Part shown: positions 1 through 64,000 of the stretch, piece by piece | Layout: each line of letters starts with the position of its first letter | Position numbering within the stretch: the stretch's first letter is position 1 | Source of the DNA: Desulfofundulus salinus | Lineage (GTDB): Bacteria; Bacillota; Desulfotomaculia; Desulfotomaculales; Desulfovirgulaceae | Length of the DNA stretch: 64,000 nt | Direction of reading: 5' to 3' | Assembly: GCF_003627965.1 (NCBI RefSeq) | Contig: NZ_RBWE01000001.1 | Span: 2,517,420 to 2,581,419, forward strand | The notes under the pieces: model-generated | What the model was told of the DNA's origin: nothing | Seen by the model: the letters and a program-made list of their open reading frames with translations, nothing else | Database searches by the model: none | Translations under genes and position numbers: made by a program

Positions 1-75
1 TTGCCTTTTTATGGCTTAACCCTAAAAATTTTTCCAATTCCCCTTCAAAAAGTGCTTGACTTTTTACCGCTGCGC
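1..75 (-). repeat. copy 1 of a ~75-bp dispersed repeat
   Basis: Read on the minus strand, these bases match 27999-28074 on the plus strand with about five substitutions and one single-base indel. The unit is AT-rich and contains the words AAAAAGTCAAG and GGGTTAAG. Copy 1 reaches the first base of the window, so the element probably continues outside. No coding frame is apparent. It may be the end of a mobile or MITE-like element; that is inference. The rest of 76-181 is AT-rich and holds nothing recognisable. Confidence 0.75.
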
Positions 76-181
76 TCCAAAAATTTAAATGTATAAATCC
101 ACTTTAAGCTCGGTAGTTACCCACCTCCTTTTCCATAATTTTTTACTTTAAAAATTTTTGGTAAATTGTTGGTACAAAAAA

Positions 182-1795
182 TTATTTAAGGACAGACATT
201 TCCCGAACAGTTATGGCAAAGTCCGGGCAGACCGTGAGGCATCTCAGGCAGCCCATGCATTTTTCGGTGTGGGCCGCCACCATGGGCTTGTAACCGGAGG
301 AATTGAAAAAACCTGATATAGTGAAGACGCCCAGGGTGCAAACTTCCTTGCAGTAACCGCACCCCTTGCAGATGTTGACATTTACTTCCACATTAAAGTG
401 GCGCAAGTCGCACGACAGGCAGCGTTGCGCTTCCCGGACGGCGGTGAGGTCGTCGTAACCCTGTTCCACCAGCTTGAAGCCGCCCTTGCGTTCTTCGGCG
501 GTTATTGCAGGAGCAATGTGGCGGGCGGTTCCTCTGGGGGCATCTTCCCGCAGGCTGACTTTGGTATCTTCGGCTAGTTTTTCGTCTATTACGCCGTTAC
601 CGCCTAGGTATTTGTCAATGGAGGAAGCCGCACGACGGCCCTGGGCAATGGCCTGGATGATGGAGGACGGTCCGGTAACCGCGTCACCGGCGGCAAATAC
701 GCCTTTAAGGGAGGTAGCTAGAGTGTCCGGGTCCACCTTAATGGTGCCGTCGGCATTGCCCTCCAGGCCCAGAGAAAATGCGTCGGCGGACTGCCCCACG
801 GCGGCGATCATGGTGTTGCAGCTGATGGTGAACTCGCTTCCCTCCACCGGAACCGGGCGGGGCCTGCCGCTTTCATCCGGCTCCCCCAGGGCCATTCTAA
901 CGCAAACAACATTGTTCTTCTCTATCGCTTTAGGAGTTGCCAGAAATTCAAACTTGATCCCTTCTTCGACAGCTTCCGCCACCTCTTCCGGGCTGGCCGG
1001 CATTTCAGCCCTGGTGCGCCGGTACAGCACCACCACTTCCCTAGCGCCCAGGCGTACCGAGGACCTAGCGGCATCTATGGCGGTATTGCCGCCTCCCACC
1101 ACCAGCACTTTTTCGCCCACCGCCGGAGGATTTCCGGTGTTAACGGCCCGCAGGAAGGATATGCCGTCCATCACCCCTACCGACCCGCCCTCAAGTTCGA
1201 TTCCCAATCCCAGCCAGGACCCAGCGGCCACAAGGACGGCGTCGTATCCTTCATACAATAGTTTTTCGGCCGATTCCACTCTGGCACCGGTTTTAATTTC
1301 CACGCCGCGATCCTTTATAACATTGATTTCCCTGTCCACCACCTCCTTGGGCAAGCGGTATTCGGGAATTCCGTAGCGCAGCATGCCGCCAGAGGAAGGC
1401 ATGACTTCGAAAACGGTGACCCGGTGTCCCTTTCCAGCCAAGTAGTAGGCCGCCGTCAATCCGCAGGGGCCGGCTCCCACCACGGCCACCTTTTTGCCAG
1501 TGGGCGGGATCGGGCCTAATTTACCCTTCCATGCTTCCCCGCCCTTTTCTACCGCCGCCCGCTTCAACATGCGAATGGCTACGGGCTCGTCGTACTGCTG
1601 GCGGGCGCATTTTGATTCGCAGGGATGGACGCAGGCGTACGCGCACACTGCGGGAAAGGGTATTCTTTCGCGGATTACGGACAATGCCTGGTCGAATTTA
1701 CCCTCTTTGATGCACCTGACATAACGCGGTACGTCAACTCCCGCCGGGCAGGCCTCCCTGCAGGGGGCTTTTGTTTTCACTTCCAGTTCTCCCAT
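182..1795 (-). CDS. GltD-like NAD(P)H flavoprotein fused to a ferredoxin domain
   Basis: A 537-residue cytosolic oxidoreductase that probably passes electrons between NAD(P)H and an adjacent 2-oxoacid:ferredoxin oxidoreductase. Visible are an N-terminal cysteine cluster (CREACPAG, then CAYACVHPCESKC) typical of glutamate synthase small subunits, an FAD fingerprint VVGAGPCGLTAAYYL near residue 105, and an NAD(P) fingerprint VVGGGNTAIDAARSS near 235. The last ~60 residues carry two 4Fe-4S motifs, CKGCGYCKEVC and CMGCLRCLTVCP. It is the last gene of the minus-strand operon starting near 5465. No separate ferredoxin (delta) subunit is encoded beside the complex, so the C-terminal domain may replace it. 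The family assignment is firm; the electron-carrier role is inferred from position and domain fusion. Confidence 0.85.
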   Translation of the reverse strand: MGELEVKTKAPCREACPAGVDVPRYVRCIKEGKFDQALSVIRERIPFPAVCAYACVHPCESKCARQQYDEPVAIRMLKRAAVEKGGEAWKGKLGPIPPTGKKVAVVGAGPCGLTAAYYLAGKGHRVTVFEVMPSSGGMLRYGIPEYRLPKEVVDREINVIKDRGVEIKTGARVESAEKLLYEGYDAVLVAAGSWLGLGIELEGGSVGVMDGISFLRAVNTGNPPAVGEKVLVVGGGNTAIDAARSSVRLGAREVVVLYRRTRAEMPASPEEVAEAVEEGIKFEFLATPKAIEKNNVVCVRMALGEPDESGRPRPVPVEGSEFTISCNTMIAAVGQSADAFSLGLEGNADGTIKVDPDTLATSLKGVFAAGDAVTGPSSIIQAIAQGRRAASSIDKYLGGNGVIDEKLAEDTKVSLREDAPRGTARHIAPAITAEERKGGFKLVEQGYDDLTAVREAQRCLSCDLRHFNVEVNVNICKGCGYCKEVCTLGVFTISGFFNSSGYKPMVAAHTEKCMGCLRCLTVCPDFAITVREMSVLK

Positions 1796-1886
1796 GGTTT
1801 TACGGGGTCAACTCCTTCCCGCATTGATAGCGCTTCGAAAAAACATTGGACACTTCAAGCTCGGGGTCCAGTTTTCAGTGGAAACC

Positions 1887-2423
1887 CTATTTTCTGAACA
1901 AACCCGCACCAGTGTACAGGGCCTTCACGTTCATCTCGGCGGTTTTCCCTGAAAATCTTCTGTTTACCACTTTAACCAGGCTCTCCAGGTCAACTAGGCG
2001 GGTAACGGCGCTCATAACGCCCAGGGCAATCATGTTGGCCGTACCCATATACCCCAGTTCTTCAGCTATTTCAGTAAAGGGGTAGCCGTAAAAGTTATCC
2101 CCGTTGCGCTCCTTCAGCAGCGTGGTATCGTAAAAAATTAGCACCCCGGACCGGGCCAGGTTTTCATACTTTTCCATGGCCCCTTCGGTGAGGACAAGGA
2201 CCACATCGGGATTTTGCACCTGCTGGAAAATGATTTCGTCCTTGTCGATGATCACCTCCGAAGCAGAGAAGCCGCCCCGGCTGGCTATGCCGTAAGACTG
2301 GGTCTGAACCACGTTTCTGCCTTCCAGTATGGCAGCTTCCGCCAGCATAATGCCGGCAACGATCAGCCCCTGGCCGCCTGACCCAGCCAAGATCACTTCA
2401 TATCTGTCTTTTTTGTCCATCAT
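1887..2423 (-). CDS. korC: 2-oxoacid:acceptor oxidoreductase, gamma subunit
   Basis: A 178-residue subunit of a thiamine-diphosphate, iron-sulfur 2-oxoacid oxidoreductase, which converts a 2-oxoacid plus CoA to acyl-CoA, CO2 and reduced ferredoxin. The diagnostic N-terminal stretch LAGSGGQGLIVAGIMLAEA and the GYGIASRGG-type segment (here QSYGIASRGGFSASEV) are present. Two ATG codons open the frame; the upstream AAGGGA suits either. It lies 16 bp after the beta gene and 92 bp before the flavoprotein gene. The substrate (pyruvate, 2-oxoglutarate or branched-chain) cannot be told from sequence, so the symbol is family-level only. Confidence 0.9.
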   Translation of the reverse strand: MMDKKDRYEVILAGSGGQGLIVAGIMLAEAAILEGRNVVQTQSYGIASRGGFSASEVIIDKDEIIFQQVQNPDVVLVLTEGAMEKYENLARSGVLIFYDTTLLKERNGDNFYGYPFTEIAEELGYMGTANMIALGVMSAVTRLVDLESLVKVVNRRFSGKTAEMNVKALYTGAGLFRK

Positions 2424-2439
2424 TTCCCTTGCCGCCTCC

Positions 2440-3258
2440 CTAAGACCGCATGGCCCTGGCCCGGATTTCTTCGTACCTGCTGTTGAAGTCTGGGGCGTCC
2501 CGGTCCACCAGCCTGCCGATGGGGAAATAGCCTTCCTCTCTGGGGTAGGTAACCGGGTTGTACTTTTCCACAGGAATGGCCTTTTCTTTAAGCCACCTGA
2601 ACATGGCCAGGGCCGGCTTTAGCTTGTTGTTGCGGCCAAAGTGGGTGGGGCAGGGGCTGATTACTTCCACGACGGAGAAGCCCTTTTTGGTCAGTGCTTC
2701 CGTGATCACTTTCTGTAGTTCCCACCCGTGGTAGGGGGTTCCCCTGGCCACGTAATTGGCGCCAGCCACCTCGGCCAGGGTACAAATGTCGATTTCCCTT
2801 TCAGGGTTCCCGTAAACGGTGGTACTGGTAAGCTTGTCGGAAGGGGTAGTACCGGAAACCTGCCCGCCCGTCATGCCGTAGTTCATATTGTTCACCACTA
2901 TGGCGGTAAGGTCTATATTCCGCCTGGCGGCGTGGATAAAGTGATTGCCGCCGATGGTTACGCTGTCCCCATCACCCATCAGGACCACCACATTAAGCTT
3001 GGAGTTGAAAGCCTTGATGCCCGTGGCAAAGGCCAGGGCCCGACCGTGAGTGGTGTGCAGGGCGTTGGTGACCACGTAGTCGTCGGCCTTTCCCCAGCAG
3101 CCTATGCCGGTTACTACCACTGTCTCCTCTTTTTTAAACTTCAGCTCCTCAAAGGCCCGCAGCAAGGCCCCCAGAACCGTGCCGTTGCCGCAGCCGGGAC
3201 ACCACATGTGCGGCAGCACACCATCCTTTAAATACTTCAAGCCTGTCGCGTAAGACAC
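2440..3258 (-). CDS. korB: 2-oxoacid:acceptor oxidoreductase, beta (TPP-binding) subunit
   Basis: A 272-residue catalytic subunit carrying thiamine diphosphate. The N-terminal WCPGCGNGTVLGALLRA segment and the TPP/Mg motif GDGDSVTIGGNHFIHAARRN around residues 95-115 are intact, followed by NNMNYGMTGGQ. The start is GTG at 3258, preceded by GAGAGGTG. The gene follows the alpha subunit gene by 42 bp. Family members of this length work with separate alpha and gamma chains, all present here. Substrate unknown. Confidence 0.92.
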   Translation of the reverse strand: MSYATGLKYLKDGVLPHMWCPGCGNGTVLGALLRAFEELKFKKEETVVVTGIGCWGKADDYVVTNALHTTHGRALAFATGIKAFNSKLNVVVLMGDGDSVTIGGNHFIHAARRNIDLTAIVVNNMNYGMTGGQVSGTTPSDKLTSTTVYGNPEREIDICTLAEVAGANYVARGTPYHGWELQKVITEALTKKGFSVVEVISPCPTHFGRNNKLKPALAMFRWLKEKAIPVEKYNPVTYPREEGYFPIGRLVDRDAPDFNSRYEEIRARAMRS

Positions 3259-3300
3259 TGTAACACCTCTCTTCTTGCAGTTGTAAGGGCTTACGGGGCC

Positions 3301-4431
3301 TTATTTCATTACTTTCAGAATATCATGGGGAGTGATGATCTGCCCGTTGTACTTGTTAACCCTTCTTATGTCCTTATTGGAGCCTAGAGCTTTCTGCACC
3401 TCGCCGGCCACCTGCCCGGCGTAGTTCATTTCGGGCACTATAATCATTTTGGAGTTTTGTCCAAGGGCGGCCACTTCCTTATCCGGAAAAGGCCAAAGTG
3501 TGATCAGTTGCAGAACCACCGCCTTGATGCCGTTTTTCCTAGCTTCCAGGGCCGCCGCCCGGGCCGCCCTGGTGGTAGCACCGAAAGCTACCAGCAACAC
3601 CTCAATATCGTCGTCGGTGTAAAAGCTCCTGGTCAACACAATTTCATCCCGGTGAAGTTCCAGCTTCCGGTGCAGTTGGGTGACCCGCCACGTGGCGTTG
3701 GCCGGGCTGTTGTTGCTGTAACCGTCCGGCCCGTGCATTGAGCTGGACACGTGGAAGACGTATTTATCTCCGTAGGCAGCCAGGGGGGCTACCCCGTCTT
3801 CATCGGCTACAAAGGGCTTGTACTGATCCGGTGGGCCGGTGGGCCTTTTCCTGTCTATCACTTCCAATTCGCCCGGGGCCGGAGCTATAAAGTTCTCCCG
3901 CATGTGGCCCACTATCTCGTCGGCGGCCAGGATCACCGGAACACGGAACTTTTCGGCAAAGTTAAAGGCCTGAACCGTCAGGGTGAAGCATTCTTTCACC
4001 GATGAGGGCGAAAGAGAAATGATCGCCTGATCCCCGTGCCGACCCCACCGGATCTGCATTACGTCCGACTGGGCGGGCCTGGTGGCAAGGCCGGTGCTGG
4101 GGCCGGCCCGCTGTACGTTTATAATCACGCAGGGCACTTCACCCATTACTGCCAGGCCCAGGTTTTCCTGCATCAGCGAAAATCCCGGTCCGCTGGTGGC
4201 CGTGAAGGCTTTGGCGCCTGCCAGAGAAGCCCCCACCACGGCGGCTATGCTGGCGATTTCATCTTCCATCTGAATGTACACGCCACCGACCTTGGGCATG
4301 ACCCGTGAGCATTCCTCGGCAATCTCCGAAGAAGGGGTAATCGGGTAACCGGCATAAAACCTGGCCCCGGCGTAGATAGCCCCCTCGACGATGGCCTGGT
4401 TACCCTGAATTAGTCTTGCTTCCTGCTGCAA
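3301..4431 (-). CDS. korA: 2-oxoacid:acceptor oxidoreductase, alpha subunit
   Basis: A 376-residue subunit with the family hallmarks ARFYAGYPITPSSEIAE near residue 25, a TSGPGFSLMQENLGLA block near 80 and RAGPSTGLATRPAQSD near 108. It pairs with the beta and gamma genes downstream to form the complete oxidoreductase. The start is TTG at 4431 with GGATGGTGGG upstream. It sits 33 bp after the dehydrogenase gene and is evidently cotranscribed. The gamma domain is separate rather than fused to this chain, the arrangement usual for KorABC and VorABC-type complexes. Confidence 0.92.
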   Translation of the reverse strand: MQQEARLIQGNQAIVEGAIYAGARFYAGYPITPSSEIAEECSRVMPKVGGVYIQMEDEIASIAAVVGASLAGAKAFTATSGPGFSLMQENLGLAVMGEVPCVIINVQRAGPSTGLATRPAQSDVMQIRWGRHGDQAIISLSPSSVKECFTLTVQAFNFAEKFRVPVILAADEIVGHMRENFIAPAPGELEVIDRKRPTGPPDQYKPFVADEDGVAPLAAYGDKYVFHVSSSMHGPDGYSNNSPANATWRVTQLHRKLELHRDEIVLTRSFYTDDDIEVLLVAFGATTRAARAAALEARKNGIKAVVLQLITLWPFPDKEVAALGQNSKMIIVPEMNYAGQVAGEVQKALGSNKDIRRVNKYNGQIITPHDILKVMK

Positions 4432-4463
4432 ATTGGCCCACCATCCTTTTAACTAATTGAAAA

Positions 4464-5465
4464 TTACAAGAGGTGACTTTCCCATACTTCCGGGTTAGCC
4501 AGGTACTGCGGCCGGCGGCCCTCCAGAACGTCCAAAATGCCCTGTGACACATCAGTAGCCATGTTGATCAGTGCCAGGTCGGACATGGCGGCCATGTGTG
4601 GCGTTAACAGGACGTTATCCAGTTCGAACAGGGGCATGTCCTTTCCAGGGGGCTCTCTTTCAAAAACATCTAGTGCCGCTCCAGCCAGCCTGCCTTCCTT
4701 TAAAGCCCTGTAAAGCGCTTCCTCGTCTACAATACCGCCCCTAGAGGTGTTGATTAAATATGCCGTGGGCTTTACCAGGAATAACTCCCTTTCCCCGACC
4801 AGGTGATGGGTATCCTTTGTATAGGGCACGTGAAGGGATATAAAATCGGAATCGCGCAAAACATCGTCCAAGCTCTGGCAGCGCTCGACCCCGGCGGATT
4901 TAAAGACCGATTCAGAAACCAGAGGATCATAGGCTTTGACCCTCATATAAAGACATTTTCCGGCAATCTCGGCCACCCGGCAGGCTATCCTGCCCAGGCC
5001 CACCAGACCCAGCACCTTACCCTTCAATTCCAGGGTTGTGTAGCCCAGTTTCTGAACTAGGCCGGGCAGCGACCCGGCGGCACAAAATTCACCCTGCCTG
5101 AAGGCTTTTTCTGCCTTGTTAAAATTACGGGCGCAGTGCAGCATTGCCCAGAGGGTATGTTCCGCCACGGCGTTGGTGTTAGCCCCGGGGGTGTGCACCA
5201 CCGCTATGCCCAGGCGCGTGGCCGACTGTAGATCGATATTGTCCAGACCGATGCCGTGGCGGCCAATAACCTTGAGCCTTTTGCCGGCCTCCATCAAACG
5301 GGCCGTAATTCTGGAACTCCTGATCAGCAGGGCATCGGCGTCCCCGATAAGCGGCAACAAGTCGTCTTCCGACGGGCTTGGAGCTATGACGACCCGAGCC
5401 TTTTTTTGCAGCAGATCAATCCCTACCGGAGATATGGATTCTGTAAGTAAAACCTTAAAATTCAA
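4464..5465 (-). CDS. D-isomer-specific 2-hydroxyacid dehydrogenase (SerA-like)
   Basis: A ~333-residue NAD-dependent dehydrogenase that interconverts 2-hydroxyacids and 2-oxoacids. Seen are the nucleotide-binding GLVGLGRIACRVAEIAG segment, the TSRGGIVDEEALYRAL block and the catalytic-histidine region LLTPHMAAMSD. It has no ACT domain, so it is shorter than many phosphoglycerate dehydrogenases. I place the start at TTG 5463-5465 because GAGAGGGTG lies six bases upstream; another TTG 24 bp further up is poorly served. As first gene of the operon it may feed the 2-oxoacid oxidised by KorABC; that is inference. Confidence 0.85.
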   Translation of the reverse strand: MNFKVLLTESISPVGIDLLQKKARVVIAPSPSEDDLLPLIGDADALLIRSSRITARLMEAGKRLKVIGRHGIGLDNIDLQSATRLGIAVVHTPGANTNAVAEHTLWAMLHCARNFNKAEKAFRQGEFCAAGSLPGLVQKLGYTTLELKGKVLGLVGLGRIACRVAEIAGKCLYMRVKAYDPLVSESVFKSAGVERCQSLDDVLRDSDFISLHVPYTKDTHHLVGERELFLVKPTAYLINTSRGGIVDEEALYRALKEGRLAGAALDVFEREPPGKDMPLFELDNVLLTPHMAAMSDLALINMATDVSQGILDVLEGRRPQYLANPEVWESHLL

Positions 5466-6246
5466 ATATTTCACCCTCTCAGGTTCCAAACAAATATTAG
5501 ACTAAGCAAATTCAACTAGATTCTAATAATGGAAAAACTTCAAAAAGAATAATGAAAAGGACTTGCTGCAGGAATTAATAGAGAGATTACTGAAGAAGGT
5601 GCAAAATGTTGGGCGTGGAATTGAAAAAGTAACTGAGGAAACCATAAAGAATATGCAAAAAGAAATGGAGGATATTAATTTGATATGGAAACCTGTAAAA
5701 GAACTGATAAGAAAACCATTTGTGTAAATATATTCCTGCTATCTGGCTATCCAATAAAGGCTTTTACCTGCCAGGAGTATAGGGCACTGCTGGAAGGCAA
5801 CCCGAGCGCCTAGTGGGATTCTGCCGGGGATAGACCCCTTGGTTCCAGATACGGAACTTGGTTCCGTGCCTAAGATAAGTTTACCAGCCCATTAAGGTGA
5901 ATGTCAATAGTTTCTTTGTAATCTTTTTACACTTTTGTCCATTCACAAAGTTATGCAAATAATATATTACCAGAATATACTGAAAAATTGGTGGCTTATA
6001 TTTTACTACCTTGGGGTGCACCATAAAGCTGCAAGAGAGGACTCTCGAGTGAGAACCCGCCGTTAAACGCCAGTGCTGTTCAGAAATTGTTGCCCTCGAG
6101 CATTCAGGCGGCCACCCCGGGGAAATGAACTATTTTTCTCAAAAGGGTCGTTAGACCCCATCCTTACCTGGCTTATAGCCCCTGCCGGGGGCGCGAATTC
6201 GTATCTGGGAACTCCGGGCTTTTCTACCGGCACCTGGAACATGAAC
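5466..6246. other. 780-bp degraded intergenic stretch
   Basis: No intact gene is visible. Around 5530-5727 there is an open plus-strand frame whose last 54 codons (from TTG 5563) read like a charged amphipathic helical peptide ending KPVKELIRKPFV. A start-like ATG at 5529 is out of frame with it, as if a small gene had been frameshifted. Bases 5740-5890 contain several short inverted repeats around GGAACTTGGTTCC but match no RNA family I can name. The remainder looks like decayed sequence. Confidence 0.45.
5563..5727 (+). pseudogene. possible small helical ORF, likely a remnant
   Basis: A 54-codon open frame starting at TTG with hydrophobic/charged heptad-like character (LLQELIERLLKK, then MQKEMEDINLIW). 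Codon usage is AT-rich compared with neighbours. There is no strong ribosome site; the open frame extends upstream to 5530 without an ATG. I do not recognise the family. It could be a decayed antitoxin-sized gene or chance. Confidence 0.3.
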
Positions 6247-7083
6247 TCAAGATAAGGCTTCCCTAATCAGGGCATCCTGGCCCGCCGGTGCATATGGTTC
6301 TTTTCCGCTAAAGGCGTCAGTTATTCTCCTGGCGGCCTCTTTTACTTTTTCCGCATAAAAAGGCATTACTTCCGGGTTCATCTGCGCAGCCAGTCCGATA
6401 CATGCAATGACCATATTGACATTGCCATACAGGTCGAAGATCGGGGCACTTACACCGCAAATTCCCGGTGTATGCTCTTCATAACTCTCCGCATAGCCCT
6501 TGGCACGAATTTGCTTTAAATGTTCCATGAATTGTTCAATATTCGTTATGGTCCTGTTTGTAAACTGCTTGATCCCCACCTTTCTAATAATTTCCTCCGC
6601 TTCTTTTTCATCCAAAAAAGCTAAAAAGCACTTGCCAAAGGAAGCGCTGGTGATGGGGAAATACTGCCCAATACTCACTGTGACGCGAACCGGCCGGTTG
6701 GGTTCTTCCTTAGCCACGTACATTAATCGGTTGCCCGATATGGGTTCTACAAGAACGCTCGTTTGCCCGGTTTGTTCGGCCAACCATTTCAGATGTGGCC
6801 TGGCCGTTTTAAGGTAGTCAATAAATTCCGCCGCCCTGGCTCCCAGGACAATCAGATACGAACCAAGGCTATAATGTTTTGAATCTTCATCATAGGAAAC
6901 AAAACGGTATTCATTGAGCACTTTTAAAATGCGGTAGCAGGTGCTTTTGTTAATTGATAGATCCCTTGAAATTTCGGATAATGTACTTAAACGGTGTTTG
7001 TAACGGCTCAGGTATTCCAGGATTTTAATGGCCGTTTCTACGGCCGGAACCTCTGACCTGTTCTTTTTACTTTCGTTTAGCAT
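6247..7083 (-). CDS. IclR-family transcriptional regulator
   Basis: A 278-residue DNA-binding regulator. The N-terminal ~75 residues form a winged helix-turn-helix (ETAIKILEYLSRY, then LSEISRDLSINKSTCYRIL) and the remainder is the IclR effector domain (SGNRLMYVAKEEPNRPVRV; HTPGICGVSAPIFD). I chose ATG 7083 because AAGGGG lies upstream and the protein then has family length; the open frame runs about 74 codons further upstream without conserved sequence. It follows the MFS gene on the same strand. IclR regulators often control catabolic genes nearby; here the KorABC/dehydrogenase operon or the MFS gene are candidates, unproven. Confidence 0.88.
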   Translation of the reverse strand: MLNESKKNRSEVPAVETAIKILEYLSRYKHRLSTLSEISRDLSINKSTCYRILKVLNEYRFVSYDEDSKHYSLGSYLIVLGARAAEFIDYLKTARPHLKWLAEQTGQTSVLVEPISGNRLMYVAKEEPNRPVRVTVSIGQYFPITSASFGKCFLAFLDEKEAEEIIRKVGIKQFTNRTITNIEQFMEHLKQIRAKGYAESYEEHTPGICGVSAPIFDLYGNVNMVIACIGLAAQMNPEVMPFYAEKVKEAARRITDAFSGKEPYAPAGQDALIREALS

Positions 7084-7305
7084 TTCCAAACCCCTTGTCT
7101 TTTTTAATTTAACTTTTCCAAGAAATGTTTCATACCTGGAACCTTGTTTCTCTTGAAAATTATACGGTTTCTGGTTCCATCCTGTCAACGGTATCCGGGC
7201 AAAGAGATGAACCTCAACAACCTTATCAACTACATTTATGAAAAGCCCGGCCGGGCCGGAATCATGGCCTCGAGCGGCAAAACGTACTGTCCCACCTCTT
7301 CTCAT

Positions 7306-8631
7306 CTACTCCCTGGTTTCAGCGGCCCACGGGAAGCGCCGGATGAGGAACAAAGCCAGCACGAGCCCTGCTACCGCCAGGAGGTTGAGAGCCTGAAATA
7401 CCGCCGGTACGCCCAGGTGGTCGGCCAGCATCCCCAGCAGGGTTACTCCCACGCCGCCCATACCCACACCAAAGCCAATGGTAAAGCCGCTGGCCAGCCC
7501 CTTGCGGTGGGGCATAAGCTGCTGCCCAAGGACGATGGTGGTGGAAAAGGTACTGATCAGCGCCGCCCCTATCAGGGCCAGCAGCACCAGGGCGGTCAAA
7601 CCGCCACCGGCATGGAGGAATAAATAGATCAGGGGGATGAGCAGGGCCATGGAACCGGCCATCACCCGGGGGGCTCCCAGGACGTCGGTTAAAGGACCGC
7701 CCAACAGGGTGCCGAAGGCCCCGGCCAGCAGGAAGACGGAAACAAAATACCCGGCCAGGTGGGCATCGCCGTGCAAATAGTCGGTGTAATAAAGGGGCAC
7801 GTAGGTAGAAAGCCCCGCGTGCAGCCAGGAACGGAAAATGATATAAATGAGGAGCAGGGTAAAGGCAACCAGGGTTCCCTTGTTCAATTCCACACCGGCA
7901 GTTTGCGTAGAAGTCCGGTTCTTCCCTGAAAGGGGTGTCCCGCTTCTTTCTTTTCCATCTGCAGGGCCTCTTAAAGCCTGCCCTATCCTTTCTTCCTGCA
8001 GGGAATTAAGGCGCGGCCAGCAAAACACCAGCAGGCCGGCGGTAACCAGGCCGGGCAAAACGAAATAAACCGTGGCCTTCGGCCCGCCCAGGGTCAAGAG
8101 CCAGGCCATGAACAGGGAGCCCAGGCCAAAACCCAGGTTTCCGCCCACGGAAAATACGGCCATGCCGCTTCCCTTGCGCACACCGCTGGCCAGGTTGGCC
8201 GCGCGGGAACCTTCCGGGTGGTAGGCCGCCACACCCAGGCTGGAGACGGCCACCGCCAGCAGGAGAAGGGAAAACCAGGGTAAACGGCCGGTAGCGGCCA
8301 GGCCCATGCCGGCCACCAGGCAACCCAGCGGCAAAAGCCAGCGGGCCGGACGCCGGTCGGCAAAATAGCCGAAAACAGGCTGGATAACCGATGAAGCCAC
8401 GTTGGACACAAGCACTAAAAGACTGGTCTGGGCATAGGTAAGAGTAAAGGCCTGCTTTAATACCGGCAGCAAAGCGGGTAAGGCACCCTGGGCCATGTCG
8501 GTGACCAGGTGGCCCCAGGATAAGAGCAAGAGCACACCCGCAATCGGCCCCCCCTGTTTTGCCGCCTTTCCCGCCGGCACTGCGCTTCTTGTTGCTTCCA
8601 TTTTTGATACGGACAAATATTCCACCCCCAC
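7306..8631 (-). CDS. MFS exporter, fosmidomycin-resistance (Fsr) type
   Basis: A ~441-residue inner-membrane protein with about 12 hydrophobic segments and a charged central loop (residues ~205-240). The start of the transport domain, LLLSWGHLVTDMAQGALPALLP, and the QPVFGYFADRRPARWLLP loop are typical of the Fsr branch of the major facilitator superfamily. Substrate unknown; the name reflects homology only. The exact start is uncertain: GTG 8631, a TTG four codons in, or ATG 8601 are possible, the GGGGGTGG run favouring the TTG. Confidence 0.8.
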   Translation of the reverse strand: MGVEYLSVSKMEATRSAVPAGKAAKQGGPIAGVLLLLSWGHLVTDMAQGALPALLPVLKQAFTLTYAQTSLLVLVSNVASSVIQPVFGYFADRRPARWLLPLGCLVAGMGLAATGRLPWFSLLLLAVAVSSLGVAAYHPEGSRAANLASGVRKGSGMAVFSVGGNLGFGLGSLFMAWLLTLGGPKATVYFVLPGLVTAGLLVFCWPRLNSLQEERIGQALRGPADGKERSGTPLSGKNRTSTQTAGVELNKGTLVAFTLLLIYIIFRSWLHAGLSTYVPLYYTDYLHGDAHLAGYFVSVFLLAGAFGTLLGGPLTDVLGAPRVMAGSMALLIPLIYLFLHAGGGLTALVLLALIGAALISTFSTTIVLGQQLMPHRKGLASGFTIGFGVGMGGVGVTLLGMLADHLGVPAVFQALNLLAVAGLVLALFLIRRFPWAAETRE

Positions 8632-8947
8632 TTATGCTACAAGCACAACTGCCCCTGTAGAGTTTTAATCTGACGGCAACATCATTAAAGTTAATCTTAC
8701 TCCTCCCCCTCCTTTTGTGGCAATGTCAAAAAGGCAGCAAATATAAAGTTAACATGTTAATATTCAATTCTTTTTACCGTTTTTCGGGAGCTTTTGGGGG
8801 CACAAAAAAACTGCCGTCCTTAAAAAGACGGGCAGCAACTATGCCAGGAAAGAAACCAAAATATGTATATTTCAACATGTATATTTCAACAAATAAATCC
8901 TTTCAAGAAAAAAGTATGCTGCCTGCAAGCAGGGCCAGAGAACATCC
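8632..8947. other. intergenic, promoter side of the MFS gene plus a terminator
   Basis: Holds the upstream region of the MFS gene and the terminator of the AhpD-like gene (8804-8836). A direct repeat of ATATTTCAACA occurs at about 8867-8892. No gene is seen. Confidence 0.5.
8804..8836 (-). terminator. rho-independent terminator of the AhpD-like gene
   Basis: On the minus strand CTGCCCGTC and GACGGCAG pair around a TTTTTAAG loop and are followed by seven T residues. It lies about 110 bp beyond the stop at 8948. Confidence 0.8.
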
Positions 8948-9298
8948 CTAACTTTTTCCCGCCAGGGAGTCCAGTACCTGCAGGGCTTCCGTGGCGTAGG
9001 CAGCCGCCGGCCCGCCGCCCATCAATACGGCCACGCCAACTGCTTCCATAATTTCTTCCCGGGTGGCACCCAGTTCCAGGGCTTTGGCCACATGGACGGC
9101 TATGCAGTAGTGGCACCTTATGGCCACAGCAATGCCTACGGCAATTAACTCCTTTTGTTTGGCGCTGAGGGCTCCGTCGCTGATGACGGCTTCGTGCAAA
9201 TCCCGGAATCCCTTCATAACCCTGGGCAGCTCTTTGGCCAGCTTGCCCACACCCTGGTTAAAGTTCTCCAGTGTTTTTTGTACGTCCATAATTTTCAC
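8948..9298 (-). CDS. carboxymuconolactone decarboxylase / AhpD-like protein
   Basis: A 116-residue alpha-helical protein of the AhpD/CMD superfamily. The redox CXXC pair is intact in RCHYCIAVHVAKALELGAT near residues 61-79, with the histidine three residues on, as in alkylhydroperoxidase AhpD-type disulfide reductases. Start is ATG 9298 or the in-frame ATG 9 bases later. It stands alone with its own terminator. A role in peroxide or thiol metabolism is likely from the motif; the partner is unknown. Confidence 0.85.
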   Translation of the reverse strand: MKIMDVQKTLENFNQGVGKLAKELPRVMKGFRDLHEAVISDGALSAKQKELIAVGIAVAIRCHYCIAVHVAKALELGATREEIMEAVGVAVLMGGGPAAAYATEALQVLDSLAGKS

Positions 9299-9373
9299 CT
9301 CTTTATAATTTATACCTTAAACTTTTTAACCTATTCGACTCCTTAGCTAAAGTTTCCTTCCAACCGGGCAATT

Positions 9374-10672
9374 TTATACCTTTCGCTCCCCCGGTTCATA
9401 GAGAGAGGGCGGCGGCTCCACACACTCCTGTTCCAGGCGCAGGCCCTCCTGGAGCATTTTTTGAATCACGGGGTGGAAGAGGCGGTAATCCGGGTCTTCC
9501 AGCAGAGAACGGAGGCGCCGGCCGTATGCGGCGGTAAAGGGCGAAGCAAACCGGCGGTATCGTTCCAGGGTGGGCACATCCATGTACAGGGGCTTCAGCC
9601 CGGGCAGGCAGCGCTTCTGCAGGTGGACAAAGATGGAAAAACCCCCGTAGTCAATGTCGCCCCAGTGGTAAAACGGCACCGCCCGGCCGGTACCGGCCAG
9701 ATATTCCCGCAGTTTACTTAAAAACCGCCGGCGGACCGTGTTATGATAACCCCCCAGGTATATGGCCAGAAATTTATCCCGGCAGGTCTTAATGAACTGG
9801 TAAAAGGGGGTCAGGTTTTCAATGGTGATGATATAATCGGCGGCAACATTTTTGACCGTCAACCGGTCCACCATCTCCGCCGGCAGCCCCAGGTCTGGGG
9901 AAAAATCTCCCACCCGCAGGGTACGGCCTTCGACAGCAAATTCCAGGCCGCCGCTGATGAAAATGTGCTGGGGGTTGTCCACAACCCCCACTTCGGCCAG
10001 GACCTGATTGACCTCTGCGGCAGTAAGGGTGGTCTCTTTTCCACCGCCGTCTTTCCCCCAGTCCGGGTGGAAATCCCGGACAATTCGGGCCACAGTTGGA
10101 GCCAGATTGTTAAAAGCCTTGCTGTTGCCCAGCACCCGCAGGCTGAAAACCCGCCTGGGTATCTCTTCCTGCAGAAGGCTGATCTCACGAATGACCATGA
10201 AAAGCTGCTCCGAATGCTCCCGGTCCGCGGGATTCAGGTAGGGCTGGCTTTCCTCTTCTTCCAGCCGCCGGGCAACAGTATGGAAGAATTCCTGCGCCCA
10301 GGGGGCCGCCCCCCGGGCATAGTGCCTGGCCAGGCGGGCCAGTTCCTGGAATTGCTCCGCCCTGGGACGCCGTTTCAGCCGGGAGTAGACCTCGTCCAGG
10401 CGACCAGTATTTAAGGCCACTTTCTCGATGAGATTGTTTTCCTCAAACTTGACCCAGCGAATCTCAATTAACCCCCGGCGCTCTAAAGCCAGGGCGGCCC
10501 CATTGATCTCTTCCTTATACCGGACGGTGGTATCGTCAAAATAACGGGGCATGGTACGCTGGTTGAAATGAAGCCAGATGCGGCGGTTGCCCCCTTTGCC
10601 CCTGGCCAGGGCGCTGCGCTCATACTTGTCCAGCAGAGTCTCCAGAATATAGCGTTCGTAGTCCATGGCCAT
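9374..10672 (-). CDS. jetD: Wadjet system nuclease subunit JetD (DUF2220, TOPRIM)
   Basis: A ~432-residue protein with a DUF2220 C-terminal TOPRIM-like fold: the glutamate in ITIENLTPFYQF near residue 280 and the acidic pair in HWGDIDYGGFSIF near 345 are in place. In characterised Wadjet systems JetD cuts DNA that the JetABC motor has recognised as a small circle. ATG 10672 overlaps the jetC stop codon (ATGA), so translation is coupled; a TTG one codon up and an ATG two codons down are alternatives. It is the last gene of the operon. Confidence 0.9.
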   Translation of the reverse strand: MAMDYERYILETLLDKYERSALARGKGGNRRIWLHFNQRTMPRYFDDTTVRYKEEINGAALALERRGLIEIRWVKFEENNLIEKVALNTGRLDEVYSRLKRRPRAEQFQELARLARHYARGAAPWAQEFFHTVARRLEEEESQPYLNPADREHSEQLFMVIREISLLQEEIPRRVFSLRVLGNSKAFNNLAPTVARIVRDFHPDWGKDGGGKETTLTAAEVNQVLAEVGVVDNPQHIFISGGLEFAVEGRTLRVGDFSPDLGLPAEMVDRLTVKNVAADYIITIENLTPFYQFIKTCRDKFLAIYLGGYHNTVRRRFLSKLREYLAGTGRAVPFYHWGDIDYGGFSIFVHLQKRCLPGLKPLYMDVPTLERYRRFASPFTAAYGRRLRSLLEDPDYRLFHPVIQKMLQEGLRLEQECVEPPPSLYEPGERKV

Positions 10673-13600
10673 CAACCCGCCGCCCTTTCCGCCGCCTCGA
10701 TCCGGCTTTCGCCAACCGCTTCCTTAAACTGCTTGTAATCCTCTATCCAGCTGTTTTTCCCGTCGCGCATCACCAGGAGGGTGGTGGGTACATGGGGGCT
10801 GATAAACTCGCACTTGTCGGTAGGGGCGGCGATGATGGCCTGCATGCCCATCTCATTGATAAAGCGCAGGGAATTTTCCATGCGGTCGATATCCATCCGG
10901 TTGAAGGCCTCGTCAAAGAGCATCAACCGGATGCTGTCCCGGTTGGTCTTGGCGCGGTAGAGCTGGGCAAAAGAAGCCACAATGGCCACGTAATAGGGGG
11001 TCTGGGTCTCGCCACCCGACTTTTCCCGGCAGACCTTGCTGAAGGTAGAGGTTTCACCGCTGGCATGGGTAATTTTGATATCATAATCCAGAAAACTGCG
11101 GTAATCGGTGTATTCCGCAATGCTTTCGGGCAGGTACCTGGGCGGCAGGTTGATGATTTTATCAAACAGCTCGTCCAGGGCCTCCCGGTGCCGCTGCTGA
11201 AAAACACTGTCAAAAAGGGAGACACCTCCCTCCACCATTTCCGTATCCTCCAGCATCTGGTAGAACTTGCGGTGCCTTTCGGAAGGGTATACCAGAAAAC
11301 GGTATTTATCTCCGCCAAAGGAAATATCCTTTAAAGCTTCGTTCAAGAAGTCAAATTCATTGCGGGCGTTTTGAATGTTCTCCCGCAGCTTGTAGATGAA
11401 GTGCTCCTTGAACTCCTCCTCGGCTTCCTTTTTGGCCTGGTTGATTTTTTCCTCATATGCGGGCAACTCGCTTTCCACCAGTTTCTTATACTCCTGTACC
11501 CACTCGTCATTCTCATCCGCTTCTATTCGCCCGCCGAACTGGTACTTATTGTTATATTCGGCCTTGAGGAGTTCCAGGGCCTTTTCCTTGTTAAGAATAA
11601 GCGTTTCCACGCTCTTGCGGTTGTGGGCGAAGTTGGCCGCTACCTCCTGGGGCGAATGGCGCCGGATCTCCCGGGCGTAACGCCTTTCCCCCTCGGGCAC
11701 AACACGGGAGTTTATGGAGCAAAACTGCCGGAACTCCTCTTCCAGCCGGGCATGCTCGTCTTCCAGGGTCACCCGTTCCGTTCTCTTCTGTTCCAGGGTG
11801 GTCAGTAATTCTCCCTGCCGCTGATTATATTTCTCAATCCGGTCGTTCAAGGCGTCCATTTCCAGTTCCAGTTGATCCAGCTTTTGCTGCAGGGCGTCAA
11901 TGCCTGAAGTATCCACCCCGGCCAGTTCCTGTTCCCTGGCGGACAGATCCTGCCGTAACGCGGCCAGCTCCAGCCACGTCCCCCGGCGCTCTTTCAGGAA
12001 GATGTAGTGCTCGTCCCGGCCGCTTGTCGTCTGGCTCAGCCTTTCCAGCCTTTCCAACCGGGGGAGCAATTCCTTCCGCGCCGCAGCAATCTCCTGCAGG
12101 CGGGCTTCTTTGCGGGCAATCTGGCGGGCATAGGCCCGTTCACCGATAAAAGGAGTTTCGTAAACTTCAAATTTAATCTGCCGGGCGGTATGATTGCTGT
12201 AGGTCATGCAGGTCGGGGTAATTGCCCGGCGGTAATTTTTCAGTTCCTGTTCATTTTCACACTTGATCAGGTCGCCCATCAGCTGGTGGACGTAGGCCAG
12301 GGCGTAGCGGTTCTGGGAGCGCACCTCGCAGGCCAGGGAGTTGGGTTCAATGCGGTTCAAGTACTTCAACACCCGGCCGGTATTGACCAGGCCCACCCCT
12401 GAGATGCGCCGTTCCTTTTTGTGTTTTTCATATACGGAAAGGGCATAATCAAAATGTTCCGGCTCCACAATCAGGTCGAAGCGCCGGGTGTTGAGCCAGC
12501 CCTCCACCGCGTCCTGCCACTTCTCGTCGGGAACTTCCAGAAGCTCGCAGAGCACCCTGGGCTCCACGTCAATGCCTTTCACTGCGCGGAATTTCTCCCG
12601 GATCAGATCCCGCAGGTCGGTCACCTTGCGGTCGTAAATATGCTTCTTGTTGCGCAGGCTGGCCAGTTCCTGCTGCAGGGTCTGTTCCTCCTGATCCAGC
12701 TCCTTCAGCTTGCGCCGGATTTCCCAGGCCTGTTCCTGCACCCTTTCCCGTACCCTCCCCAGGGTTTCCCGGCCCCGGTCAATCAACCGGCCCAGGGCAT
12801 CGAGGGCTTCCCCGTCACCGGGGGGCAGGGGCTGCCCCTCCCCAACCTGCCCGTCACCGCCCGCGGCCAGCCCCTGGAGCCCGTCCACCAGCTCCGCGAG
12901 TATATTGCGCTCAGCCGGTAAAAGCAAATCTTCCCCCGCCTCGTCCAGGAGTTGCGCCAGCACCCGGCATTCTTCCCGGGCGGTTTCAGCTACCTGGCTG
13001 CAAGCGCGGGACAGTTCCTTCACCCGTTCCTTGAGGGTGCGGATCTCACCTTTCAAACGCTCCACCAGCTGCCAGGTGGTATTGGCCGCCAGGGCGTCCC
13101 GGTAGGACCGCTCCTCCTCCCGGCAGCGTTTCAACCGCTCCCTGGCCCCGTCCAGAGCCTGGCTCAACCGGGCCAGCTCCTCTTCCAGGGCCCGGGCCTG
13201 TTCCAGATTGGCCTGCAAATTGGCCGCCACCCCGTCCCGGTTGGCCCGCAGGATCACGTAATCCTGGATCAGGGCCCTTTCCCGGTCCCGCTGGATCTCC
13301 TGGTATTTTTCCCGGATAGCTTCCAGAGCGGTTATTTTCTCCCTGGTCTGGGCCGCCAGGTCGCTGTACTCCTTGTAGCGCTGGAGGTTCTCCCGCATGA
13401 TGTCTATATTTATTTGCTTCTCCTCCAGCACGTAGGAGTAAACAAACTGGCGGATGTCCGTTATCGGCTTGAAGGAGATGGCCTTTACGAAAAGGGTAAA
13501 GAACCGGTCCCCCAGGGAACCCAGCTTGTGGAGCAAATCGGCCTGGTATTTTTCCACCGTGGGATAAATGGTGGCCCTGCGGTCCCTCACCGCGGCCCGG

Positions 13601-14058
13601 AACTCCCGGATATTGCGGGGGTGCTTGCCCGCTAAAAAAAGGCTGTCGTCCAGGCGGCAGTCCTCGATTTTGAAAAAACGGCTTTCATAGGTCACGTCAT
13701 CGGCGTAGGAATCAATGACCGCCCCCAAAAGGAAGTAGTTTTTCCTGGAGGTATCGTAGAATTCCAGGACCACATAGGAAGTAACGTCGCCCTGGCGCTC
13801 GTACTTGCGGCCGCTCTCGCTGTCCCGCCCGGTCTTGCAGCGCACGTAACCCAGCAGATCCCGCCTGGTCTCATCAAAGGCGGAAATGTTAAATTTAACC
13901 CGCCGCAGGTCGGCCACCAGCACGTACTGGATGGCGTCCAGAATGGTGGATTTGCCGCTGCCGTTGTCCCCGGTGATCAGGGTGCTGCCCCGGATGCGTA
14001 TGGTTTCGTTGGTAAAATAGTGCCAGTTGATCAACCTGATGCCGGTTAATTCTTTCAA
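10672..14058 (-). CDS. jetC: Wadjet SMC-like ATPase JetC
   Basis: A 1128-residue MukB/SMC-type ATPase. A Walker A GDNGSGKSTILDAIQ lies near residue 32, two long coiled-coil arms flank a hinge-like region (about 470-620), a signature REKSGGETQTPYY is near 1015 and a Walker B LMLFDEAFNRMD near 1050. It would form the DNA-loop-extruding motor with JetA and JetB. The start is TTG 14058 with GAGGAG eight bases upstream. That ribosome site directly abuts a palindromic repeat element that separates it from jetB. Confidence 0.93.
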   Translation of the reverse strand: MKELTGIRLINWHYFTNETIRIRGSTLITGDNGSGKSTILDAIQYVLVADLRRVKFNISAFDETRRDLLGYVRCKTGRDSESGRKYERQGDVTSYVVLEFYDTSRKNYFLLGAVIDSYADDVTYESRFFKIEDCRLDDSLFLAGKHPRNIREFRAAVRDRRATIYPTVEKYQADLLHKLGSLGDRFFTLFVKAISFKPITDIRQFVYSYVLEEKQINIDIMRENLQRYKEYSDLAAQTREKITALEAIREKYQEIQRDRERALIQDYVILRANRDGVAANLQANLEQARALEEELARLSQALDGARERLKRCREEERSYRDALAANTTWQLVERLKGEIRTLKERVKELSRACSQVAETAREECRVLAQLLDEAGEDLLLPAERNILAELVDGLQGLAAGGDGQVGEGQPLPPGDGEALDALGRLIDRGRETLGRVRERVQEQAWEIRRKLKELDQEEQTLQQELASLRNKKHIYDRKVTDLRDLIREKFRAVKGIDVEPRVLCELLEVPDEKWQDAVEGWLNTRRFDLIVEPEHFDYALSVYEKHKKERRISGVGLVNTGRVLKYLNRIEPNSLACEVRSQNRYALAYVHQLMGDLIKCENEQELKNYRRAITPTCMTYSNHTARQIKFEVYETPFIGERAYARQIARKEARLQEIAAARKELLPRLERLERLSQTTSGRDEHYIFLKERRGTWLELAALRQDLSAREQELAGVDTSGIDALQQKLDQLELEMDALNDRIEKYNQRQGELLTTLEQKRTERVTLEDEHARLEEEFRQFCSINSRVVPEGERRYAREIRRHSPQEVAANFAHNRKSVETLILNKEKALELLKAEYNNKYQFGGRIEADENDEWVQEYKKLVESELPAYEEKINQAKKEAEEEFKEHFIYKLRENIQNARNEFDFLNEALKDISFGGDKYRFLVYPSERHRKFYQMLEDTEMVEGGVSLFDSVFQQRHREALDELFDKIINLPPRYLPESIAEYTDYRSFLDYDIKITHASGETSTFSKVCREKSGGETQTPYYVAIVASFAQLYRAKTNRDSIRLMLFDEAFNRMDIDRMENSLRFINEMGMQAIIAAPTDKCEFISPHVPTTLLVMRDGKNSWIEDYKQFKEAVGESRIEAAERAAG

Positions 14059-14085
14059 TTACACCAGCTCCTCAGCACTCAGTGA

Positions 14086-14166
14086 ACCTGGCTGGATGCG
14101 GCGCTGTCCCCGGCGCTTCGCAAGTCGTTCGCTCCGGACAGCGCCGCATCCTTGCTGCAACGGTTC
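14086..14166. repeat. palindromic repeat element between jetB and jetC
   Basis: Perfect 16-bp arms at 14094-14109 and 14136-14151 (GGATGCGGCGCTGTCC and its complement) enclose a 26-base loop. Bases 14110-14154 are identical over 45 bp to 22247-22291. The right end reaches into the last codons of jetB. Related copies lie near 22014-22100 and 22815-22875. It is flanked by short sequences resembling CAGTGAACC and its inverse, suggesting terminal inverted repeats. Confidence 0.85.
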
Positions 14167-14792
14167 TACTGCATATTTCCGTTTTCCTCTTCCCGCCCTT
14201 CCTCCGCCCCGGCCCGGCGGTAGGTATCCAGCTTTTCGTACACCTGCCGGATGTCCTCCACCCGCAGGGCGAAGAGAATGGTGGGAAACACCTCCAGGCG
14301 GCAGTCGGGATCGGTAACCTCCCCGTCCAGCACCCGCAGGATGTTGAAACGTTTGAGCAGGCCCATGGTTTCCCGCAGGGTTTTTTTGTCAATGGGCCGG
14401 TTGCGTATTTTCAGGGCCGCATACTTGTCCTGGATCTCCCGCACGGTAATCATTATGTTCTCCGTCACGTTGATTTGACGGCGTTTTTCTTCGTAGCAGA
14501 GGCGCAGGATGAGGATGATAATGCTTTCTTCCAGTTTCAGGCGCAGCCGGTTATAGGCGAAATCGCTGAAAACACGGTAGACCCCATAGGCCCGGTCTCC
14601 TTCCAGGCTCCAGCCTCCCAGCTTCAAATAGGCCCGCAGGAGGTCTTCGTGCCGTTCAATAAAGTAGTAGTCCCGGCGGTTTTCTTCGTTCTTGCGGGTG
14701 ATGAAGGTGCAGGAGAGAAGCCTGTTCACCACCCGGGTAAACTCCTCCCGCTCCGCCGGAAGCAGGCGGTTCCACTGTTCCAGCAGTTCCAT
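14166..14792 (-). CDS. jetB: Wadjet subunit JetB (DUF4194-like kleisin partner)
   Basis: A 208-residue protein with winged-helix character (YYFIERHEDLLRAYLKLGGW; RLKLEESIIILILRLCYEEKRR; MGLLKRFNILRVLD). In known systems JetB is the MukE-like winged-helix partner bound to the JetA kleisin. It starts 15 bp after jetA stops. The last residues are acidic and end beside the palindromic element, which may have replaced the original C-terminus. Confidence 0.88.
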   Translation of the reverse strand: MELLEQWNRLLPAEREEFTRVVNRLLSCTFITRKNEENRRDYYFIERHEDLLRAYLKLGGWSLEGDRAYGVYRVFSDFAYNRLRLKLEESIIILILRLCYEEKRRQINVTENIMITVREIQDKYAALKIRNRPIDKKTLRETMGLLKRFNILRVLDGEVTDPDCRLEVFPTILFALRVEDIRQVYEKLDTYRRAGAEEGREEENGNMQ

Positions 14793-14807
14793 CAGGCTCG
14801 CCCTTCC

Positions 14808-16232
14808 TTATTTTCTTTCAAAACGCAAATCTCTAAATTCAAAGCGGCCGCCGGCCGCAGATACCCGGGGCCTCCCATCCCGGTGCACCCGGTAACCTAC
14901 CTGGCGCGAACGCCCGTAAGCCGTAGCATAGATCAGTTTGATAAATTCCTCCACATCCTCGATGCCCAGCTCCCGGGCGCAGATCTCCTTCCGCCCGGCC
15001 AGTTTTTCCATCACCCAGGCGTTGATCTTCTCCCGGGTCATGCGCCTTTCCAGCTGCTGCCGGAAAGAGCGCAGCCGCTCCCTGCGGCGCTCCGGGTCAA
15101 TTTCCTCCAGCTCCTGCACTTCCCGGGGCTGGTGCTGCCTGGCCGCCTCCCTACCGGTATAAAGGGATTCCCGGTCCAGAAATCCCTGGGTGAAGAGGCT
15201 GAACAGGTGACCCAGCTCTTCCGGAAGGAGGTCGTCCGGGCGCATGCCCTCCTGCGCGCGCAGCCCGGCCAGGAACTTTAAAATTTCCATCAGCTGGCCT
15301 TCCACGTCCTTACTGCTGTTGAGGATGTACTTCAACTGCTGGAAGGAAGCGTTGGCATAGCGGGCATTGCGCCGGTCGATTTCATCCAGCAGGTCGTCCA
15401 GGCCGATGTAGGCCTGGCGGATGTAGTCAATACGGCGGTAAATCTCCTGCCGCGCCGTGGGCAGATCCGGAAAACGTTCCCGCTGCACTTCCAGACCGGC
15501 CGTCCGGTCCACCCAGGCCGCATCGTTGTACCACTGGTTCAAACGGGCAATAATCTTCGGACGGTAACGGGAAACGTTGTCCGAAGTTTTCAGGCGGTGG
15601 TAGCTGCGGTCGATAATTTCCTCCATGTAGTCTTGAAAATGAATCTTTAAAATCTCCCGGGGCTCCTTTTCCGCCAGGACCCGCTCAATGTAACGCTTAA
15701 TGTTGTGATTTAGGGACTTCAAACCGTTGATCAGCTGCTCGGTCTGCTCATAGGCCTTTTCCAGGGCCAGGTTGCCCTGGCGGTCGGCCTCCTCGGAATG
15801 GAGCAAGGTGTAGGTGGCATAAACATATCCCTGGTATTCCACCTGCCGGTGGCGGCGGATCTTGTCCAGTACATCCAGAATTTTTATGGCATAATCGGGC
15901 AGGCTGATGTACTGCACGTAATTGCTGTACACCTCGCTGACCACCCAGCCTGTGGCCTCCAGCTTGCGCAGGATAAAGGCGGCCCTTTCCCGGGGCCCGG
16001 CCGGCGTATCCAGGGATTCCTCCCAGATCTCATCGGCCAGGGCCTGTTCAAAAAAGCCGTCCTTCTGCTCTATATAGTCAACAATCAGGTCGATGACCAC
16101 ATCCCGTTCCATCCCGAAGGTGGTCAGCTGGTACTGGTCGTAAATGCGGAACAGGATGGCCGCGTAGTCCTGCTTCAAGGGGCTGGCCAGGACCGAAAAA
16201 AACCGCTCCGGGATGACGGCAAAAAGGTTCAC
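14808..16232 (-). CDS. jetA: Wadjet subunit JetA (DUF5716-type kleisin)
   Basis: A ~475-residue helical protein that begins NLFAVIPERFFSVLASPLK, the usual start of this family. I chose GTG 16232 because GGGAGGGG stands eight bases upstream; the frame stays open 50 codons further to 16382 but that part is not conserved. Helical segments such as RHRQVEYQGYVYATYTLLHS and the C-terminal winged region fit the kleisin role bridging two JetC heads. It is the first gene of jetABCD. The JetA family suggests a type II-like rather than type I (DUF3375) system, a moderate-confidence assignment. Confidence 0.88.
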   Translation of the reverse strand: MNLFAVIPERFFSVLASPLKQDYAAILFRIYDQYQLTTFGMERDVVIDLIVDYIEQKDGFFEQALADEIWEESLDTPAGPRERAAFILRKLEATGWVVSEVYSNYVQYISLPDYAIKILDVLDKIRRHRQVEYQGYVYATYTLLHSEEADRQGNLALEKAYEQTEQLINGLKSLNHNIKRYIERVLAEKEPREILKIHFQDYMEEIIDRSYHRLKTSDNVSRYRPKIIARLNQWYNDAAWVDRTAGLEVQRERFPDLPTARQEIYRRIDYIRQAYIGLDDLLDEIDRRNARYANASFQQLKYILNSSKDVEGQLMEILKFLAGLRAQEGMRPDDLLPEELGHLFSLFTQGFLDRESLYTGREAARQHQPREVQELEEIDPERRRERLRSFRQQLERRMTREKINAWVMEKLAGRKEICARELGIEDVEEFIKLIYATAYGRSRQVGYRVHRDGRPRVSAAGGRFEFRDLRFERK

Positions 16233-16459
16233 TTCTAAACCCCTCCCGGGGAAATTTTTTAACTGGATGTGGTTCGGCATCGCCAGCAGATTTCCTCTTA
16301 ATTGTACTAATTTTTCAGGGGGAAATACAACCATATCCATCAATTTTCCCCATGAACCGTTGCGGCCCTCAGCGGTGGACAACCTTTCCGGACATTAGCA
16401 GAAAGGAAACTAGAGTCTATCCGCAGAAACAAAATAATGTATACAAGAAATCGGGGAAC

Positions 16460-17170
16460 ATGGTTTCAATGCTTTGCAGTCTGCATTTACCTCCACAACT
16501 GGAAGAAGCTTTTTTCATCCGCCGCTTGAACCGCTTTGTAGCCGAGGTGCTGGTGAGGGGAAACCGGGAACTGGCCCATGTGCCCAGTTCCGGGCGCATG
16601 GCGGAACTGCTGGTGGCCGGGCGCAAGATCTGGGTTAAGCGCCATGCCAGAGCCGGCCATAAAACCACCTGCCGCCTGCTGCTGGTGGAGTACGAGGGCA
16701 TACTGGTATCGGTGGACGCCACCCTGCCCAACCGGCTGGTGGGCCGGGCACTGCAGGCGGGGGCGCTTGAGGCCTTTTCGAGTTACGAAACGGTGCGGGC
16801 TGAATATTCCCGGGGCCACAGCCGTTTCGATTTTTATTTGAGCGGCCCGCCGGGCGGGTGCTTGCTGGAAGTGAAATCCGTCACCCTGGTGGAAAAGGGA
16901 GTGGCCCTTTTTCCCGATGCCCCATCAACAAGAGGAACAAAGCACCTGGAGGAGCTGGCGGCCGCCCGCAGGGAGGGAGTGCAGGGAGCGGTTCTCTTTG
17001 TGGCCCAGCGGGAAGACGCCCGCTGCTTTTCCCCCCACCACGGGCAGGACCCGGCTTTTGCCAGGGCACTGCAGCGGGCCGCGGCAAGCGGGGTGCGGGT
17101 GCTGGCCTACCGCTGCCGGGTAAGCCGGGAAGCGGTTACCCTGGAAAAGGAGATTCCCGTTTTGTTGTAA
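16460..17170 (+). CDS. sfsA: SfsA, sugar fermentation stimulation protein homologue
   Basis: A 236-residue SfsA-family protein: RRLNRFVAEVLVRG near the start, HVPSSGRMAELLVAGRKIW, LLEVKSVTLVEKGVALFPDAPSTRGTKHL (split motif around residues 135-165) with acidic/lysine nuclease-fold residues. The family has an OB-like N-terminus and a PD-(D/E)XK-like core; its cellular role is unsettled. ATG 16460 follows GGGGAAC closely; upstream codons are not conserved. Divergent from jetA. Confidence 0.88.
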   Translation: MVSMLCSLHLPPQLEEAFFIRRLNRFVAEVLVRGNRELAHVPSSGRMAELLVAGRKIWVKRHARAGHKTTCRLLLVEYEGILVSVDATLPNRLVGRALQAGALEAFSSYETVRAEYSRGHSRFDFYLSGPPGGCLLEVKSVTLVEKGVALFPDAPSTRGTKHLEELAAARREGVQGAVLFVAQREDARCFSPHHGQDPAFARALQRAAASGVRVLAYRCRVSREAVTLEKEIPVLL

Positions 17171-17194
17171 ATGGAAAGGGATCTTGTCATGCTA

Positions 17195-17203
17195 TGATAT
17201 AAT
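17195..17203 (+). promoter_or_regulatory. extended -10 promoter for the EamA gene
   Basis: TGATATAAT gives an extended -10 element about 100 bp ahead of the EamA start. No good -35 is present at 17 bp, which fits extended -10 promoters. Confidence 0.5.
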
Positions 17204-17302
17204 GGTGAGCCGGAAGGTTATTTTTAACCGGGCGGCCACCGGACCGATTAGCGGTTTCTTCACGGTAGAGTAGAACAGCAGCCATGGAGGATAAAACAAA
17301 AA

Positions 17303-18184
17303 ATGCATAAGCAGAAACAAACGCCCGGGCGGCAGGGCCTGGGCGTGGCACTGGTTCTATTTTCCACCATTTGCCTGAGCATTGAGCCCGTAGCGGCCAA
17401 AATCGCCTACCGGGGCGGCGCCACCGTAATGACCACCCTCACCCTGCGTTACATTCTGGCCGCCGCAATCTTCTGGCTGCTCATCCTGGCGGGAGGTTAT
17501 GCTTTCAGGCTGCCCCGCCGGCAGCTGCTGGCGGTAACGGCTCTTTCCCTGGGAACTCAAACGCTCACCGTACTGGCCCTTTTCGAGGCTTTCCGCTACA
17601 TACCGGCCGGAATGGCCATCCTGTTTCTCTACTTTTACCCCACGGTGGTCACCATCCTGGCCGTTTTCTTTTTAAAAGAACCTTTTACCTGGCAGAAAGC
17701 GCTGGCCCTTTTGCTTACCCTTGCAGGCTGTGCCGTGATCCTGGGACAACCGGTAAAAACGCTGGATCCGCGGGGCGTGACACTGTCCCTGACCGCTGCC
17801 ATCACCTACGCAATTTTTTTGGTGGGTTCCACCCGCCTGCTGGCCAGCATACAAACGCCGGTATATAATGCATACGTTTCCACCATTCTGGCCCTGGCCG
17901 TGGGGGGGCTTGCTCTCATGCGGGGGCAGTTGAACCTGTCCTTCAGCTCTGAAGCGCTGGTGGCCATCGGGGTGCTGGGCATTGTTTCCACCGTCCTGGC
18001 CATGGCCGCCCTGATGCGGGGGGTAAAGGAAATCGGCGCCTCCCGGGCGGCCATTATCAGTACCTTTGAACCGGTGGCTACAGCCGTACTGGGTTTTCTG
18101 GTGCTGGGCGAAAGCCTGACCTCCTGGCAGATGATCGGGGGGGCGACCGTCCTGGCGGGCGTATTCCTGCAAAGGAGGGAATGA
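17303..18184 (+). CDS. EamA-family (DMT superfamily) transporter
   Basis: A 293-residue inner-membrane protein with about ten hydrophobic helices arranged as two EamA repeats (residues ~12-140 and ~155-290). Typical segments are LTLRYILAAAIFWLLIL, PAGMAILFLYFYPTVVTILAVFF and the C-terminal STFEPVATAVLGFLVLGE. ATG 17303 is preceded by GGAGGATAAA. Members export amino acids or other metabolites; the substrate here is unknown. Confidence 0.85.
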   Translation: MHKQKQTPGRQGLGVALVLFSTICLSIEPVAAKIAYRGGATVMTTLTLRYILAAAIFWLLILAGGYAFRLPRRQLLAVTALSLGTQTLTVLALFEAFRYIPAGMAILFLYFYPTVVTILAVFFLKEPFTWQKALALLLTLAGCAVILGQPVKTLDPRGVTLSLTAAITYAIFLVGSTRLLASIQTPVYNAYVSTILALAVGGLALMRGQLNLSFSSEALVAIGVLGIVSTVLAMAALMRGVKEIGASRAAIISTFEPVATAVLGFLVLGESLTSWQMIGGATVLAGVFLQRRE

Positions 18185-18278
18185 GCCGGATCCCTCCGGC
18201 CAGAAAAAAAGGGGAGACATCACCATCGTTTCAAGTCTGGATAGTTTCTGGTGTTATGACCTTTAACGAAAAGTTAAT

Positions 18279-18307
18279 TTGTAGTGGATTTATGAGTAAG
18301 TTATAAT
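18279..18307 (+). promoter_or_regulatory. sigma-A type promoter of arsC
   Basis: TTGTAG (18279-18284) and TATAAT (18302-18307) are separated by 17 bp. Transcription would start near 18314, which makes the upstream ATG at 18317 an unlikely start for arsC. Confidence 0.7.
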
Positions 18308-18343
18308 ATAAACAAAATGTTACAAAATGGGGGGAATAAATTT

Positions 18344-18769
18344 TTGTCCAAGAAGAAAAAAGTGCTATTCCTCTGCACCGGCAATTCCTGCCGCAGCCAG
18401 ATGGCCGAAGGGTTCGCCCGGACCATGGCTCAGGACAAATGGGATGTTTTCAGCGCCGGAACGGCTCCCGTCGGGGTTAACCCCCGGGCCGTTCAGGTAA
18501 TGGCGGAAGTGGGCATCGACATTTCCGGCCAGAAATCCAAAGCCATCGACCCGGAAATCCTTAATTCCGCCGATGTGGTGGTTACCCTGTGCGGCGACGC
18601 CTATGAAAGCTGCCCCCTCACCCCGCCCACGGTCAAGCGCATCCACTGGCCCCTGGAGGACCCGGCCCGGGCTACGGGCACGGAAGAGGAAATCATGGCC
18701 AAATTCCGGGCCGTCCGGGATGAAATAAAAAAACGGGTGGCCGAACTGCTCGCCACCTTAGAGGACTGA
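18344..18769 (+). CDS. arsC: arsenate reductase, thioredoxin-coupled (LMW phosphatase fold)
   Basis: A ~141-residue cytosolic enzyme reducing arsenate to arsenite. The P-loop [14 protein letters not shown] holds the catalytic cysteine and arginine (CX5R), and the redox pair appears as [11 protein letters not shown], the C-X6-C spacing of the thioredoxin-dependent class. I chose TTG 18344 because GGGGGG precedes it and the promoter makes the ATG at 18317 too close to the transcript start. Its arsenite product could be exported by the ACR3 proteins encoded 10-15 kb away. Confidence 0.92.
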
Positions 18770-18811
18770 CCGAAAGCCACCCACCATGCGTTGACCCGGT
18801 AAAAATTGTTC

Positions 18812-18908
18812 TGGAGGGGAGAGGTCGGAATCGAACCGGACTCCCACCTGGGTTGCAGGCAGGCCGACGGGTTTGCAGCCCGCGGGAGGCACCAGCCCCG
18901 CTCTCCCC
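18812..18908 (-). tRNA. selenocysteine-tRNA-shaped tRNA-Cys (anticodon GCA) with encoded CCA
   Basis: Reading minus from 18908: an 8-bp acceptor stem (GGGGAGAG with CTCTCCCC), a D arm GGGGC-TGGT-GCCTC with a 4-base loop, a 5-bp anticodon stem with loop CTGCAAA (anticodon GCA at 18876-18874), and a long variable arm of 8 bp with a 5-base loop. The T arm has loop TTCGATT and a stem that needs one bulged C. Discriminator U and CCA follow. The 8-bp acceptor, 4-base D loop and long variable arm are tRNA-Sec traits, but the anticodon and U73 are cysteine identity elements; ordinary tRNA-Cys has a 7-bp acceptor and short variable loop. Such selC-like tRNA-Cys species have been described in bacteria; their role is not settled. 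The nearest same-strand gene is the QueG-like Fe-S protein 174 bp upstream; arsC converges on it. Confidence 0.85.
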
Positions 18909-19081
18909 GCTATTTATTTTTCACCGCAGGCCCATAAAATCCTTCTATACGGGTTATTTAATTATTCTATAGCCCGGCGCGTTTTAATAAGAATGAAAAA
19001 TAACGAGGTCATGCCCGTGACCTGCACCGATAAACCGGCCATCAGGAAAGAGCTTCCCTTGCGAACGAACCACCGCCCATA

Positions 19082-19822
19082 TCACGGCACCCCCAGGGCG
19101 CAGGGGCCGGTGGCGCATTTGCCGCAAACGTCGCAAAGGCCAAGGTCGGTGTAGTAAGCGTCCACCTCCAGAAGGCGCTGGTAACATTTCTTTTTGTCCA
19201 GTCCCTCCACACTCAACGCCCCGGTGGGGCAGAGCTTTACACAGGCCGTGCAGGATCCTTCCCGCCGGTACAGGCAGTTCTCCCCGGCAACCGGCGGGTT
19301 CGGGGAGAGGTCCACGTCCACCACCAGGCTCCCCAGGCGGCCGGCACACCCGGACGGGGTGATGAGCATGTGGTGCAGCCCGAAGGTACCCAGCCCGCAA
19401 AGGCAGGCTACATGTTTGTGGGACCAGAAAGACACCAGGGCCACCGGGTCAAAATTATGGGTGGGCTCACACCAGGCGGCCTTTACCCCGCGGTCTTCCA
19501 GTTCCCGGGCCAGCACACGGCATGTTTCGCCGATCAACTGGTTTGTTTCAATATAGGCCTCTGCCCACTGGCGGCTTACGTAAGGATCCCGGCGGTGGAT
19601 TTTCACCAGTTCCGGAGTAAAGGGAAGGAAAAAGGCCACCACGGAGCGGGCACCCGGCAGCAAGTCCTGCGGCAGCAAATGGCCGGGACCGACCACTTCC
19701 TTTAATTTAGCAAACCCGGGATCATCGGCCCGGGCAAAACCCACCAGGGGATTGCGGTAGCCGGTTTTGCCCCGGTGTTTTTTTACCACCCGGGCAATAA
19801 TTTCTTCGATCAGCTTTTCCAT
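19082..19822 (-). CDS. QueG-like 4Fe-4S protein (epoxyqueuosine reductase-related)
   Basis: A ~246-residue iron-sulfur protein. The C-terminal 4Fe-4S motifs are CTACVKLCPTGALS and CDVCGKCATGPC; a conserved LCGLGTFGLHHMLITPSGCAGRLGS block precedes them. This resembles the C-terminal part of QueG but lacks its HEAT-repeat end, like many anaerobe proteins simply annotated as Fe-S binding. ATG 19822 follows GGGGAGGAGAAG. Substrate unknown. It lies just upstream of the unusual tRNA on the same strand. Confidence 0.75.
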   Translation of the reverse strand: MEKLIEEIIARVVKKHRGKTGYRNPLVGFARADDPGFAKLKEVVGPGHLLPQDLLPGARSVVAFFLPFTPELVKIHRRDPYVSRQWAEAYIETNQLIGETCRVLARELEDRGVKAAWCEPTHNFDPVALVSFWSHKHVACLCGLGTFGLHHMLITPSGCAGRLGSLVVDVDLSPNPPVAGENCLYRREGSCTACVKLCPTGALSVEGLDKKKCYQRLLEVDAYYTDLGLCDVCGKCATGPCALGVP

Positions 19823-19915
19823 ACTTCTCCTCCCCAGCTTTATCACCAGCTTTTTCTAACTCTTTGCCACCGGCTTCCTTCCGGAATCAAGAGCAGATTT
19901 TCCCGCCGGAGGGGA

Positions 19916-20181
19916 TCAACCGGCACCCTGGCCACTATCGCCGGGCCATTCTTCCTGCGCCCGGCGGCTTATGAGCCGGTAGATGCCGGCCAGGACCACC
20001 TCCGGCGGCTCCTTCCCCTTCCAGAATGAAGGCGGTCCAAGGGTTTTCAACAGCCCGGCCTCCACTTCCGGCGGCACCGGCAAAAAGCGCAGGCGGGGGC
20101 CAGTTCTCCCCACACAAAAAAATAACCGCTGTCCTTACCCACCACACCGGCGGGAAGCCAGGTTCCGCGCAAAACCAGCAT
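19916..20181 (-). pseudogene. frameshifted N-terminal fragment of a SNF2-type helicase
   Basis: From ATG 20181 one frame reads MLVLRGTWLPAG then GYFFVWGE; near 20105-20113 the sense moves to another frame, continuing GPRLRFLPVPPEV and PEVVLAGIYRLISRR to a stop at 19916. The combined text resembles the N-terminus of large SNF2/HepA-like helicases of Firmicutes, which start with a similar HGTW...WGE block. Only ~85 codons remain, with one frameshift and no helicase motifs. The resemblance is from memory; the frameshift itself is visible. Confidence 0.45.
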
Positions 20182-20355
20182 CAACATTCACCTTGAGTAA
20201 TGTTTCGACATTTTTAAGCCGTTCCCTGCCCGGGTATGAAACAGGCAGCCGCTCAATGGTAAATGTTCTATGATCCTGCTACGGTACCGCCCAGCACTCA
20301 CTAAAATACGGCTCTCCTCCTGGTAGTAAGACCTATGATCAAAATCCCCGTGTTC

Positions 20356-20373
20356 TTGTGACTCAAATCACTG
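20356..20373 (+). promoter_or_regulatory. CRP/FNR-family operator upstream of hcp
   Basis: TTGTGA-N6-TCACTG is close to the CRP/FNR-family palindrome. Its centre lies about 41.5 bp ahead of the transcript start predicted from the promoter below, the class II activation position. Which regulator binds is unknown; HcpR/FNR-like proteins control hcp in other anaerobes. Confidence 0.55.
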
Positions 20374-20399
20374 TTTACCCCGTCCCAGGAACCTATAAT
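20371..20399 (+). promoter_or_regulatory. hcp promoter
   Basis: TATAAT at 20394-20399 with a weak CTGTTT -35 at 17-bp spacing. The poor -35 overlapped by the operator fits activator-dependent transcription. No other gene lies in 20182-20555. Confidence 0.55.
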
Positions 20400-20555
20400 T
20401 ACAATCAAGTTAAGAATCCTTCTGCCCGGGGCAGTAAAAACAGCGCATTACACAGCACGGTCCAAGGAGGTAACTAAACCATGCTCGGCAGCATCATTAG
20501 CCGCCTGCTCAAAGGGCAGAGCGAAACTAAAAACTCAAAGGAGGTCCAGGTATCA

Positions 20556-21839
20556 ATGTTTTGTTACCAGTGTGAACAGACGGCCAACGGCACAGGTTGT
20601 ACTAAAGCAGGTGTATGCGGCAAAAACGAGGATATCGCCAGTTTGCAGGATACCATAATCATCGCTTTGAAAGGGATTGCCGCTTACGCTTACCACGCCC
20701 GGGAACTGGGTGCCAGGGATGAACAGGTGGACGCCTTCATGCACGAAGCGCTGTTTACCACCCTGACCAACGTGGACTTCGATTTAAACCGGCACATTGA
20801 ACTGGTACTCAAGTGCGGCGAAATGAACTTACGGGTCATGGAGCTTTTGGATAAGGCCCACGTGGAACGCTTCGGTTCCCCTGAGCCCACCAGAGTTTCC
20901 ACGGGTACCAAGGCCGGCCCGGCCATCCTGATCACCGGACACGACCTTTTAGACCTGTACGAATTGCTGAAACAAACGGAAGGCACTGGAATTAACGTTT
21001 ACACCCACGGGGAAATGCTCCCGGCCCACGCTTACCCGGAGCTGAAAAAATTCCCCCACCTGGCCGGTCACTACGGCAGTGCCTGGCAGAACCAGAAAAC
21101 TGAATTCGAACAGTTCCCCGGCGCCATTCTGGGCACCACCAACTGCGTGCTCATTCCCAAGGAATCCTACAAGGACCGCATGTTCACCTGCGGCATAGCC
21201 GGGCTGCCGGATGTAACCCATATTAAAAACCGGGACTTCACGCCGGTTATCGAAAAAGCCAAATCGCTGCCACCCCTGCCGGAAAAAGAGGGCGGGACAC
21301 TGCTGACGGGCTTCCACCACAACGCCGTTTTAGCCCTGGCCGGTAAAATCATCGACGCCGTCAAGGCCGGCAAGATCCGCCACTTCTTCCTGGTGGGCGG
21401 CTGCGACGGGGTGAAGAAATCCCGGAACTACTACACCGAATTCGTCCAGAAAGTGCCCGGGGACTGCGTGGTGCTGACCCTGGGTTGCGGCAAGTTCAAG
21501 TTCAACCACCTGGATCTGGGCGAAATTGAAGGCATCCCGCGGTTGATCGATATGGGCCAGTGCAACAACGCCTACTCGGCCATCCAGGTGGCCGCAGCCC
21601 TGGCCAGGGCCTTTAACTGCAGCGTGAACGACCTGCCCCTGAGCCTGGTGCTGTCCTGGTTCGAACAAAAAGCCGTGGCCATCCTGCTCACCCTGTTCCA
21701 CCTGGGGATCAAGAACATCCGCATCGGCCCGTCCGCACCAGCGTTCATCACACCCAACGTGCTCAAGGTGCTGCAGGACAACTACAACCTGAAGCTGATC
21801 ACCACTCCCGATCAGGACCTGAAGGAAATCCTGGGTTAA
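20556..21839 (+). CDS. hcp: hydroxylamine reductase / hybrid-cluster protein (short class)
   Basis: A ~427-residue hybrid-cluster protein that reduces hydroxylamine (and NO in some species). The N-terminal cysteines are C3-X2-C6-X8-C15-X5-C21; hybrid-cluster ligands appear in NVYTHGEMLPAHAYPEL, LGTTNCVLIP, FFLVGGCDGVKKSRNYY, VLTLGCGKFKFN and the final glutamate/cysteine region. It is ~120 residues shorter than the E. coli protein, as in class III Hcp. ATG 20556 has AAAGGAGGTCC upstream. A second in-frame ATG at 20481 also has AAGGAGGT and would add a 25-residue amphipathic leader (MLGSIISRLLKGQ). CRP/FNR-type control is suggested upstream. Confidence 0.93.
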   Translation: MFCYQCEQTANGTGCTKAGVCGKNEDIASLQDTIIIALKGIAAYAYHARELGARDEQVDAFMHEALFTTLTNVDFDLNRHIELVLKCGEMNLRVMELLDKAHVERFGSPEPTRVSTGTKAGPAILITGHDLLDLYELLKQTEGTGINVYTHGEMLPAHAYPELKKFPHLAGHYGSAWQNQKTEFEQFPGAILGTTNCVLIPKESYKDRMFTCGIAGLPDVTHIKNRDFTPVIEKAKSLPPLPEKEGGTLLTGFHHNAVLALAGKIIDAVKAGKIRHFFLVGGCDGVKKSRNYYTEFVQKVPGDCVVLTLGCGKFKFNHLDLGEIEGIPRLIDMGQCNNAYSAIQVAAALARAFNCSVNDLPLSLVLSWFEQKAVAILLTLFHLGIKNIRIGPSAPAFITPNVLKVLQDNYNLKLITTPDQDLKEILG

Positions 21840-22312
21840 TAATCGCATCCGGCTCGTTAAAACGACTTGCTGCTGCAGTAATAAGGCCATGGATAAAGGT
21901 CCCGCCGGTTTATGGACACCGGCTGGGGCCTTTATGTTACCAAGACCATCCCGGGACCCATCCTTCACCTGAAGAACCGCATCCCGGCTGCGAACGTGTC
22001 ATCTTTGCACAGTAATTATTCAGTGAACCCGGTTGGATGCGGTGCTGTCCTCGCTCACTCCAGTGCTCCGCGCCGACAGCACCGCGGCTCGCTTCGGGCC
22101 GGCTCTGGCTCTCTGCGGATTGCCCGTGACTAATTGCGCTTCGTTGTAAAGTTCTTAAACTAATGTGTTTCCAACTTTTCTTTCGATTAGTTGTTCTTGC
22201 GTCCTCGAGAGCCGAGCCGGCAGCCTCGCTTCACCGGGTGCTGTTACCGGCGCTTCGCAAGTCGTTCGCTCCGGACAGCGCCGCATCCTTGTCACAACGG
22301 CTTACTGAATAT
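21840..22312. other. intergenic region rich in palindromic repeats
   Basis: No gene is seen. A hairpin (GGTCCCGCCGG...CCGGCTGGGGCC) near 21896-21930 may terminate hcp. The rest is occupied by two relatives of the palindromic element (22014-22100 and 22226-22315). Confidence 0.5.
22014..22100. repeat. palindromic element, divergent copy
   Basis: Begins ATTATTCAGTGAACCCGG and has arms GGATGCGGTGCTGTC and GACAGCACCGC with a different loop from the jetB-jetC copy. Compensatory changes (C to T in one arm, G to A in the other) keep the stem paired, which argues for selection on structure. Confidence 0.7.
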
Positions 22313-22315
22313 TTA
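22226..22315. repeat. palindromic element, right-hand copy
   Basis: Bases 22247-22291 are identical to 14110-14154, covering the loop and right arm; the left arm is degraded. The end CAACGGCTTACTGAATATT mirrors the left end of other copies and overlaps the end of the PadR gene. Confidence 0.75.
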
Positions 22316-22708
22316 ATATTTACTTTGCGCAAACTCCTCCCGGTACCTGGCCAGAAAATATTCCAGCCGCCTTTTGTTGTGTGTTATTGCTTCCGCCCAG
22401 GCATGGAGCAATTCCTCCCCTTCCGGGGTTAAACGGTACAGGCGCCTGGCCGGACCGCCACCGCTGGTATCCCATTGGGAAGAAACCAGGCCCTCCTCTT
22501 CCAGGCGGCGCAGGTTACGGTAAACCGTACCCGGGTCGGCCTCACTGTCATGGAAGCCAAACTCCCTCAAGCTTTGTATCAACTCGTAGCCGTGGGTTGA
22601 ACGGCGGTGAAGTAAAAGCAAAAGGCACGGCTGCATAAACCGCTCCATAGGAGCCCCGGCACACCGGCAGTCGCCGTGCCGGTGGCCGGGACCGTGATTT
22701 CTGCACAT
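22313..22708 (-). CDS. PadR-family regulator with Cys/His-rich N-terminus
   Basis: A 131-residue winged-helix repressor type. The PadR core is LLLLLHRRSTHGYELIQSLREFG, GTVYRNLRRLEEEGLV and a C-terminal dimerisation helix. The first 20 residues, MCRNHGPGHRHGDCRCAGA, carry three cysteines and three histidines, unusual for PadR and suggestive of metal sensing. ATG 22708 follows GAGGGATG. It is encoded after two half-permeases and a Cys/His-rich peptide, which makes metal-responsive control of them a reasonable guess. Copies of the palindromic element flank it on both sides. Confidence 0.82.
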   Translation of the reverse strand: MCRNHGPGHRHGDCRCAGAPMERFMQPCLLLLLHRRSTHGYELIQSLREFGFHDSEADPGTVYRNLRRLEEEGLVSSQWDTSGGGPARRLYRLTPEGEELLHAWAEAITHNKRRLEYFLARYREEFAQSKY

Positions 22709-22814
22709 CAGGCATCCCTCGCTTACCAGATGAAACCTATGTGGGACAACCCCCACCCCGGGCGGTGATGCGATAATAACTCCAAACGTCTTGTTAATAG
22801 TTTTTCTCGCGGGC

Positions 22815-22875
22815 AAATATTCAGCGAACCCGGTTGGATGCGGCGCTGTCCTCGTCATAACGGTTTAACTGAACA
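22815..22875. repeat. palindromic element, internally deleted copy
   Basis: Keeps the left end ATATTCAGCGAACCCGG, the left arm GGATGCGGCGCTGTCC and the right end ATAACGGTTTAACTGAACATT, but lacks the loop and right arm. Together with the copy at 22226 it brackets the PadR gene, and it covers the end of the upstream permease gene. Confidence 0.65.
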
Positions 22876-23409
22876 TTTATTTTCGCCGGCACCCTGCGCA
22901 AACCTTCCCGTTTCCCCGACCTTTAAAATCATCTCCATGAGGTACCCCGTAGCAATTATGGCCGGCAGGGTTAAAGCCAGGCGCAAGAGCGCAAAGGGTA
23001 ACCCGACAAACTTGACTTCCATCATTAACATGGGAATTTTAATGGTCGCCCACGTGCCCAGGAAAATTACCGCATTCGCCAGGCGACAGCCCTTTCTGAG
23101 CAGCGCGTCAGCCACCGGAAAACCGGCATAAAGGGGACCGGCCGCCGCAGTGGCCACCAGAATGGAGATAATCACACCGCGCACACCAGAGTCCGGTCCT
23201 ACGTTCTTCTCCACAATCTGACGGGGAACCCATACGTCCAGCAGGCCTACCAGGACGAAAATCGGCGGTATGAACAAAAGCATTTCCACCAGATAATCCA
23301 GGGCACTTCTAATTGCTTGCTCTCCCCTGGCCGGATGTTGCAAATAAAGAAGCAGATCGGCAACCACCACTAAAGCAAACAGGGCATATCTCCTGAGCTG
23401 GGCTTTCAC
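22855..23409 (-). CDS. half-size permease (YraQ/ArsP-like), second subunit
   Basis: A 184-residue membrane protein with about four or five helices. The segment LVEMLLFIPPIFVLVGLLDVWVPRQIVEKNVG and ATAAAGPLYAGFPVADALLRKG match one repeat of the two-repeat permease family PF03773. ATG 23409 overlaps the preceding stop by 4 bp, so the two halves are translationally coupled and probably pair in the membrane. The C-terminus runs into a palindromic repeat copy. Substrate unknown; metalloid or metal export is the family theme. Confidence 0.75.
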   Translation of the reverse strand: MKAQLRRYALFALVVVADLLLYLQHPARGEQAIRSALDYLVEMLLFIPPIFVLVGLLDVWVPRQIVEKNVGPDSGVRGVIISILVATAAAGPLYAGFPVADALLRKGCRLANAVIFLGTWATIKIPMLMMEVKFVGLPFALLRLALTLPAIIATGYLMEMILKVGETGRFAQGAGENKCSVKPL

Positions 23410-23885
23410 TGCAGAACCACCCCCATTACGCCCCCGATCACCAGGGCCAGCACAAACCCGATGGCATTGCGCCAGAAGGTAAATTTCTTACCAAAAAAGT
23501 TAACTTCCATGGGGGCCGTAATAATCCCCACCATCAACAGTGTCGTAATAAAGCAGGCCACCGCCATCACGCTGGCCCCGGACTGCAAAAGGGAAGCCGC
23601 CAGGGGAAAGGCGATAAAGGCGGGCATCAGGGTAACGGCGCCGGCCAGGGAAATGAGGAGAATGCCCGCAGGACTGTTATTTCCAAAGAGCCCCGCAATA
23701 ACCTCCCGGGGCACCAGCGCCAGCATAAGGCCAATCAGCCCGATGATCCCCAGCATGCTGGGGATCAGGTTGCGAAAGGAGTTCCAGGCAATGGCCAGGG
23801 CCTTTTTTGTCTTCTGCCGGTCCCGCCGGAAAGAAATACATAAAGCTGCTGCCGCAAAAACAAAGAGGGTGACGTTGAATAACAC
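23406..23885 (-). CDS. half-size permease (YraQ/ArsP-like), first subunit
   Basis: A ~159-residue membrane protein: LFNVTLFVFAAAALCISF, NLIPSMLGIIGLIGLMLALVPREVIAGLFG, LMPAFIAFPLAASLLQSG and a final glycine-rich helix. This is the repeat complementary to the protein encoded just downstream. GTG 23885 is preferred since GGGAGTGG precedes it; an upstream TTG at 23918 is possible. Full-length homologues join both repeats in one chain, so this is a split version. Confidence 0.72.
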   Translation of the reverse strand: MLFNVTLFVFAAAALCISFRRDRQKTKKALAIAWNSFRNLIPSMLGIIGLIGLMLALVPREVIAGLFGNNSPAGILLISLAGAVTLMPAFIAFPLAASLLQSGASVMAVACFITTLLMVGIITAPMEVNFFGKKFTFWRNAIGFVLALVIGGVMGVVLQ

Positions 23886-23983
23886 AGAACCACTCCCATG
23901 CCATCTGGCCTTGATCAAGCGGGCAAAGTGTCCGCGATCAATATGTACTTAAGGGGCACCAGGCCCCTTCTTCTAATAATCTT

Positions 23984-24202
23984 CTAACCTTTCAGCCTTT
24001 TAATCCTTTCCTCGACCGTCTTAATTTCTTCCTGCAGGTCCTTGAGATAGGCCTCCAGCTGCGCCAGTTCCTCCTGCCTGGTCAGGACGCGCCGGTGAAA
24101 GCCGCTCCCGTGGCAGCAGCAACCCCTGCCGTGGCCGGAACCAGAGCCGTGTTGATGGCCATGAGCATGCATCCTGCCGCCATGACCGGTACCGCAACAC
24201 AT
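23984..24202 (-). CDS. small Cys/His-rich peptide with coiled-coil tail
   Basis: A 72-residue protein. The first ~35 residues hold five cysteines and many histidines and glycines (MCCGTGHGGRMHAHGHQHG, then GRGCCCHGSGFH); the rest is a charged helix (QLEAYLKDLQEEIKTVEERI). ATG 24202 follows AAGGGGGTG by six bases. Similar short proteins accompany metal-related genes in anaerobes. As first gene of the unit ending with PadR, it may bind or deliver a metal; unproven. Confidence 0.72.
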   Translation of the reverse strand: MCCGTGHGGRMHAHGHQHGSGSGHGRGCCCHGSGFHRRVLTRQEELAQLEAYLKDLQEEIKTVEERIKRLKG

Positions 24203-24333
24203 ATGAATCACCCCCTTATATGCATAATGCCTCTATAGAAATAATACCACCACCGGTGTGTTTTGTAAACACCTTTTCAAAATTTCCTGGCCATTACCTT
24301 TAAACCAAAGTCTTTTAAGTTTCCACTAACATT

Positions 24334-24370
24334 AAAAAGCCCCGTTTCCATAAAACAGGAAGCGGAGCTT
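24334..24370 (-). terminator. terminator of the yedE-tusA pair
   Basis: An 11-bp stem with one mismatch (AAGCTCCGCTTCC with GGAAACGGGGCTT) and TTTTT on the minus strand, 27 bp after the TusA-like stop. Confidence 0.75.
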
Positions 24371-24396
24371 AAATAATCCTTGAATTTACCACTGAA

Positions 24397-24612
24397 TTAC
24401 CTTTTTGTTAAGACCAGTAATATATCTTCACCCTGTTCCTGGACCTCAACCTGCCAGCCCCTGCTTTCAGCCAGCCGGGACACATTCTCCTTGGCCGCGG
24501 CGCTGCTGACCAGCACCTTTACGGTACCGCTCCCGAGAGCATCCAGAGCCTGTTTGGTCAGTAAAACCGGCTCGGGACACAACAAGCCCCTGGCGTCAAC
24601 TTCCTTTACCAA
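24397..24612 (-). CDS. TusA/SirA-family sulfur carrier-like protein
   Basis: A 71-residue protein with the hallmark DARGLLCPEPVLLTKQAL at residues 6-23, the cysteine and CPxP motif intact. TusA-like proteins shuttle sulfur (or selenium in YedF relatives) as persulfide/perselenide. TTG 24612 has GAGGTG upstream and overlaps the end of the YedE gene by 17 bp, a coupling common for YedE-YedF pairs. Confidence 0.88.
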   Translation of the reverse strand: MVKEVDARGLLCPEPVLLTKQALDALGSGTVKVLVSSAAAKENVSRLAESRGWQVEVQEQGEDILLVLTKR

Positions 24613-25678
24613 TGCTCACACCTCGCTTTACTGCCGCCGGACGGTTTACATAACCTATAATAAACACCGCTATTAACCCCAAAATAACGGCTATCTGGCC
24701 GCCTACCGGCACTCCGGTGGGGCTGCCAGCCAGGCCGAAGTTATGCGAAACTGCAGCTCCAAATATGATCCCCATTATGGTCAAGGCGCTGTCGGTATTT
24801 CCTTCGGCGGCAGCAACCAGCTGGCGCAGCGGGCACCCGCCCAGAAGCACTGCCGCCCAGCCGGCGAGGGCCATCCCTAGAAAGTTCCAGAGCCCGTCGG
24901 TATGAGCGACCGGCTGTCCCGCAAATCCAATTTTAAAAGTACCCACCGCCAGGTTTCCTACCAGGGCGACCACAAATATGGCCACAAAACCGTACAAGAG
25001 GTGGGCATCCCGGAACATAATGAAGTCCCTGATTCCGCCGACCATGCACAGCCGGGAACGCTGGGCCAGCACACCAATCACCAGGCCCGCTCCCAGGGCG
25101 ACCCATACGGGAGCATGCATGGAACCGGGGCCCTTCTCGCTGAAAAATATAAAGGATGGGCGCGCAAGCAAGAGAATGAGCAAAAGGAACATAAATAAAG
25201 TAAATATATAGCCGTTACCCTTTTGCTGGGGAACAGCCCGCCCCAGACTGAAACCGGACTTAAGAAACTGGACTCCGATGGCTACCCCTGCTACCAGACC
25301 CAGCAACCCCACCCCGGCGTTGAGGTCACCGCCGGCCAGCCTCAGGACGGCACGTACGGGACAGCCCAGGAAAACCAGCATGCCGATCATGGCCAGAAAA
25401 CCCAGCACAAAGCGGGTAAAAGAACTGGAGCCACCAATGGGCCGGAACTCCCTTGTTACCTGGGATGCAAGGAAGGCCCCCAGTACCAGGCCAATAATTT
25501 CAGGCCTTATGTACTGTACCGGGGCAGCCCGGTGTAAACCCAATCCACCGGTGATGTCGCGCAGGAAACAGGCCACACAGTAGCCCATGTTGGCCGGGTT
25601 GCCCATGGCCACCAGCACTACCGCCAGTAGACCCAGGGTGCCACCGGCAGCAACAACCAGCACCCTTTTGCCGTTCAA
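24596..25678 (-). CDS. yedE: YedE/YeeE-family transporter, selenium-associated
   Basis: A 360-residue integral membrane protein with about ten helices. It has the family's repeated glycine-cysteine elements NMGYCVACFLRDITGG, FLGCPVRAVLRLAGGD, QRSRLCMVGGIRDF and LGGCPLRQLVAAAEGN. YedE members transport thiosulfate or, when with YedF/SelD genes, are linked to selenium metabolism. TTG 25678 follows GGGAGGTGG. The partner gene is the TusA-like carrier. A Sec-shaped tRNA 6 kb away makes a selenium link tempting but not proven. Confidence 0.85.
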   Translation of the reverse strand: MNGKRVLVVAAGGTLGLLAVVLVAMGNPANMGYCVACFLRDITGGLGLHRAAPVQYIRPEIIGLVLGAFLASQVTREFRPIGGSSSFTRFVLGFLAMIGMLVFLGCPVRAVLRLAGGDLNAGVGLLGLVAGVAIGVQFLKSGFSLGRAVPQQKGNGYIFTLFMFLLLILLLARPSFIFFSEKGPGSMHAPVWVALGAGLVIGVLAQRSRLCMVGGIRDFIMFRDAHLLYGFVAIFVVALVGNLAVGTFKIGFAGQPVAHTDGLWNFLGMALAGWAAVLLGGCPLRQLVAAAEGNTDSALTIMGIIFGAAVSHNFGLAGSPTGVPVGGQIAVILGLIAVFIIGYVNRPAAVKRGVSIGKGS

Positions 25679-25854
25679 ACATTACCACCTCCCGGAAATA
25701 TTACATTCTTTTATTTTCGATTGTCTCAAAAATTCCTTTATCACACGCATTTAATTTTTAAATACATCAATTTTATGTAAAAAAGTTTGCTTATAATTGT
25801 GCTGATATGGCATCCTTATTGTTTTATTCACACTCTATGGGAATGGGGCATAAA

Positions 25855-25890
25855 CAAAAAACGCCCGGTCTGTGATTTGACCGGGGCGCC
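25855..25890 (-). terminator. terminator of the radical SAM gene
   Basis: Minus-strand stem GCGCCCCGGTC/GACCGGGCG, one bulge, followed by TTTTTTG, about 75 bp after the stop at 25968. Confidence 0.75.
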
Positions 25891-25967
25891 CATTTGCCTC
25901 ACCGGCGTAGCGGTAGTCATGTACCCACCCAGGGGGTGCTTTTCAAAATAAGAAAGAGCGCCGTATT

Positions 25968-27182
25968 TCAAGGACAGGCAACTATTTGCCTGGACCACAG
26001 GCATTCGGCACAGGACGGGCTGTTGCCCCAGCAATCCATCTCATTGTCGTCGGCCATGGTACAACCCTCCAGAAACTTGCAGTCCGTGCAGGATGGGAAC
26101 CTGAAGTTTTTTACAGCTACCCTGAAGTTGATGTAAGCCGGGTCGGTCCAGATTTCATCCAGGTATTTTTCCTTTACATCACCCAGGTAGAAAGGACGAA
26201 TTTCCTTAGCCCGGCCGTAGATAAAGCAGCGGTACGAATGCATCAAAGCATAACAAGGAGAAACAAATCCCCTGTGGTTGATCACCATGGCCCTGTCCTC
26301 AACAAATTTGCAATACCGGTCGGTACGCAACTTCATGTAAGGAAGCTGGGCCTGGACCATCAGCAATAACGACTGGTAGTCAAAAGGGATCTCCGTATCT
26401 TCCATATCGTAAAGAATTTGTTCCTTCATTGCCTCGTGGTAGGGCAATACATTGGTAACAATCATCCGGCGCGCCTTTAGTTTTAAAACAAGCTCACCCA
26501 ACCGGGGTAATTTATGATAGTTGTCTTTTGTAGCCACAAACTCTATACCAAGTTCCGGAAACCCCACACCCCTTTGTCCTTTTATCTCTTGTAGCAAACG
26601 GATACTCCCCATAACACCGTGAAAGTCAGCCCCCTGCCTGATCCGGCAGTATTCTTCCTCATCCGGCCCGTCCAGCGAGACGAAGAGCATGTCCAGTTTG
26701 ATATCGATCAACTTATTGATTACATCTGCATTTAATAATGAACCATTGGTTATCACCTCGACCCTGTACCCCCGCGACTTGACCAGCTCCAGCATGTCCA
26801 GCAGGCGGGGGTGGCTGAAGGGCTCGCCGAAGCCGCCGAAATGCACGCACTCCAGTCCGGGTAGACGGGGGAGGCTGTCCAGAATGCGCTCAAATACGGG
26901 CCACTCCATATGGGCAAGGGGGTCTTCCCAGGAATTTCTGATGCAGGTGGTGCAGGCGAAATTACACACTGTAGTTGGCTCAACATATAATTTTTTAACA
27001 TTCGGAACCCGGGGAAGGATTAAAAAACCATCTTCCGTTCTGACACAGAGGGCATCCACCCAACCCGATTCCCCCGCATACCGGGTGAAATCAAAAGGCA
27101 ACGTTGTATTCCCATCCCGGGTAATAACAATGGGCTTTCCCATTTTAAAGTTATTGACGGAAATGGGTCTCTGGGGGGACAT
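25968..27182 (-). CDS. radical SAM/SPASM enzyme, tungsten-cofactor maturase-like
   Basis: A 404-residue radical SAM protein. The SAM-cluster motif CNFACTTC lies near residue 73, a GGFGEPFSHP stretch near 116, and a C-terminal SPASM-type set of cysteines (CYALMHSYRC, CTDCKFLEGC, CWGNSPSCAEC). This pattern resembles maturases encoded with aldehyde:ferredoxin oxidoreductases, yet no such oxidoreductase or peptide precursor is nearby. ATG 27182 has AGGAGGT upstream. It is a single-gene unit with its own terminator. Function assigned by family only. Confidence 0.75.
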   Translation of the reverse strand: MSPQRPISVNNFKMGKPIVITRDGNTTLPFDFTRYAGESGWVDALCVRTEDGFLILPRVPNVKKLYVEPTTVCNFACTTCIRNSWEDPLAHMEWPVFERILDSLPRLPGLECVHFGGFGEPFSHPRLLDMLELVKSRGYRVEVITNGSLLNADVINKLIDIKLDMLFVSLDGPDEEEYCRIRQGADFHGVMGSIRLLQEIKGQRGVGFPELGIEFVATKDNYHKLPRLGELVLKLKARRMIVTNVLPYHEAMKEQILYDMEDTEIPFDYQSLLLMVQAQLPYMKLRTDRYCKFVEDRAMVINHRGFVSPCYALMHSYRCFIYGRAKEIRPFYLGDVKEKYLDEIWTDPAYINFRVAVKNFRFPSCTDCKFLEGCTMADDNEMDCWGNSPSCAECLWSRQIVACP

Positions 27183-27649
27183 ATAACAAACCTCCTGTCC
27201 TAATTTTATATGGTTTTATGTATCAAAACAGAACAATTGTTGCATTTTGGCGCATACCCCAGACCGTGTTTGCACAATAACGTCTATACTTTTCGCAATT
27301 TGCTTGCCAGCAAAACAGCTGGCAGCAACGCACTGCCCCACAGAAAGTCCGAAATCCACCGCCTGGCACACGCTTCGTGTCAGATATGCAACCAGCCTGA
27401 ACCGAACCCTTTCATGCGCGGTTAATTAATTTTCGCATTTACCCCAAAACAATAATATATGAATTTACTGATATATAATACCACAGACAGTACGCTACCA
27501 ACAATACTTGAAGGTAAACATAGTTTGAAGCAAGCACCCTTGAAAATGAGTTTTGAGGATATATTGACAATGTCTTATTAGTCTATTACTATATAGTTAT
27601 GAATAACATTAGCTTATTTTATTGCTATATACCTTGGGGAGGGTTTTCC
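27183..27649. other. 467-bp intergenic region between divergent genes
   Basis: Holds the upstream region of the radical SAM gene and a strong promoter for the small gene at 27650. A hairpin CTGCCAGC-like element (TTGCCAGCAAAACAGCTGGCAG) sits near 27302-27325. No gene seen. Confidence 0.5.
27564..27592 (+). promoter_or_regulatory. strong sigma-A promoter
   Basis: TTGACA (27564-27569), 17-bp spacer, TACTAT (27587-27592). Transcription would start near 27599, giving a ~50-base leader to the small gene at 27650. Confidence 0.75.
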
Positions 27650-27895
27650 ATGGGCAGAGGGTGTTGCGACCCCGGGGCTCCCAGGCCGCAAAAGCTACTG
27701 GTGGACGACGGCGAGGTAGGCGTACTCGGTCTGGATGAGATCCTGGAAGAGGTTTCCCAGCTTTTGGTGACAGATGAGGAAGAACTGGCGGCTGAATTGT
27801 TGTCCCGTTTTAAGGCAAGAAATTACGTGCCGCCCTCCGCGGAGAAAAAATACGCGGCCGCCCTGGTTGCCGAGTACAAGAAACGTTATGGTTAG
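27650..27895 (+). CDS. small conserved-looking protein of unknown function
   Basis: An 81-residue protein beginning MGRGCCDPGAPRP and continuing VGVLGLDEILEEVSQLLV and FKARNYVPPSAEKKYAAALV. A vicinal CC pair near the N-terminus is the only special feature; the rest is helical and acidic. ATG 27650 follows GGGGAGGG. It has a near-consensus promoter and its own terminator, so it is expected to be well expressed. I recall similar small proteins near thiol or arsenic genes of Desulfotomaculum relatives but give no function. Confidence 0.75.
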   Translation: MGRGCCDPGAPRPQKLLVDDGEVGVLGLDEILEEVSQLLVTDEEELAAELLSRFKARNYVPPSAEKKYAAALVAEYKKRYG

Positions 27896-27911
27896 CCGAT
27901 ATAGCAGAAAG

Positions 27912-27953
27912 AAAATGCCCGGGCTCCATTCAGGTAAAAAGGACCCGGGCATT
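27912..27953 (+). terminator. terminator hairpin after the small protein gene
   Basis: AAATGCCCGGG and CCCGGGCATTT pair perfectly, with only a short T run after. It follows the stop by 16 bp. Confidence 0.7.
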
Positions 27954-27998
27954 TAGACCCATTAAATGTTCACTCAATTCTGAAGCCTATTTAAAAAA

Positions 27999-28074
27999 GC
28001 GCAGCGGTAAAAAGTCAAGTACTTTTTGAAGGGAAATTGGAAAAAATTTTTGGGGTTAAGTCGTAAAAAGGCAA
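27999..28074 (+). repeat. copy 2 of the ~75-bp dispersed repeat
   Basis: Inverted relative to bases 1-75 and about 92% identical. It lies in a 540-bp gene-free stretch (27954-28492) that also contains palindromes such as GGGAACCGGTTCCC near 28392. No intact gene is seen there; an open frame from TTG 28241 lacks a ribosome site. Confidence 0.75.
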
Positions 28075-28492
28075 CAACAAACCAGGCCCAGAAGCTGACA
28101 ATATCTGGGCATTATCTGCAGTGGTCACACTTAAAGGAGGCGATCAATCACCCCTTTTCCTGGGCGTATAAAGCTGGTTTGAGCGCAGCAAAGCAAAAAC
28201 CAGCCGGACCAGTTTTCTGGCGGTAAGGACGAGTGCTCTCTTGGGCATCACCACCATATTCGAGGTACTGTTGGCCAACTGCTATCAATACCCATTCCAC
28301 GATACAGTAATCGCGCAATTTACCGGTACCAGTACTGTACTCGCTGTGGAATCAGGCATTGATTTTGTTGGCCTCGGTACCCGTAATATGGGAACCGGTT
28401 CCCAACAATCCGGTCAACCCATATTATTCCTAAACTGGAATCTGGGGTTGTCCGGTGGTTCTAATACTATGATACGAGGAGGTTGAGGAGGT

Positions 28493-29026
28493 ATGTTTAA
28501 AAAATACAGCTTAAAATTGGTGCGGCCCCAGTGCCACCCCTCCCGGCTGCGGGTAAATGCAATTGTGGAACTGGATGTAGATATCCGGGAAATATTTCCG
28601 TATCTCAACGCGGAACTGGGCAACTGCTTTTACCACCCGGAAGCACCATTCTTGCGTTTTGCCCAGGGGGGGAAAGTCTTCACTCTCCACCCCTCCCACT
28701 TTACCATAAACGGTCTGGAGGATGAAGAGCAAGCCCACCGCATGGTGGAGTTCATCCGGAAGCTGCTGGAAGACACATGGGCAAGGCGCAGGGAAATTGT
28801 CCCCAGTTTTCGCCGCGGCACTGAATTGAAGGTACTTGACGTATACAAGCTGCTGCCCCGCACCAACTGCGGGAATTGCGGAGAAAAAAACTGCATGGCA
28901 TTTGCAGCGGGGCTGATCAAACAGGAATTCACCCTGGCCGATTGCACCCCGCTTCAAGAACCCGCGCAGGACGCAGCGCGGGAAAAGCTCACCCGGCTGC
29001 TTCAAGACGCAGGTTATCCTGTCTAA
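28493..29026 (+). CDS. Fe-S cluster-domain protein (PF04060-like C-terminus)
   Basis: A 177-residue protein. Residues ~1-105 form an uncharacterised domain with FYHPEAPFLRFAQGGKVFTLHP; residues ~120-160 hold LLPRTNCGNCGEKNCMAFA and a fourth cysteine in LADCTP, the 4Fe-4S arrangement seen in corrinoid/CODH-type and RnfB-type proteins. ATG 28493 follows GGAGGTTGAGGAGGT. It converges with the ACR3-like gene downstream. Electron transfer is the likely role; partner unknown. Confidence 0.8.
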   Translation: MFKKYSLKLVRPQCHPSRLRVNAIVELDVDIREIFPYLNAELGNCFYHPEAPFLRFAQGGKVFTLHPSHFTINGLEDEEQAHRMVEFIRKLLEDTWARRREIVPSFRRGTELKVLDVYKLLPRTNCGNCGEKNCMAFAAGLIKQEFTLADCTPLQEPAQDAAREKLTRLLQDAGYPV

Positions 29027-29034
29027 GTAGGCTG

Positions 29035-30030
29035 CTACTTCATGACCGCCCCCGGCTCGGGTACCACTTTGACCCAGTACTTCTGCAGGTAAGGGGACAG
29101 CCTGAAAAATCCCGCCATGAAGAGCACCTGGATGAGCGGCTTGACGGCGATGATCATAACCGTCAATGGCGAGAAAAACACCACGGCCAGGGCCAGGGCG
29201 ATGGAAATGTTTTTACCGCTGACCCCGTAGGCCAGGGCCACCATATCCGGGTAACCGGTACGGGTCAACCGGGCGTACAGGATGGAAATGCCGAATAAAA
29301 GCGTATAAAATATCACCAGCGGCAGGGCGATTACACCCAGGTATTGCGGATTGCGTACCAGAGTTACGGATTCGGACATCATGGAGATAAAGAATACCAG
29401 GTACATGCCCAGGGCCGAGACGGCAGGGAAAACGGGCTTATAATCGGCAAATTTCTTCTGTCCCCATTTTTTCACCAGCCACACCCTGGTCAGGTTACCC
29501 AGGACCAGGGGAACAACAATAGTATAAAAAATCGTTTGCAGCATTTTCCAGGCATCTACGGGAACGTATTTGCCGGCCAGGGCACTCATCCACAGCGGTA
29601 TTAACACAATGCCGGCCAGCAAACTGGTTACCGTGATCACCAGCGTCATAGGTGCATTTCCTTTGGCCATTGCCGTCCACGCCACGATCATACCCGCACA
29701 GGGAACCACTCCGGTAAGGATAAGCCCTACTGCAAAGTCCGGGTAACCGGATAAAAACATCCTGGCCAGGAGCGCCGCTAGCAGGGGGGATATGAGGTAA
29801 TTAAAGACCATCACCACCGTCATGAACCCCACCCGCCTGGCCGCTCCAACCACTTCGCCGATTTTAATTCCCACCATCATGGGGTACAGCATAATGAACA
29901 GCGCTACCGGGTAGAATACCTGCAGCCGCTTGCCGGTATCGGGCAGCAGGTAGCCCAGCAGCAGCCCCAGGGCAATTACCGCCATCAAAAGCTGGATCAT
30001 GTGTTTATTAATAAATTGTGCCACTCGCAC
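29035..30030 (-). CDS. ACR3/bile-acid-sodium-symporter-fold permease
   Basis: A 331-residue protein with ten hydrophobic helices. The fourth-helix region TGVVPCAGMIVAWTAMAKGN resembles the ACR3 arsenite exporter signature with its cysteine, and a late VSGKNISIALALAVVFF replaces the usual SNNFELA-type motif. It is more divergent than the acr3 gene at 32282. Arsenite or a related metalloid is the likely substrate. It follows the ArsP-like gene by ~80 bp on the same strand. Confidence 0.78.
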   Translation of the reverse strand: MRVAQFINKHMIQLLMAVIALGLLLGYLLPDTGKRLQVFYPVALFIMLYPMMVGIKIGEVVGAARRVGFMTVVMVFNYLISPLLAALLARMFLSGYPDFAVGLILTGVVPCAGMIVAWTAMAKGNAPMTLVITVTSLLAGIVLIPLWMSALAGKYVPVDAWKMLQTIFYTIVVPLVLGNLTRVWLVKKWGQKKFADYKPVFPAVSALGMYLVFFISMMSESVTLVRNPQYLGVIALPLVIFYTLLFGISILYARLTRTGYPDMVALAYGVSGKNISIALALAVVFFSPLTVMIIAVKPLIQVLFMAGFFRLSPYLQKYWVKVVPEPGAVMK

Positions 30031-30110
30031 GCGATTTCCCTCCAGCTATACCAGAATCTCAAGTTAGATGCTGCACTGTCCGTTTAGGGCCAGCAGCCCC
30101 GGCTGGGTTC

Positions 30111-31283
30111 CTACCCCCAGATGGCCCCGTAAATCATCCCAGCAATGGTGGACATAATCACAACCAGTGAAATATAGACGGCGGCCTTTTTGGTTCCCAT
30201 TATCTGCCTGATCACAATCATGTTCGGCAGGCTTAAGGCCGGCCCGGCCAGAAGCAGCGCCAGCGCCGGGCCCTTGCCCATCCCGCTGCCGAGCAATCCC
30301 TGCAGGATGGGAACTTCCGTTAAGGTAGCAAAGTACATCAGGGACCCGACTATGGAAGCAAGGAAGTTGGCACCGAGGGAGTTCCCCCCCACCAGAGCCG
30401 AAATATATTTGGCCGGGATGATCCCCGTATCGGCCCCGGGCCTGCCCATGAGAAAGCCGGCCACCAGCACGCCGCCCAGCAGGAGCGGGAAGATCTGCTT
30501 GGCAAAGCCCCAGGTGGATTCCACCCAGCCAGCCAGCTCGTCTTTAGTAAACCAGAGCTTCAATATTACCGCCAGCACGACCAGGAAGAAAACGGTGAGG
30601 TACCAGTGCACCTGGTAGACGGCACTGAAGAAACCCACCGGCTGGGCCGGCTTGCCCCAGGCCGCAAAGATCAGGATCAGTACCATGGTCAGGAAGTAAA
30701 CGCCGTACTGCCACAAGGACCTCCTGTCTTCCGGAGGAGGCGGCAAAGTAAGGGCGGCCTCTTCCCTGGCCTTTTCCTCCTTGATAAAGATCAGGTGCAT
30801 GAGCAGGCCGATGATAATGGAAAAGACAACCGCACCCACCGCCCGGGCCACTCCCAGATCGAAGCCCAGCACACGGGCAGTAAGAATAATAGCCAGAACA
30901 TTAATGGCCGGGCCGGAATAGAGAAATGCCGTGGCCGGGCCGATGCCGGCACCGCGGGTGTAGATCCCCGCAAAAAGCGGCAACACCGTGCAGGAACATA
31001 CCGCCAGTACGGTACCCGACACCGAGGCAACACCGTAGGATAAAATTTTATTTGCCCCTGCCCCGAAGTATTTTAAGACCGAAGCCTGGGAAACAAACAC
31101 CGCAATGGCCCCGGCGATAAAAAAGGCCGGCACCAGGCAGGTCAAAACGTGCTTCTGGGCGTAGTCCTGGAGCATGAAAAAAGCTTCCAGGATGGCCGAC
31201 TGCACCCGCGGGTTGTGCAGCGGAATGTAAAAAGCCGCCAGGAAAATAGCAACCATTAAAAGGAATTTGTCGCGTTCTTTCAT
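30111..31283 (-). CDS. ArsP/YraQ-like permease (PF03773)
   Basis: A ~390-residue membrane protein with two homologous halves: VPAFFIAGAIAVFVSQASVLKYFG, AVCSCTVLPLFAGIYTRG and AFLYSGPAINVLA in the first; FAKQIFPLLLGGVLVAGFLMG and LAGPALSLPNMIVIRQ in the second, joined by a charged loop. The CSCTVLP cysteines are typical of the family, some members of which export organoarsenicals. ATG 31283 follows AAAGGGGTG; an ATG 18 bp upstream is possible. It lies in an arsenic-type cluster. Confidence 0.82.
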   Translation of the reverse strand: MKERDKFLLMVAIFLAAFYIPLHNPRVQSAILEAFFMLQDYAQKHVLTCLVPAFFIAGAIAVFVSQASVLKYFGAGANKILSYGVASVSGTVLAVCSCTVLPLFAGIYTRGAGIGPATAFLYSGPAINVLAIILTARVLGFDLGVARAVGAVVFSIIIGLLMHLIFIKEEKAREEAALTLPPPPEDRRSLWQYGVYFLTMVLILIFAAWGKPAQPVGFFSAVYQVHWYLTVFFLVVLAVILKLWFTKDELAGWVESTWGFAKQIFPLLLGGVLVAGFLMGRPGADTGIIPAKYISALVGGNSLGANFLASIVGSLMYFATLTEVPILQGLLGSGMGKGPALALLLAGPALSLPNMIVIRQIMGTKKAAVYISLVVIMSTIAGMIYGAIWG

Positions 31284-31484
31284 TGCCAGCACCCCTTTCA
31301 TCTTTTCAAATTACAACAAAGTTACATAGCTCATTACATGCTTTTCATCCCGGACTAATTGAAACTGTGAACCCGCCTAAGTTAAGTATATTAGATTATT
31401 ATAATATTGTCAATCGCTTTATGCAGCGTTCGAGAACCAAAACAGGGTGGGTTGGAAAGTGGGGATAACTCAATATCCAGGCAG

Positions 31485-31518
31485 AAAAAAAGCGGGGAGT
31501 GCTTCTCCCGCGCTTTTT
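31485..31518 (-). terminator. terminator of the acr3-thioredoxin-DGC operon
   Basis: AAAAAGCGCGGGAG pairs with CTCCCCGCTTTTTTT on the minus strand, 12 bp beyond the stop at 31531. Confidence 0.85.
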
Positions 31519-31530
31519 CGTGTCTGTGAT

Positions 31531-31908
31531 TTACAGATTACACTGCAGGCGTCTCTTCACTTCCGCACAAACTTTCTCGATGTCATTTCTTTCGAGGTCG
31601 AAATTATGGGTCTTCTTGATATCCAGCCCGGTAACGACTATATAATCGGTAACCGGCAGATTTACATGCTCAAAAATTTTTTTGGCGCAGGCCGTCGGGC
31701 AACCGTCAATGACCACCAGCCGGTTTCCCTTTGAAGATTCAATGAAGCTATCCACATGACCGCCCACCCCGGCCAGGCAAAAGAGTTTTCCCACCCCCTC
31801 CTTAGTGAGCTCTACGGCTGCCTGGTTGGCTATTTGACCGACATTGGAACCGCCGGAACATGGAAATATGAGCACCGGTGCCGCCGTACACGTACAGGTA
31901 TCGGCCAT
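31531..31908 (-). CDS. DGC-domain putative zinc-binding protein
   Basis: A 125-residue protein with VLIFPCSGGSNVGQIANQAA, FCLAGVGGHV and the signature IDGCPTACAKKIFEHV, i.e. the DGC domain (PF08859). An N-terminal CTCT pair adds two cysteines. Members of this family recur in arsenic operons of anaerobes. It is the third gene after acr3 and the small thioredoxin; a metal or metalloid-binding role is inferred from cysteines and context. Confidence 0.82.
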   Translation of the reverse strand: MADTCTCTAAPVLIFPCSGGSNVGQIANQAAVELTKEGVGKLFCLAGVGGHVDSFIESSKGNRLVVIDGCPTACAKKIFEHVNLPVTDYIVVTGLDIKKTHNFDLERNDIEKVCAEVKRRLQCNL

Positions 31909-31922
31909 CCCCCAAATCCCCC

Positions 31923-32165
31923 CTATTGTTTCTCTTCCTCGATGTAACGCTTGATGTCTTCTTTTCCGGGCACCTTGCCGAACACCTTGAGCTTGCCGTT
32001 AACCATCAGGCCCGGGGTTAGCATGACCCCTGCCTGCACGATCTCATCCAACTTTTCCACCTTCTTAACGTCGGCGCTCAAGCCCATTTCGCTGACCACT
32101 TCAGTCACCGCCTTATGCAGCGCCTTGCATTTTGGGCAGCCGGGCCCGAAAATCTTGATTTCCAT
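31923..32165 (-). CDS. small thioredoxin-like protein
   Basis: An 80-residue thioredoxin-fold protein: MEIKIFGPGCPKCKALHKAV places the CPKC active site near residues 10-13, and the cis-proline region is GVMLTPGLMVNG. It belongs to the thioredoxin_3 group frequent in archaea and arsenic operons. ATG 32165 is preceded by GGAGGTGC. It could supply reducing power to the arsenate reductase, though that gene is 13 kb away. Confidence 0.88.
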   Translation of the reverse strand: MEIKIFGPGCPKCKALHKAVTEVVSEMGLSADVKKVEKLDEIVQAGVMLTPGLMVNGKLKVFGKVPGKEDIKRYIEEEKQ

Positions 32166-32281
32166 AACAATCTGCACCTCCATGATTTATAGGTATATTG
32201 CCGGCATTGATTATGCCAGAATAGCTATCCCGCGGAACGGAACCTGCCAAAAGCCGGTCACATTTGAAAAACTGGCTGGCT

Positions 32282-33337
32282 TTAGCGCAATTCGTGCGCG
32301 AAATACTTGCGCCTGAAGGCCAGGGCCACGTTGACCAGGCCAATCAGCACGGGAACCTCCACCAGGGGGCCGATGACGGTGGCAAAGGCCTGGCCGGAGT
32401 TGATGCCGAAGACCGCCACGGCCACGGCGATGGCCAGCTCGAAGTCGTTGCTGGCAGCGGTAAAGGCAAGGGTGGTGGTTGTTGGATAATCCGCTCCAAT
32501 CAACCTGCCCAGGTAAAAGGTGACCAGCCACATAAACACAAAATATATGGTCAGGGGGATAACCACCCGGATTACATCAATGGGCAGGGTTACTATTACT
32601 TCACCCTTCAAGGAGAACATCACCAGAATGGTAAACAAAAGGGCAACCGGAGTAATCATCCTGATCCGGGGAATAAAATTCTGCTCGTACCAGTCCCGCC
32701 CCTTCGATCCGACCATGGCGGTACGGGTAATAATGGCCGCAATAAAAGGAATCCCCAGGTAAATAAAAACACTTTTGGCTATTTCAGCCATGGAAACATT
32801 TACTAAAACGCTGGAAAGGCCCAGCCAGGCAGGAATTACCGTAAGGAATATATAAGCGTAAATAGAATAGGTAAGCACCTGGAAAATGGCGTTGAAGGCC
32901 ACCAGCCCGGCGGCGTATTCGGGACTGCCCTCGGCCAGGTCGTTCCAGACCAGAACCATGGCTATACAACGGGCCAGCCCTACCAGGATAACACCGGCCA
33001 TCAGATCGGGCTTATCGCGCAACAGTAATATGGCCAGGGAGAACATAACTACCGGGCCGACAATCCAGTTCATGATCAGGGACAGGGTTAATATCTTTTT
33101 ATTGCTGAAGACAGCGGGAAGCTCTTCGTAGCGTACTTTAGCCAGGGGTGGATACATCATCAGGATGAGGCCAATGGCAATGGGTATATTGGTCGTACCC
33201 ACCTGAAACCTGCCCCAAAAGTTGGCGATTTGCGGGTATATGTAGCCACCCAGCACTCCAGCAGCCATGGCCAGGAAAATCCAGACGGTTAAATAACGGT
33301 CAAAGAATGAAAGTCTACGTGTCACTGACTCTGCCAT
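32282..33337 (-). CDS. acr3: arsenite efflux permease ACR3
   Basis: A 351-residue exporter with ten helices. The ACR3 signature [19 protein letters not shown] and the late [21 protein letters not shown] are both intact. ATG 33337 has GGAGGG seven bases upstream; the open frame continues 114 codons further up but that part is unrelated (see RT fragment). It heads the operon with the thioredoxin and DGC genes. No ArsR-type repressor is visible in the window. Confidence 0.93.
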
Positions 33338-33752
33338 ATTATTGCCCTCCTGTTTTTTTATTTCTGTTGTTCCTGGCTCTTTATAATTCCCTTTGTACAG
33401 AACCGGAAAAACTTTTCGCGGCACCTTTCTTAAACGGCCGGCTGGCAGGCCGATACTGCACAAATAGTCAACCACCTCCTTCACGCCCGTACCTCCGGGT
33501 TCCCTTAATATTCGTTTATTATTATATTCTTCTTTATTGAAAAAGACAAGGCATTTTACCCGGTCAAAGTATTTCTCGATGTCCAGGTCCACGGCCCATT
33601 TGTATCCTTCTTCCACGTATGGACACAGTCCCGATTGCTTTGATGGGTAATCCCTATTGCCTTTACAGCCGCCTGACACTATAATGAATCAGAAGCTCCT
33701 TTTCTTTAATACAAATGAAGCATACACTACAAAAGTGTTGGAGGTAAAAATT
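33338..33752. other. intergenic region carrying a reverse-transcriptase scrap
   Basis: Besides the RT fragment at 33554-33658 it holds the acr3 leader and, on the plus strand, the leader of the M20 gene. AT-rich sequence near 33520-33545 may serve acr3 transcription. Confidence 0.5.
33554..33658 (-). pseudogene. fragment of a group II intron reverse transcriptase
   Basis: About 35 codons read [21 protein letters not shown], the RT active-site-proximal segment of LtrA-like proteins (usual text VVDLDLEKFFDRVNHD). The frame runs on without a stop into acr3, but the sequence on both sides no longer resembles RT. No catalytic YADD box or intron RNA domain is present. It marks a lost group II intron. 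Confidence 0.65.
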
Positions 33753-34895
33753 ATGGCCTCCTTTCGGGAGTTTAATTTTCACCGGGAAAAATGGAGCCCT
33801 TACTTAATGGATGTTTTTAACTGCCTGCACAACATGCCCGAGCCTGGCTGGCAGGAAATAATGACCACCAGTTTTTTGAAAGATAATTTGGAAAGACTGG
33901 GTTACGAAACAATTACTTACCACGATTGTACCGGCGTGCTCGGCGTACGGGGAAATGGATCTTTTACCGTAGCTTTACGGGCGGATATGGATGCACTCTG
34001 CCACCAGACAGACACGGGGCAACGGATGATCCACTCCTGTGGCCACGACGCCCACATGGCCATGGTGCTCACTGCCGCTGCAGCCCTGATGGAACTGCCG
34101 TTACCTGCCGGGACCAGGGTGAAAATAATTTTCCAGCCGGCTGAAGAAAAGGGCGAAGGTGCCCTGCGCCTGGTAGAGAAAGGGGCCGTAGATGATGTGT
34201 CCTTTCTATTCGGAGTGCATCTCAGGCCAGGACAGGAATTACCGGGTGGACAGGCTTCGCCGGCTATCCTGAATGGAGCGGCCTATCTTATTAACGGTGA
34301 GATTCAAGGGGTAAGTGCACATGGTGCCCGCCCCCACCTGGGAGTTAACGTAATCGAAGTGGCCGCGGCGCTGGTACAAATGCTGCACGCCCTGCGCTGG
34401 GACCCGCTGCAGCCGGCTTCGATAAAAATGACCCGTATCAACGCAGGTACGGAAGCCGGGAACATCATCCCCGATCGGGCTATATTTACCCTGGATTTAC
34501 GGGCACAAACCAACCAGCAGCTGAAAGAGCTGGTGCAAAAAGTGGAAAGCGTGGCTTCTAATGTGGCTGCAGCCTATGGTGCGGTAATTACGCTTACCCG
34601 GGGAATAGATATGCCGGCCGCAGAAGTGAGCAAAGAAGCCCGGGACATCATGGCCCGGGCCATTACCGACACCGTCGGCCCGGAAAATCTGGCCCCGCCC
34701 ATCCTTACGCCGGGGGCCGAAGACTTTCACTTTTATACTCGTTTACGCCCGCATATTAAGGCCACCATGCTCGGGCTGGGATGTGACCTTTATCCCGGGC
34801 TGCATCACCCCGGGATGCAATTCGAACGGGCTTACCTGCTGGACGGCGCGGAAATCCTCGCCCGGGCAGTCTGGTACGCCTGCACTGAAACCTGA
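33753..34895 (+). CDS. M20 amidohydrolase, probable N-succinyl-L-amino acid desuccinylase
   Basis: A 380-residue metallohydrolase of the M20D group. Metal-site blocks are VALRADMDAL, HSCGHDAHMAMVL, FQPAEEKGEGA and the late LHHPGMQFE. ATG 33753 follows GGAGGT; further upstream codons are not conserved. It opens an operon with a GNAT acyltransferase and an N-acylamino acid racemase. In the Geobacillus-type pathway such a hydrolase removes succinyl from N-succinyl-L-amino acids, completing an irreversible D-to-L conversion. Role inferred from this operon. Confidence 0.85.
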   Translation: MASFREFNFHREKWSPYLMDVFNCLHNMPEPGWQEIMTTSFLKDNLERLGYETITYHDCTGVLGVRGNGSFTVALRADMDALCHQTDTGQRMIHSCGHDAHMAMVLTAAAALMELPLPAGTRVKIIFQPAEEKGEGALRLVEKGAVDDVSFLFGVHLRPGQELPGGQASPAILNGAAYLINGEIQGVSAHGARPHLGVNVIEVAAALVQMLHALRWDPLQPASIKMTRINAGTEAGNIIPDRAIFTLDLRAQTNQQLKELVQKVESVASNVAAAYGAVITLTRGIDMPAAEVSKEARDIMARAITDTVGPENLAPPILTPGAEDFHFYTRLRPHIKATMLGLGCDLYPGLHHPGMQFERAYLLDGAEILARAVWYACTET

Positions 34896-34939
34896 TGGTT
34901 TATGCGATATGATTTAAGGACGTAAAAGGAGGAACCTCT

Positions 34940-35773
34940 ATGCAGGAAGACATCGTGCTCCGGCATTTAAAAACCATACCGGAAATGCGAAGTATGCAGG
35001 AAGTAGAACAATCGGTCTGGAAAATGGAATCACCCGTTCCCATCCATCAAACACTGACGGTAGCCAAAAACGGCGGCATCTTGATCGGAGCCTTTCATGG
35101 AGAGGAAATGGTGGGTATGCTTTACAGCTTCCCCGGCTTTTTAAATGGTCAGGTTTATCTTTGCTCTCACATGATGGGCATTAAAAGCGGCTGGCGTCAC
35201 CTGGGTATAGGTGAACGGTTGAAGAGGGCGCAGGCAGAAGCGGCCCTGGCCCACGGTTACCGGCTGATAACCTGGACTTACGATCCACTGGAAACGGCTA
35301 ACGGTTATCTTAACGTAGGCAAGCTGGGAGTAATATGCTCCACTTATATCGAAAATTGTTATGGAGATATGCCTGACCAGTTGAATCAGGGGTTGCCATC
35401 CGACCGCTTTCAGGTGGAATGGTGGATAGATCAGGACAGGCCACCTTTACCACAAGGAGACGAACAAGACCTCCTTCGCTGGCAGTTAACAGCCGGCGGG
35501 CTGCCCCAACCCGTACAGGTGGTTGATAACATTCCGGATGCGCAGATCCTGAGCGTGGCCGTACCGGCCCATTTCCAGGACATTAAACAAAAAGACATGG
35601 AACTGGCTAAAGCATGGCGGCAAGCCACCCGGCAGGTGTTTACCCGCAGTTTTGCCGCTGGCTGGGCAGTAGCCGGTTTCCGCTGTCACCGGGGAGAACC
35701 GGTGCACGAATACCTGCTTGTGCAGCGCCGCCTTTTATCATTACCCCAGGCACCCTGGCAGAAAGGAGAATGA
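34940..35773 (+). CDS. GNAT acyltransferase, probable D-amino acid N-succinyltransferase
   Basis: A 277-residue acetyltransferase-fold protein: FHGEEMVGMLYSFPGF, then MMGIKSGWRHLGIGERLKRAQ, the acyl-CoA-binding R/Q-x-x-G-x-G-like loop, and TWTYDPLETANGYLNVGKLG. It is longer than simple GNATs and matches the operon-encoded succinyltransferase of the N-succinylamino acid racemase pathway. A ribosome site AAAGGAGG precedes ATG 34940. The racemase gene begins 3 bp after its stop. Confidence 0.8.
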   Translation: MQEDIVLRHLKTIPEMRSMQEVEQSVWKMESPVPIHQTLTVAKNGGILIGAFHGEEMVGMLYSFPGFLNGQVYLCSHMMGIKSGWRHLGIGERLKRAQAEAALAHGYRLITWTYDPLETANGYLNVGKLGVICSTYIENCYGDMPDQLNQGLPSDRFQVEWWIDQDRPPLPQGDEQDLLRWQLTAGGLPQPVQVVDNIPDAQILSVAVPAHFQDIKQKDMELAKAWRQATRQVFTRSFAAGWAVAGFRCHRGEPVHEYLLVQRRLLSLPQAPWQKGE

Positions 35774-35776
35774 ACT

Positions 35777-36886
35777 ATGCAGCTACATTCCATCACCTTA
35801 CGAGCCATGTCCATGCGCATGAAATCACCCTTTACTACAAGTTTCGGTACCCAATGGGACAAGCACTTCATTCTGGTCGAAGTGCGGGACAAGGATGGCC
35901 GTAGCGGTTGGGGCGAATCTGTGGCCATGAAAGAACCTTTCTACAATGAAGAAACTGTGGGAACCAACTGGTTAATCATGAAAGAATTCCTTATCCCCCT
36001 CCTGTGGCAAAAACCTGTTAGCCATCCACAGGAAGTGTCATCTATTTTCAGCCACATCCGCCGCAATAATATGGCTAAATCGGCACTGGAAGGTGCATTA
36101 TGGGATCTTTACGCCAAGCAGCAGAACCTCCCCTTGTACCGGGTTTTAGGTGGAGAACGCACGGAAATACAAGTGGGCATTAGTATTGGTGTTCAGGATT
36201 CTGTATCTAAATTGTTATCGCTCATTGAGAGGTACGTGACCGAAGGATACCGGCGGATCAAGATTAAAATCAAGCCGGGCTGGGACCTGGATGTAGTTGC
36301 CGCCGTGCGCAACCGCTTCCCGGATATCAGCCTGATGGTCGACGCTAACTCTGCCTATACCCTTGATGACATCGACCATCTGGCCGAACTGGATCAGTTT
36401 AACCTGATGATGATTGAGCAGCCCCTGGCCCACGACGACATTATCGACCACGCTGCTTTGCAGAAAAAACTGCGCACACCTATTTGCCTGGATGAAAGCA
36501 TCCATTCCCTGGAAGATGCCCGCAAGGCCGTGGCATTGGGCAGCTGCCGCATTATTAACATTAAAATCGGGCGGGTGGGCGGCCTGGCCGAGGCCCGCAA
36601 AATACATGATTTCTGCCTGCAGAAGGGTCTACCCGTTTGGTGTGGCGGCATGCTTGAATCCGGTATCGGCCGTGCCCATAACGTAGCCATTACGACCCTG
36701 CCCGGATTCACCCTGCCGGGAGATACAGCCGCTTCCAGCCGCTACTGGGAGAAGGATTTGATAGAACCGGAGGTTACTGTAGAAAACGGCCTGATCCGGG
36801 TACCGGAGCGACCGGGTCTGGGTTATGAGCCGGTGCGGGAACGTATTGATGAATTCACCATGTACAGCGAGACTTTTCGCCCATAG
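35777..36886 (+). CDS. N-succinylamino acid racemase / o-succinylbenzoate synthase family
   Basis: A 369-residue enolase-superfamily enzyme. The KXK catalytic lysines lie in [11 protein letters not shown], metal ligands in [14 protein letters not shown] and CLDESI, and the second catalytic lysine in [10 protein letters not shown]. The N-terminal capping domain starts [23 protein letters not shown] activity would serve menaquinone, but no other men gene is near; the GNAT and M20 neighbours indicate racemisation of N-succinylamino acids. The stop of the GNAT gene is 3 bp upstream. Confidence 0.88.
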
Positions 36887-36918
36887 AGTACTGGAAAAAT
36901 GCAAGAGGAGGCACCTTA

Positions 36919-37983
36919 ATGAAAAAAGCGCTATCTATTGCCGGAGCATATATAGGTATTGTAGTAGGAGCAGGCTTTGTCTCGGGTCAGGAGATCTTAC
37001 AATTTTTTACCTGGTTTGGCTGGTGGGGAATTCTGGGCGGTTTAATTGCCACCTTTCTTTTCTGCTTTTACGGTGTACAACTGCTGGAACTGGGGCAGGA
37101 GATGCAGGCCACTTCTCACAAGGACAGCATTTACCGCATTTGCGGCCCGTGGGTAGGTGCAGTGGTTGACTGGACGGTTACCTTCTTTCTCTTTGGAGTT
37201 GCTGCAGTCATGCTGGCTGGAGCAGGGGCATTATTTAACCAGCAATTCGGCCTGCCCACTATTTACGGTAGCCTGGGAATGTTAGCCATTGTTTTGCTCA
37301 CCTTGCTTATGCGTATAGACCGTATTATTGCTATCATTAGCCTGGTTACTCCTTTTCTAATGTTGATAATAATCATTATCACCGTCTATTCCCTGGTTAC
37401 TGAGGGTATGAACTTGCATACAGTGGGTCAGTACGCCCGGCCGGCCAATGCTGCCGCACCGAACTGGATTATCGGTGCCATCCTCTATGTCTCGTATAAC
37501 CTGGCTGCGACGGCACCAATGCTGATTACCATAGGCGGTGCCATGAAGGATCACCGGCTAAACCGCATTGGCGGCATCCTGGGGGGACTGGGCCTGGGGA
37601 CACTCATTCTCCTGATCGGGTTGTCCATGATGACTATTCTCAACCGGGTGGAGGGAATTCCCATGCCCACCATCTTCCTGGCCAACAAAATTACGCCCTG
37701 GCTAGCCGTAGCCATGTCGGTGATCATACTGGGCATGATTTACAACACTGCCGTTGGCATGCTGTACGCTTTTGCCGCCCGTCTCGTACAACCGGGAACA
37801 CCGGCGTTTTATCCGGTAGTGCTGGCCAGCGGTATACTGGCTCTGGTTTCCAGTTTCTTTGGTTTTATCAAACTGGTTGGTACAGTCTACCCCGCCATGG
37901 GTTACCTGGGTTTTCTCATGATGGGCGCCATTTTACTCAGCTGGCTGCGGAACCGCACCAGGCGAAAACTGGATCAGTGTTAG
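36919..37983 (+). CDS. YkvI-type membrane transporter
   Basis: A 354-residue protein with about ten helices starting SIAGAYIGIVVGAGFVSGQEILQFF, the family hallmark for YkvI/LeuT-fold relatives. An AGGAGG site precedes ATG 36919, 32 bp after the racemase gene. As last gene of the D-amino acid operon it is a good candidate for amino acid uptake or exchange. No experimental substrate is known to me. Confidence 0.82.
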   Translation: MKKALSIAGAYIGIVVGAGFVSGQEILQFFTWFGWWGILGGLIATFLFCFYGVQLLELGQEMQATSHKDSIYRICGPWVGAVVDWTVTFFLFGVAAVMLAGAGALFNQQFGLPTIYGSLGMLAIVLLTLLMRIDRIIAIISLVTPFLMLIIIIITVYSLVTEGMNLHTVGQYARPANAAAPNWIIGAILYVSYNLAATAPMLITIGGAMKDHRLNRIGGILGGLGLGTLILLIGLSMMTILNRVEGIPMPTIFLANKITPWLAVAMSVIILGMIYNTAVGMLYAFAARLVQPGTPAFYPVVLASGILALVSSFFGFIKLVGTVYPAMGYLGFLMMGAILLSWLRNRTRRKLDQC

Positions 37984-38039
37984 TTAAAGAAACCCACTAA
38001 CCATAGTTCAATAACGATAACGGTTATATGGTAATGAGT

Positions 38040-38088
38040 TGTTGGGTTTTAGATTCCGTGATTTTATTCGGGAATCTAAAACCCAACA
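38040..38088. repeat. perfect 18-bp inverted repeat
   Basis: Arms 38040-38057 and 38071-38088 (TGTTGGGTTTTAGATTCC and its complement) flank 13 bases. It follows the transporter gene by ~55 bp. Neither side has a T run, so it is not a standard terminator, though it may still end or protect the operon transcript. Confidence 0.75.
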
Positions 38089-38170
38089 CCCTACAAGTCC
38101 CCGGAAATGGCTTCCTGCTCTCCCGGCCCTGGTCAACTCCCCCGCCCCGCCCATGCCCGGAAGCAGCAGT

Positions 38171-38198
38171 AAAAAAGCCAGCCCGAAACCTGGCTGGC
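38171..38198 (-). terminator. terminator of the HMA-like gene
   Basis: Minus-strand GCCAGCC and GGCTGGC pair around AGGTTTCG and are followed by six T residues, 34 bp after the stop. Confidence 0.8.
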
Positions 38199-38231
38199 AT
38201 GGTTACACTTTTCACGGGCAGGCTTCACGTT

Positions 38232-38465
38232 TTAACTGTTAAAAAACCGCTTCACTGTATACCCCGCTTCCATCACCGCGTTGATCAGTTCATCCTGTAG
38301 AGTTTCATCGGGATCAAATATCACCACCGCGGTGCCGGCTGTACCATCCACGCAAACCCAGCTGACACCGTTGATGTTTTCCAGTACTCTTTTCACTTCC
38401 ATTCTATCATCCTCAGAACGGATTCCCTCGATGCGCAGGATCAAATTCTCACTGCCCACCACCAC
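38232..38465 (-). CDS. HMA-like domain protein lacking the CXXC metal site
   Basis: A 77-residue protein with ferredoxin-like heavy-metal-associated fold features: LILRIEGIRSEDDRMEVKRVLENINGV, VDGTAGTAVVIFDP and LINAVMEAGYTV. The place of the CXXC pair is occupied by RSEDD, so copper-type binding there is impossible. It may be a partner-binding relic. It stands alone downstream of the TauE gene on the same strand. The fold is inferred from spacing of the beta-alpha-beta pattern. Confidence 0.75.
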   Translation of the reverse strand: MVVGSENLILRIEGIRSEDDRMEVKRVLENINGVSWVCVDGTAGTAVVIFDPDETLQDELINAVMEAGYTVKRFFNS

Positions 38466-38581
38466 TATCCCCCTTTAAGATTGCAGCCGAAGAGTACTTA
38501 AAAACGGGCCAGGCCCATCCATTTCTGAGCTCATGTTAACATGACGGCTTCTACTTTTCAATGAAAAATGGGCGACATTTT

Positions 38582-39550
38582 CTAAATGAAATACTGCAGT
38601 ATGTAACTCACTGCCAGGAAGGTGACCAGAGAACCCAGGATTCCCCGGATCAACCGGTCGGGCAGGTATTTTTGGAGGTAAGCCCCAAAATAGGTGCCCA
38701 GAAAGCCGCCCACGCCAAAGAGCGCCCCCAAAAGCCAGTCGGGTGACACGCCGGCCTGTGCTCCAACTGTGGTAAGGGACAGGAGGTGGTAAATGATAAC
38801 TCCGGCAATGGAGGTGAGAAAAGTGCCGGCCAGTGCGGCCCCCGCTACGGTATAAACGGGCAGGCCGAGAACGGAGACCACAAAGGGAGCAATGATGGCC
38901 CCCCCACCGATGCCGTAGATACCGCCGATCAAACCGACCACCAGGGCCAGGGTAAAAACAACCGGAGTGCTGAAGGAAAAGGTTTCCCCCCAGAAATCAT
39001 ATTCAATTTTGCGCAGGGATACCGAGCGGGTTTTGACCACCGCCTCCGGGGGCAGGCCCGCAGCAATGCGTCCTGCCGATTCGCCTTTGATCTGCTGCAC
39101 CCGCTCGCGGAACTTCTTTTCCAGGTTCTGGGTCTTTTCTTTGCTCTTCAGGTAACGGCCGGTGGTTTCGTATAACAACCGCACGCCCAGGTAGAGCAAA
39201 ACCAGGCCCACAAAGAGTTTAAAGGCCTTCGGGTCGGGCAGGTACCGGATGCGGATCCAGGCGCCCACGAAAACTCCCGGCAGTGTAGCGATAACCACCA
39301 CCCAGGTCAGGGGCCAGGCCATGCGCCCCTCCCTTATGTAACGGGCCAGCCCCCCGGGGATGGCCACAATGTTGTAGATCAGGTTGGTGGGACTGACGGC
39401 TGGAGTGGTAAACCCCAGCACGCTCACCATAAAAGGCAGGAGCAAAAAGGCTCCGGACACGCCGGCCGACGCCGTAACGGAAGAAACCAGAAAGGACACC
39501 AGTGGAGGGACGAGGGGGAAGACATCTACTCCGGACACGGGGAAATGCAT
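38582..39550 (-). CDS. TauE/SafE-family anion exporter
   Basis: A 322-residue membrane protein with two halves of about four helices: SVTASAGVSGAFLLLPFMV, SPTNLIYNIVAIPGGLARY and, after a charged loop (residues ~125-175), GLIGGIYGIGGGAIIAPFVV and AGAALAGTFLTSIAGV. The repeated glycine-rich motifs are typical of TauE/SafE transporters, which move sulfite, sulfoacetate or other anions. Sulfite export would suit a sulfate reducer. AGGAGG precedes ATG 39550. Confidence 0.87.
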   Translation of the reverse strand: MHFPVSGVDVFPLVPPLVSFLVSSVTASAGVSGAFLLLPFMVSVLGFTTPAVSPTNLIYNIVAIPGGLARYIREGRMAWPLTWVVVIATLPGVFVGAWIRIRYLPDPKAFKLFVGLVLLYLGVRLLYETTGRYLKSKEKTQNLEKKFRERVQQIKGESAGRIAAGLPPEAVVKTRSVSLRKIEYDFWGETFSFSTPVVFTLALVVGLIGGIYGIGGGAIIAPFVVSVLGLPVYTVAGAALAGTFLTSIAGVIIYHLLSLTTVGAQAGVSPDWLLGALFGVGGFLGTYFGAYLQKYLPDRLIRGILGSLVTFLAVSYILQYFI

Positions 39551-39778
39551 AAGAAAACCTCCTTATTATAGATTCCACCATCGTAATTCAGGGTGGCACA
39601 TTCTCGCGAGCAGGCCTGTACTCCATCTCAACGGACAACTGCAGGCAGCTTCCCTTAAAACCTGTGTTCATTCACCAATAGGCCTGCGCAAAAGCCCCGG
39701 CATGAAGGAGTGCGAAAGGGAGCTCGTGACATTATTCACACACACCTCCATATTACTGGATAATCACGGGCGGGGCAA

Positions 39779-40915
39779 TCACGCCGAATGCCCGGGTACT
39801 TCCCGGGCCGCGGGCACGGCCACCAGAAGGCCGGCCACCCCCAGCCCGGCGGCGAAAAGCATCACCCCCCGGTATCCCCACAGCTCGGCAATCAACCCGC
39901 CCAGGAAGGGGCCCACGGCGCCGCAGAGGTTTAAAGTAGACTGGAAAATGCCGCTGGCGGTACCCCTTTCTTCCCCGCTCCGCAGGACAATAAGCAGGGC
40001 GCCCACATAAAGGCAGGACCAGGCCACCCCCAGGAGGGCCTGCACCGCAAACAGGGCCGGCCGCGCAGTGACAAAGGCATAGGCCGTAAAGACTCCGATG
40101 GAGAGTAATTGACCAAAGGCAAATACTTTATTTTCGTTAAACCGTTCTAAAAAGCGCATGACTATAAACTGCACGGTAAAATTAGTTCCCCAAAGAAGGC
40201 CTATCCAAAACCTGTTTATGCCCAGGGAAGAGAAGTACAGAGGCAGGATGATCCAGACAGCCGTAGCCCCCAGGTGGCGCAAGAATACGGCCAAGTAGAT
40301 CTGGAAATTCCGGCGCACCACCAGCCAGAGTTTGGGCTGAATCCTCCTCCTTTTAACAGCTGCTTCGTGGAAGGTAAAGGAAAGGATAAATGCGGCCAGG
40401 CAGCAAATAAAACTGGTGATAAAGAGCAGGTGGAATTCCTTCAACAGCGCCGCCCCCAGAGCGCCGAAGATCCAGCCCAGGGAGCCGTAAGAGCTATATT
40501 TGCCCATATCGGCGCCGGACTCAAAGGCGTAAGCAATCAAGGCCGCGGTGGCTATTCCCAGGGACAGGCCCACGGCCGAACGCACCACGATCAGAACGAA
40601 AAGATTTTGAACCAACAACTGGGCGGCAAAGGCCATACCGCTGGCGGCTAACCCCAGGCGCACAAATAAAAGCCTTCCCAAAGAGTCGGACTTCCAGCCG
40701 CAAATCAGGGAAGAAAAGAGAAAGGCCGCCCCGTAAGATGCCCCCACCACGCCGATTTGCCAGTCCCTCGCCCCCAGCTGGGCTCCCAGCAGGGGGATGA
40801 AGATAAGGGAGCCCTGCACGGCAAAGTTGAGCAAAAAATTAACCAGGCTGATGAACAGGATATGGGGCGTCCTTTGAATGGCTATATTTGTTTCAGGTTC
40901 CGGGTATGTACCCAA
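39779..40915 (-). CDS. MFS transporter
   Basis: A 378-residue, 12-helix major facilitator protein: HILFISLVNFLLNFAVQGSLIFIPLL, GVVGASYGAAFLFSSLICGWKSDSLGRLLFVRLGL with the loop 2-3 motif A variant, and RSGEERGTASGIFQSTLN. TTG 40915 is served by AAGAAGG. Substrate unknown; a single-gene unit lying between the TauE gene and the bza operon, same strand. Confidence 0.82.
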   Translation of the reverse strand: MGTYPEPETNIAIQRTPHILFISLVNFLLNFAVQGSLIFIPLLGAQLGARDWQIGVVGASYGAAFLFSSLICGWKSDSLGRLLFVRLGLAASGMAFAAQLLVQNLFVLIVVRSAVGLSLGIATAALIAYAFESGADMGKYSSYGSLGWIFGALGAALLKEFHLLFITSFICCLAAFILSFTFHEAAVKRRRIQPKLWLVVRRNFQIYLAVFLRHLGATAVWIILPLYFSSLGINRFWIGLLWGTNFTVQFIVMRFLERFNENKVFAFGQLLSIGVFTAYAFVTARPALFAVQALLGVAWSCLYVGALLIVLRSGEERGTASGIFQSTLNLCGAVGPFLGGLIAELWGYRGVMLFAAGLGVAGLLVAVPAAREVPGHSA

Positions 40916-41043
40916 AAAGCATGCCTTCTTTCTGAGATGAAAAACCTTCCCGTAAATTTATTATATAATTAATTTAACTCTCTTCCGTCAATTAGTCCAT
41001 AGAACATATGACCCTGCCGGTGCCGCCACCGGCGGCAACCGGA

Positions 41044-41069
41044 GAAAAAGCTGCCTTCCGGCAGCTTTG
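41044..41069 (-). terminator. terminator of the bza operon
   Basis: Minus-strand AAAGCTGCC-GGAA-GGCAGCTTTTTC begins one base after the bzaD stop codon. Confidence 0.88.
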
Positions 41070-42689
41070 CTAAGAGTTCCTCATGATCTCCTCTATTTCC
41101 GTATGTCCCGCCGCGACAAAGCCGGCCACCGTACCCAGGTTCAGTTCTCCCCTGCCGGCGGCATCCAGAAGGCGGGAAAGGAAGTCCTGCAGGAAAAGAT
41201 TCAACCGCCGGAAAATTTCCTGCCGCTGGACATGGGCCGGGATGGAACGGTTGCCGCCACCGGCAGTAAGACCTTCACCCAAACCGCTGCGGCCCTCATC
41301 GCCCACTCTCCCGCAGCAGCTCACCTTCGGCCCCCTGGCAGTGTACAGGTCCTCGCCTCCGGTTATCTCCAGCACCAGCCGGCACACCCGGCCCATAACC
41401 CGGGCCACCGCCTCCGCCCGGGGGTCTACGATGGTGTACTCCCCCTCGTGGGCGGTGAAACCAACCGGCCTTAACTGCCCCCGGGCCAGCAGCTGGTTGT
41501 AGGCCGGGGTTCCCCGCAGGACGACCTGGCGGTGAAAAAACAGGTGGGCGGTGGTGGAGGGGCAGTCCAGCAGTTCCATGCGCTGCAGAAAGTCCAGGTT
41601 CTCCCGGATTTCTTCCAGCGTGGTACCGGGATCGAAATTAATAAAACCCAGGGAGATGTTCAGGCCCAGCCGGCGCAGGATAGTAATGGCCCTTTCATTC
41701 TGGGCCACGGTGGTGCCCTTTTGAAAACGGTCCAGGGCGCTCTGGGCGCCGCTTTCCACCCCCAGGAACACATCCCGCAACCCGGCCTCCACCAGTCCGG
41801 CAAACACCTCCTCATCCACATCGGAGGACCGGCATTCCAGGCCAAAGACCAGGGGGAAGTCCCGCTGCTTCAAAAGCCGGGCCAGTTCCAGGGCGCGCTG
41901 CCGCCCCCTTTCCCCGGGGCCGAAAAAGTTGGCGTCGGCAAAGTAAAAGGAAGGGTTGCCGGTGGCCCTGTATACCTCATCAATTTCAGCCACGATATTT
42001 TCCGGGCTGCGCCCCCGCCAGACCGTTCCGGGTCCGTAAAAGGAATTGAGGTAGCAGAAAGTGCAGCGGCCAAAACAGCCGCGGCTGCCCAGGATGTAGT
42101 TGTGCATGTTGCGCCGGGCGGCCAGCTCCGGAGAAGGCCGCAGGGGGAAAGGCAGGGCATCCAGGTCGGCGATGGCACAGCGCGGGGAGTTTTGCACCGG
42201 GCCCCCTTCACCGTTCACGGCCAGCCCTACAGTGTCTTGCCAGAACCCTTTGTCCAGGCCTGCCAGGCGGCGGGCCAGATCCGTGAGGGTGAGCTCCGGT
42301 TCGCCCAGAACCACCGAATCCACAAAGGGCAACTGCCGCAACAGCGGTTCCCAGGCAAAGGTGGGGTAGTGGCCGTAGAGATTGAGGTGGATGTGGGGTT
42401 TCTCCCGCTTGATCTCCTGCAGCATGGTCATTATTTCCGCCGTCCGTCCCCACAGGAATTTTAAGTGCACACCCAGCAAATCAAAGTCTTCGGCCAGCAG
42501 CTGCTCCCTGGTTGCCTCCACGTCCAGCCCGGCCAGGTCTGCATCCATAACGGCTACGTCCAATCCGGCCTGCTTTAAACAGGCCCCGGCGTAACCGGTG
42601 AGCAGGCAGGCCGACAGGGGGGCGTTGACCACCAGGTCATCGGTATAGGGATCGGTCAGCAGGGGTGGGTTAAGGAGCAAAACCCGCAT
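41070..42689 (-). CDS. bzaD: B12-binding-domain radical SAM C-methyltransferase (BzaD-like)
   Basis: A 539-residue cobalamin-dependent radical SAM enzyme. The N-terminal ~145 residues are a B12-binding fold (LLLNPPLLTDPYTDD; FDLLGVHLKFLWGR; SVVLGEPELTLTDL); the radical SAM cluster is GSRGCFGRCTFCYLNSF near residue 205. In the anaerobic benzimidazole pathway BzaD methylates C6 of 5-methoxybenzimidazole. It is last in the riboswitch operon and ends at a terminator. It is placed as BzaD rather than BzaE because only one such gene is present. The C-terminal ~70 residues are Gly/Arg-rich and less conserved. Confidence 0.82.
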   Translation of the reverse strand: MRVLLLNPPLLTDPYTDDLVVNAPLSACLLTGYAGACLKQAGLDVAVMDADLAGLDVEATREQLLAEDFDLLGVHLKFLWGRTAEIMTMLQEIKREKPHIHLNLYGHYPTFAWEPLLRQLPFVDSVVLGEPELTLTDLARRLAGLDKGFWQDTVGLAVNGEGGPVQNSPRCAIADLDALPFPLRPSPELAARRNMHNYILGSRGCFGRCTFCYLNSFYGPGTVWRGRSPENIVAEIDEVYRATGNPSFYFADANFFGPGERGRQRALELARLLKQRDFPLVFGLECRSSDVDEEVFAGLVEAGLRDVFLGVESGAQSALDRFQKGTTVAQNERAITILRRLGLNISLGFINFDPGTTLEEIRENLDFLQRMELLDCPSTTAHLFFHRQVVLRGTPAYNQLLARGQLRPVGFTAHEGEYTIVDPRAEAVARVMGRVCRLVLEITGGEDLYTARGPKVSCCGRVGDEGRSGLGEGLTAGGGNRSIPAHVQRQEIFRRLNLFLQDFLSRLLDAAGRGELNLGTVAGFVAAGHTEIEEIMRNS

Positions 42690-42813
42690 GGCAGCTCACC
42701 TCTCCGGGAAGTAATGTTATAAGGTAATGTTCAGCAGCTATTTTCACCCACGGTTCTTTGGTACGGGTGACAGCTGTGTCTCGTCGCTGTCTTTACAGTT
42801 AACAGGGCGGTTT

Positions 42814-43407
42814 TTATTCCAGAAGCACCAGCCCCACCCGGGGACAGGGTTCTCCCGGTTCCCGGGCCGGGGTTAGATTCAGGCCGTTGTTACGTGCCGT
42901 CTGGAACACATCTATACCGCAGGCCTCCAGGGAAGGGCGGGCCTCCCCGGGACGGCGGCACGCCCCCCCGGTATTGCACTCCTCACACAGGCCGCACGGC
43001 CCCGCCCCCAGCCCGAAAGCCCTGTAATAACCGGCCCGGAAGGCAAGGTGCTCCAGGTGGGCGGCCAGGTAGCGCACCAGCCAGGATGTCGGGGCCAGAA
43101 AGAGAAGGCCCGTACGGTAACAGTCCAGCACTTTTTCCGTCTCCCCGGGCCGGGGGCTGAAGGGAGGGCAGGTAAGGCTCCTGCCGTAGCCGGGGCAGCC
43201 GTACTGGCATTTCCAGCGCACCCAGGGGGCCACGGTGACCGTTTTGACATCTATTACCCTGGTTTCCGTTGTTCCGGCTTCCCGGGCCACCCGGCAAAGA
43301 TGCTCCACCAGATCATCCAGGGCCACGGCTTCAACCGGCCCGGCAACGGGCCCGCCCCTGTTGTTAAAAGTTCCTGTCAAGGACTCTTCCTCCTTTCTAT
43401 TTGTCAT
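42814..43407 (-). CDS. DUF2284 metal-binding protein inside the bza operon
   Basis: A 197-residue cysteine-rich protein: CQYGCPGYGRSLTCPPFSPRPGET near residue 63 and CGLCEECNTGGACRR near 140, the pattern of DUF2284 (predicted metal- or Fe-S-binding). The gene begins 11 bp before the bzaC stop, so it is translationally coupled to the pathway. It is not one of the established Bza proteins. It might assist cobamide methyl transfer, electron supply or iron-sulfur repair; this is speculation based on cysteines and coupling. Confidence 0.82.
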   Translation of the reverse strand: MTNRKEEESLTGTFNNRGGPVAGPVEAVALDDLVEHLCRVAREAGTTETRVIDVKTVTVAPWVRWKCQYGCPGYGRSLTCPPFSPRPGETEKVLDCYRTGLLFLAPTSWLVRYLAAHLEHLAFRAGYYRAFGLGAGPCGLCEECNTGGACRRPGEARPSLEACGIDVFQTARNNGLNLTPAREPGEPCPRVGLVLLE

Positions 43408-44413
43408 TCCATTTTCTCCCTTTTAACAACCCGCTGCCTGCGGTCAGGGGGTGGTAAGTCACATCCTCAAAACCGGCGTCCTCCAGCCAGCTGCCCATTT
43501 CCTGAACGCCGTACACCCGGCCGGTAAGGGTGCCCACCAGCATGTTCAGGTCAAAGAGGGCGGCTTCCAGGGAGGGCTTTTCAGCCAGGACGTAATCGTG
43601 GATCACCACCTGCCCGCCCGGGCGCAGGGCCCGGAAGACCCGGTCCATGATTTGTCGGTTGGTGGCAGCGTCATAAATGTGCACCACATTGGAGGCCAGC
43701 ACCAGGTCGTAAACCCCTTCACCCAGTTCGTCCCTGGTGAAATCCCCGGCACATAGCTCCACCCGCTCCATCATCCCCGCCGCTTCTATCAATTCCCGGG
43801 TGATCTTCAGGGTGGGGGCCAGGTCCAGGATGGTGGCCCGTGCCCGGGGCTCTTTCTTCAACAGAGCAACGGTATACACCCCGGGCCCGCCGCCCAAATC
43901 CAGTATGCGTTCACAACCGCTTAAATCCAGGGCGGCAGCCAGCTGATCCGCCTTGAGCCGGGCCTGGTCCCCCATGGCCAGGATGTAGTCCCGCAGGCGC
44001 TCTTCATAGTTCGCCCGTTCCACGGCCTCAAAACCCACCGGGCGGCCGGTGCGCACGGCCTCGCCCAGCCGGGACCAACCCTCGGCCAGGTTGGCAAAGT
44101 GGTGCACCGCATGGCCCAGGCAGGCATCCCTTCCCCGTACCAGGTGGCGGCCGGCCAGGGGAGCGTTGCGGTAAAACTCGCCCTCCCTTTCCACTAACCC
44201 CAGGCCCTCCAGGGCAACCAGCAGGCGGGCGGTGGCTTCCGGGTGGGTGCCCAGGGCCGCGGCCACCCGGGCGGGAGTCTGGGCGCCCCGGGCCAGGACG
44301 TCAAAAAGGCCCAGGTCCACGGCAGCAAAAAGCACATGGGCCGCCCAGTGTCCGCGGCAGATGTCCATTATATACCAGCCATTTGAGGAAGATCGCGCAT
44401 CTCTTTTAAACAT
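43397..44413 (-). CDS. bzaC: SAM-dependent O-methyltransferase (BzaC-like)
   Basis: A 338-residue class I methyltransferase of the plant-type O-methyltransferase 2 family. The N-terminal dimerisation winged helix (AAVDLGLFDVLARG; RVAAALGTHPEATARLLVAL) is followed by the SAM motif RILDLGGGPGVYTVALL near residue 172 and LASNVVHIYDA near 240. In the pathway BzaC methylates the hydroxyl of 5-hydroxybenzimidazole to 5-methoxybenzimidazole. ATG 44413 has GAGGTGGCAGG upstream. Position after bzaA and bzaB supports the call. Confidence 0.86.
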   Translation of the reverse strand: MFKRDARSSSNGWYIMDICRGHWAAHVLFAAVDLGLFDVLARGAQTPARVAAALGTHPEATARLLVALEGLGLVEREGEFYRNAPLAGRHLVRGRDACLGHAVHHFANLAEGWSRLGEAVRTGRPVGFEAVERANYEERLRDYILAMGDQARLKADQLAAALDLSGCERILDLGGGPGVYTVALLKKEPRARATILDLAPTLKITRELIEAAGMMERVELCAGDFTRDELGEGVYDLVLASNVVHIYDAATNRQIMDRVFRALRPGGQVVIHDYVLAEKPSLEAALFDLNMLVGTLTGRVYGVQEMGSWLEDAGFEDVTYHPLTAGSGLLKGRKWNDK

Positions 44414-44440
44414 TTACCTGCCACCTCAAGGATGGTGGGA

Positions 44441-45715
44441 TCACTGCTGAAAATACTCCGACACCAGCCGCAGAGCGCATTCGTCGCCGCAGGCGCTGCA
44501 CAGTTCCTCTTTTCCTTTCTCAAGGTAACAGCGCACCAGGGCCGGGTCGATGGCCAGGCCGGCCACGGCCTCCCGGTCCAGGGAAGCCCGGGTCCGGGCC
44601 ATTTTTAAATCCCACTCCCAGGCCCCCTTGACGCCCTTGGCAATGTCGGCGACATGGGCGGCAATGCGGGCAGCCATCACCCCAACCCGCACATCTTCTT
44701 CCGTGGGCAGGCCCAGGTGCTCCGCCGGGGTGACGTAGCAGATGAAGTCCGCCCCGGAAGCCCCGGCCAGGGCGCCGCCGATGGCCGCGGTGATATGATC
44801 GTACCCCGGGGCCACATCAATGGCCAGGGTGCCCAGGACAAAATACGGGGCCTGGTGGCAGAGCTGCTTCTGCAGGAGCATGGTGGTTTCCACATGGTGT
44901 ATGGGCACGTGCCCCGGCCCCTCCACCATCACCTGCACCCCCTTTTCCCTGGCCCGGGCCACCAGTTCCCCGGCCACCAGCAGGCCCTGAATCTGGGCGC
45001 CGTCCAGGGAATCGGCAATGCACCCGGGGCGGATGGCATCGCCCAGACTCAAGGTGACGTCGTACTCCCGCAGGATGTCCAGCACCCGGTCGAACTCCTC
45101 GTAGAGGGGATTTTCCTTCCTGTTGTGCAGCATCCAGCCGGTGAGGAAGGCGCCGCCCCGGCTCACGATGTCCGTCACCCGTCCGGTTTTCTGCAGGCGC
45201 TCGACCACTTCAAAATTCAGGGCACAGTGAATGGCCATAAAATCAATGCCCGCGGCGGCCTGCTTTTCTATGGCTTCAAACATGTCCTCCGGAGTCATGG
45301 CCACAATGCCGCCCCTCTTCTCGATGGCCTCAATGCCCGCCTGGTAGATGGGCACGCTTCCCACGGGAACCGTGGCCCTTTCCAGGCTAACGCGGCGCAT
45401 GCCGTCGATATCCCCCCCGGTGGAGAGGTCCATAATGGCATCGGCCCCGGCGGAAATGGCCACCTCGATCTTGCGGGCCTCCATTTCCGGGTCGTCCCGG
45501 TCGCTGGAGGTGCCGATGAGGGCATTCACCTTGGTCCGCAGGCCCCGACCGATGGCGCAGGGCCGGATTCCTTTCCGCAACCTGTTCTTCGGGATGACGA
45601 TGGTACCGGCGGCCACCCCGGCCCGGATAAATTCCGGATCCACTCCCTCCCGCCGGGCCACCTCCTCCATCTCCGGCGTGACGCGGCCTTCCCTGGCCGC
45701 CAACAACTGGGTCAT
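44441..45715 (-). CDS. bzaB: ThiC-like hydroxybenzimidazole synthase subunit BzaB
   Basis: A 424-residue ThiC paralogue. ThiC-type segments include IVIPKNRLRKGIRPCAIGRG, GADAIMDLSTGGD, FMAIHCALNFE, EGPGHVPIHHVETTM and DVAPGYDHITAAIGGALAG. The C-terminal radical SAM cysteines read CSACGDEC, i.e. CX2CX3C rather than the CX2CX4C of thiamine ThiC. With BzaA it should convert aminoimidazole ribotide to 5-hydroxybenzimidazole. It begins 3 bp after bzaA stops. Tandem ThiC copies under a cobalamin riboswitch point away from thiamine synthesis. Confidence 0.88.
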   Translation of the reverse strand: MTQLLAAREGRVTPEMEEVARREGVDPEFIRAGVAAGTIVIPKNRLRKGIRPCAIGRGLRTKVNALIGTSSDRDDPEMEARKIEVAISAGADAIMDLSTGGDIDGMRRVSLERATVPVGSVPIYQAGIEAIEKRGGIVAMTPEDMFEAIEKQAAAGIDFMAIHCALNFEVVERLQKTGRVTDIVSRGGAFLTGWMLHNRKENPLYEEFDRVLDILREYDVTLSLGDAIRPGCIADSLDGAQIQGLLVAGELVARAREKGVQVMVEGPGHVPIHHVETTMLLQKQLCHQAPYFVLGTLAIDVAPGYDHITAAIGGALAGASGADFICYVTPAEHLGLPTEEDVRVGVMAARIAAHVADIAKGVKGAWEWDLKMARTRASLDREAVAGLAIDPALVRCYLEKGKEELCSACGDECALRLVSEYFQQ

Positions 45716-45718
45716 AAC

Positions 45719-47017
45719 CTAACACACCCCCTGCTCTTTGCCCAGGTATTCCCCTACCACCTGCATGGCGCAGTACCTGCCGCACATGGCACATGCCCGG
45801 TGAGAACCGTGGCTGCGCTCCCGGCGAAGGGCACCGGCCCGGCGGGAATCTAGGGCCAGTTCGATTTGCCTGTCCCAGTCCAGGGCCTTGCGTGCCCGGG
45901 ACATTTCCAGGTCCCACTGCGCCGCCCGGGGCTCCCTGGCCACGTCGGCTGCATGGGCGGCAATGCGGGCGGCAATGACCCCTTCCCGCACCTGCTCCAC
46001 ACCGGGCAGTCCCAGGTGCTCCGCGGCAGTGACATAACAGAGAAACTCCGCCCCGGCCCAGGCCGAAAGCGCCCCGCCGATGGCCGCCGTAATATGGTCG
46101 TATCCCGGAGCGATATCCGTAACCACCGGGCCGAAGACAAAATAGGGCGCGCCGTGGCAGAGCTGCTTTTCCAGCTGCACGGTGGCCTTCAGGTGCCCCA
46201 GGGGGACGTGCCCCGGCCCTTTGACCATCACCTGCACCTGCTGCTTCCGGGCCCGGGCCACCAGTTCCCCCAGCACCACCAGCTCCTGCACCTGGGCCGC
46301 GTCCAGGGAGTCGGCCAGGCAGCCTGGACGCCACCCATCGGCCAGGCTCAAGGTAACATCGTAGCGGCGGCAGATCTCCAGCAGCCGGTCGAAATGCTCG
46401 TAAAGGGGATTCTCCTGCTGGTTGTAAATCATCCAGCCCATTAAGTGGCTGCCCCCATGACTGACCAGGTAATCGACGCGGCGGTGCTTTCTGGCCGCCC
46501 GCAGGGTCTGCCAGGTGGTGGCGCAGTGCAGGGCCAGAAAATCCACCCCGTCGGCGGCCTGCCGCTCGATAACTTCGAACATTTCGTCCACCTTCATTTT
46601 TACCGCCGCCCCGTACTTCTCCCGGGCCTCGGCAAGGGCCTGGTACACGGGCAGGGTACCCACGGGCGTGGTCGTTGCCGCCAGCACGGCCCGCCGGGCA
46701 CCGTCAATATCCCCGCACACACTCAAATCCATAATGGCATCAGTGCCGGCTTCCACGGCCGCCCGTACTTTAGCGACCTCGCCCTCGATGGTGTCCCCTT
46801 CCGCCGCCAGGCCCACACTGGCGCTTACCTTCACGGCAAAGCCCGTTCCGATGCCCACGGGATCGATGTTCTTTCTCGCGCGGTTGCGGGGTATGACGAT
46901 GGTGCCTTGAGCCACTCCCCGGCGAACGAACTCCGGATCCACCCCCTCCCGCCCGGCCACCCTTTTCATTTCCGGGGTAATCTCACCGGCCAGGGCCCTG
47001 GCCATTTGCGTTGGCAT
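45719..47017 (-). CDS. bzaA: ThiC-like hydroxybenzimidazole synthase subunit BzaA
   Basis: A 432-residue ThiC paralogue, first gene of the operon. It shows IVIPRNRARKNIDPVGIGTG, GTDAIMDLSVCGD, FLALHCATTWQ, KGPGHVPLGHLKATV and DIAPGYDHITAAIGGALSA, and a C-terminal CAMCGRYC cluster site (CX2CX3C). It is clearly paralogous to the next gene, yet differs at many positions, as BzaA and BzaB do in Moorella and Eubacterium. ATG 47017 has GGAGGTG. A riboswitch and terminator lie immediately upstream. Confidence 0.88.
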   Translation of the reverse strand: MPTQMARALAGEITPEMKRVAGREGVDPEFVRRGVAQGTIVIPRNRARKNIDPVGIGTGFAVKVSASVGLAAEGDTIEGEVAKVRAAVEAGTDAIMDLSVCGDIDGARRAVLAATTTPVGTLPVYQALAEAREKYGAAVKMKVDEMFEVIERQAADGVDFLALHCATTWQTLRAARKHRRVDYLVSHGGSHLMGWMIYNQQENPLYEHFDRLLEICRRYDVTLSLADGWRPGCLADSLDAAQVQELVVLGELVARARKQQVQVMVKGPGHVPLGHLKATVQLEKQLCHGAPYFVFGPVVTDIAPGYDHITAAIGGALSAWAGAEFLCYVTAAEHLGLPGVEQVREGVIAARIAAHAADVAREPRAAQWDLEMSRARKALDWDRQIELALDSRRAGALRRERSHGSHRACAMCGRYCAMQVVGEYLGKEQGVC

Positions 47018-47044
47018 TTCGCGACACCTCCGTTTGGTTAAAAT

Positions 47045-47085
47045 AAAAAGTCCCCAGCCAAAACTTTACCTGGCTGAGGACTTTA
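47045..47085 (-). terminator. riboswitch-controlled attenuator before bzaA
   Basis: Minus-strand AAAGTCCTCAGCCA pairs with TGGCTGGGGACTTTTT, then ATTTT. It lies between the cobalamin aptamer and bzaA, so cobalamin binding likely favours premature termination. Confidence 0.85.
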
Positions 47086-47136
47086 CCATCATCCTCCGCG
47101 CACGGCCGCCCTTTCGCGCGAGAGCAGCCATTCTCT

Positions 47137-47308
47137 CAAACAGGCAGGTCTCCTGGCTAACGGATCATCGCTTTTTATCCCGGCCTTCCCGGCCAAACCC
47201 CAGTGACCGGGATAAGCTCCCCGACTACAGTGGCGGGACCGCGCCGTTTCCGGGTGGTATGCCACCCGTCCGGACTTCCCTATTCTCCCCCTGCGGGGCA
47301 CCTGTTTG
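47137..47308 (-). promoter_or_regulatory. cobalamin (B12) riboswitch
   Basis: Minus strand starts AACAGGTGCCC, passes through GGGAAGTCCGG, GGCGCGGTCCCGCCACTGTA and ends with the B12-box-like GTTAGCCAGGAGACCTGCC, the invariant landmarks of the cobalamin aptamer. The closing helix pairs AACAGGT with ACCTGCCTGTT. It controls the five-gene bza operon through the attenuator downstream. No thiamine (TPP) aptamer is present, an argument against thiamine function of the ThiC-like genes. Confidence 0.95.
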
Positions 47309-47383
47309 ACTATTCAGTTATTGTTTATATGGGATTCTACCACACCGGCCCGGCAACGTCAAGCAAAATTTGGAACGGTTATT

Positions 47384-48142
47384 TTATTTTTTGACTACCG
47401 GGTTGGCCAGCCGGCCGATGCCGGATATAACCACCTCTACCGTGTCCCCCGGCTGCACCGGCCCCACCCCTGCAGGCGTACCGGTAAGGATGATATCCCC
47501 GGGCAAAAGGGTCATGATGCGGGAGATAAAACTGACCAGCCGGTATACCGGAAAGATCAACTGGGACGTGGAGGAATGCTGTTTTCGCTCCCCGTTGAGG
47601 TAGAGCGAAACTTCCCTGTCTCCCGGGTCGACGCCGGTGACGATGTAGGGACCCAGGGGCAGGAAGGTGTCAAACGACTTGGCCCGGGTCCACTGCCCGT
47701 CCTTTTTCTGGAGGTCCCGGGCGGTAACGTCGTTGGCACAGGTATAGCCCAGTATGTACCCGGCCGCTTCTTCCTCCCGCACCTGCCGCGCCTTTTTCCC
47801 GATCACCACCGCCAGTTCGGCCTCGTAGTCCACCTGATGGCTCATGGCCGGGTAAACAATGGGTTCCCCGGGGCCGATCACGGCGGTGGACGGCTTCAGG
47901 AACAGGACCGGCTCATCCGGCAGGGCCATACCCAGCTCCAGGGCGTGGTCCCGGTAATTGAGCCCCACACACACCGCCTTGGTGGGCAGGCAGGGAGCCA
48001 GCAGGTCCAGCTCCGGCAGGGCGAACTGCCGCCCGGATACCGGTTCCAAAGATTGAAAGGGATCGGCCACCGGTAAAACCGTGTCACCTTCAACTATGCC
48101 GTAGAAAATTTCTCCCCTGTGATGAAAACGACCAATACGCAT
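47384..48142 (-). CDS. fumarylacetoacetate hydrolase (FAH)-family protein
   Basis: A 252-residue enzyme of the FAH superfamily, which cleaves or isomerises or decarboxylates 2-oxo/ene-diol acids using a divalent metal. Visible are AVCVGLNYRDHALELG, the metal-ligand region YEAELAVVIGKKAR, FLPLGPYIVTGVD and LLPGDIILTGTPAGVGP. ATG 48142 begins the N-terminal MRIGRFHHRG. It is a single-gene unit upstream of the riboswitch, same strand, and not obviously part of the bza pathway. Substrate unknown. Confidence 0.85.
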   Translation of the reverse strand: MRIGRFHHRGEIFYGIVEGDTVLPVADPFQSLEPVSGRQFALPELDLLAPCLPTKAVCVGLNYRDHALELGMALPDEPVLFLKPSTAVIGPGEPIVYPAMSHQVDYEAELAVVIGKKARQVREEEAAGYILGYTCANDVTARDLQKKDGQWTRAKSFDTFLPLGPYIVTGVDPGDREVSLYLNGERKQHSSTSQLIFPVYRLVSFISRIMTLLPGDIILTGTPAGVGPVQPGDTVEVVISGIGRLANPVVKK

Positions 48143-48202
48143 AAAAAAACACCCCTGCTACAGTTGATGAGATTTTGATGCTTTATTATTTTACCATACT
48201 TT

Positions 48203-48973
48203 TTACACATTTGGGGGTGAATACAGGGGCTTTTGCGCCCGGATGAAGGCGCTGACCAGGGCACCTTCATAGAGGGCCAGCTGCTGTTTCATTTCCTCCG
48301 GCAAAGTTCCTTCCGGGAAGTCCGATGGGCTGAAGACCCGGATTACCTCTATGGATACCCCGGTGAAACCGGCCGCTTCCAGCAGGCGGCGGTACTCTTC
48401 TTCCGTCGGGGCGCCGGCCACGCAGCCCGCCCACAGCTCGACATCTTGCCGCAGCCCGTGGGGTACCTCACGACGCCACACCATGTCGGAAACGGCCAGG
48501 CGCCCGCCGGGTTTGAGCACCCGGAAGGCTTCCCGGAGCACCCTGCTTTTGTCCGCGGCCAGATTGATCACACAGTTGGAGATGACCACGTCCACATGAT
48601 TGTCGGCCTGCGCCTCTTCCAGGGTGTTGGCGGCAAACAATTCCTCCATGATGCCGTCCAGCACTTCCAGGCTGGTCATCTCCCGGACTTCCTGCTGCAG
48701 GCCGGCGGATGCATCACCGAACCTCCTCCTGAGGTATTTGCAGATGGCGTCCTGTTTTGCTTCAACCTTGCCCCTGGCCTCGCCTTCGGCCCTGCCTTTA
48801 ATTAACCCGCGCATCTCTGCCTGCTGCTGCATCTCTTCAAGGGCTATTTCCAGGTTCGTAATCATCTTTTCCACCCGATGTCTGCTTCTTTCTCGCTGAA
48901 GTCCTGCAGGATGTAGGACTTCTCCACTTATTGGCAGGGCATTACTTGACAATAGATGTGTAATGTGTAACAA
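48203..48973 (-). pseudogene. chimera: DUF4351/Rpn fragment joined in frame to the C-terminal half of ArsM
   Basis: The downstream ~134 codons (48203-48607) read [36 protein letters not shown] and [15 protein letters not shown], typical of arsenite methyltransferase ArsM after its SAM-binding half. The upstream part (48606-48973) is a DUF4351-type tail ([22 protein letters not shown]) nearly identical to 51428-51798. The match ends exactly where ArsM sequence begins. Both the SAM-binding region and catalytic N-terminal cysteines of ArsM are missing, so methylation activity is unlikely. If translated, ATG 48865 is the probable start. Confidence 0.8.
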
Positions 48974-48974
48974 T
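48606..48974 (-). repeat. 370-bp duplication, copy A
   Basis: About 96% identical to 51428-51798 in the same orientation. Both copies share the DUF4351 coding tail and a leader with the hairpin GAAGTCCT/AGGACTTC and the words ATTGTTACACATTACACATC. Copy A is joined to arsM, copy B to unrelated sequence. Confidence 0.88.
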
Positions 48975-48981
48975 GATTCAG

Positions 48982-49992
48982 TTACTTCACGGCATCGTCG
49001 ATCACGGAACCCGCCTCTTCCAGCGAGCCGGCGGTATAAATCCTGTTGATGATCTTGTCCAGGGCCTCCAGCCTGTCGATCTGCCTGACCCGCTCCTGCA
49101 GGTCCCGTGAGGCCTCCCCAAACCTGGCGTCAAGGTACTTGCAGATGGCTTCCTGGGCCATCGTGACTTTGCCCTTGGCCTCGCCCTCGGCTCTGGCGCC
49201 GGCCAGGGCGGAAATCTCATCCCGCATGGCCTTCTCCCTCAGCTCGTAGAGCCTGCGTTCCTTCTTGCTCTGCCAGAAGGCTTTCTCGATGGTCAACGCT
49301 TTCCTGATCCCCGGGTTCTCCATGGCTATCGCCTCCATCTCTTCTCCTTCCAGGTTGCTCAGGTACATCATCCACGCCTCCAGCGCATCCTTCGGCCTGC
49401 GTTTGATCGTCTTTATCTTCTCCAGCTCCAGAAAGTGGATCTCCAGGTCGTCGCACAACAGCTCACCGCTCTCATCGTCCCGCACGTGGAAGGCCCGGTG
49501 GTACCGCCCGTCACCCCGGAACCAGTCAAAGGCCAGAATGTTTATGGTCACGGTTTTGCGCAGGTCGGCGAACTTCTGACCGCTGGTCAGCTGCCCGTGG
49601 TACAGCCCCGCCCAGTAGTACATGGTCCGCTTGTCAATGTTGTACTGGTTGGTCACCTGGACTTCGATGTTGATGAGCGTGCCTTCTTTCGTACGGGCCA
49701 GGACGTCCAGCCTGGCGCCGCGGTCCAGCAGGTATCTTGGGTCTATCTCCCGGTCCAGCAGTTCCACGCCGGTCAGTTCCCGGCCGGACGGTAACTTCAG
49801 TACCGCGTTGAGAAAACTCAGCAGCGCCTCTTTCCCTTCTTCCGACCCGAAGATCCGCTTAAAGGCGTAGTCGTTGGTCCGGTTGATCCCCCTGATCTCC
49901 GCCAATCCCCCCACCCCCGCCCCGTTTATTCTTGTCAACCTTATTATACCAGATTCTGCGCGCGAGCCAAAATCTGAAACCGTCAATTCCAT
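48982..49992 (-). CDS. Rpn-family nuclease / putative transposase (PD-(D/E)XK, DUF4351)
   Basis: A 336-residue protein of the recombination-promoting nuclease family. [26 protein letters not shown] opens the nuclease domain, [19 protein letters not shown] supplies the D...E-X-Q/K active-site strand near residue 100, and the last ~90 residues form the DUF4351-like tail ([20 protein letters not shown]). ATG 49992 follows GGCAGGAAG; upstream open codons are less likely. Divergent from the related gene at 50075. Such proteins are often mobile or phage-defence linked. Confidence 0.82.
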
Positions 49993-50014
49993 CTTCCTGC
50001 CGCCGCCCGCGGCA

Positions 50015-50023
50015 TGATATAAT
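50015..50023 (+). promoter_or_regulatory. extended -10 promoter for the 50075 gene
   Basis: TGATATAAT in the 82-bp gap between two divergent Rpn-type genes. The minus strand of the same gap contains TATACT and could serve the other gene. Confidence 0.5.
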
Positions 50024-50074
50024 AGATATAGTATACACACAAGATTTAATTGCCTGCCGTTGAGAGGACTGGGA

Positions 50075-51031
50075 TTGTTGGCCGTTAATGTCATTGACCG
50101 AAGCCTCAAGGCTTTGGCCCGCCGTTACCCGAAACCCTTTGTCAAACTTGTCCTGGGCTCCACAAAAGGGGTGGCAGTGGCCACCATCGAAAACCCGGAG
50201 ATCAACCTCCCGGAAAGGCGGCTCGATTTCGTCTACGGCCTGCGCCTGGATGACCAGGAGTACCTGCTGCACCTCGAATTCCAGCTCCAGCACGAGACCG
50301 ACCTGCCGGAACGGATGTTCACTTACAACGCGCTCCTGACCGCCGCCTACCGGCGACCGGCCATCTCGGCAGTCATTTACCTGGCGCGGCAGGAATACCG
50401 CCGTTTACCCGAAGCCTATGCCGTGACCTTCCGGAGCAGGGCGGTCCACACCTTCACCTACCGGGTCATCAGGCTCTGGGAATACGAAGAAGCCATTGCC
50501 GGCGGCGAGCTGAAGGAGCTCGCTCCCCTGCTCGTCCTGCTGGCCGAAAACGGTAAAGAAGAAGCTGCCCTGGCCAGAACTAGAGAACTGGTCCTGGCCA
50601 TCGGCGACGAGAAGCACCGGGCCGATGCCCTGTCGGTGGCTATCACCGTGGCGGCGCGCTACTTCAGTCGCGATTTTTTGCTCGAGTTTTTCAAGGGGGA
50701 AATGGAGATGCTGCAGGAAGCCAGTATTGTCCAGGAATGGATAAACGAAGGCCTGGAGAGAGGCCGAAAAGAAGGCCTGGCGGAAGGCCTGGAAAAGGGC
50801 CTGGCGGAAGGCCTGGAAAAGGGCAGGAAGGCGGGAAAGCTCGAGGGAGAGATCGAGACGCTGCAAAGGGACATCCAGGAAGTCCTGGAGGAACGCTTCG
50901 GCCGAGTCAAAAAAGGTATGGGCAAGAAGCTGGCCGCCATTGACGACCCGGCGGTGCTCCGTTCCCTGCTCAAGAAAAGCGTCAGGGTGAAGAGCCTCGA
51001 AGAGTTCGCCCGGCTCCTGGAAGAAGTGTAA
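50075..51031 (+). CDS. Rpn/YadD-type nuclease-like protein with DUF4351 tail
   Basis: A ~318-residue relative of the Rpn family. PD-(D/E)XK-like features are RRLDFVYGLRLDDQEYLLHLEFQLQHE near residues 50-75. Residues ~215-260 contain a tandem repeat GLAEGLEKGLAEGLEKG within a charged helix, then a tail QEVLEERFGRVKKGM. TTG 50075 follows GAGAGG; an earlier TTG at 50060 is possible. It lies head-to-head with a second Rpn gene. Function in recombination or defence is family-level. Confidence 0.75.
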   Translation: MLAVNVIDRSLKALARRYPKPFVKLVLGSTKGVAVATIENPEINLPERRLDFVYGLRLDDQEYLLHLEFQLQHETDLPERMFTYNALLTAAYRRPAISAVIYLARQEYRRLPEAYAVTFRSRAVHTFTYRVIRLWEYEEAIAGGELKELAPLLVLLAENGKEEAALARTRELVLAIGDEKHRADALSVAITVAARYFSRDFLLEFFKGEMEMLQEASIVQEWINEGLERGRKEGLAEGLEKGLAEGLEKGRKAGKLEGEIETLQRDIQEVLEERFGRVKKGMGKKLAAIDDPAVLRSLLKKSVRVKSLEEFARLLEEV

Positions 51032-51427
51032 CGTCCGGAGACAAGGTAAAGCCCTACCGGTGGCCTGCGGAGGAGCTTTCGGCTGGGGCCTGGCTCGAAA
51101 ATAGTTGAAGCCATTCGCTTCGGGTCCGCATTACTTCGCCCTCCGGCGTGTCAAAATCCCTAATGCTCGGGGTGCCCAAATGCCGCGGAATCATGGCCTA
51201 AAGCAATGTCATTTATCCAGCCAAAGGGGAAGCCGGTAGGGTCTTTTATAACCAATCCTAACTGGTTCCGTCCGGTGAGGTTCCAGGACGCAGTTCTATA
51301 ACTTCTTACATCGATTCCTAATAAAATCCCCGCAAGCCTTATAACATGCGGGCTGCGGGGATGAGCTCTCCCTGCAATTATGTCGTTTCCCTCACTGCAT
51401 AAACCTCTCCATGCCGTCCCTGATGAT
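51032..51427. other. gene-free stretch with a terminator
   Basis: No convincing gene. A minus-strand frame from about 51387 to 51160 reads somewhat protein-like (TASWNLTGRNQLGLVIKDP) but has no start or ribosome site and spans the terminator at 51323-51362. Confidence 0.45.
51323..51362 (-). terminator. terminator downstream of the truncated Rpn fragment
   Basis: Minus-strand ATCCCCGCAGCC pairs with GGCTTGCGGGGAT, then TTTATT. Confidence 0.75.
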
Positions 51428-51766
51428 GGCCTGCGCCTCTTCCAGGGTGTTGGCGGCAAACAATTCCTCCATCACGCCGTCCAGCACTTCCAGGCTGGTC
51501 ATCTCCCGGACCTTCCGCTGCAGGCCGGCGGATGCATCACCAAACCTCCTCCTGAGGTACTTGCAGATGGCGTCCTGCTTTGCTTCAACCTTACCCCTGG
51601 CCTCGCCTTCAGCCCTGCCTTTAATTAACCCGCGCATCTCTGCCTGCTGCTGCATCTCTTCAAGGGTTATTTCCAGGTTCGTAATCATCTTTTCCACCCG
51701 ATGTCTGCTTCTTTCTCGCTGAAGTCCTGCAGAATGTAGGACTTCTCCACTTATTGGCAGTGGCAT
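51392..51766 (-). pseudogene. truncated DUF4351/Rpn fragment (copy B)
   Basis: At most 124 codons; the likely start ATG 51688 gives 98 residues beginning MITNLEITLEEMQQQ. It contains only the C-terminal DUF4351-like tail, with no nuclease core, and ends [19 protein letters not shown]. That ending is probably the original one, lost in copy A where ArsM sequence takes over. Confidence 0.75.
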
Positions 51767-51798
51767 TACTTGACAATAGATGTGTAATGTGTAACAAT
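51428..51798 (-). repeat. 370-bp duplication, copy B
   Basis: Partner of 48606-48974, about 2.8 kb apart and in direct orientation. Recombination between them would delete or amplify the two Rpn genes. Confidence 0.88.
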
Positions 51799-51835
51799 TA
51801 AGTGTGTAATAACTATAGCTTAAGGTGATGCTTGT

Positions 51836-52069
51836 ATGAGGCGCATGCAGGTGGTAGTGGAAGAGTGGCAGTACCAGTTCCTGCGTGAACTGGCCTCCCG
51901 GCAGGGCTGCTCCATATCAGCCGTTTTACGGGAACTCATTACCAGCAAGGCAAATAAAAGCGGACAAAACGCAAAGGAACCTCTTCTCGAAGCAGCAGGG
52001 ATCGCCCGTGAGCCATTACTCAAAAACTTGATCAGCGAAAGTTTAGATGAAGCTCTTTACAGGACGTGA
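51836..52069 (+). CDS. vapB: ribbon-helix-helix antitoxin (VapB-type)
   Basis: A 77-residue DNA-binding antitoxin: MQVVVEEWQYQFLRELASRQ and ISAVLRELITSK give the strand-helix-helix pattern. AAGGTGATG precedes ATG 51836. The PIN toxin gene begins one base after its stop codon. It probably represses its own promoter, which lies in the leader after duplication copy B. Confidence 0.82.
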   Translation: MRRMQVVVEEWQYQFLRELASRQGCSISAVLRELITSKANKSGQNAKEPLLEAAGIAREPLLKNLISESLDEALYRT

Positions 52070-52070
52070 T

Positions 52071-52499
52071 ATGTTGCGGCAGATTTTCGTGGATACCAGC
52101 TTTTTTTACGCCCACGCCTACGCAGACGACCCCCATCATCGTGAAGCGGTCCAGTTCCTGGAGAACCCCCCGGTTCCTCTTGTGACGACGAATTTTATTT
52201 TTGATGAATTGATGACCATCCTGCGATATAATTTTGGTCACCGCGTGGCGGTTACATATGGGCAGAGCCTGCGAAAAAGTAAACTTGTAGATATTTTACG
52301 CATAACGCCGGAAGACGAAGAGTCGGCGTGGGAAATCTTTTCCAGGTACAGCGATCAGAAATTCAGTTTTACGGACTGTACGAGTTTTGCACTTATGCGA
52401 CGCCTGGGAATCACCGAAGCAGCGGCATTCGACATTCATTTCGAAGTTGCGGGTTTTCTGCGCCTGCCTCCCGCCTCCCTTGCCAGCCGCGGGCGGTAG
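52071..52499 (+). CDS. vapC: PIN-domain toxin (VapC-type ribonuclease)
   Basis: A 142-residue PIN-domain protein. Acidic active-site residues appear in IFVDTSFFYAHAY, FIFDELMTIL and FTDCTSFALM with a final AAFDIHFEVAGF. Start ATG 52071 was preferred over the ATG eight codons up since it abuts the antitoxin stop and gives the usual N-terminus. Characterised VapC toxins cut tRNA or rRNA; the target here is unknown. Confidence 0.87.
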   Translation: MLRQIFVDTSFFYAHAYADDPHHREAVQFLENPPVPLVTTNFIFDELMTILRYNFGHRVAVTYGQSLRKSKLVDILRITPEDEESAWEIFSRYSDQKFSFTDCTSFALMRRLGITEAAAFDIHFEVAGFLRLPPASLASRGR

Positions 52500-52860
52500 G
52501 GACTTTTGCTTTCCAGCATGAAGGCGATCGCGGAAAGATACTTCCTGGTTTTTTGCGTGCCACTTTTAGGGGTCCCATGGTCTGGAAGTGAGCTCAGCCG
52601 CTTTATTGGTATGTCTATCCTGGGCATTTACGTTCGCTCACCCTTTGTTCGCTCACCCTTTTCTAGATAACTCGTAAGATCCCCACCAGCCTTTAAAAAA
52701 TTAGCTTATCTCCCTTTCTGAATTATACCACACGGAACGGATGCCGGGGTGGTCCCGCCGGCGCGGGACCTGGGCTCGATAAGTTAATAAGTTAAGTGCC
52801 TGGCACCATCTATCAAAAAGGCCCCCGGGAGATTTTACATCTCCCGAAGGCCCTGCGGGA
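52500..52860. other. 361-bp intergenic region
   Basis: Contains a short tandem duplication of TTCGCTCACCCTTT near 52632-52662 and the SLH-gene terminator at 52815-52854. No gene is seen. Confidence 0.5.
52815..52854 (-). terminator. strong terminator after the first SLH gene
   Basis: Minus-strand GGCCTTCGGGAGAT pairs with ATCTCCCGGGGGCC, followed by TTTTTG. Confidence 0.9.
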
Positions 52861-54303
52861 TTACCCGTTTAGCTTTTCCAAAAGCCGCAGGATCATGGCA
52901 CTGGCTTCCGCCCGCGTGACACTGCTGCCCGCCTTGAAGCTGCCATCCGGGTACCCCCCTACTATACCCGACGCGGCAGCGGTATTCACCGCGTTTTTCG
53001 CCCAGGCCGGGATCGCGGCTGCATCGGTAAATTTCACCGCCTGACCGGTTACCGTGCCCTGCCCGGCCTCCAGCACCCGGCTCAAGATGGCCGCCAGTTC
53101 GACCCGGGTGACCGGATTGCCGGCCTTAAAGGCCACACCGCCCTGTACGGGATAGCCCTTCAAAAGGCCTTCCTCAGCCGCGGCGGCAACGGCCCCGCGC
53201 GCCCAGGCCGGGATGGCGTTTTTGTCTGTGTAGTTCAGGGCAGTCTCTTCCACCGGCTGCAGCTTCAACGCCCGTGCCAGGATGGAGGCGATTTCCGCCC
53301 GGGTGATCTTGTTGTTGGGCCGGAACGTGCCGTCCTCATAGCCGCCGATCACGCCCATACCGGCCAGCTTAGACACCGTTTCAGCGGCCCAGTGGCCCTG
53401 CATATCCTTGAACCTTGCAGTTATAGAAGGCTTTTGCCCGTCTGCCGGCTGAGTGCCAACTGTTCCACCACCGGGCCCGCTGCCGGAACCGGTACCCGCT
53501 GCAGGCTTCACTGCAGTCCGGAAATCAACGGTCACTTCCTTTTTATTACCGGCCCGGTCTTTCACGGTCACCTGCAAAGTGTAGCTGGTGTCGTAAGCAA
53601 GCGCTGCAGAAGGCTTCACTTTTAAAACCCTGCCGTCGACAGATGCACTTGCGGCTACAGCCCGCTTTGTGACTTGATCAATGAATTCTGCCTGAACACT
53701 GTCTGCAGCCAAATCCTCATCAAAAGTTAAAGTGAAAGTCTCATCCACAGCCACCCCGGTAGCCCCACTGCCCGGATTTGAACTGAGCAAGACCGGGGCA
53801 ATGGTATCGCTTGAGCTGCCACCACCGGAAGCACCGGACCCGCCGGTCCCGCTGGAGCCACCGGTCCCTCCTGAGCTTCCCGGACTACCCGACCCGCTGC
53901 CGGCATTCAGATCGACCGTCAGGTTCACCTGGCGGACATCGCCGCTGGTCCACGTAACTGCGGGGCTGGCCTGAGCCGTATACGCAGTACCGTTGACGAC
54001 CACCATGAAGTCCACCGGCCGCCCCTGATCATCAGCCGTACCGGCCACCACCAGTTTGGGGTCGAAACCTCCCGGGCCGCCGTACAGGCCGCGGGAAATA
54101 TCAATTTGACCGCACTTCTTTCCGCCGATGTAGGCCTCCACCGTGCCCGACTCCACCGGCTGGCCGGCCGTGTTATTCACGGAACCATAGTAGGCCGCGG
54201 GAAGGGGCGGAATTTCCCCGGCGTTTTGGGCCGCCGCAACGCCGGCCGCGGCCAGGGCAAACAGCAGGGCCAGCATCACCACCAATACCGTCTTACCGCG
54301 CAC
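52861..54303 (-). CDS. exported SLH-domain protein with Ig-like domain
   Basis: A 480-residue surface protein. A signal peptide (LVVMLALLFALAAAGVAAAQ) is followed by a domain starting IPPLPAAYYGSVNNTAGQ shared with the next two genes, a Gly/Ser-rich linker (~145-175), a Big_5 Ig-like domain (SSNPGSGATGVAVDETFTLTF) and three SLH modules (~310-480; each with FKDMQGHWA or ITRAEIASIL-like text). SLH modules bind pyruvylated secondary cell-wall polymer. GTG 54303 follows AAGGGGGG. Ends at a terminator. Confidence 0.88.
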   Translation of the reverse strand: MRGKTVLVVMLALLFALAAAGVAAAQNAGEIPPLPAAYYGSVNNTAGQPVESGTVEAYIGGKKCGQIDISRGLYGGPGGFDPKLVVAGTADDQGRPVDFMVVVNGTAYTAQASPAVTWTSGDVRQVNLTVDLNAGSGSGSPGSSGGTGGSSGTGGSGASGGGSSSDTIAPVLLSSNPGSGATGVAVDETFTLTFDEDLAADSVQAEFIDQVTKRAVAASASVDGRVLKVKPSAALAYDTSYTLQVTVKDRAGNKKEVTVDFRTAVKPAAGTGSGSGPGGGTVGTQPADGQKPSITARFKDMQGHWAAETVSKLAGMGVIGGYEDGTFRPNNKITRAEIASILARALKLQPVEETALNYTDKNAIPAWARGAVAAAAEEGLLKGYPVQGGVAFKAGNPVTRVELAAILSRVLEAGQGTVTGQAVKFTDAAAIPAWAKNAVNTAAASGIVGGYPDGSFKAGSSVTRAEASAMILRLLEKLNG

Positions 54304-54402
54304 AGAATCCCCCCTTAAAATTTGTAAAAGCTGCATTTAGCTGCCGCCAAAATCTTATCACATTACGTGTTTAATTGCAATCACCAGCTGCAATAGTTTT
54401 GC

Positions 54403-54440
54403 AAAAATATCACGGAGGCGCCCAGAGTTGAGCGCCTCCG
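54403..54440 (-). terminator. terminator after the second SLH gene
   Basis: Minus-strand CGGAGGCGC and GCGCCTCCG pair around a 10-base loop; the tract after is TGATATTTTT. Confidence 0.7.
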
Positions 54441-54453
54441 GTAAGAAACGGTT

Positions 54454-56766
54454 TTATTCTATTTTTTCCAGCAGGCGCAGGATCATGGACGCGGCCTCAG
54501 CCCTGGTAACATTGTTCTGGGCCCGGAAGGTGCCGTCCTGATAACCGCCCACCACTCCGGCTGCAGCTGCGGTATTCACCGCATCCTTCGCCCAGGCCGG
54601 GATTTTTGCCGCATCGGCAAATTGCACCGGTTGACCGGTTATTTCACCCAGCCTGTCTTCAAGCACCCGGCTTAAGATGGCGGCCAGCTCGGCCCTGGTA
54701 ACGGGGTTGGCGGCTTTGAACGCCACGCCGCCCTGCACGGGATAGCCCCTCACCAGACCCTCCTTAATCGCCGCAGCCACTGCGCCGCGGGCCCAGGCGG
54801 GTATGGCACTGTTGTCAACAAACTTGAGGGCAGAATCATCCGCCGGCTGCAGCTTCAAGGCCCGCACCAGAATCGAGGTAATCTCGGCCCGGGTGATCTT
54901 GTTGTTGGGCCTGAAGGTGCCGTCCTCATAGCCGCCGATCACGCCCATGCCGGCCAGCTTAACCACGGTGGCCTCCGCCCAGTGGCCGGCCATGTCCTTG
55001 AACTCAGGCTTGGGCTGCTCCGCGGGCGGCTTGGGCTGCTCCGCAACGGTGGTGAAGGTGAAGGTGTAGTCGCTGGACAAGCCGTAACCCTCCCTGTCCT
55101 TCACCGCACCGGCGGGGATGACCACGGTATAGGTCGCGCCGTTGTCAAGAGCCGCCTTCGGCTTGATGTAGAGGGCACTCCCGTCAATGCGCGCGGTCAC
55201 TTCCACGGCCTTGCCGGCAGCATCCTTTAAAGTGATTTTTGCAAAATCATTGCCTTCAGTGACGATCTCGTTGAACAAAATCTTTATTTCTTTGTCCACG
55301 GGCACGCCGGTGGCTTTATCAGCCGGGTCGGTGGTGGAGACGTATGGTTTCACTGTGCCGCCGCCACCGCCGCTGCTACCGCCGGAGGAGGCAGTTACGG
55401 TGTAGGCAAAGCTCGCCTCATCACTGGTCAGGGAGTCCTTCACGGCCACAGCGCGAATGGCAGTGCTTGACGTCAGCGTGATGGGCGCCGTGTAGGTGGT
55501 CTGCGGGGCGGCGTTCAGCCCGTAAAGGATGGTGGCGCCGGATTCCGCAGCCAGGGTCACCTGCACGCTGCCCGTGTAGGTACCGGGAGCGGGACTCGCC
55601 GTAGGAGGTACCGGGGCACTGGCGGTGGTAAAGATGCTGAAGGAGGTCTGGCTGACCTCTACATACCCGCCGCTTACAGTGCCGCCGAGGTTAACCCAGC
55701 GGTCGCCCACCAGCTTGAACACCCGCACCCGATCGCCTGCCGGCGCGGGCAGCCGCAAGATGACCGGCTGCGATAGGGTCACATTCTCGATCTTGATTTC
55801 AAAGACCTGGCCGATGGCGCTGGACCCGGGAAGCCCCGTCTTGTCCACGGGTTTGAAGGTGATCGCAGCCGCGCCGCTAAAGGCTCCCTGCGGGATCTCC
55901 AGCTGGGCGCCGCCCTGGTTCAGTACCGCGCTGGAGACGCCAGGCGGCACGGTGAAGTTGTCCAGCTTGCCGTCAGAAGGCACGCTTATCTCAACCTTCG
56001 ATCCCGCCTGAACGGCGGTGGTGAAGCTGAACACGCAGGCCTGAGCCAGTTCGTTCCCCGCCGCGTCCTTGACCGCACCCGCAGGGATGGTGACGGTGTA
56101 GTGCTTGTAGTAGGCCAGGTCAGATGCGGGCTTCAAGGTCAAAACCCTGCCGGAGATGCTCTTCTGCAGGGTTACGGCGTTGTTCTGGTCGTCCACCAGG
56201 GAGATGCCCGCGTACTGCGGCCCCTCCTGGACGTCCTCCGTGAAGGTAATGGTGATCGTCTTGTTCACCGGGACGTTTGTGGCGTTATTGGTCGGGTCGG
56301 TGGAGGCCACCGCCGGCGGGTTGGTGTCATGCGGCGGCTGCGGAGCCGCAGCTACGGTCAAGTCCACCCGGCGCACGTCGCCAGGCTGCCACACCACCGC
56401 TGGACTGGCCGTGGCGTCAAGCTTCTGCCCACTGGTGACTACCTTAAAGGTAACCGTTTTGCCGCGGTCCGCCACTGTTCCGGAAACCACCAGCTTCGGG
56501 TCGAGGCCGCCCGTACCTCCGTAAAAACCATTGCTAAAATCAATCTCGCCCACCTTGCGCCCTTCAATATAGGCCTCCACCTTGCCGGACGACACGCCCT
56601 GACCGCTGGCGTCCTTCACGCTTCCGTAGTAGGCCGCGGGTAATGGCGGAACTTCTTGTGCCAAGGCGAACCCTGGCAGTAACAGTGTAAACACAAAGAC
56701 AAAAACCAGCAGCGTAGATTGGTAACGCAGGGCTTTTTTCAAGAAAGCATCCCTCCTTACACTCAT
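54454..56766 (-). CDS. exported SLH-domain protein with multiple Ig-like domains
   Basis: A ~770-residue protein. Signal peptide (LLVFVFVFTLLLPGFALAQ), shared domain VPPLPAAYYGSVKDASGQ (~40-140), Big_5 domain (~150-255), a ZU5-like block (IPQGAFSGAAAITFKP, ~260-400), a chitobiase-type C-terminal-like module (SPAPGTYTGSVQVTL, ~410-490), a second Big_5 domain and three SLH modules (~610-770). ATG 56766 follows GCAGGGAAG. The three SLH modules closely resemble those of the neighbouring gene, implying recent duplication. Confidence 0.87.
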   Translation of the reverse strand: MSVRRDAFLKKALRYQSTLLVFVFVFTLLLPGFALAQEVPPLPAAYYGSVKDASGQGVSSGKVEAYIEGRKVGEIDFSNGFYGGTGGLDPKLVVSGTVADRGKTVTFKVVTSGQKLDATASPAVVWQPGDVRRVDLTVAAAPQPPHDTNPPAVASTDPTNNATNVPVNKTITITFTEDVQEGPQYAGISLVDDQNNAVTLQKSISGRVLTLKPASDLAYYKHYTVTIPAGAVKDAAGNELAQACVFSFTTAVQAGSKVEISVPSDGKLDNFTVPPGVSSAVLNQGGAQLEIPQGAFSGAAAITFKPVDKTGLPGSSAIGQVFEIKIENVTLSQPVILRLPAPAGDRVRVFKLVGDRWVNLGGTVSGGYVEVSQTSFSIFTTASAPVPPTASPAPGTYTGSVQVTLAAESGATILYGLNAAPQTTYTAPITLTSSTAIRAVAVKDSLTSDEASFAYTVTASSGGSSGGGGGTVKPYVSTTDPADKATGVPVDKEIKILFNEIVTEGNDFAKITLKDAAGKAVEVTARIDGSALYIKPKAALDNGATYTVVIPAGAVKDREGYGLSSDYTFTFTTVAEQPKPPAEQPKPEFKDMAGHWAEATVVKLAGMGVIGGYEDGTFRPNNKITRAEITSILVRALKLQPADDSALKFVDNSAIPAWARGAVAAAIKEGLVRGYPVQGGVAFKAANPVTRAELAAILSRVLEDRLGEITGQPVQFADAAKIPAWAKDAVNTAAAAGVVGGYQDGTFRAQNNVTRAEAASMILRLLEKIE

Positions 56767-56780
56767 TTCTTCCCTGCGTA

Positions 56781-56808
56781 GAGGGCCGCGCCGGGTGGCG
56801 CGGCCCTC
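56781..56808 (-). terminator. hairpin between two surface-protein genes
   Basis: GAGGGCCGCGCC and GGCGCGGCCCTC form a perfect 12-bp stem with a 4-base loop, without a T run, 60 bp after the stop at 56868 and just ahead of the next start. It may attenuate or separate transcripts. Confidence 0.6.
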
Positions 56809-56867
56809 ACACTCGGGCGTTAGTCCATACGCACTTTGACCTGCCAAACTGCAACAGCGATTAACTG

Positions 56868-59552
56868 TTATTCCCTTTCAAAAGGATACGTTCCAACCGT
56901 TACCGGCGTTGTACTGAAGCCGGCCAGATTGCCCGACTCGTCCATGTATACCCAGTAGCCGTAGTGAGTTTTCACCGCCGCATTCTGGCGCGGTGTTACC
57001 GCCCATGGGTCGGGGTTGACCGCCGGGCTTACTGCCACACTCCAGCGTTCACGGACAGAATAAAGGGCATCGTAAACGTTATCAGCTTTCGTGAACCCGA
57101 CCAGGTTCCAGCCCTTGAGCAAATTCCTTACCGGCGGATTGGTCGGTTCCGTGGCCGGCTTGATCACAGCGAGGACGGGTTCCTTCAGCTTGACGTAAAC
57201 CGCCTCGAGGGGCTGGATGGTGTTGTTGTCCGCGGTGACCTGCACCCACTGCTGGCTAGCCGCGTCGAACTTGTAAGCGATGTCCACCTTACCGAGGTCG
57301 ATCACGTCGCCCAGCAGCTTCTGGCCGCCGGCGAGCTGCACCGGCACGGAGAAGGTTCTCCATCCTTCTGGACCTGGCGTTAACTCCCAGTAAGCCAGCA
57401 CCGGGTAGCCCTGCCCGGCGTTATCGGCCACTACCCCTTGCGATTCGTTGCCCGAGTAATCAACAGCTACCACTTTGAACTGGACCTCGTCGCTTCCGAG
57501 GACGAGGTTGCCGGGAACCTGAACCCAGATATCGACAGATTCACCAGGCTGACATTCAAAGAGGGATGCCTCGTCATCACCAAAATTTACTTGTTCCCAA
57601 TCGTTGCTGCCGTAGACGGTCGCGTAAACTGCTACCCCGCGCAGGTCCGAATCAGACGGTGCAGTGAAGCTGATGCTGAACCGCCCGGCACCGGGCTGTG
57701 GACTTACGGTTAGATCCGTCACTTCACCGGGAGGCTGTTCGTCAACACCACCAGTGGAAGGCTGCTGCTCCTCTTCCGGAGCGGTACCCTCTTCAGTGGT
57801 ACCTTCTTCAGGGGTTGTTACCTCGCCAGGCTGCTGCTCCTCACCGGAAGCACCCTGAGTGGTGAAGCTGAAGGTGTACTCCTCAGCCAGCCCATTGCCC
57901 GCCGCATCCTGCACCGCGCCAGCAGGAATGGTCACGGTGTAGGTGGTGCTGTAGTCAAGGTTAACATCCGGCTTAATAGTGAGGACTTTGCTCTCAATGC
58001 TCCTGGTCACGGCAACGGTGTTACCTTCAGCGTCTTTGAGCTCGATACCGTCATAGGCAGCACCCGCATTCACATCCTCACTGAAGGTCACGGTGACGGA
58101 CGTACTTACCGGCACGTCAGTTGCGCCATCGGCCGGCTCAGTAGCCTCCACCGCCGGCGCAATGTTGTCAGGTTCGGCCTCCGTGGTGAAACCGAAGGCG
58201 TATCCGTCAGCCAGCTCATTACCCGCCGCATCCTGCACCGCGCCGGCAGGGATGGTCACGGTGTAGGCAGTGCTGTAGGCAAGGTTAGCGTTTGGGTCGA
58301 TGGTCAGCACATTGCCGTTCAAGGTCACGTTGCAGTCCACCGGGTTGCCTTCAGCATCCTTGAGGGCGATCTGGCCGAAGCTATCACCCTCCTGCACGTC
58401 CTCGCTGAAGGTCACGGTGATGGTCACGACCACCGGCACGTTGGTTGCACCATCAACCGGCTCAGCAGCTTCCACCGTCGGCGCGATAGTATCCGGCTCA
58501 GCTTCCGTTGTAAAGCTGAAGGCGTAATCCTGCGCCAGGGCGTTGCCCGCCAAGTCAGCTACCGCTCCGGCTGGAATGATCACGGTGTACTTAGTGCTGT
58601 AGGCAAGGTTAGCATCCGGCTTAATTGTCAGCACCTTGCCCTCAATGTTCGTGGTTACGGCAACAGCGTTACCTTCAGCGTCTTTGAGCGCAATGCCGTC
58701 GTAGGCAGCACCCGCTTTCACGTCCTCGCTGAAGGTCACGGTGACGGACGTACCTACCGGCACGTTGGTTGCACCATCGACCGGGTCAACAGCTTCCACC
58801 GCCGGTGCGATAGTATCCGGCTCAGCCTCCGTGGTGAAGCTGAAGGCGTAATCCTGCGCCAGGGCGTTGCCCGCCAGGTCCGCCACCGCTCCGGCAGGGA
58901 TGACCACGGTGTAACTGGTGCTGTAGGCAAGGTTATCGTTCGGGTCGATGGTCAACACCTTGCCGCTCAACGCCACGTTGCAGTCCACCGTATTGCCGGC
59001 AGCGTCCTTCAGGGCGATCTGGCCGAATCTATCACCCTGCTGCACGTCCTCACTAAAGGTCACGGTGACAACCTGGTCCACAGGCACATCGGTTGTACCA
59101 TTGTCCGGGTCAACAGCTTCCACCACCGGCGCAGTGGTGTCCGGCAGTGCATCAATGGCGAGGTTAAGTGGCGTTGTCTCACCAGATTTAAACGCACAGC
59201 TCCCGGCCAGAACACCGGCCACGTAGAACTCTACAGTTTCCCCGTCGCGCCCACCTTCTTTGTCGAGAGTGTCGGGGTCGTCGGCCGGAACGTAGAACGG
59301 ATCATCTATATCGTATCCGTATCTGCCTTGAGCATCCGCCGTGGTGGCCTCGTACTGGACACCTCCAATTTTAGCCACCACTTCAATACCCTGTTGGGCC
59401 GGCGCTCCTCCCACGGTTACCTGGCCGTAGAACTGGTGCGGGGCCGGAGGTAAGGCTAACGCGGAACCGGCAAATCCGAAAATCAGGATTAGGGCCAGCA
59501 GGAGCCCGCAGGCTCCTGCCGGCTTCAGCAGACTAAGCAACTTACGAATCAT
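56868..59552 (-). CDS. exported protein with four tandem Big_5 Ig-like domains
   Basis: An 894-residue secreted protein. Signal peptide (GLLLALILIFGFAGSALA), a carboxypeptidase-regulatory-like domain (~35-150), then four ~103-residue Big_5 repeats (~145-560) alternating between an FGQIALKDA...VDCNV type and an AAYDGI type, an acidic linker EEGTTEEGTAPEEEQQP, an FnIII-like segment and a C-terminal GWNLVGFTKADNVYDALY module. No SLH modules. ATG 59552 has GGGAGGATGG. It is 23 bp downstream of the next gene in the cluster, so cotranscribed. Confidence 0.86.
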   Translation of the reverse strand: MIRKLLSLLKPAGACGLLLALILIFGFAGSALALPPAPHQFYGQVTVGGAPAQQGIEVVAKIGGVQYEATTADAQGRYGYDIDDPFYVPADDPDTLDKEGGRDGETVEFYVAGVLAGSCAFKSGETTPLNLAIDALPDTTAPVVEAVDPDNGTTDVPVDQVVTVTFSEDVQQGDRFGQIALKDAAGNTVDCNVALSGKVLTIDPNDNLAYSTSYTVVIPAGAVADLAGNALAQDYAFSFTTEAEPDTIAPAVEAVDPVDGATNVPVGTSVTVTFSEDVKAGAAYDGIALKDAEGNAVAVTTNIEGKVLTIKPDANLAYSTKYTVIIPAGAVADLAGNALAQDYAFSFTTEAEPDTIAPTVEAAEPVDGATNVPVVVTITVTFSEDVQEGDSFGQIALKDAEGNPVDCNVTLNGNVLTIDPNANLAYSTAYTVTIPAGAVQDAAGNELADGYAFGFTTEAEPDNIAPAVEATEPADGATDVPVSTSVTVTFSEDVNAGAAYDGIELKDAEGNTVAVTRSIESKVLTIKPDVNLDYSTTYTVTIPAGAVQDAAGNGLAEEYTFSFTTQGASGEEQQPGEVTTPEEGTTEEGTAPEEEQQPSTGGVDEQPPGEVTDLTVSPQPGAGRFSISFTAPSDSDLRGVAVYATVYGSNDWEQVNFGDDEASLFECQPGESVDIWVQVPGNLVLGSDEVQFKVVAVDYSGNESQGVVADNAGQGYPVLAYWELTPGPEGWRTFSVPVQLAGGQKLLGDVIDLGKVDIAYKFDAASQQWVQVTADNNTIQPLEAVYVKLKEPVLAVIKPATEPTNPPVRNLLKGWNLVGFTKADNVYDALYSVRERWSVAVSPAVNPDPWAVTPRQNAAVKTHYGYWVYMDESGNLAGFSTTPVTVGTYPFERE

Positions 59553-59575
59553 TCAACACCATCCTCCCGCGCAGC

Positions 59576-62500
59576 TTACGGGTAGATGTAGCCCGGAGCG
59601 GTCACCGCGATCCAGTAGCCCTTCCCAGGTTGCAGGTTCTCTCCCGCCAGCACTTGATGGAAGCGCTGCGTGGCCGCGTCGTAGCCGTAAATCACGGTAT
59701 ACTTGCCCGCCATCGCCGCCAGGTACTCGCTGGCCTTCTCGGGCACCGTGGACTTGAAGCCGATGAGGTTCCAGCCCGGCACCAGTTCGTAGCTCGGTGG
59801 TACCTGCGGGCCTACAGGCATTTCTACACCTTCCACGGCGAAGGAGCAGTCGCCGTTGACCTTCACCCAATAGCCCTTGCCGTCACGCATCACCGTGAGG
59901 CTGCTCGGCGCTCCCGGCGCGTAGGACGACCACTTGCCTGCGACAGCATCATAGCTCCAGACTGCCCCGAGCTTATCATAGACGCTGGCCAGCACAGTCC
60001 CGATAGATGGTTCGTTCGGGATGAGCGGCAGCGACACCAGGTTCCAGCCGGCCTTCAGCGTTACCGTCGGCATGGTTGTGCTGAAGCTCAAGGTGTAGTC
60101 CTGAGCCAGGGCGTTGCCCGCCAGGTCCGCCACAGCGCCGGCAGGAATGATCACGGTGTAGGTGGTGCTATAGGCAAGTTTCTCCTTCGGGCCGATGGTC
60201 AGAACCTTGCCGGTCAATGCCACATCACAGTCCACCGGGTTACCGGCAGTGTCCTTCAGGACGATCTGGCTGAAGCTATTACCCCGCTGTACGACCTCGC
60301 TGAAGGTCACGGTAATGACCTTGTCCACCGCGACGCCGCTGGCCTTATCCTGCGGATCCGTGCCTTCCACCGTCGGTGGCGTGGTGTCCGGAGCCGGTAC
60401 CGGCTGCACCGTCAGCTTCGCGGAGCCTTCCAGACCGGTGGTCCTGGCCGTGATGGTCACTTCACCGGCCGTGCTGTCCTTGTAATAGGCAGTGGCAGAG
60501 CTTTGGCCTTCCGCGACGGTGACCTGCGTGATCTGCTTGCCGCTCTCGTCCTCGAACCGGCCGGTGGTTGAAGAGGAGCTCAGCACCAGGGTGAGAGACG
60601 AACCATCAACAGCCACGGGGTTATCAAACCGGTCCACGACGGTGAATGTGATCTTGGCCCTCTCGTTCACCACCACCGAGCCGTCCGCTACAACGGCGAT
60701 CTTTGCTGGCTCGGCAGGAACGACGGTGATGGTGCCCTCAGCAGGATCGAGACCAGGCGCGCTGACCGTTATCTTCTGGGCGCCGGCCTTCGTGTCGTAG
60801 TAGTAGACGGTGGTCTCGCTCTTGTCCTTGGCAATGGTCACAGTGCTAATTTCGGTACCGCCCTCAGCCTTGTCGTAGAACTTGCCGGTCGGCGAGTCAG
60901 CCTTCAGGGTCACGACGAGGTCGGCACTTTGGGCGACCGGGTTGCCGTACTGGTCGGTCACCTTAATCGACACCTCTCCGGTCGTGCCGGCGGTGATGGT
61001 TTCTGCAGTGATGCTCAGCGCGTTTGCCACCTGGCCGGCCGGGCGCACGGTGACGGATTTGGTGCCCTGAACATTAAACCCGGACGTTCCTTCTACTGCA
61101 ACATTAGCAATAGCCGTAACCGTGTTCGGCCCAACGCTCGTGGGCCGGTAGTAGACAGTGGCCTCGCTCTTGCCAGCAGCAATGGTCACGCTGGGAACAC
61201 TGGTTCCGCCGACGAGGCTGGTGTAGAACTCGCCGTCCTTGTTGTCCGTCAACGTCACGTTCGTGTTCTGGGCGACGGCGTAGGGATTGCCGTACTGATC
61301 CAGCAACCTGATGGTCAAGGGCAGGCGCAGGTTGACCTCGACGGAGTCATCGCCGGCGATCTCAAGCTTCTCCGGGCGCGGACCCATGAGCGTGACGGGT
61401 GCGCTTCCAGTGACGATGCCGGCGCTGGCGCTAATTGTAATGTCCTTCTGCACGCCGTCCTCGGGCCGCAGCTTGTCGTAATAGTAGACGGTCACGCTGG
61501 AGGCGCCGGCAGTGATGGTTACCGTTGTGATATCCGTGTCGCTTGTGGCGTCGGCATAGAAATTGGCGTTGCCAGTGTTAGAATCAGACGTAAGGTTTAC
61601 AGTAAGAGGACTCGCCTGCGGCACCGGGTTGCCGTACTTGTCCTGCACCTCGATGGTTACCTCCGTGCGCTGGTCGGAGTTGATCTCAATACCTCCGGTA
61701 GCCGGATAGGCGTCGGCCACCTTGACCACGAAGTGCTCGTTGGCAGCAGGCACGATCTTGAACTCCACAGTGGCGGAAAGCGCCGGCTCGGCAATGCTGG
61801 CAGTGATGGTTACCTTGTCGGAAGCCTTGGTGTCACTGAAGGTGAAAGTAAGGTCACTTGATCCAGAGCTGATCGTGGCGGTGGCCTTCAGCTTGTCACT
61901 TTGCTGAGTAACACCGCTTCCGCCCCACGTTACCGTGTCGGCGTTGGCACCCTGAGCGGTCAGGGTTACAGTGTAATCTTTATCGGCACGGAACGCGTTG
62001 CCGTAGGCGTCCTGGAGCTGCAGAGTGAAGCTCCTGGTATCTCCCGCTGTGAGCTGGGCAGGCGGCTGGACGAACACCAGCTTAGCCAAGGTGCCGTATT
62101 GTTCAACTGTAATCGTGATGGATTGCGGCTCGGGGGTTAACACAGGCGTAGTCGTAATTGCGATGGTTACGTTCTCCGCCTCCGTGTCCTTCAGGTAGGC
62201 GGTACCGCCGGTATTGCCGGCAGCGATAACGAGCTTATTACCGGTTAGCTCCTGGGTCGCCTCGGAGTCGGAGTAGAGCTTGGCGGAGTATACGGTAGTG
62301 GCGACGGTCTCTGTAAGTGTAAATTCTAGCGTTAGGTTGCTATCCATCGTGGTTACATTGCCGTAAACGTCCTGGATGACGCAGTTAACCGGTACAACCT
62401 GGTTGGCGACGAACTTAGCTCCGTTCTGCGGCTCAGTGATGACGATCTTCGCCGCCGCGGCTGGTTCGATGGTGACGCTGCCGTAGGCCGTGGTCGTGTC

Positions 62501-62962
62501 CACCGTGGTCCTCACGGCGAACTGGTAGTTGCCCGCCTTGGTAGGGTTATTGACTCCGCTAAATTCCACGGTCACCTTACCGCCCGCGGACACGGTCAGC
62601 TCGGCCGGGATACCAATTCTAACAATGTTGCCCAACGATGTTCCCGCCGGCTGATAGGTTTTTCCATCATAGGTTATCCCGGTAACGGACGCATTGGTTA
62701 CGTCGTAGCCGGTGGGGAAGACCACGGTGATCTCGTCGCCCGGCTCTAGGCCGCTCGTGGCGGTAAAAGCGACAGTGTAGCTGACGCCCGCGGCCCCAGC
62801 CGTAGGATTGCCAGCCGTGACGCTGACGCTGCCCACCTGGCCCGCCATCGCCGGCACAGCCGGCAAAAGCGTCAGGAGCATGGCGAGCAGAGCCAGGACG
62901 GAAACGGCCTTCCTCCCGGCCTTCCTGGAAATGAAGAACTTGCTCTTGCCCATCAAAATCAC
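59576..62962 (-). CDS. large exported adhesin-like protein with Big_1/Big_5 domains
   Basis: A 1128-residue secreted protein, first of the cluster. Signal peptide (AVSVLALLAMLLTLLPAVPAMA), a series of invasin/Big_1-like repeats marked by QDAYGN, QDKYGNPV, LDQYGNPY, TDQYGNPV and VDRFDNPV (about residues 190-850), one Big_5 domain of the FGQI-like type (SFSQIVLKDTAGNPVD) and two GWNLVSLPL/GWNLIGFKS modules at the end. No anchor is visible, so attachment may depend on its SLH-bearing neighbours. GTG 62962 or ATG 62953 are possible starts. Confidence 0.85.
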   Translation of the reverse strand: MILMGKSKFFISRKAGRKAVSVLALLAMLLTLLPAVPAMAGQVGSVSVTAGNPTAGAAGVSYTVAFTATSGLEPGDEITVVFPTGYDVTNASVTGITYDGKTYQPAGTSLGNIVRIGIPAELTVSAGGKVTVEFSGVNNPTKAGNYQFAVRTTVDTTTAYGSVTIEPAAAAKIVITEPQNGAKFVANQVVPVNCVIQDVYGNVTTMDSNLTLEFTLTETVATTVYSAKLYSDSEATQELTGNKLVIAAGNTGGTAYLKDTEAENVTIAITTTPVLTPEPQSITITVEQYGTLAKLVFVQPPAQLTAGDTRSFTLQLQDAYGNAFRADKDYTVTLTAQGANADTVTWGGSGVTQQSDKLKATATISSGSSDLTFTFSDTKASDKVTITASIAEPALSATVEFKIVPAANEHFVVKVADAYPATGGIEINSDQRTEVTIEVQDKYGNPVPQASPLTVNLTSDSNTGNANFYADATSDTDITTVTITAGASSVTVYYYDKLRPEDGVQKDITISASAGIVTGSAPVTLMGPRPEKLEIAGDDSVEVNLRLPLTIRLLDQYGNPYAVAQNTNVTLTDNKDGEFYTSLVGGTSVPSVTIAAGKSEATVYYRPTSVGPNTVTAIANVAVEGTSGFNVQGTKSVTVRPAGQVANALSITAETITAGTTGEVSIKVTDQYGNPVAQSADLVVTLKADSPTGKFYDKAEGGTEISTVTIAKDKSETTVYYYDTKAGAQKITVSAPGLDPAEGTITVVPAEPAKIAVVADGSVVVNERAKITFTVVDRFDNPVAVDGSSLTLVLSSSSTTGRFEDESGKQITQVTVAEGQSSATAYYKDSTAGEVTITARTTGLEGSAKLTVQPVPAPDTTPPTVEGTDPQDKASGVAVDKVITVTFSEVVQRGNSFSQIVLKDTAGNPVDCDVALTGKVLTIGPKEKLAYSTTYTVIIPAGAVADLAGNALAQDYTLSFSTTMPTVTLKAGWNLVSLPLIPNEPSIGTVLASVYDKLGAVWSYDAVAGKWSSYAPGAPSSLTVMRDGKGYWVKVNGDCSFAVEGVEMPVGPQVPPSYELVPGWNLIGFKSTVPEKASEYLAAMAGKYTVIYGYDAATQRFHQVLAGENLQPGKGYWIAVTAPGYIYP

Positions 62963-63040
62963 GTTCTTTCTTATCCCCCTCTCAATCTAAGATAACTTTC
63001 AGACACTACCTGTAAACGATGCCTTTTCCGCTGCCGCCTT

Positions 63041-63319
63041 TCAGTCGCCGGGGCTTCCCCTTGCTCCACCGCCACCGCCTTCCGGCTCACCTTCCTCCAA
63101 TCGCGAACCGTGATTATCCCGGCCAAAAAAAAGCTCGTCCACGGTCACGCCGAAGAAGTCGGCCAGTTTCTTCTCCACCTCCTTGCGGGGGTGGCGGTGG
63201 CCGCCCTCGATCATGGCGTAGGAGCTCTGGCTGATGCCCACTGCTTCGGCTACCTGCCGCTGGCTGAGGCCCATTTTGAGCCTCAACTGGTACATCTTTT
63301 CATTTCTCACCCCGCTCAC
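63041..63319 (-). CDS. XRE-family regulator
   Basis: A 92-residue helix-turn-helix protein: YQLRLKMGLSQRQVAEAVGISQSSYAMIEGGHRHP at residues 10-44, then LADFFGVTVDELFFG. The C-terminus is Gly/Glu-rich. It lies 79 bp upstream of the surface-protein operon on the same strand and may regulate it. Start GTG 63319 or GTG three codons later. Confidence 0.85.
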   Translation of the reverse strand: MSGVRNEKMYQLRLKMGLSQRQVAEAVGISQSSYAMIEGGHRHPRKEVEKKLADFFGVTVDELFFGRDNHGSRLEEGEPEGGGGGARGSPGD

Positions 63320-63432
63320 CCTTCGGCTGGTGTTGAAAGAACAAAACCTCCCCCCTTCCTGCCCGGCTGCAGCGCCGGCCGGCCCGTTTCAACCCCGCGG
63401 TGCCGGCCGGCTGCCGTCACCCTCTGACTATT

Positions 63433-63462
63433 ACTATAATCACAATTCGCGATTGCTGTCAA
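63433..63462 (-). promoter_or_regulatory. promoter and likely operator of the XRE gene
   Basis: Minus-strand TTGACA (63462-63457), 18-bp spacer, TATAGT (63438-63433). The spacer holds the imperfect palindrome CAATCGCGAATTG, a plausible operator for either XRE protein. Confidence 0.6.
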
Positions 63463-63612
63463 GGGTCCACCGGTTAAAATTTGCGCCGAACGTAAATAAT
63501 TAGTAGAAGGTTTTTATTTCTTATCACATTATGCGCTTTAACGGAAAATCCGTTTTTTATTTTCTTTCCCTCTTTCACAAAACGTGTTAAATTACGATCG
63601 AGGTGGGTCGAC

Positions 63613-64000
63613 ATGTCTTCCCTCGGCGAAAGGCTGGCTTATCTGCGCAATCAAAGAGGATTGTCCCAGGCGGAACTGGCCCGCCTGTTACATATGGGGC
63701 AGAGCACCATTGCCATGTACGAGAAAAACAGGCGCTCGCCGGACAACCAGTCTCTCAAACGGCTGGCCGATTTCTTCGGCGTTTCGACGGATTACCTGCT
63801 GGGACGCACCGACCGGCCTTACGGAACCGGCGGGGAGGGTGCACCCGGGAATGCACCCCATGACGCGGAGCTGTACGCAGTTGCGGCCGACCCCCTGTTT
63901 GCCGGCCTGCTCAGGCAGGTACCCGACCTGACGGAGGAAGAAAAACACTCCCTGGTTGAGCACTGGGAGTGGGCCCTGCGCTTTATAAAGAAGGAGAGGG
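63613..64000 (+). CDS. XRE-family regulator, cut by the window end
   Basis: At least 129 residues; the gene runs past the window. The HTH is SLGERLAYLRNQRGLSQAELARLLHMGQSTIAMYEKNRR, followed by LADFFGVSTDYLLGR and a helical C-terminal part (LTEEEKHSLVEHWEWALRFI). ATG 63613 follows GAGGTGG. Divergent from the other XRE gene across ~290 bp that also contain the promoter described at 63433. Confidence 0.87.
   Translation, partial: MSSLGERLAYLRNQRGLSQAELARLLHMGQSTIAMYEKNRRSPDNQSLKRLADFFGVSTDYLLGRTDRPYGTGGEGAPGNAPHDAELYAVAADPLFAGLLRQVPDLTEEEKHSLVEHWEWALRFIKKER

Follow-up and report, generated by a model that had tools for sequence, protein, structure and literature searches.

Organization of the locus

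The locus lies within a 64,000-nt stretch of the Desulfofundulus salinus genome (contig NZ_RBWE01000001.1), which is referred to as the window and whose numbering is used throughout; its features are listed in Table 1. Six genomes of the genus (G000 to G005) form the comparison set, of which G000 is the genome studied. At the center of the locus is a chimeric open reading frame (ORF) in which the tail of an Rpn protein is followed by the C-terminal part of an arsenite methyltransferase (ArsM). Its translation contains no internal stop, in line with a preliminary description of this DNA that had noted an open frame running intact over a join at about 48606.

Table 1. Features of the chimeric ORF and its neighbors, in window coordinates
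Feature	Position	Strand	Remarks
FAA-hydrolase family gene, anchor beside arsM-derived DNA	47384..48142	(-)	
Chimeric open reading frame	48203..48973	(-)	256 residues from TTG 48973; 220 from ATG 48865
arsM remnant, C-terminal 133 residues and stop	48203..48604	(-)	chimera residues 124-256
Join, 2-bp microhomology GG common to arsM and rpn tail	48605..48606		
Rpn C-terminal tail (DUF4351-like, RpnS-type), native frame	48605..48865	(-)	chimera residues 37-123
Transposase_31-type rpn 5' region	48876..48927	(-)	52 nt, out of frame in the chimera
Copy of the promoter-like DNA that precedes the RHH-PIN pair	48938..48974	(+)	37 nt identical to 51762-51798
rpn1, PDDEXK_2 Rpn nuclease gene	48982..50109	(-)	directly upstream of the chimera, same strand
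rpn2-like gene	50060..51031	(+)	weak DUF2887/Rpn matches; 4-residue repeats in tail
Second tail copy: complete standalone RpnS-like tail, scar and promoter-like piece	51392..51798	(-)	

The upstream part had been named an Rpn/DUF4351 tail. This name is correct for residues 37 to 123, which are a tail read in its native frame, but not for residues 1 to 36, which are an out-of-frame reading of the 52-nt rpn 5' region and of promoter-like DNA. Because these 36 residues are not native Rpn sequence, the ATG at 48863-48865 is a likelier start than the TTG; the sequence ahead of this ATG includes GGGTGG. The 52-nt piece is 98% identical at the DNA level to part of a Transposase_31-type rpn gene of G001 (L044 5063-5114). 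It is also common to 51699-51750 in the second tail copy and to an orphan tail of G001, and it appears to be the scar of an older internal deletion. Two points had escaped the preliminary description: the 5' part would itself have been made by this older deletion, and it corresponds to a standalone RpnS-like (antitoxin-type) ORF, not an Rpn nuclease.

The join and the second tail copy

Homology to arsM reaches 48606 and homology to the tail begins at 48605; the two have GG in common, and the break is placed at 48604/48605. As had been observed earlier, the join stands where similarity to the copy at 51428 stops. Positions 48605-48904 and 51428-51727 form a direct repeat (96% identity) that extends to 48974 and 51798, respectively, and ends at 48605 and 51428, exactly where the arsM part begins. 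Aligned over its full length of approximately 370 bp, the repeat has 371 columns, 96.5% identity, 12 mismatches, and one gap. The second copy encodes 98 residues from the ATG at 51688 to a stop at 51392, and 51428-51798 is the portion repeated in the chimera. A search of the whole genome with the tail DNA gave three matches, namely, both copies and, at 69%, the diverged rpn1 tail, and found no full-length gene with the chimera's tail type.

The exact coincidence of the join with the end of a 96% repeat raises the question of whether the 370-bp repeat caused arsM and the rpn tail to be joined wrongly during assembly. We consider such an artifact very improbable, given the 12 differing positions and one gap that distinguish the repeat copies and the failure to find the 5' half of arsM elsewhere in the G000 assembly, which is rated 99.98% complete in 10 contigs. 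Moreover, the other end of the repeat, 48974/48975, is common to G001, and the sister assemblies carry different arsM truncations.

The arsM remnant

The intact 277-residue ArsM of the congener G002, which scores 307.9 bits against the NF008823 profile (cut-off, 263), was used as the reference. The chimera scores 144.5 bits, which is under the cut-off, and aligns to positions 143-269 of the 272 in the profile only. Its arsM part begins at residue 138 of the G002 protein; 137 of the 277 residues are gone, and the SAM-binding half (G002 residues 1-137) is absent, which bears out the earlier statement that the methyltransferase had lost this half. The glycine-rich SAM motif presumably sits in the lost half. 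The equivalents of Cys174 and Cys224 (CmArsM numbering) are kept as chimera residues 134 and 184 (alignment, counted by hand), and the equivalent of Cys72 falls in the lost half. According to the CmArsM study (PMC3877260), Cys174 and Cys224 bind arsenic and are needed in both steps, and Cys72 is needed for the first methylation. Since it has neither a SAM site nor a Cys72 equivalent, the product of the chimera is predicted to lack methyltransferase activity. Compared with the ArsM/AS3MT arsenite S-adenosylmethionine methyltransferases (PDB accession numbers 4FR0, 5EVJ, and 8XT7), the chimera matches the C-terminal 133 residues, including the Cys174 and Cys224 equivalents, but is without the SAM-binding half and the Cys72 equivalent.

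No second arsM was found in the G000 genome. The G002 ArsM query gave 10 matches, of which the chimera is 72% identical and the other nine, at 30-43% identity, are taken as other methyltransferases. A search of the genome with the NF008823 model gave 12 matches, with the chimera as the best and none over the cut-off.

The tail compared with RpnS-type small proteins

The Pfam family PF14261 (gathering score, 25) matches the chimera with 22.8 bits (E = 9.5e-5) and the second copy with 23.8 bits (E = 4.7e-5). The chimera's tail type is only 47% identical to the tail of the neighboring rpn1. The internal ATG of full-length rpn relatives is the one found at 48865. Eleven tail copies, drawn from 14 that begin with the internal Met, were printed and judged by sequence only: GGGAGGTGG precedes the internal ATG in eight of them, and ATCGGGTGG precedes it in the three orphan copies, in which the older deletion ends right at the pre-ATG site. 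The pre-ATG sequence of the chimera is weaker than the GGGAGGTGG of the full-length genes.

Zhong et al. 2023 (PMC10327210) describe antitoxin-like RpnS proteins that correspond to the C-terminal tails of Rpn proteins and are produced on their own, in some cases from dedicated genes annotated DUF4351; they also report that the number of 4-residue repeats in Rpn varies and that rpn arrays appear to expand through tandem duplication. By sequence, the tail ATG lies at the internal translation site of rpn, as expected of an RpnS small protein. As in the standalone RpnS described there (DUF4351, PF14261; e.g., ypaA/rpnES behind rpnE in E. coli), the tail is a separate ORF with a conserved internal start, which in the full-length relatives inspected is preceded by the Shine-Dalgarno-like GGGAGGTGG; it also has a variable number of 4-residue repeats, lies behind an rpn gene, and belongs to an array with tandem duplication and variable ends. 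Unlike RpnS genes, the copy at 48605-48865 has lost its last 11 residues and continues into ArsM.

Across 19 aligned tails, the 4-residue repeats vary in number within the long first helix. They start near residue 24, slightly past the 8-20 given by Zhong et al. 2023 (PMC10327210). For the complete tail at 51395-51688, the predicted structure (mean pLDDT, 88) consists of a long helix (residues 4-62) and two short ones (66-76 and 82-97). The chimera retains residues 1-87 of the 98 tail residues and is missing the complete C terminus; according to the model, the lost residues 88-98 would make up most of the third helix (82-97). A fold search with the complete tail gave no significant match, RpnAS (7TH0) being absent among the 50 matches listed, and a sequence-profile search found no significant relative in the PDB (best E = 0.2).

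Variation is also seen in other rpn tails. In the rpn2 tail (50740-50840), the number of GLAEGLEK repeats differs from that of the G001 copies, which fits the published repeat variation of Rpn. Nearly the same tail (93-95% DNA identity to the window) is carried by the rpn genes at L048 8519-9427 and L044 4141-4752 and by the one at L044 4919-6001. The N-terminal parts of these genes belong to two families between which BLASTP shows no meaningful similarity (E = 0.034), a pattern that suggests the shuffling of rpn tails between N-terminal types.

Breakpoints in the sister genomes

DNA derived from arsM adjoins the same FAA-hydrolase gene in five of the six congeneric genomes, G000 included. In window coordinates, the arsM stretch reaches 48604 in G000, 48315 in G001, 48293 in G004 and G005, and 48218 in G003, where the leftover is the last 16 bp only; there are thus four distinct breakpoints among five genomes. 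In G002, the match beside the FAA-hydrolase gene stops before the arsM-derived stretch. A check of close genomes for an intact arsM at this site, as the preliminary description had proposed, found none: four congeners have remnants, and the only full-length arsM among the six genomes is that of G002, which is located on another contig behind a MarR-family gene. Full-length arsM was not found in G000, G001, G003, G004, or G005. The DNA joined to the remnant also differs, i.e., the rpn tail in G000, the middle of an rpn2 copy in G001, a GTGCCTGGCAC-type repeat in G004 and G005, both of which have the same 10-bp deletion, and the region before RHH-PIN in G003.

Compared with G001, G000 has kept more of arsM and less of the array, and the truncations would therefore be separate events or separate late steps. 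The tail of G001 (L044 11491-11877) carries the same internal scar but is an unfused complete ORF with the normal end IIRDGMERFMQ, and it adjoins rpn1 at the 48974/48975 boundary that is also found in G000. The simplest reading of these sequences is that the duplication preceded the split of G000 and G001 and that the fusion followed it. The dating by the shared boundary is not firm because the array DNA may have moved. Between G000 and G001, dS is 0.104 for the FAA-hydrolase gene and 0.186 and 0.226 for two ThiC-like genes, as against 0.015-0.07 for rpn1 and rpn2 and 0.196 for the orphan tail. Since the values for rpn1 and rpn2 are below those of the flanking genes (0.104-0.226), an exchange of array DNA between lineages or species is possible. 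The tree of the FAA-hydrolase gene was poorly resolved.

The differing breakpoints can also be read stepwise, as a variant of separate deletions: arsM would have been inactivated once in the common ancestor by an upstream lesion and trimmed later, the fusion being one late trimming step. We hold this course of events possible but somewhat doubtful. It agrees with the absence of the 5' side in all five genomes that have arsM-derived DNA here and with the join and 10-bp deletion common to G004 and G005, but the G000 remnant retains a third-position bias, and deletion alone cannot have turned either of G000 and G001 into the other. Six genomes do not suffice to distinguish separate losses from stepwise erosion that followed a single initial lesion.

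Search for the fusion in other genomes

Among 113 genomes of the class, six have a match at E <= 1e-45, and G000 alone covers both parts; at this threshold, the two parts of the fusion were found together in none of the 112 other genomes. A second search covered 60 genomes, including G000, of which 53 have matches; these figures rest on the matches listed. Eight of the listed matches outside G000 cross the join (starting at or before residue 74 and reaching at least residue 137), and none of the eight, each of which was read, is the fusion. Two of them, in G035 and G013, are complete methyltransferases that carry no rpn tail. The others are six rpn genes (one each in G048, G004, G039, and G021 and two in G058) that have their own normal stops and no ArsM-like sequence beyond. 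Matches that start at approximately residues 96-117 are ArsM-type, and the rows read one by one were the eight that cross the join. The exact join sequence was not found in viral contigs.

A tail match in G008 (L050) that ends in LEEA was considered as a second chimera and was rejected, as its sequence reads as the same tail interrupted by a frameshift. The only PADLOC match (mad2, E = 8e-7) was to the methyltransferase region of the chimera; the other six proteins had none. In the PHROGs search, the chimera had three weak methyltransferase matches and rpn1 had a transposase match, whereas the two remaining proteins had no match.

Substitution pattern, predicted structure, and expression

Under simulated random substitution, the arsM part remained open in 59% of trials at 5% divergence and in 36% at 10%; the corresponding values for the 220-codon fusion were 39% and 16%. 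Differences between the arsM sequences of G000 and G002 were assigned to lineages with three outgroups, which left 11 unassigned. At codon positions 1, 2, and 3, the G000 lineage has 4, 5, and 12 differences (21 in total) and the G002 lineage has 13, 7, and 18 (38 in total); the arsM part of G000 shows no excess of amino acid change. This pattern indicates constraint over most of the branch, which would fit a recent break and is also compatible with selection. By NG86 counts, the dN/dS ratio between the arsM part and G002 is 0.27; for the tails, it is 0.18 between copies 1 and 2 and 0.09 between copy 2 and the G001 orphan. A reading of these ratios as selection on the fusion was rejected because most of the arsM path is probably older than the break and because rpn tails may exchange sequence; the LQQEV of copy 1 is found again in other tail copies.

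The structure model of the chimera is confident, with a mean pLDDT of 88 and a pTM of 0.63. In a fold search, it matched ArsM structures best (E = 1.9e-6; TM by query of 0.39-0.44 over the first 11 rows). The confidence of the model is of little value for judging whether the protein would be stable with half of ArsM gone, since the input alignment supplied homologues for each half.

On the minus strand, there is no promoter-like site directly before the chimera, the nearest (49970-49943) being before rpn1, and no terminator-like site between the end of rpn1 (48982) and 48865, so read-through from rpn1 is possible. The native ATG follows the end of rpn1 by 116 nt, on the same strand, and the chimera may be cotranscribed with rpn1 and have its translation initiated at the internal start; promoter- and terminator-like sites are about as numerous as in shuffled sequence, which makes this reading of expression suggestive only.

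These features bear on whether the fusion is a functional new protein, in which an RpnS-like oligomerization domain (87 residues) and the ArsM C-terminal domain with its two arsenic-binding cysteines are translated behind rpn1 and act as an Rpn antitoxin variant or an arsenite-binding protein. The open frame, the native ATG with GGGTGG upstream, the position behind rpn1 with no intervening terminator-like site, the third-position bias, the confident model, and the retention of both cysteines that CmArsM needs in both steps are in its favor. We nevertheless regard it as improbable: the fusion was found in one genome only, both domains are truncated, with the tail cut inside the predicted third helix, the pre-ATG sequence is weaker than the GGGAGGTGG of the full-length genes, a complete second tail copy is present at 51395-51688, and recency accounts for the substitution pattern. 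It is very unlikely that translation of the chimera begins at the RpnS internal start and that the RpnS part of the product still binds Rpn, with the cysteine-bearing ArsM-derived domain grafted on. If true, this would be a natural domain swap on an antitoxin-type oligomerization module, which could give an arsenite-sensing or altered-specificity antitoxin.

Origin of the chimera

The chimera is most likely an incidental product of a deletion inside a tandem rpn array and is probably a young pseudogene. The earlier proposal that recombination joined the two parts stands, and the congeners suggest its direction, namely, a deletion in the rpn array beside the FAA-hydrolase gene. The comparison supports an ancestral state in which arsM would have been next to the FAA-hydrolase gene with the rpn array on its 5' side. 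The array would have held a standalone RpnS-like ORF behind rpn1, which an earlier internal deletion would have made by sparing the tail and its internal start. One deletion at a 2-bp microhomology in the G000 lineage would have taken the last 11 codons of the RpnS-like ORF, all of the intervening DNA, and the first 137 codons of arsM, and the remainders would have been joined in frame by a one-in-three chance. In the sister species, other deletions would have trimmed arsM from the same side to other points.

A random join of two undecayed frames has a chance of about one in three of keeping the frame open; because of this chance and because the chimera is young, the open frame is weak evidence of function. 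A new protein and simple decay had initially been left side by side. Decay is favored because the breakpoints differ in the sister genomes and the fusion was found in no other genome searched, and the new protein is disfavored; the fusion is most likely an incidental chimeric pseudogene that reflects ordinary gene decay.

Chimeric pseudogenes made by deletion at repeat arrays have microhomology joins, truncation of both partners, and breakpoints that vary among sister genomes. The chimera has the same microhomology join, double truncation, and differing sister breakpoints; unlike such pseudogenes, it is in frame and still open. The chimera adds a further example of gene decay by deletion at an rpn array and is new as an individual case only. 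Its value is that of a small natural record, in which arsM is cut to different points beside one anchor gene in congeners. The rpn tails, with their internal start, survive as independent ORFs, in agreement with published work in which rpn arrays expand by tandem duplication and RpnS may be encoded by its own gene.

Other features around the locus

In G001, rpn1 is interrupted by a DDE transposase gene (550 aa; L044 8663/10570, corresponding to window positions 49856-49863), with 8 bp repeated on both sides as expected of an IS insertion. The ORF at 51836-52499, which is RHH-like by eye (no Pfam match), overlaps a PIN-domain gene, and the two are a probable toxin-antitoxin pair; its promoter-like region is the one duplicated at 48938-48974. 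A short repeat with AAGTTAAGTGCCTGGCAC at 52775-52807 recurs across the genus, including at the arsM breakpoint of G004 and G005, and G002 has a Y1_Tnp transposase gene near it. This repeat is REP-like and possibly involved in rearrangement. On the other side of the locus, a cobalamin riboswitch (47126-47320, minus strand, 90.5 bits) precedes two tandem ThiC-like genes (45719-47017 and 44441-45715), the second of which is over the BzaB cut-off (776 versus 700 bits) and the first of which scores 606; the pair is probably a B12 lower-ligand (bza) operon. A selenocysteine tRNA is located at 18816-18908 on the minus strand (51.1 bits).
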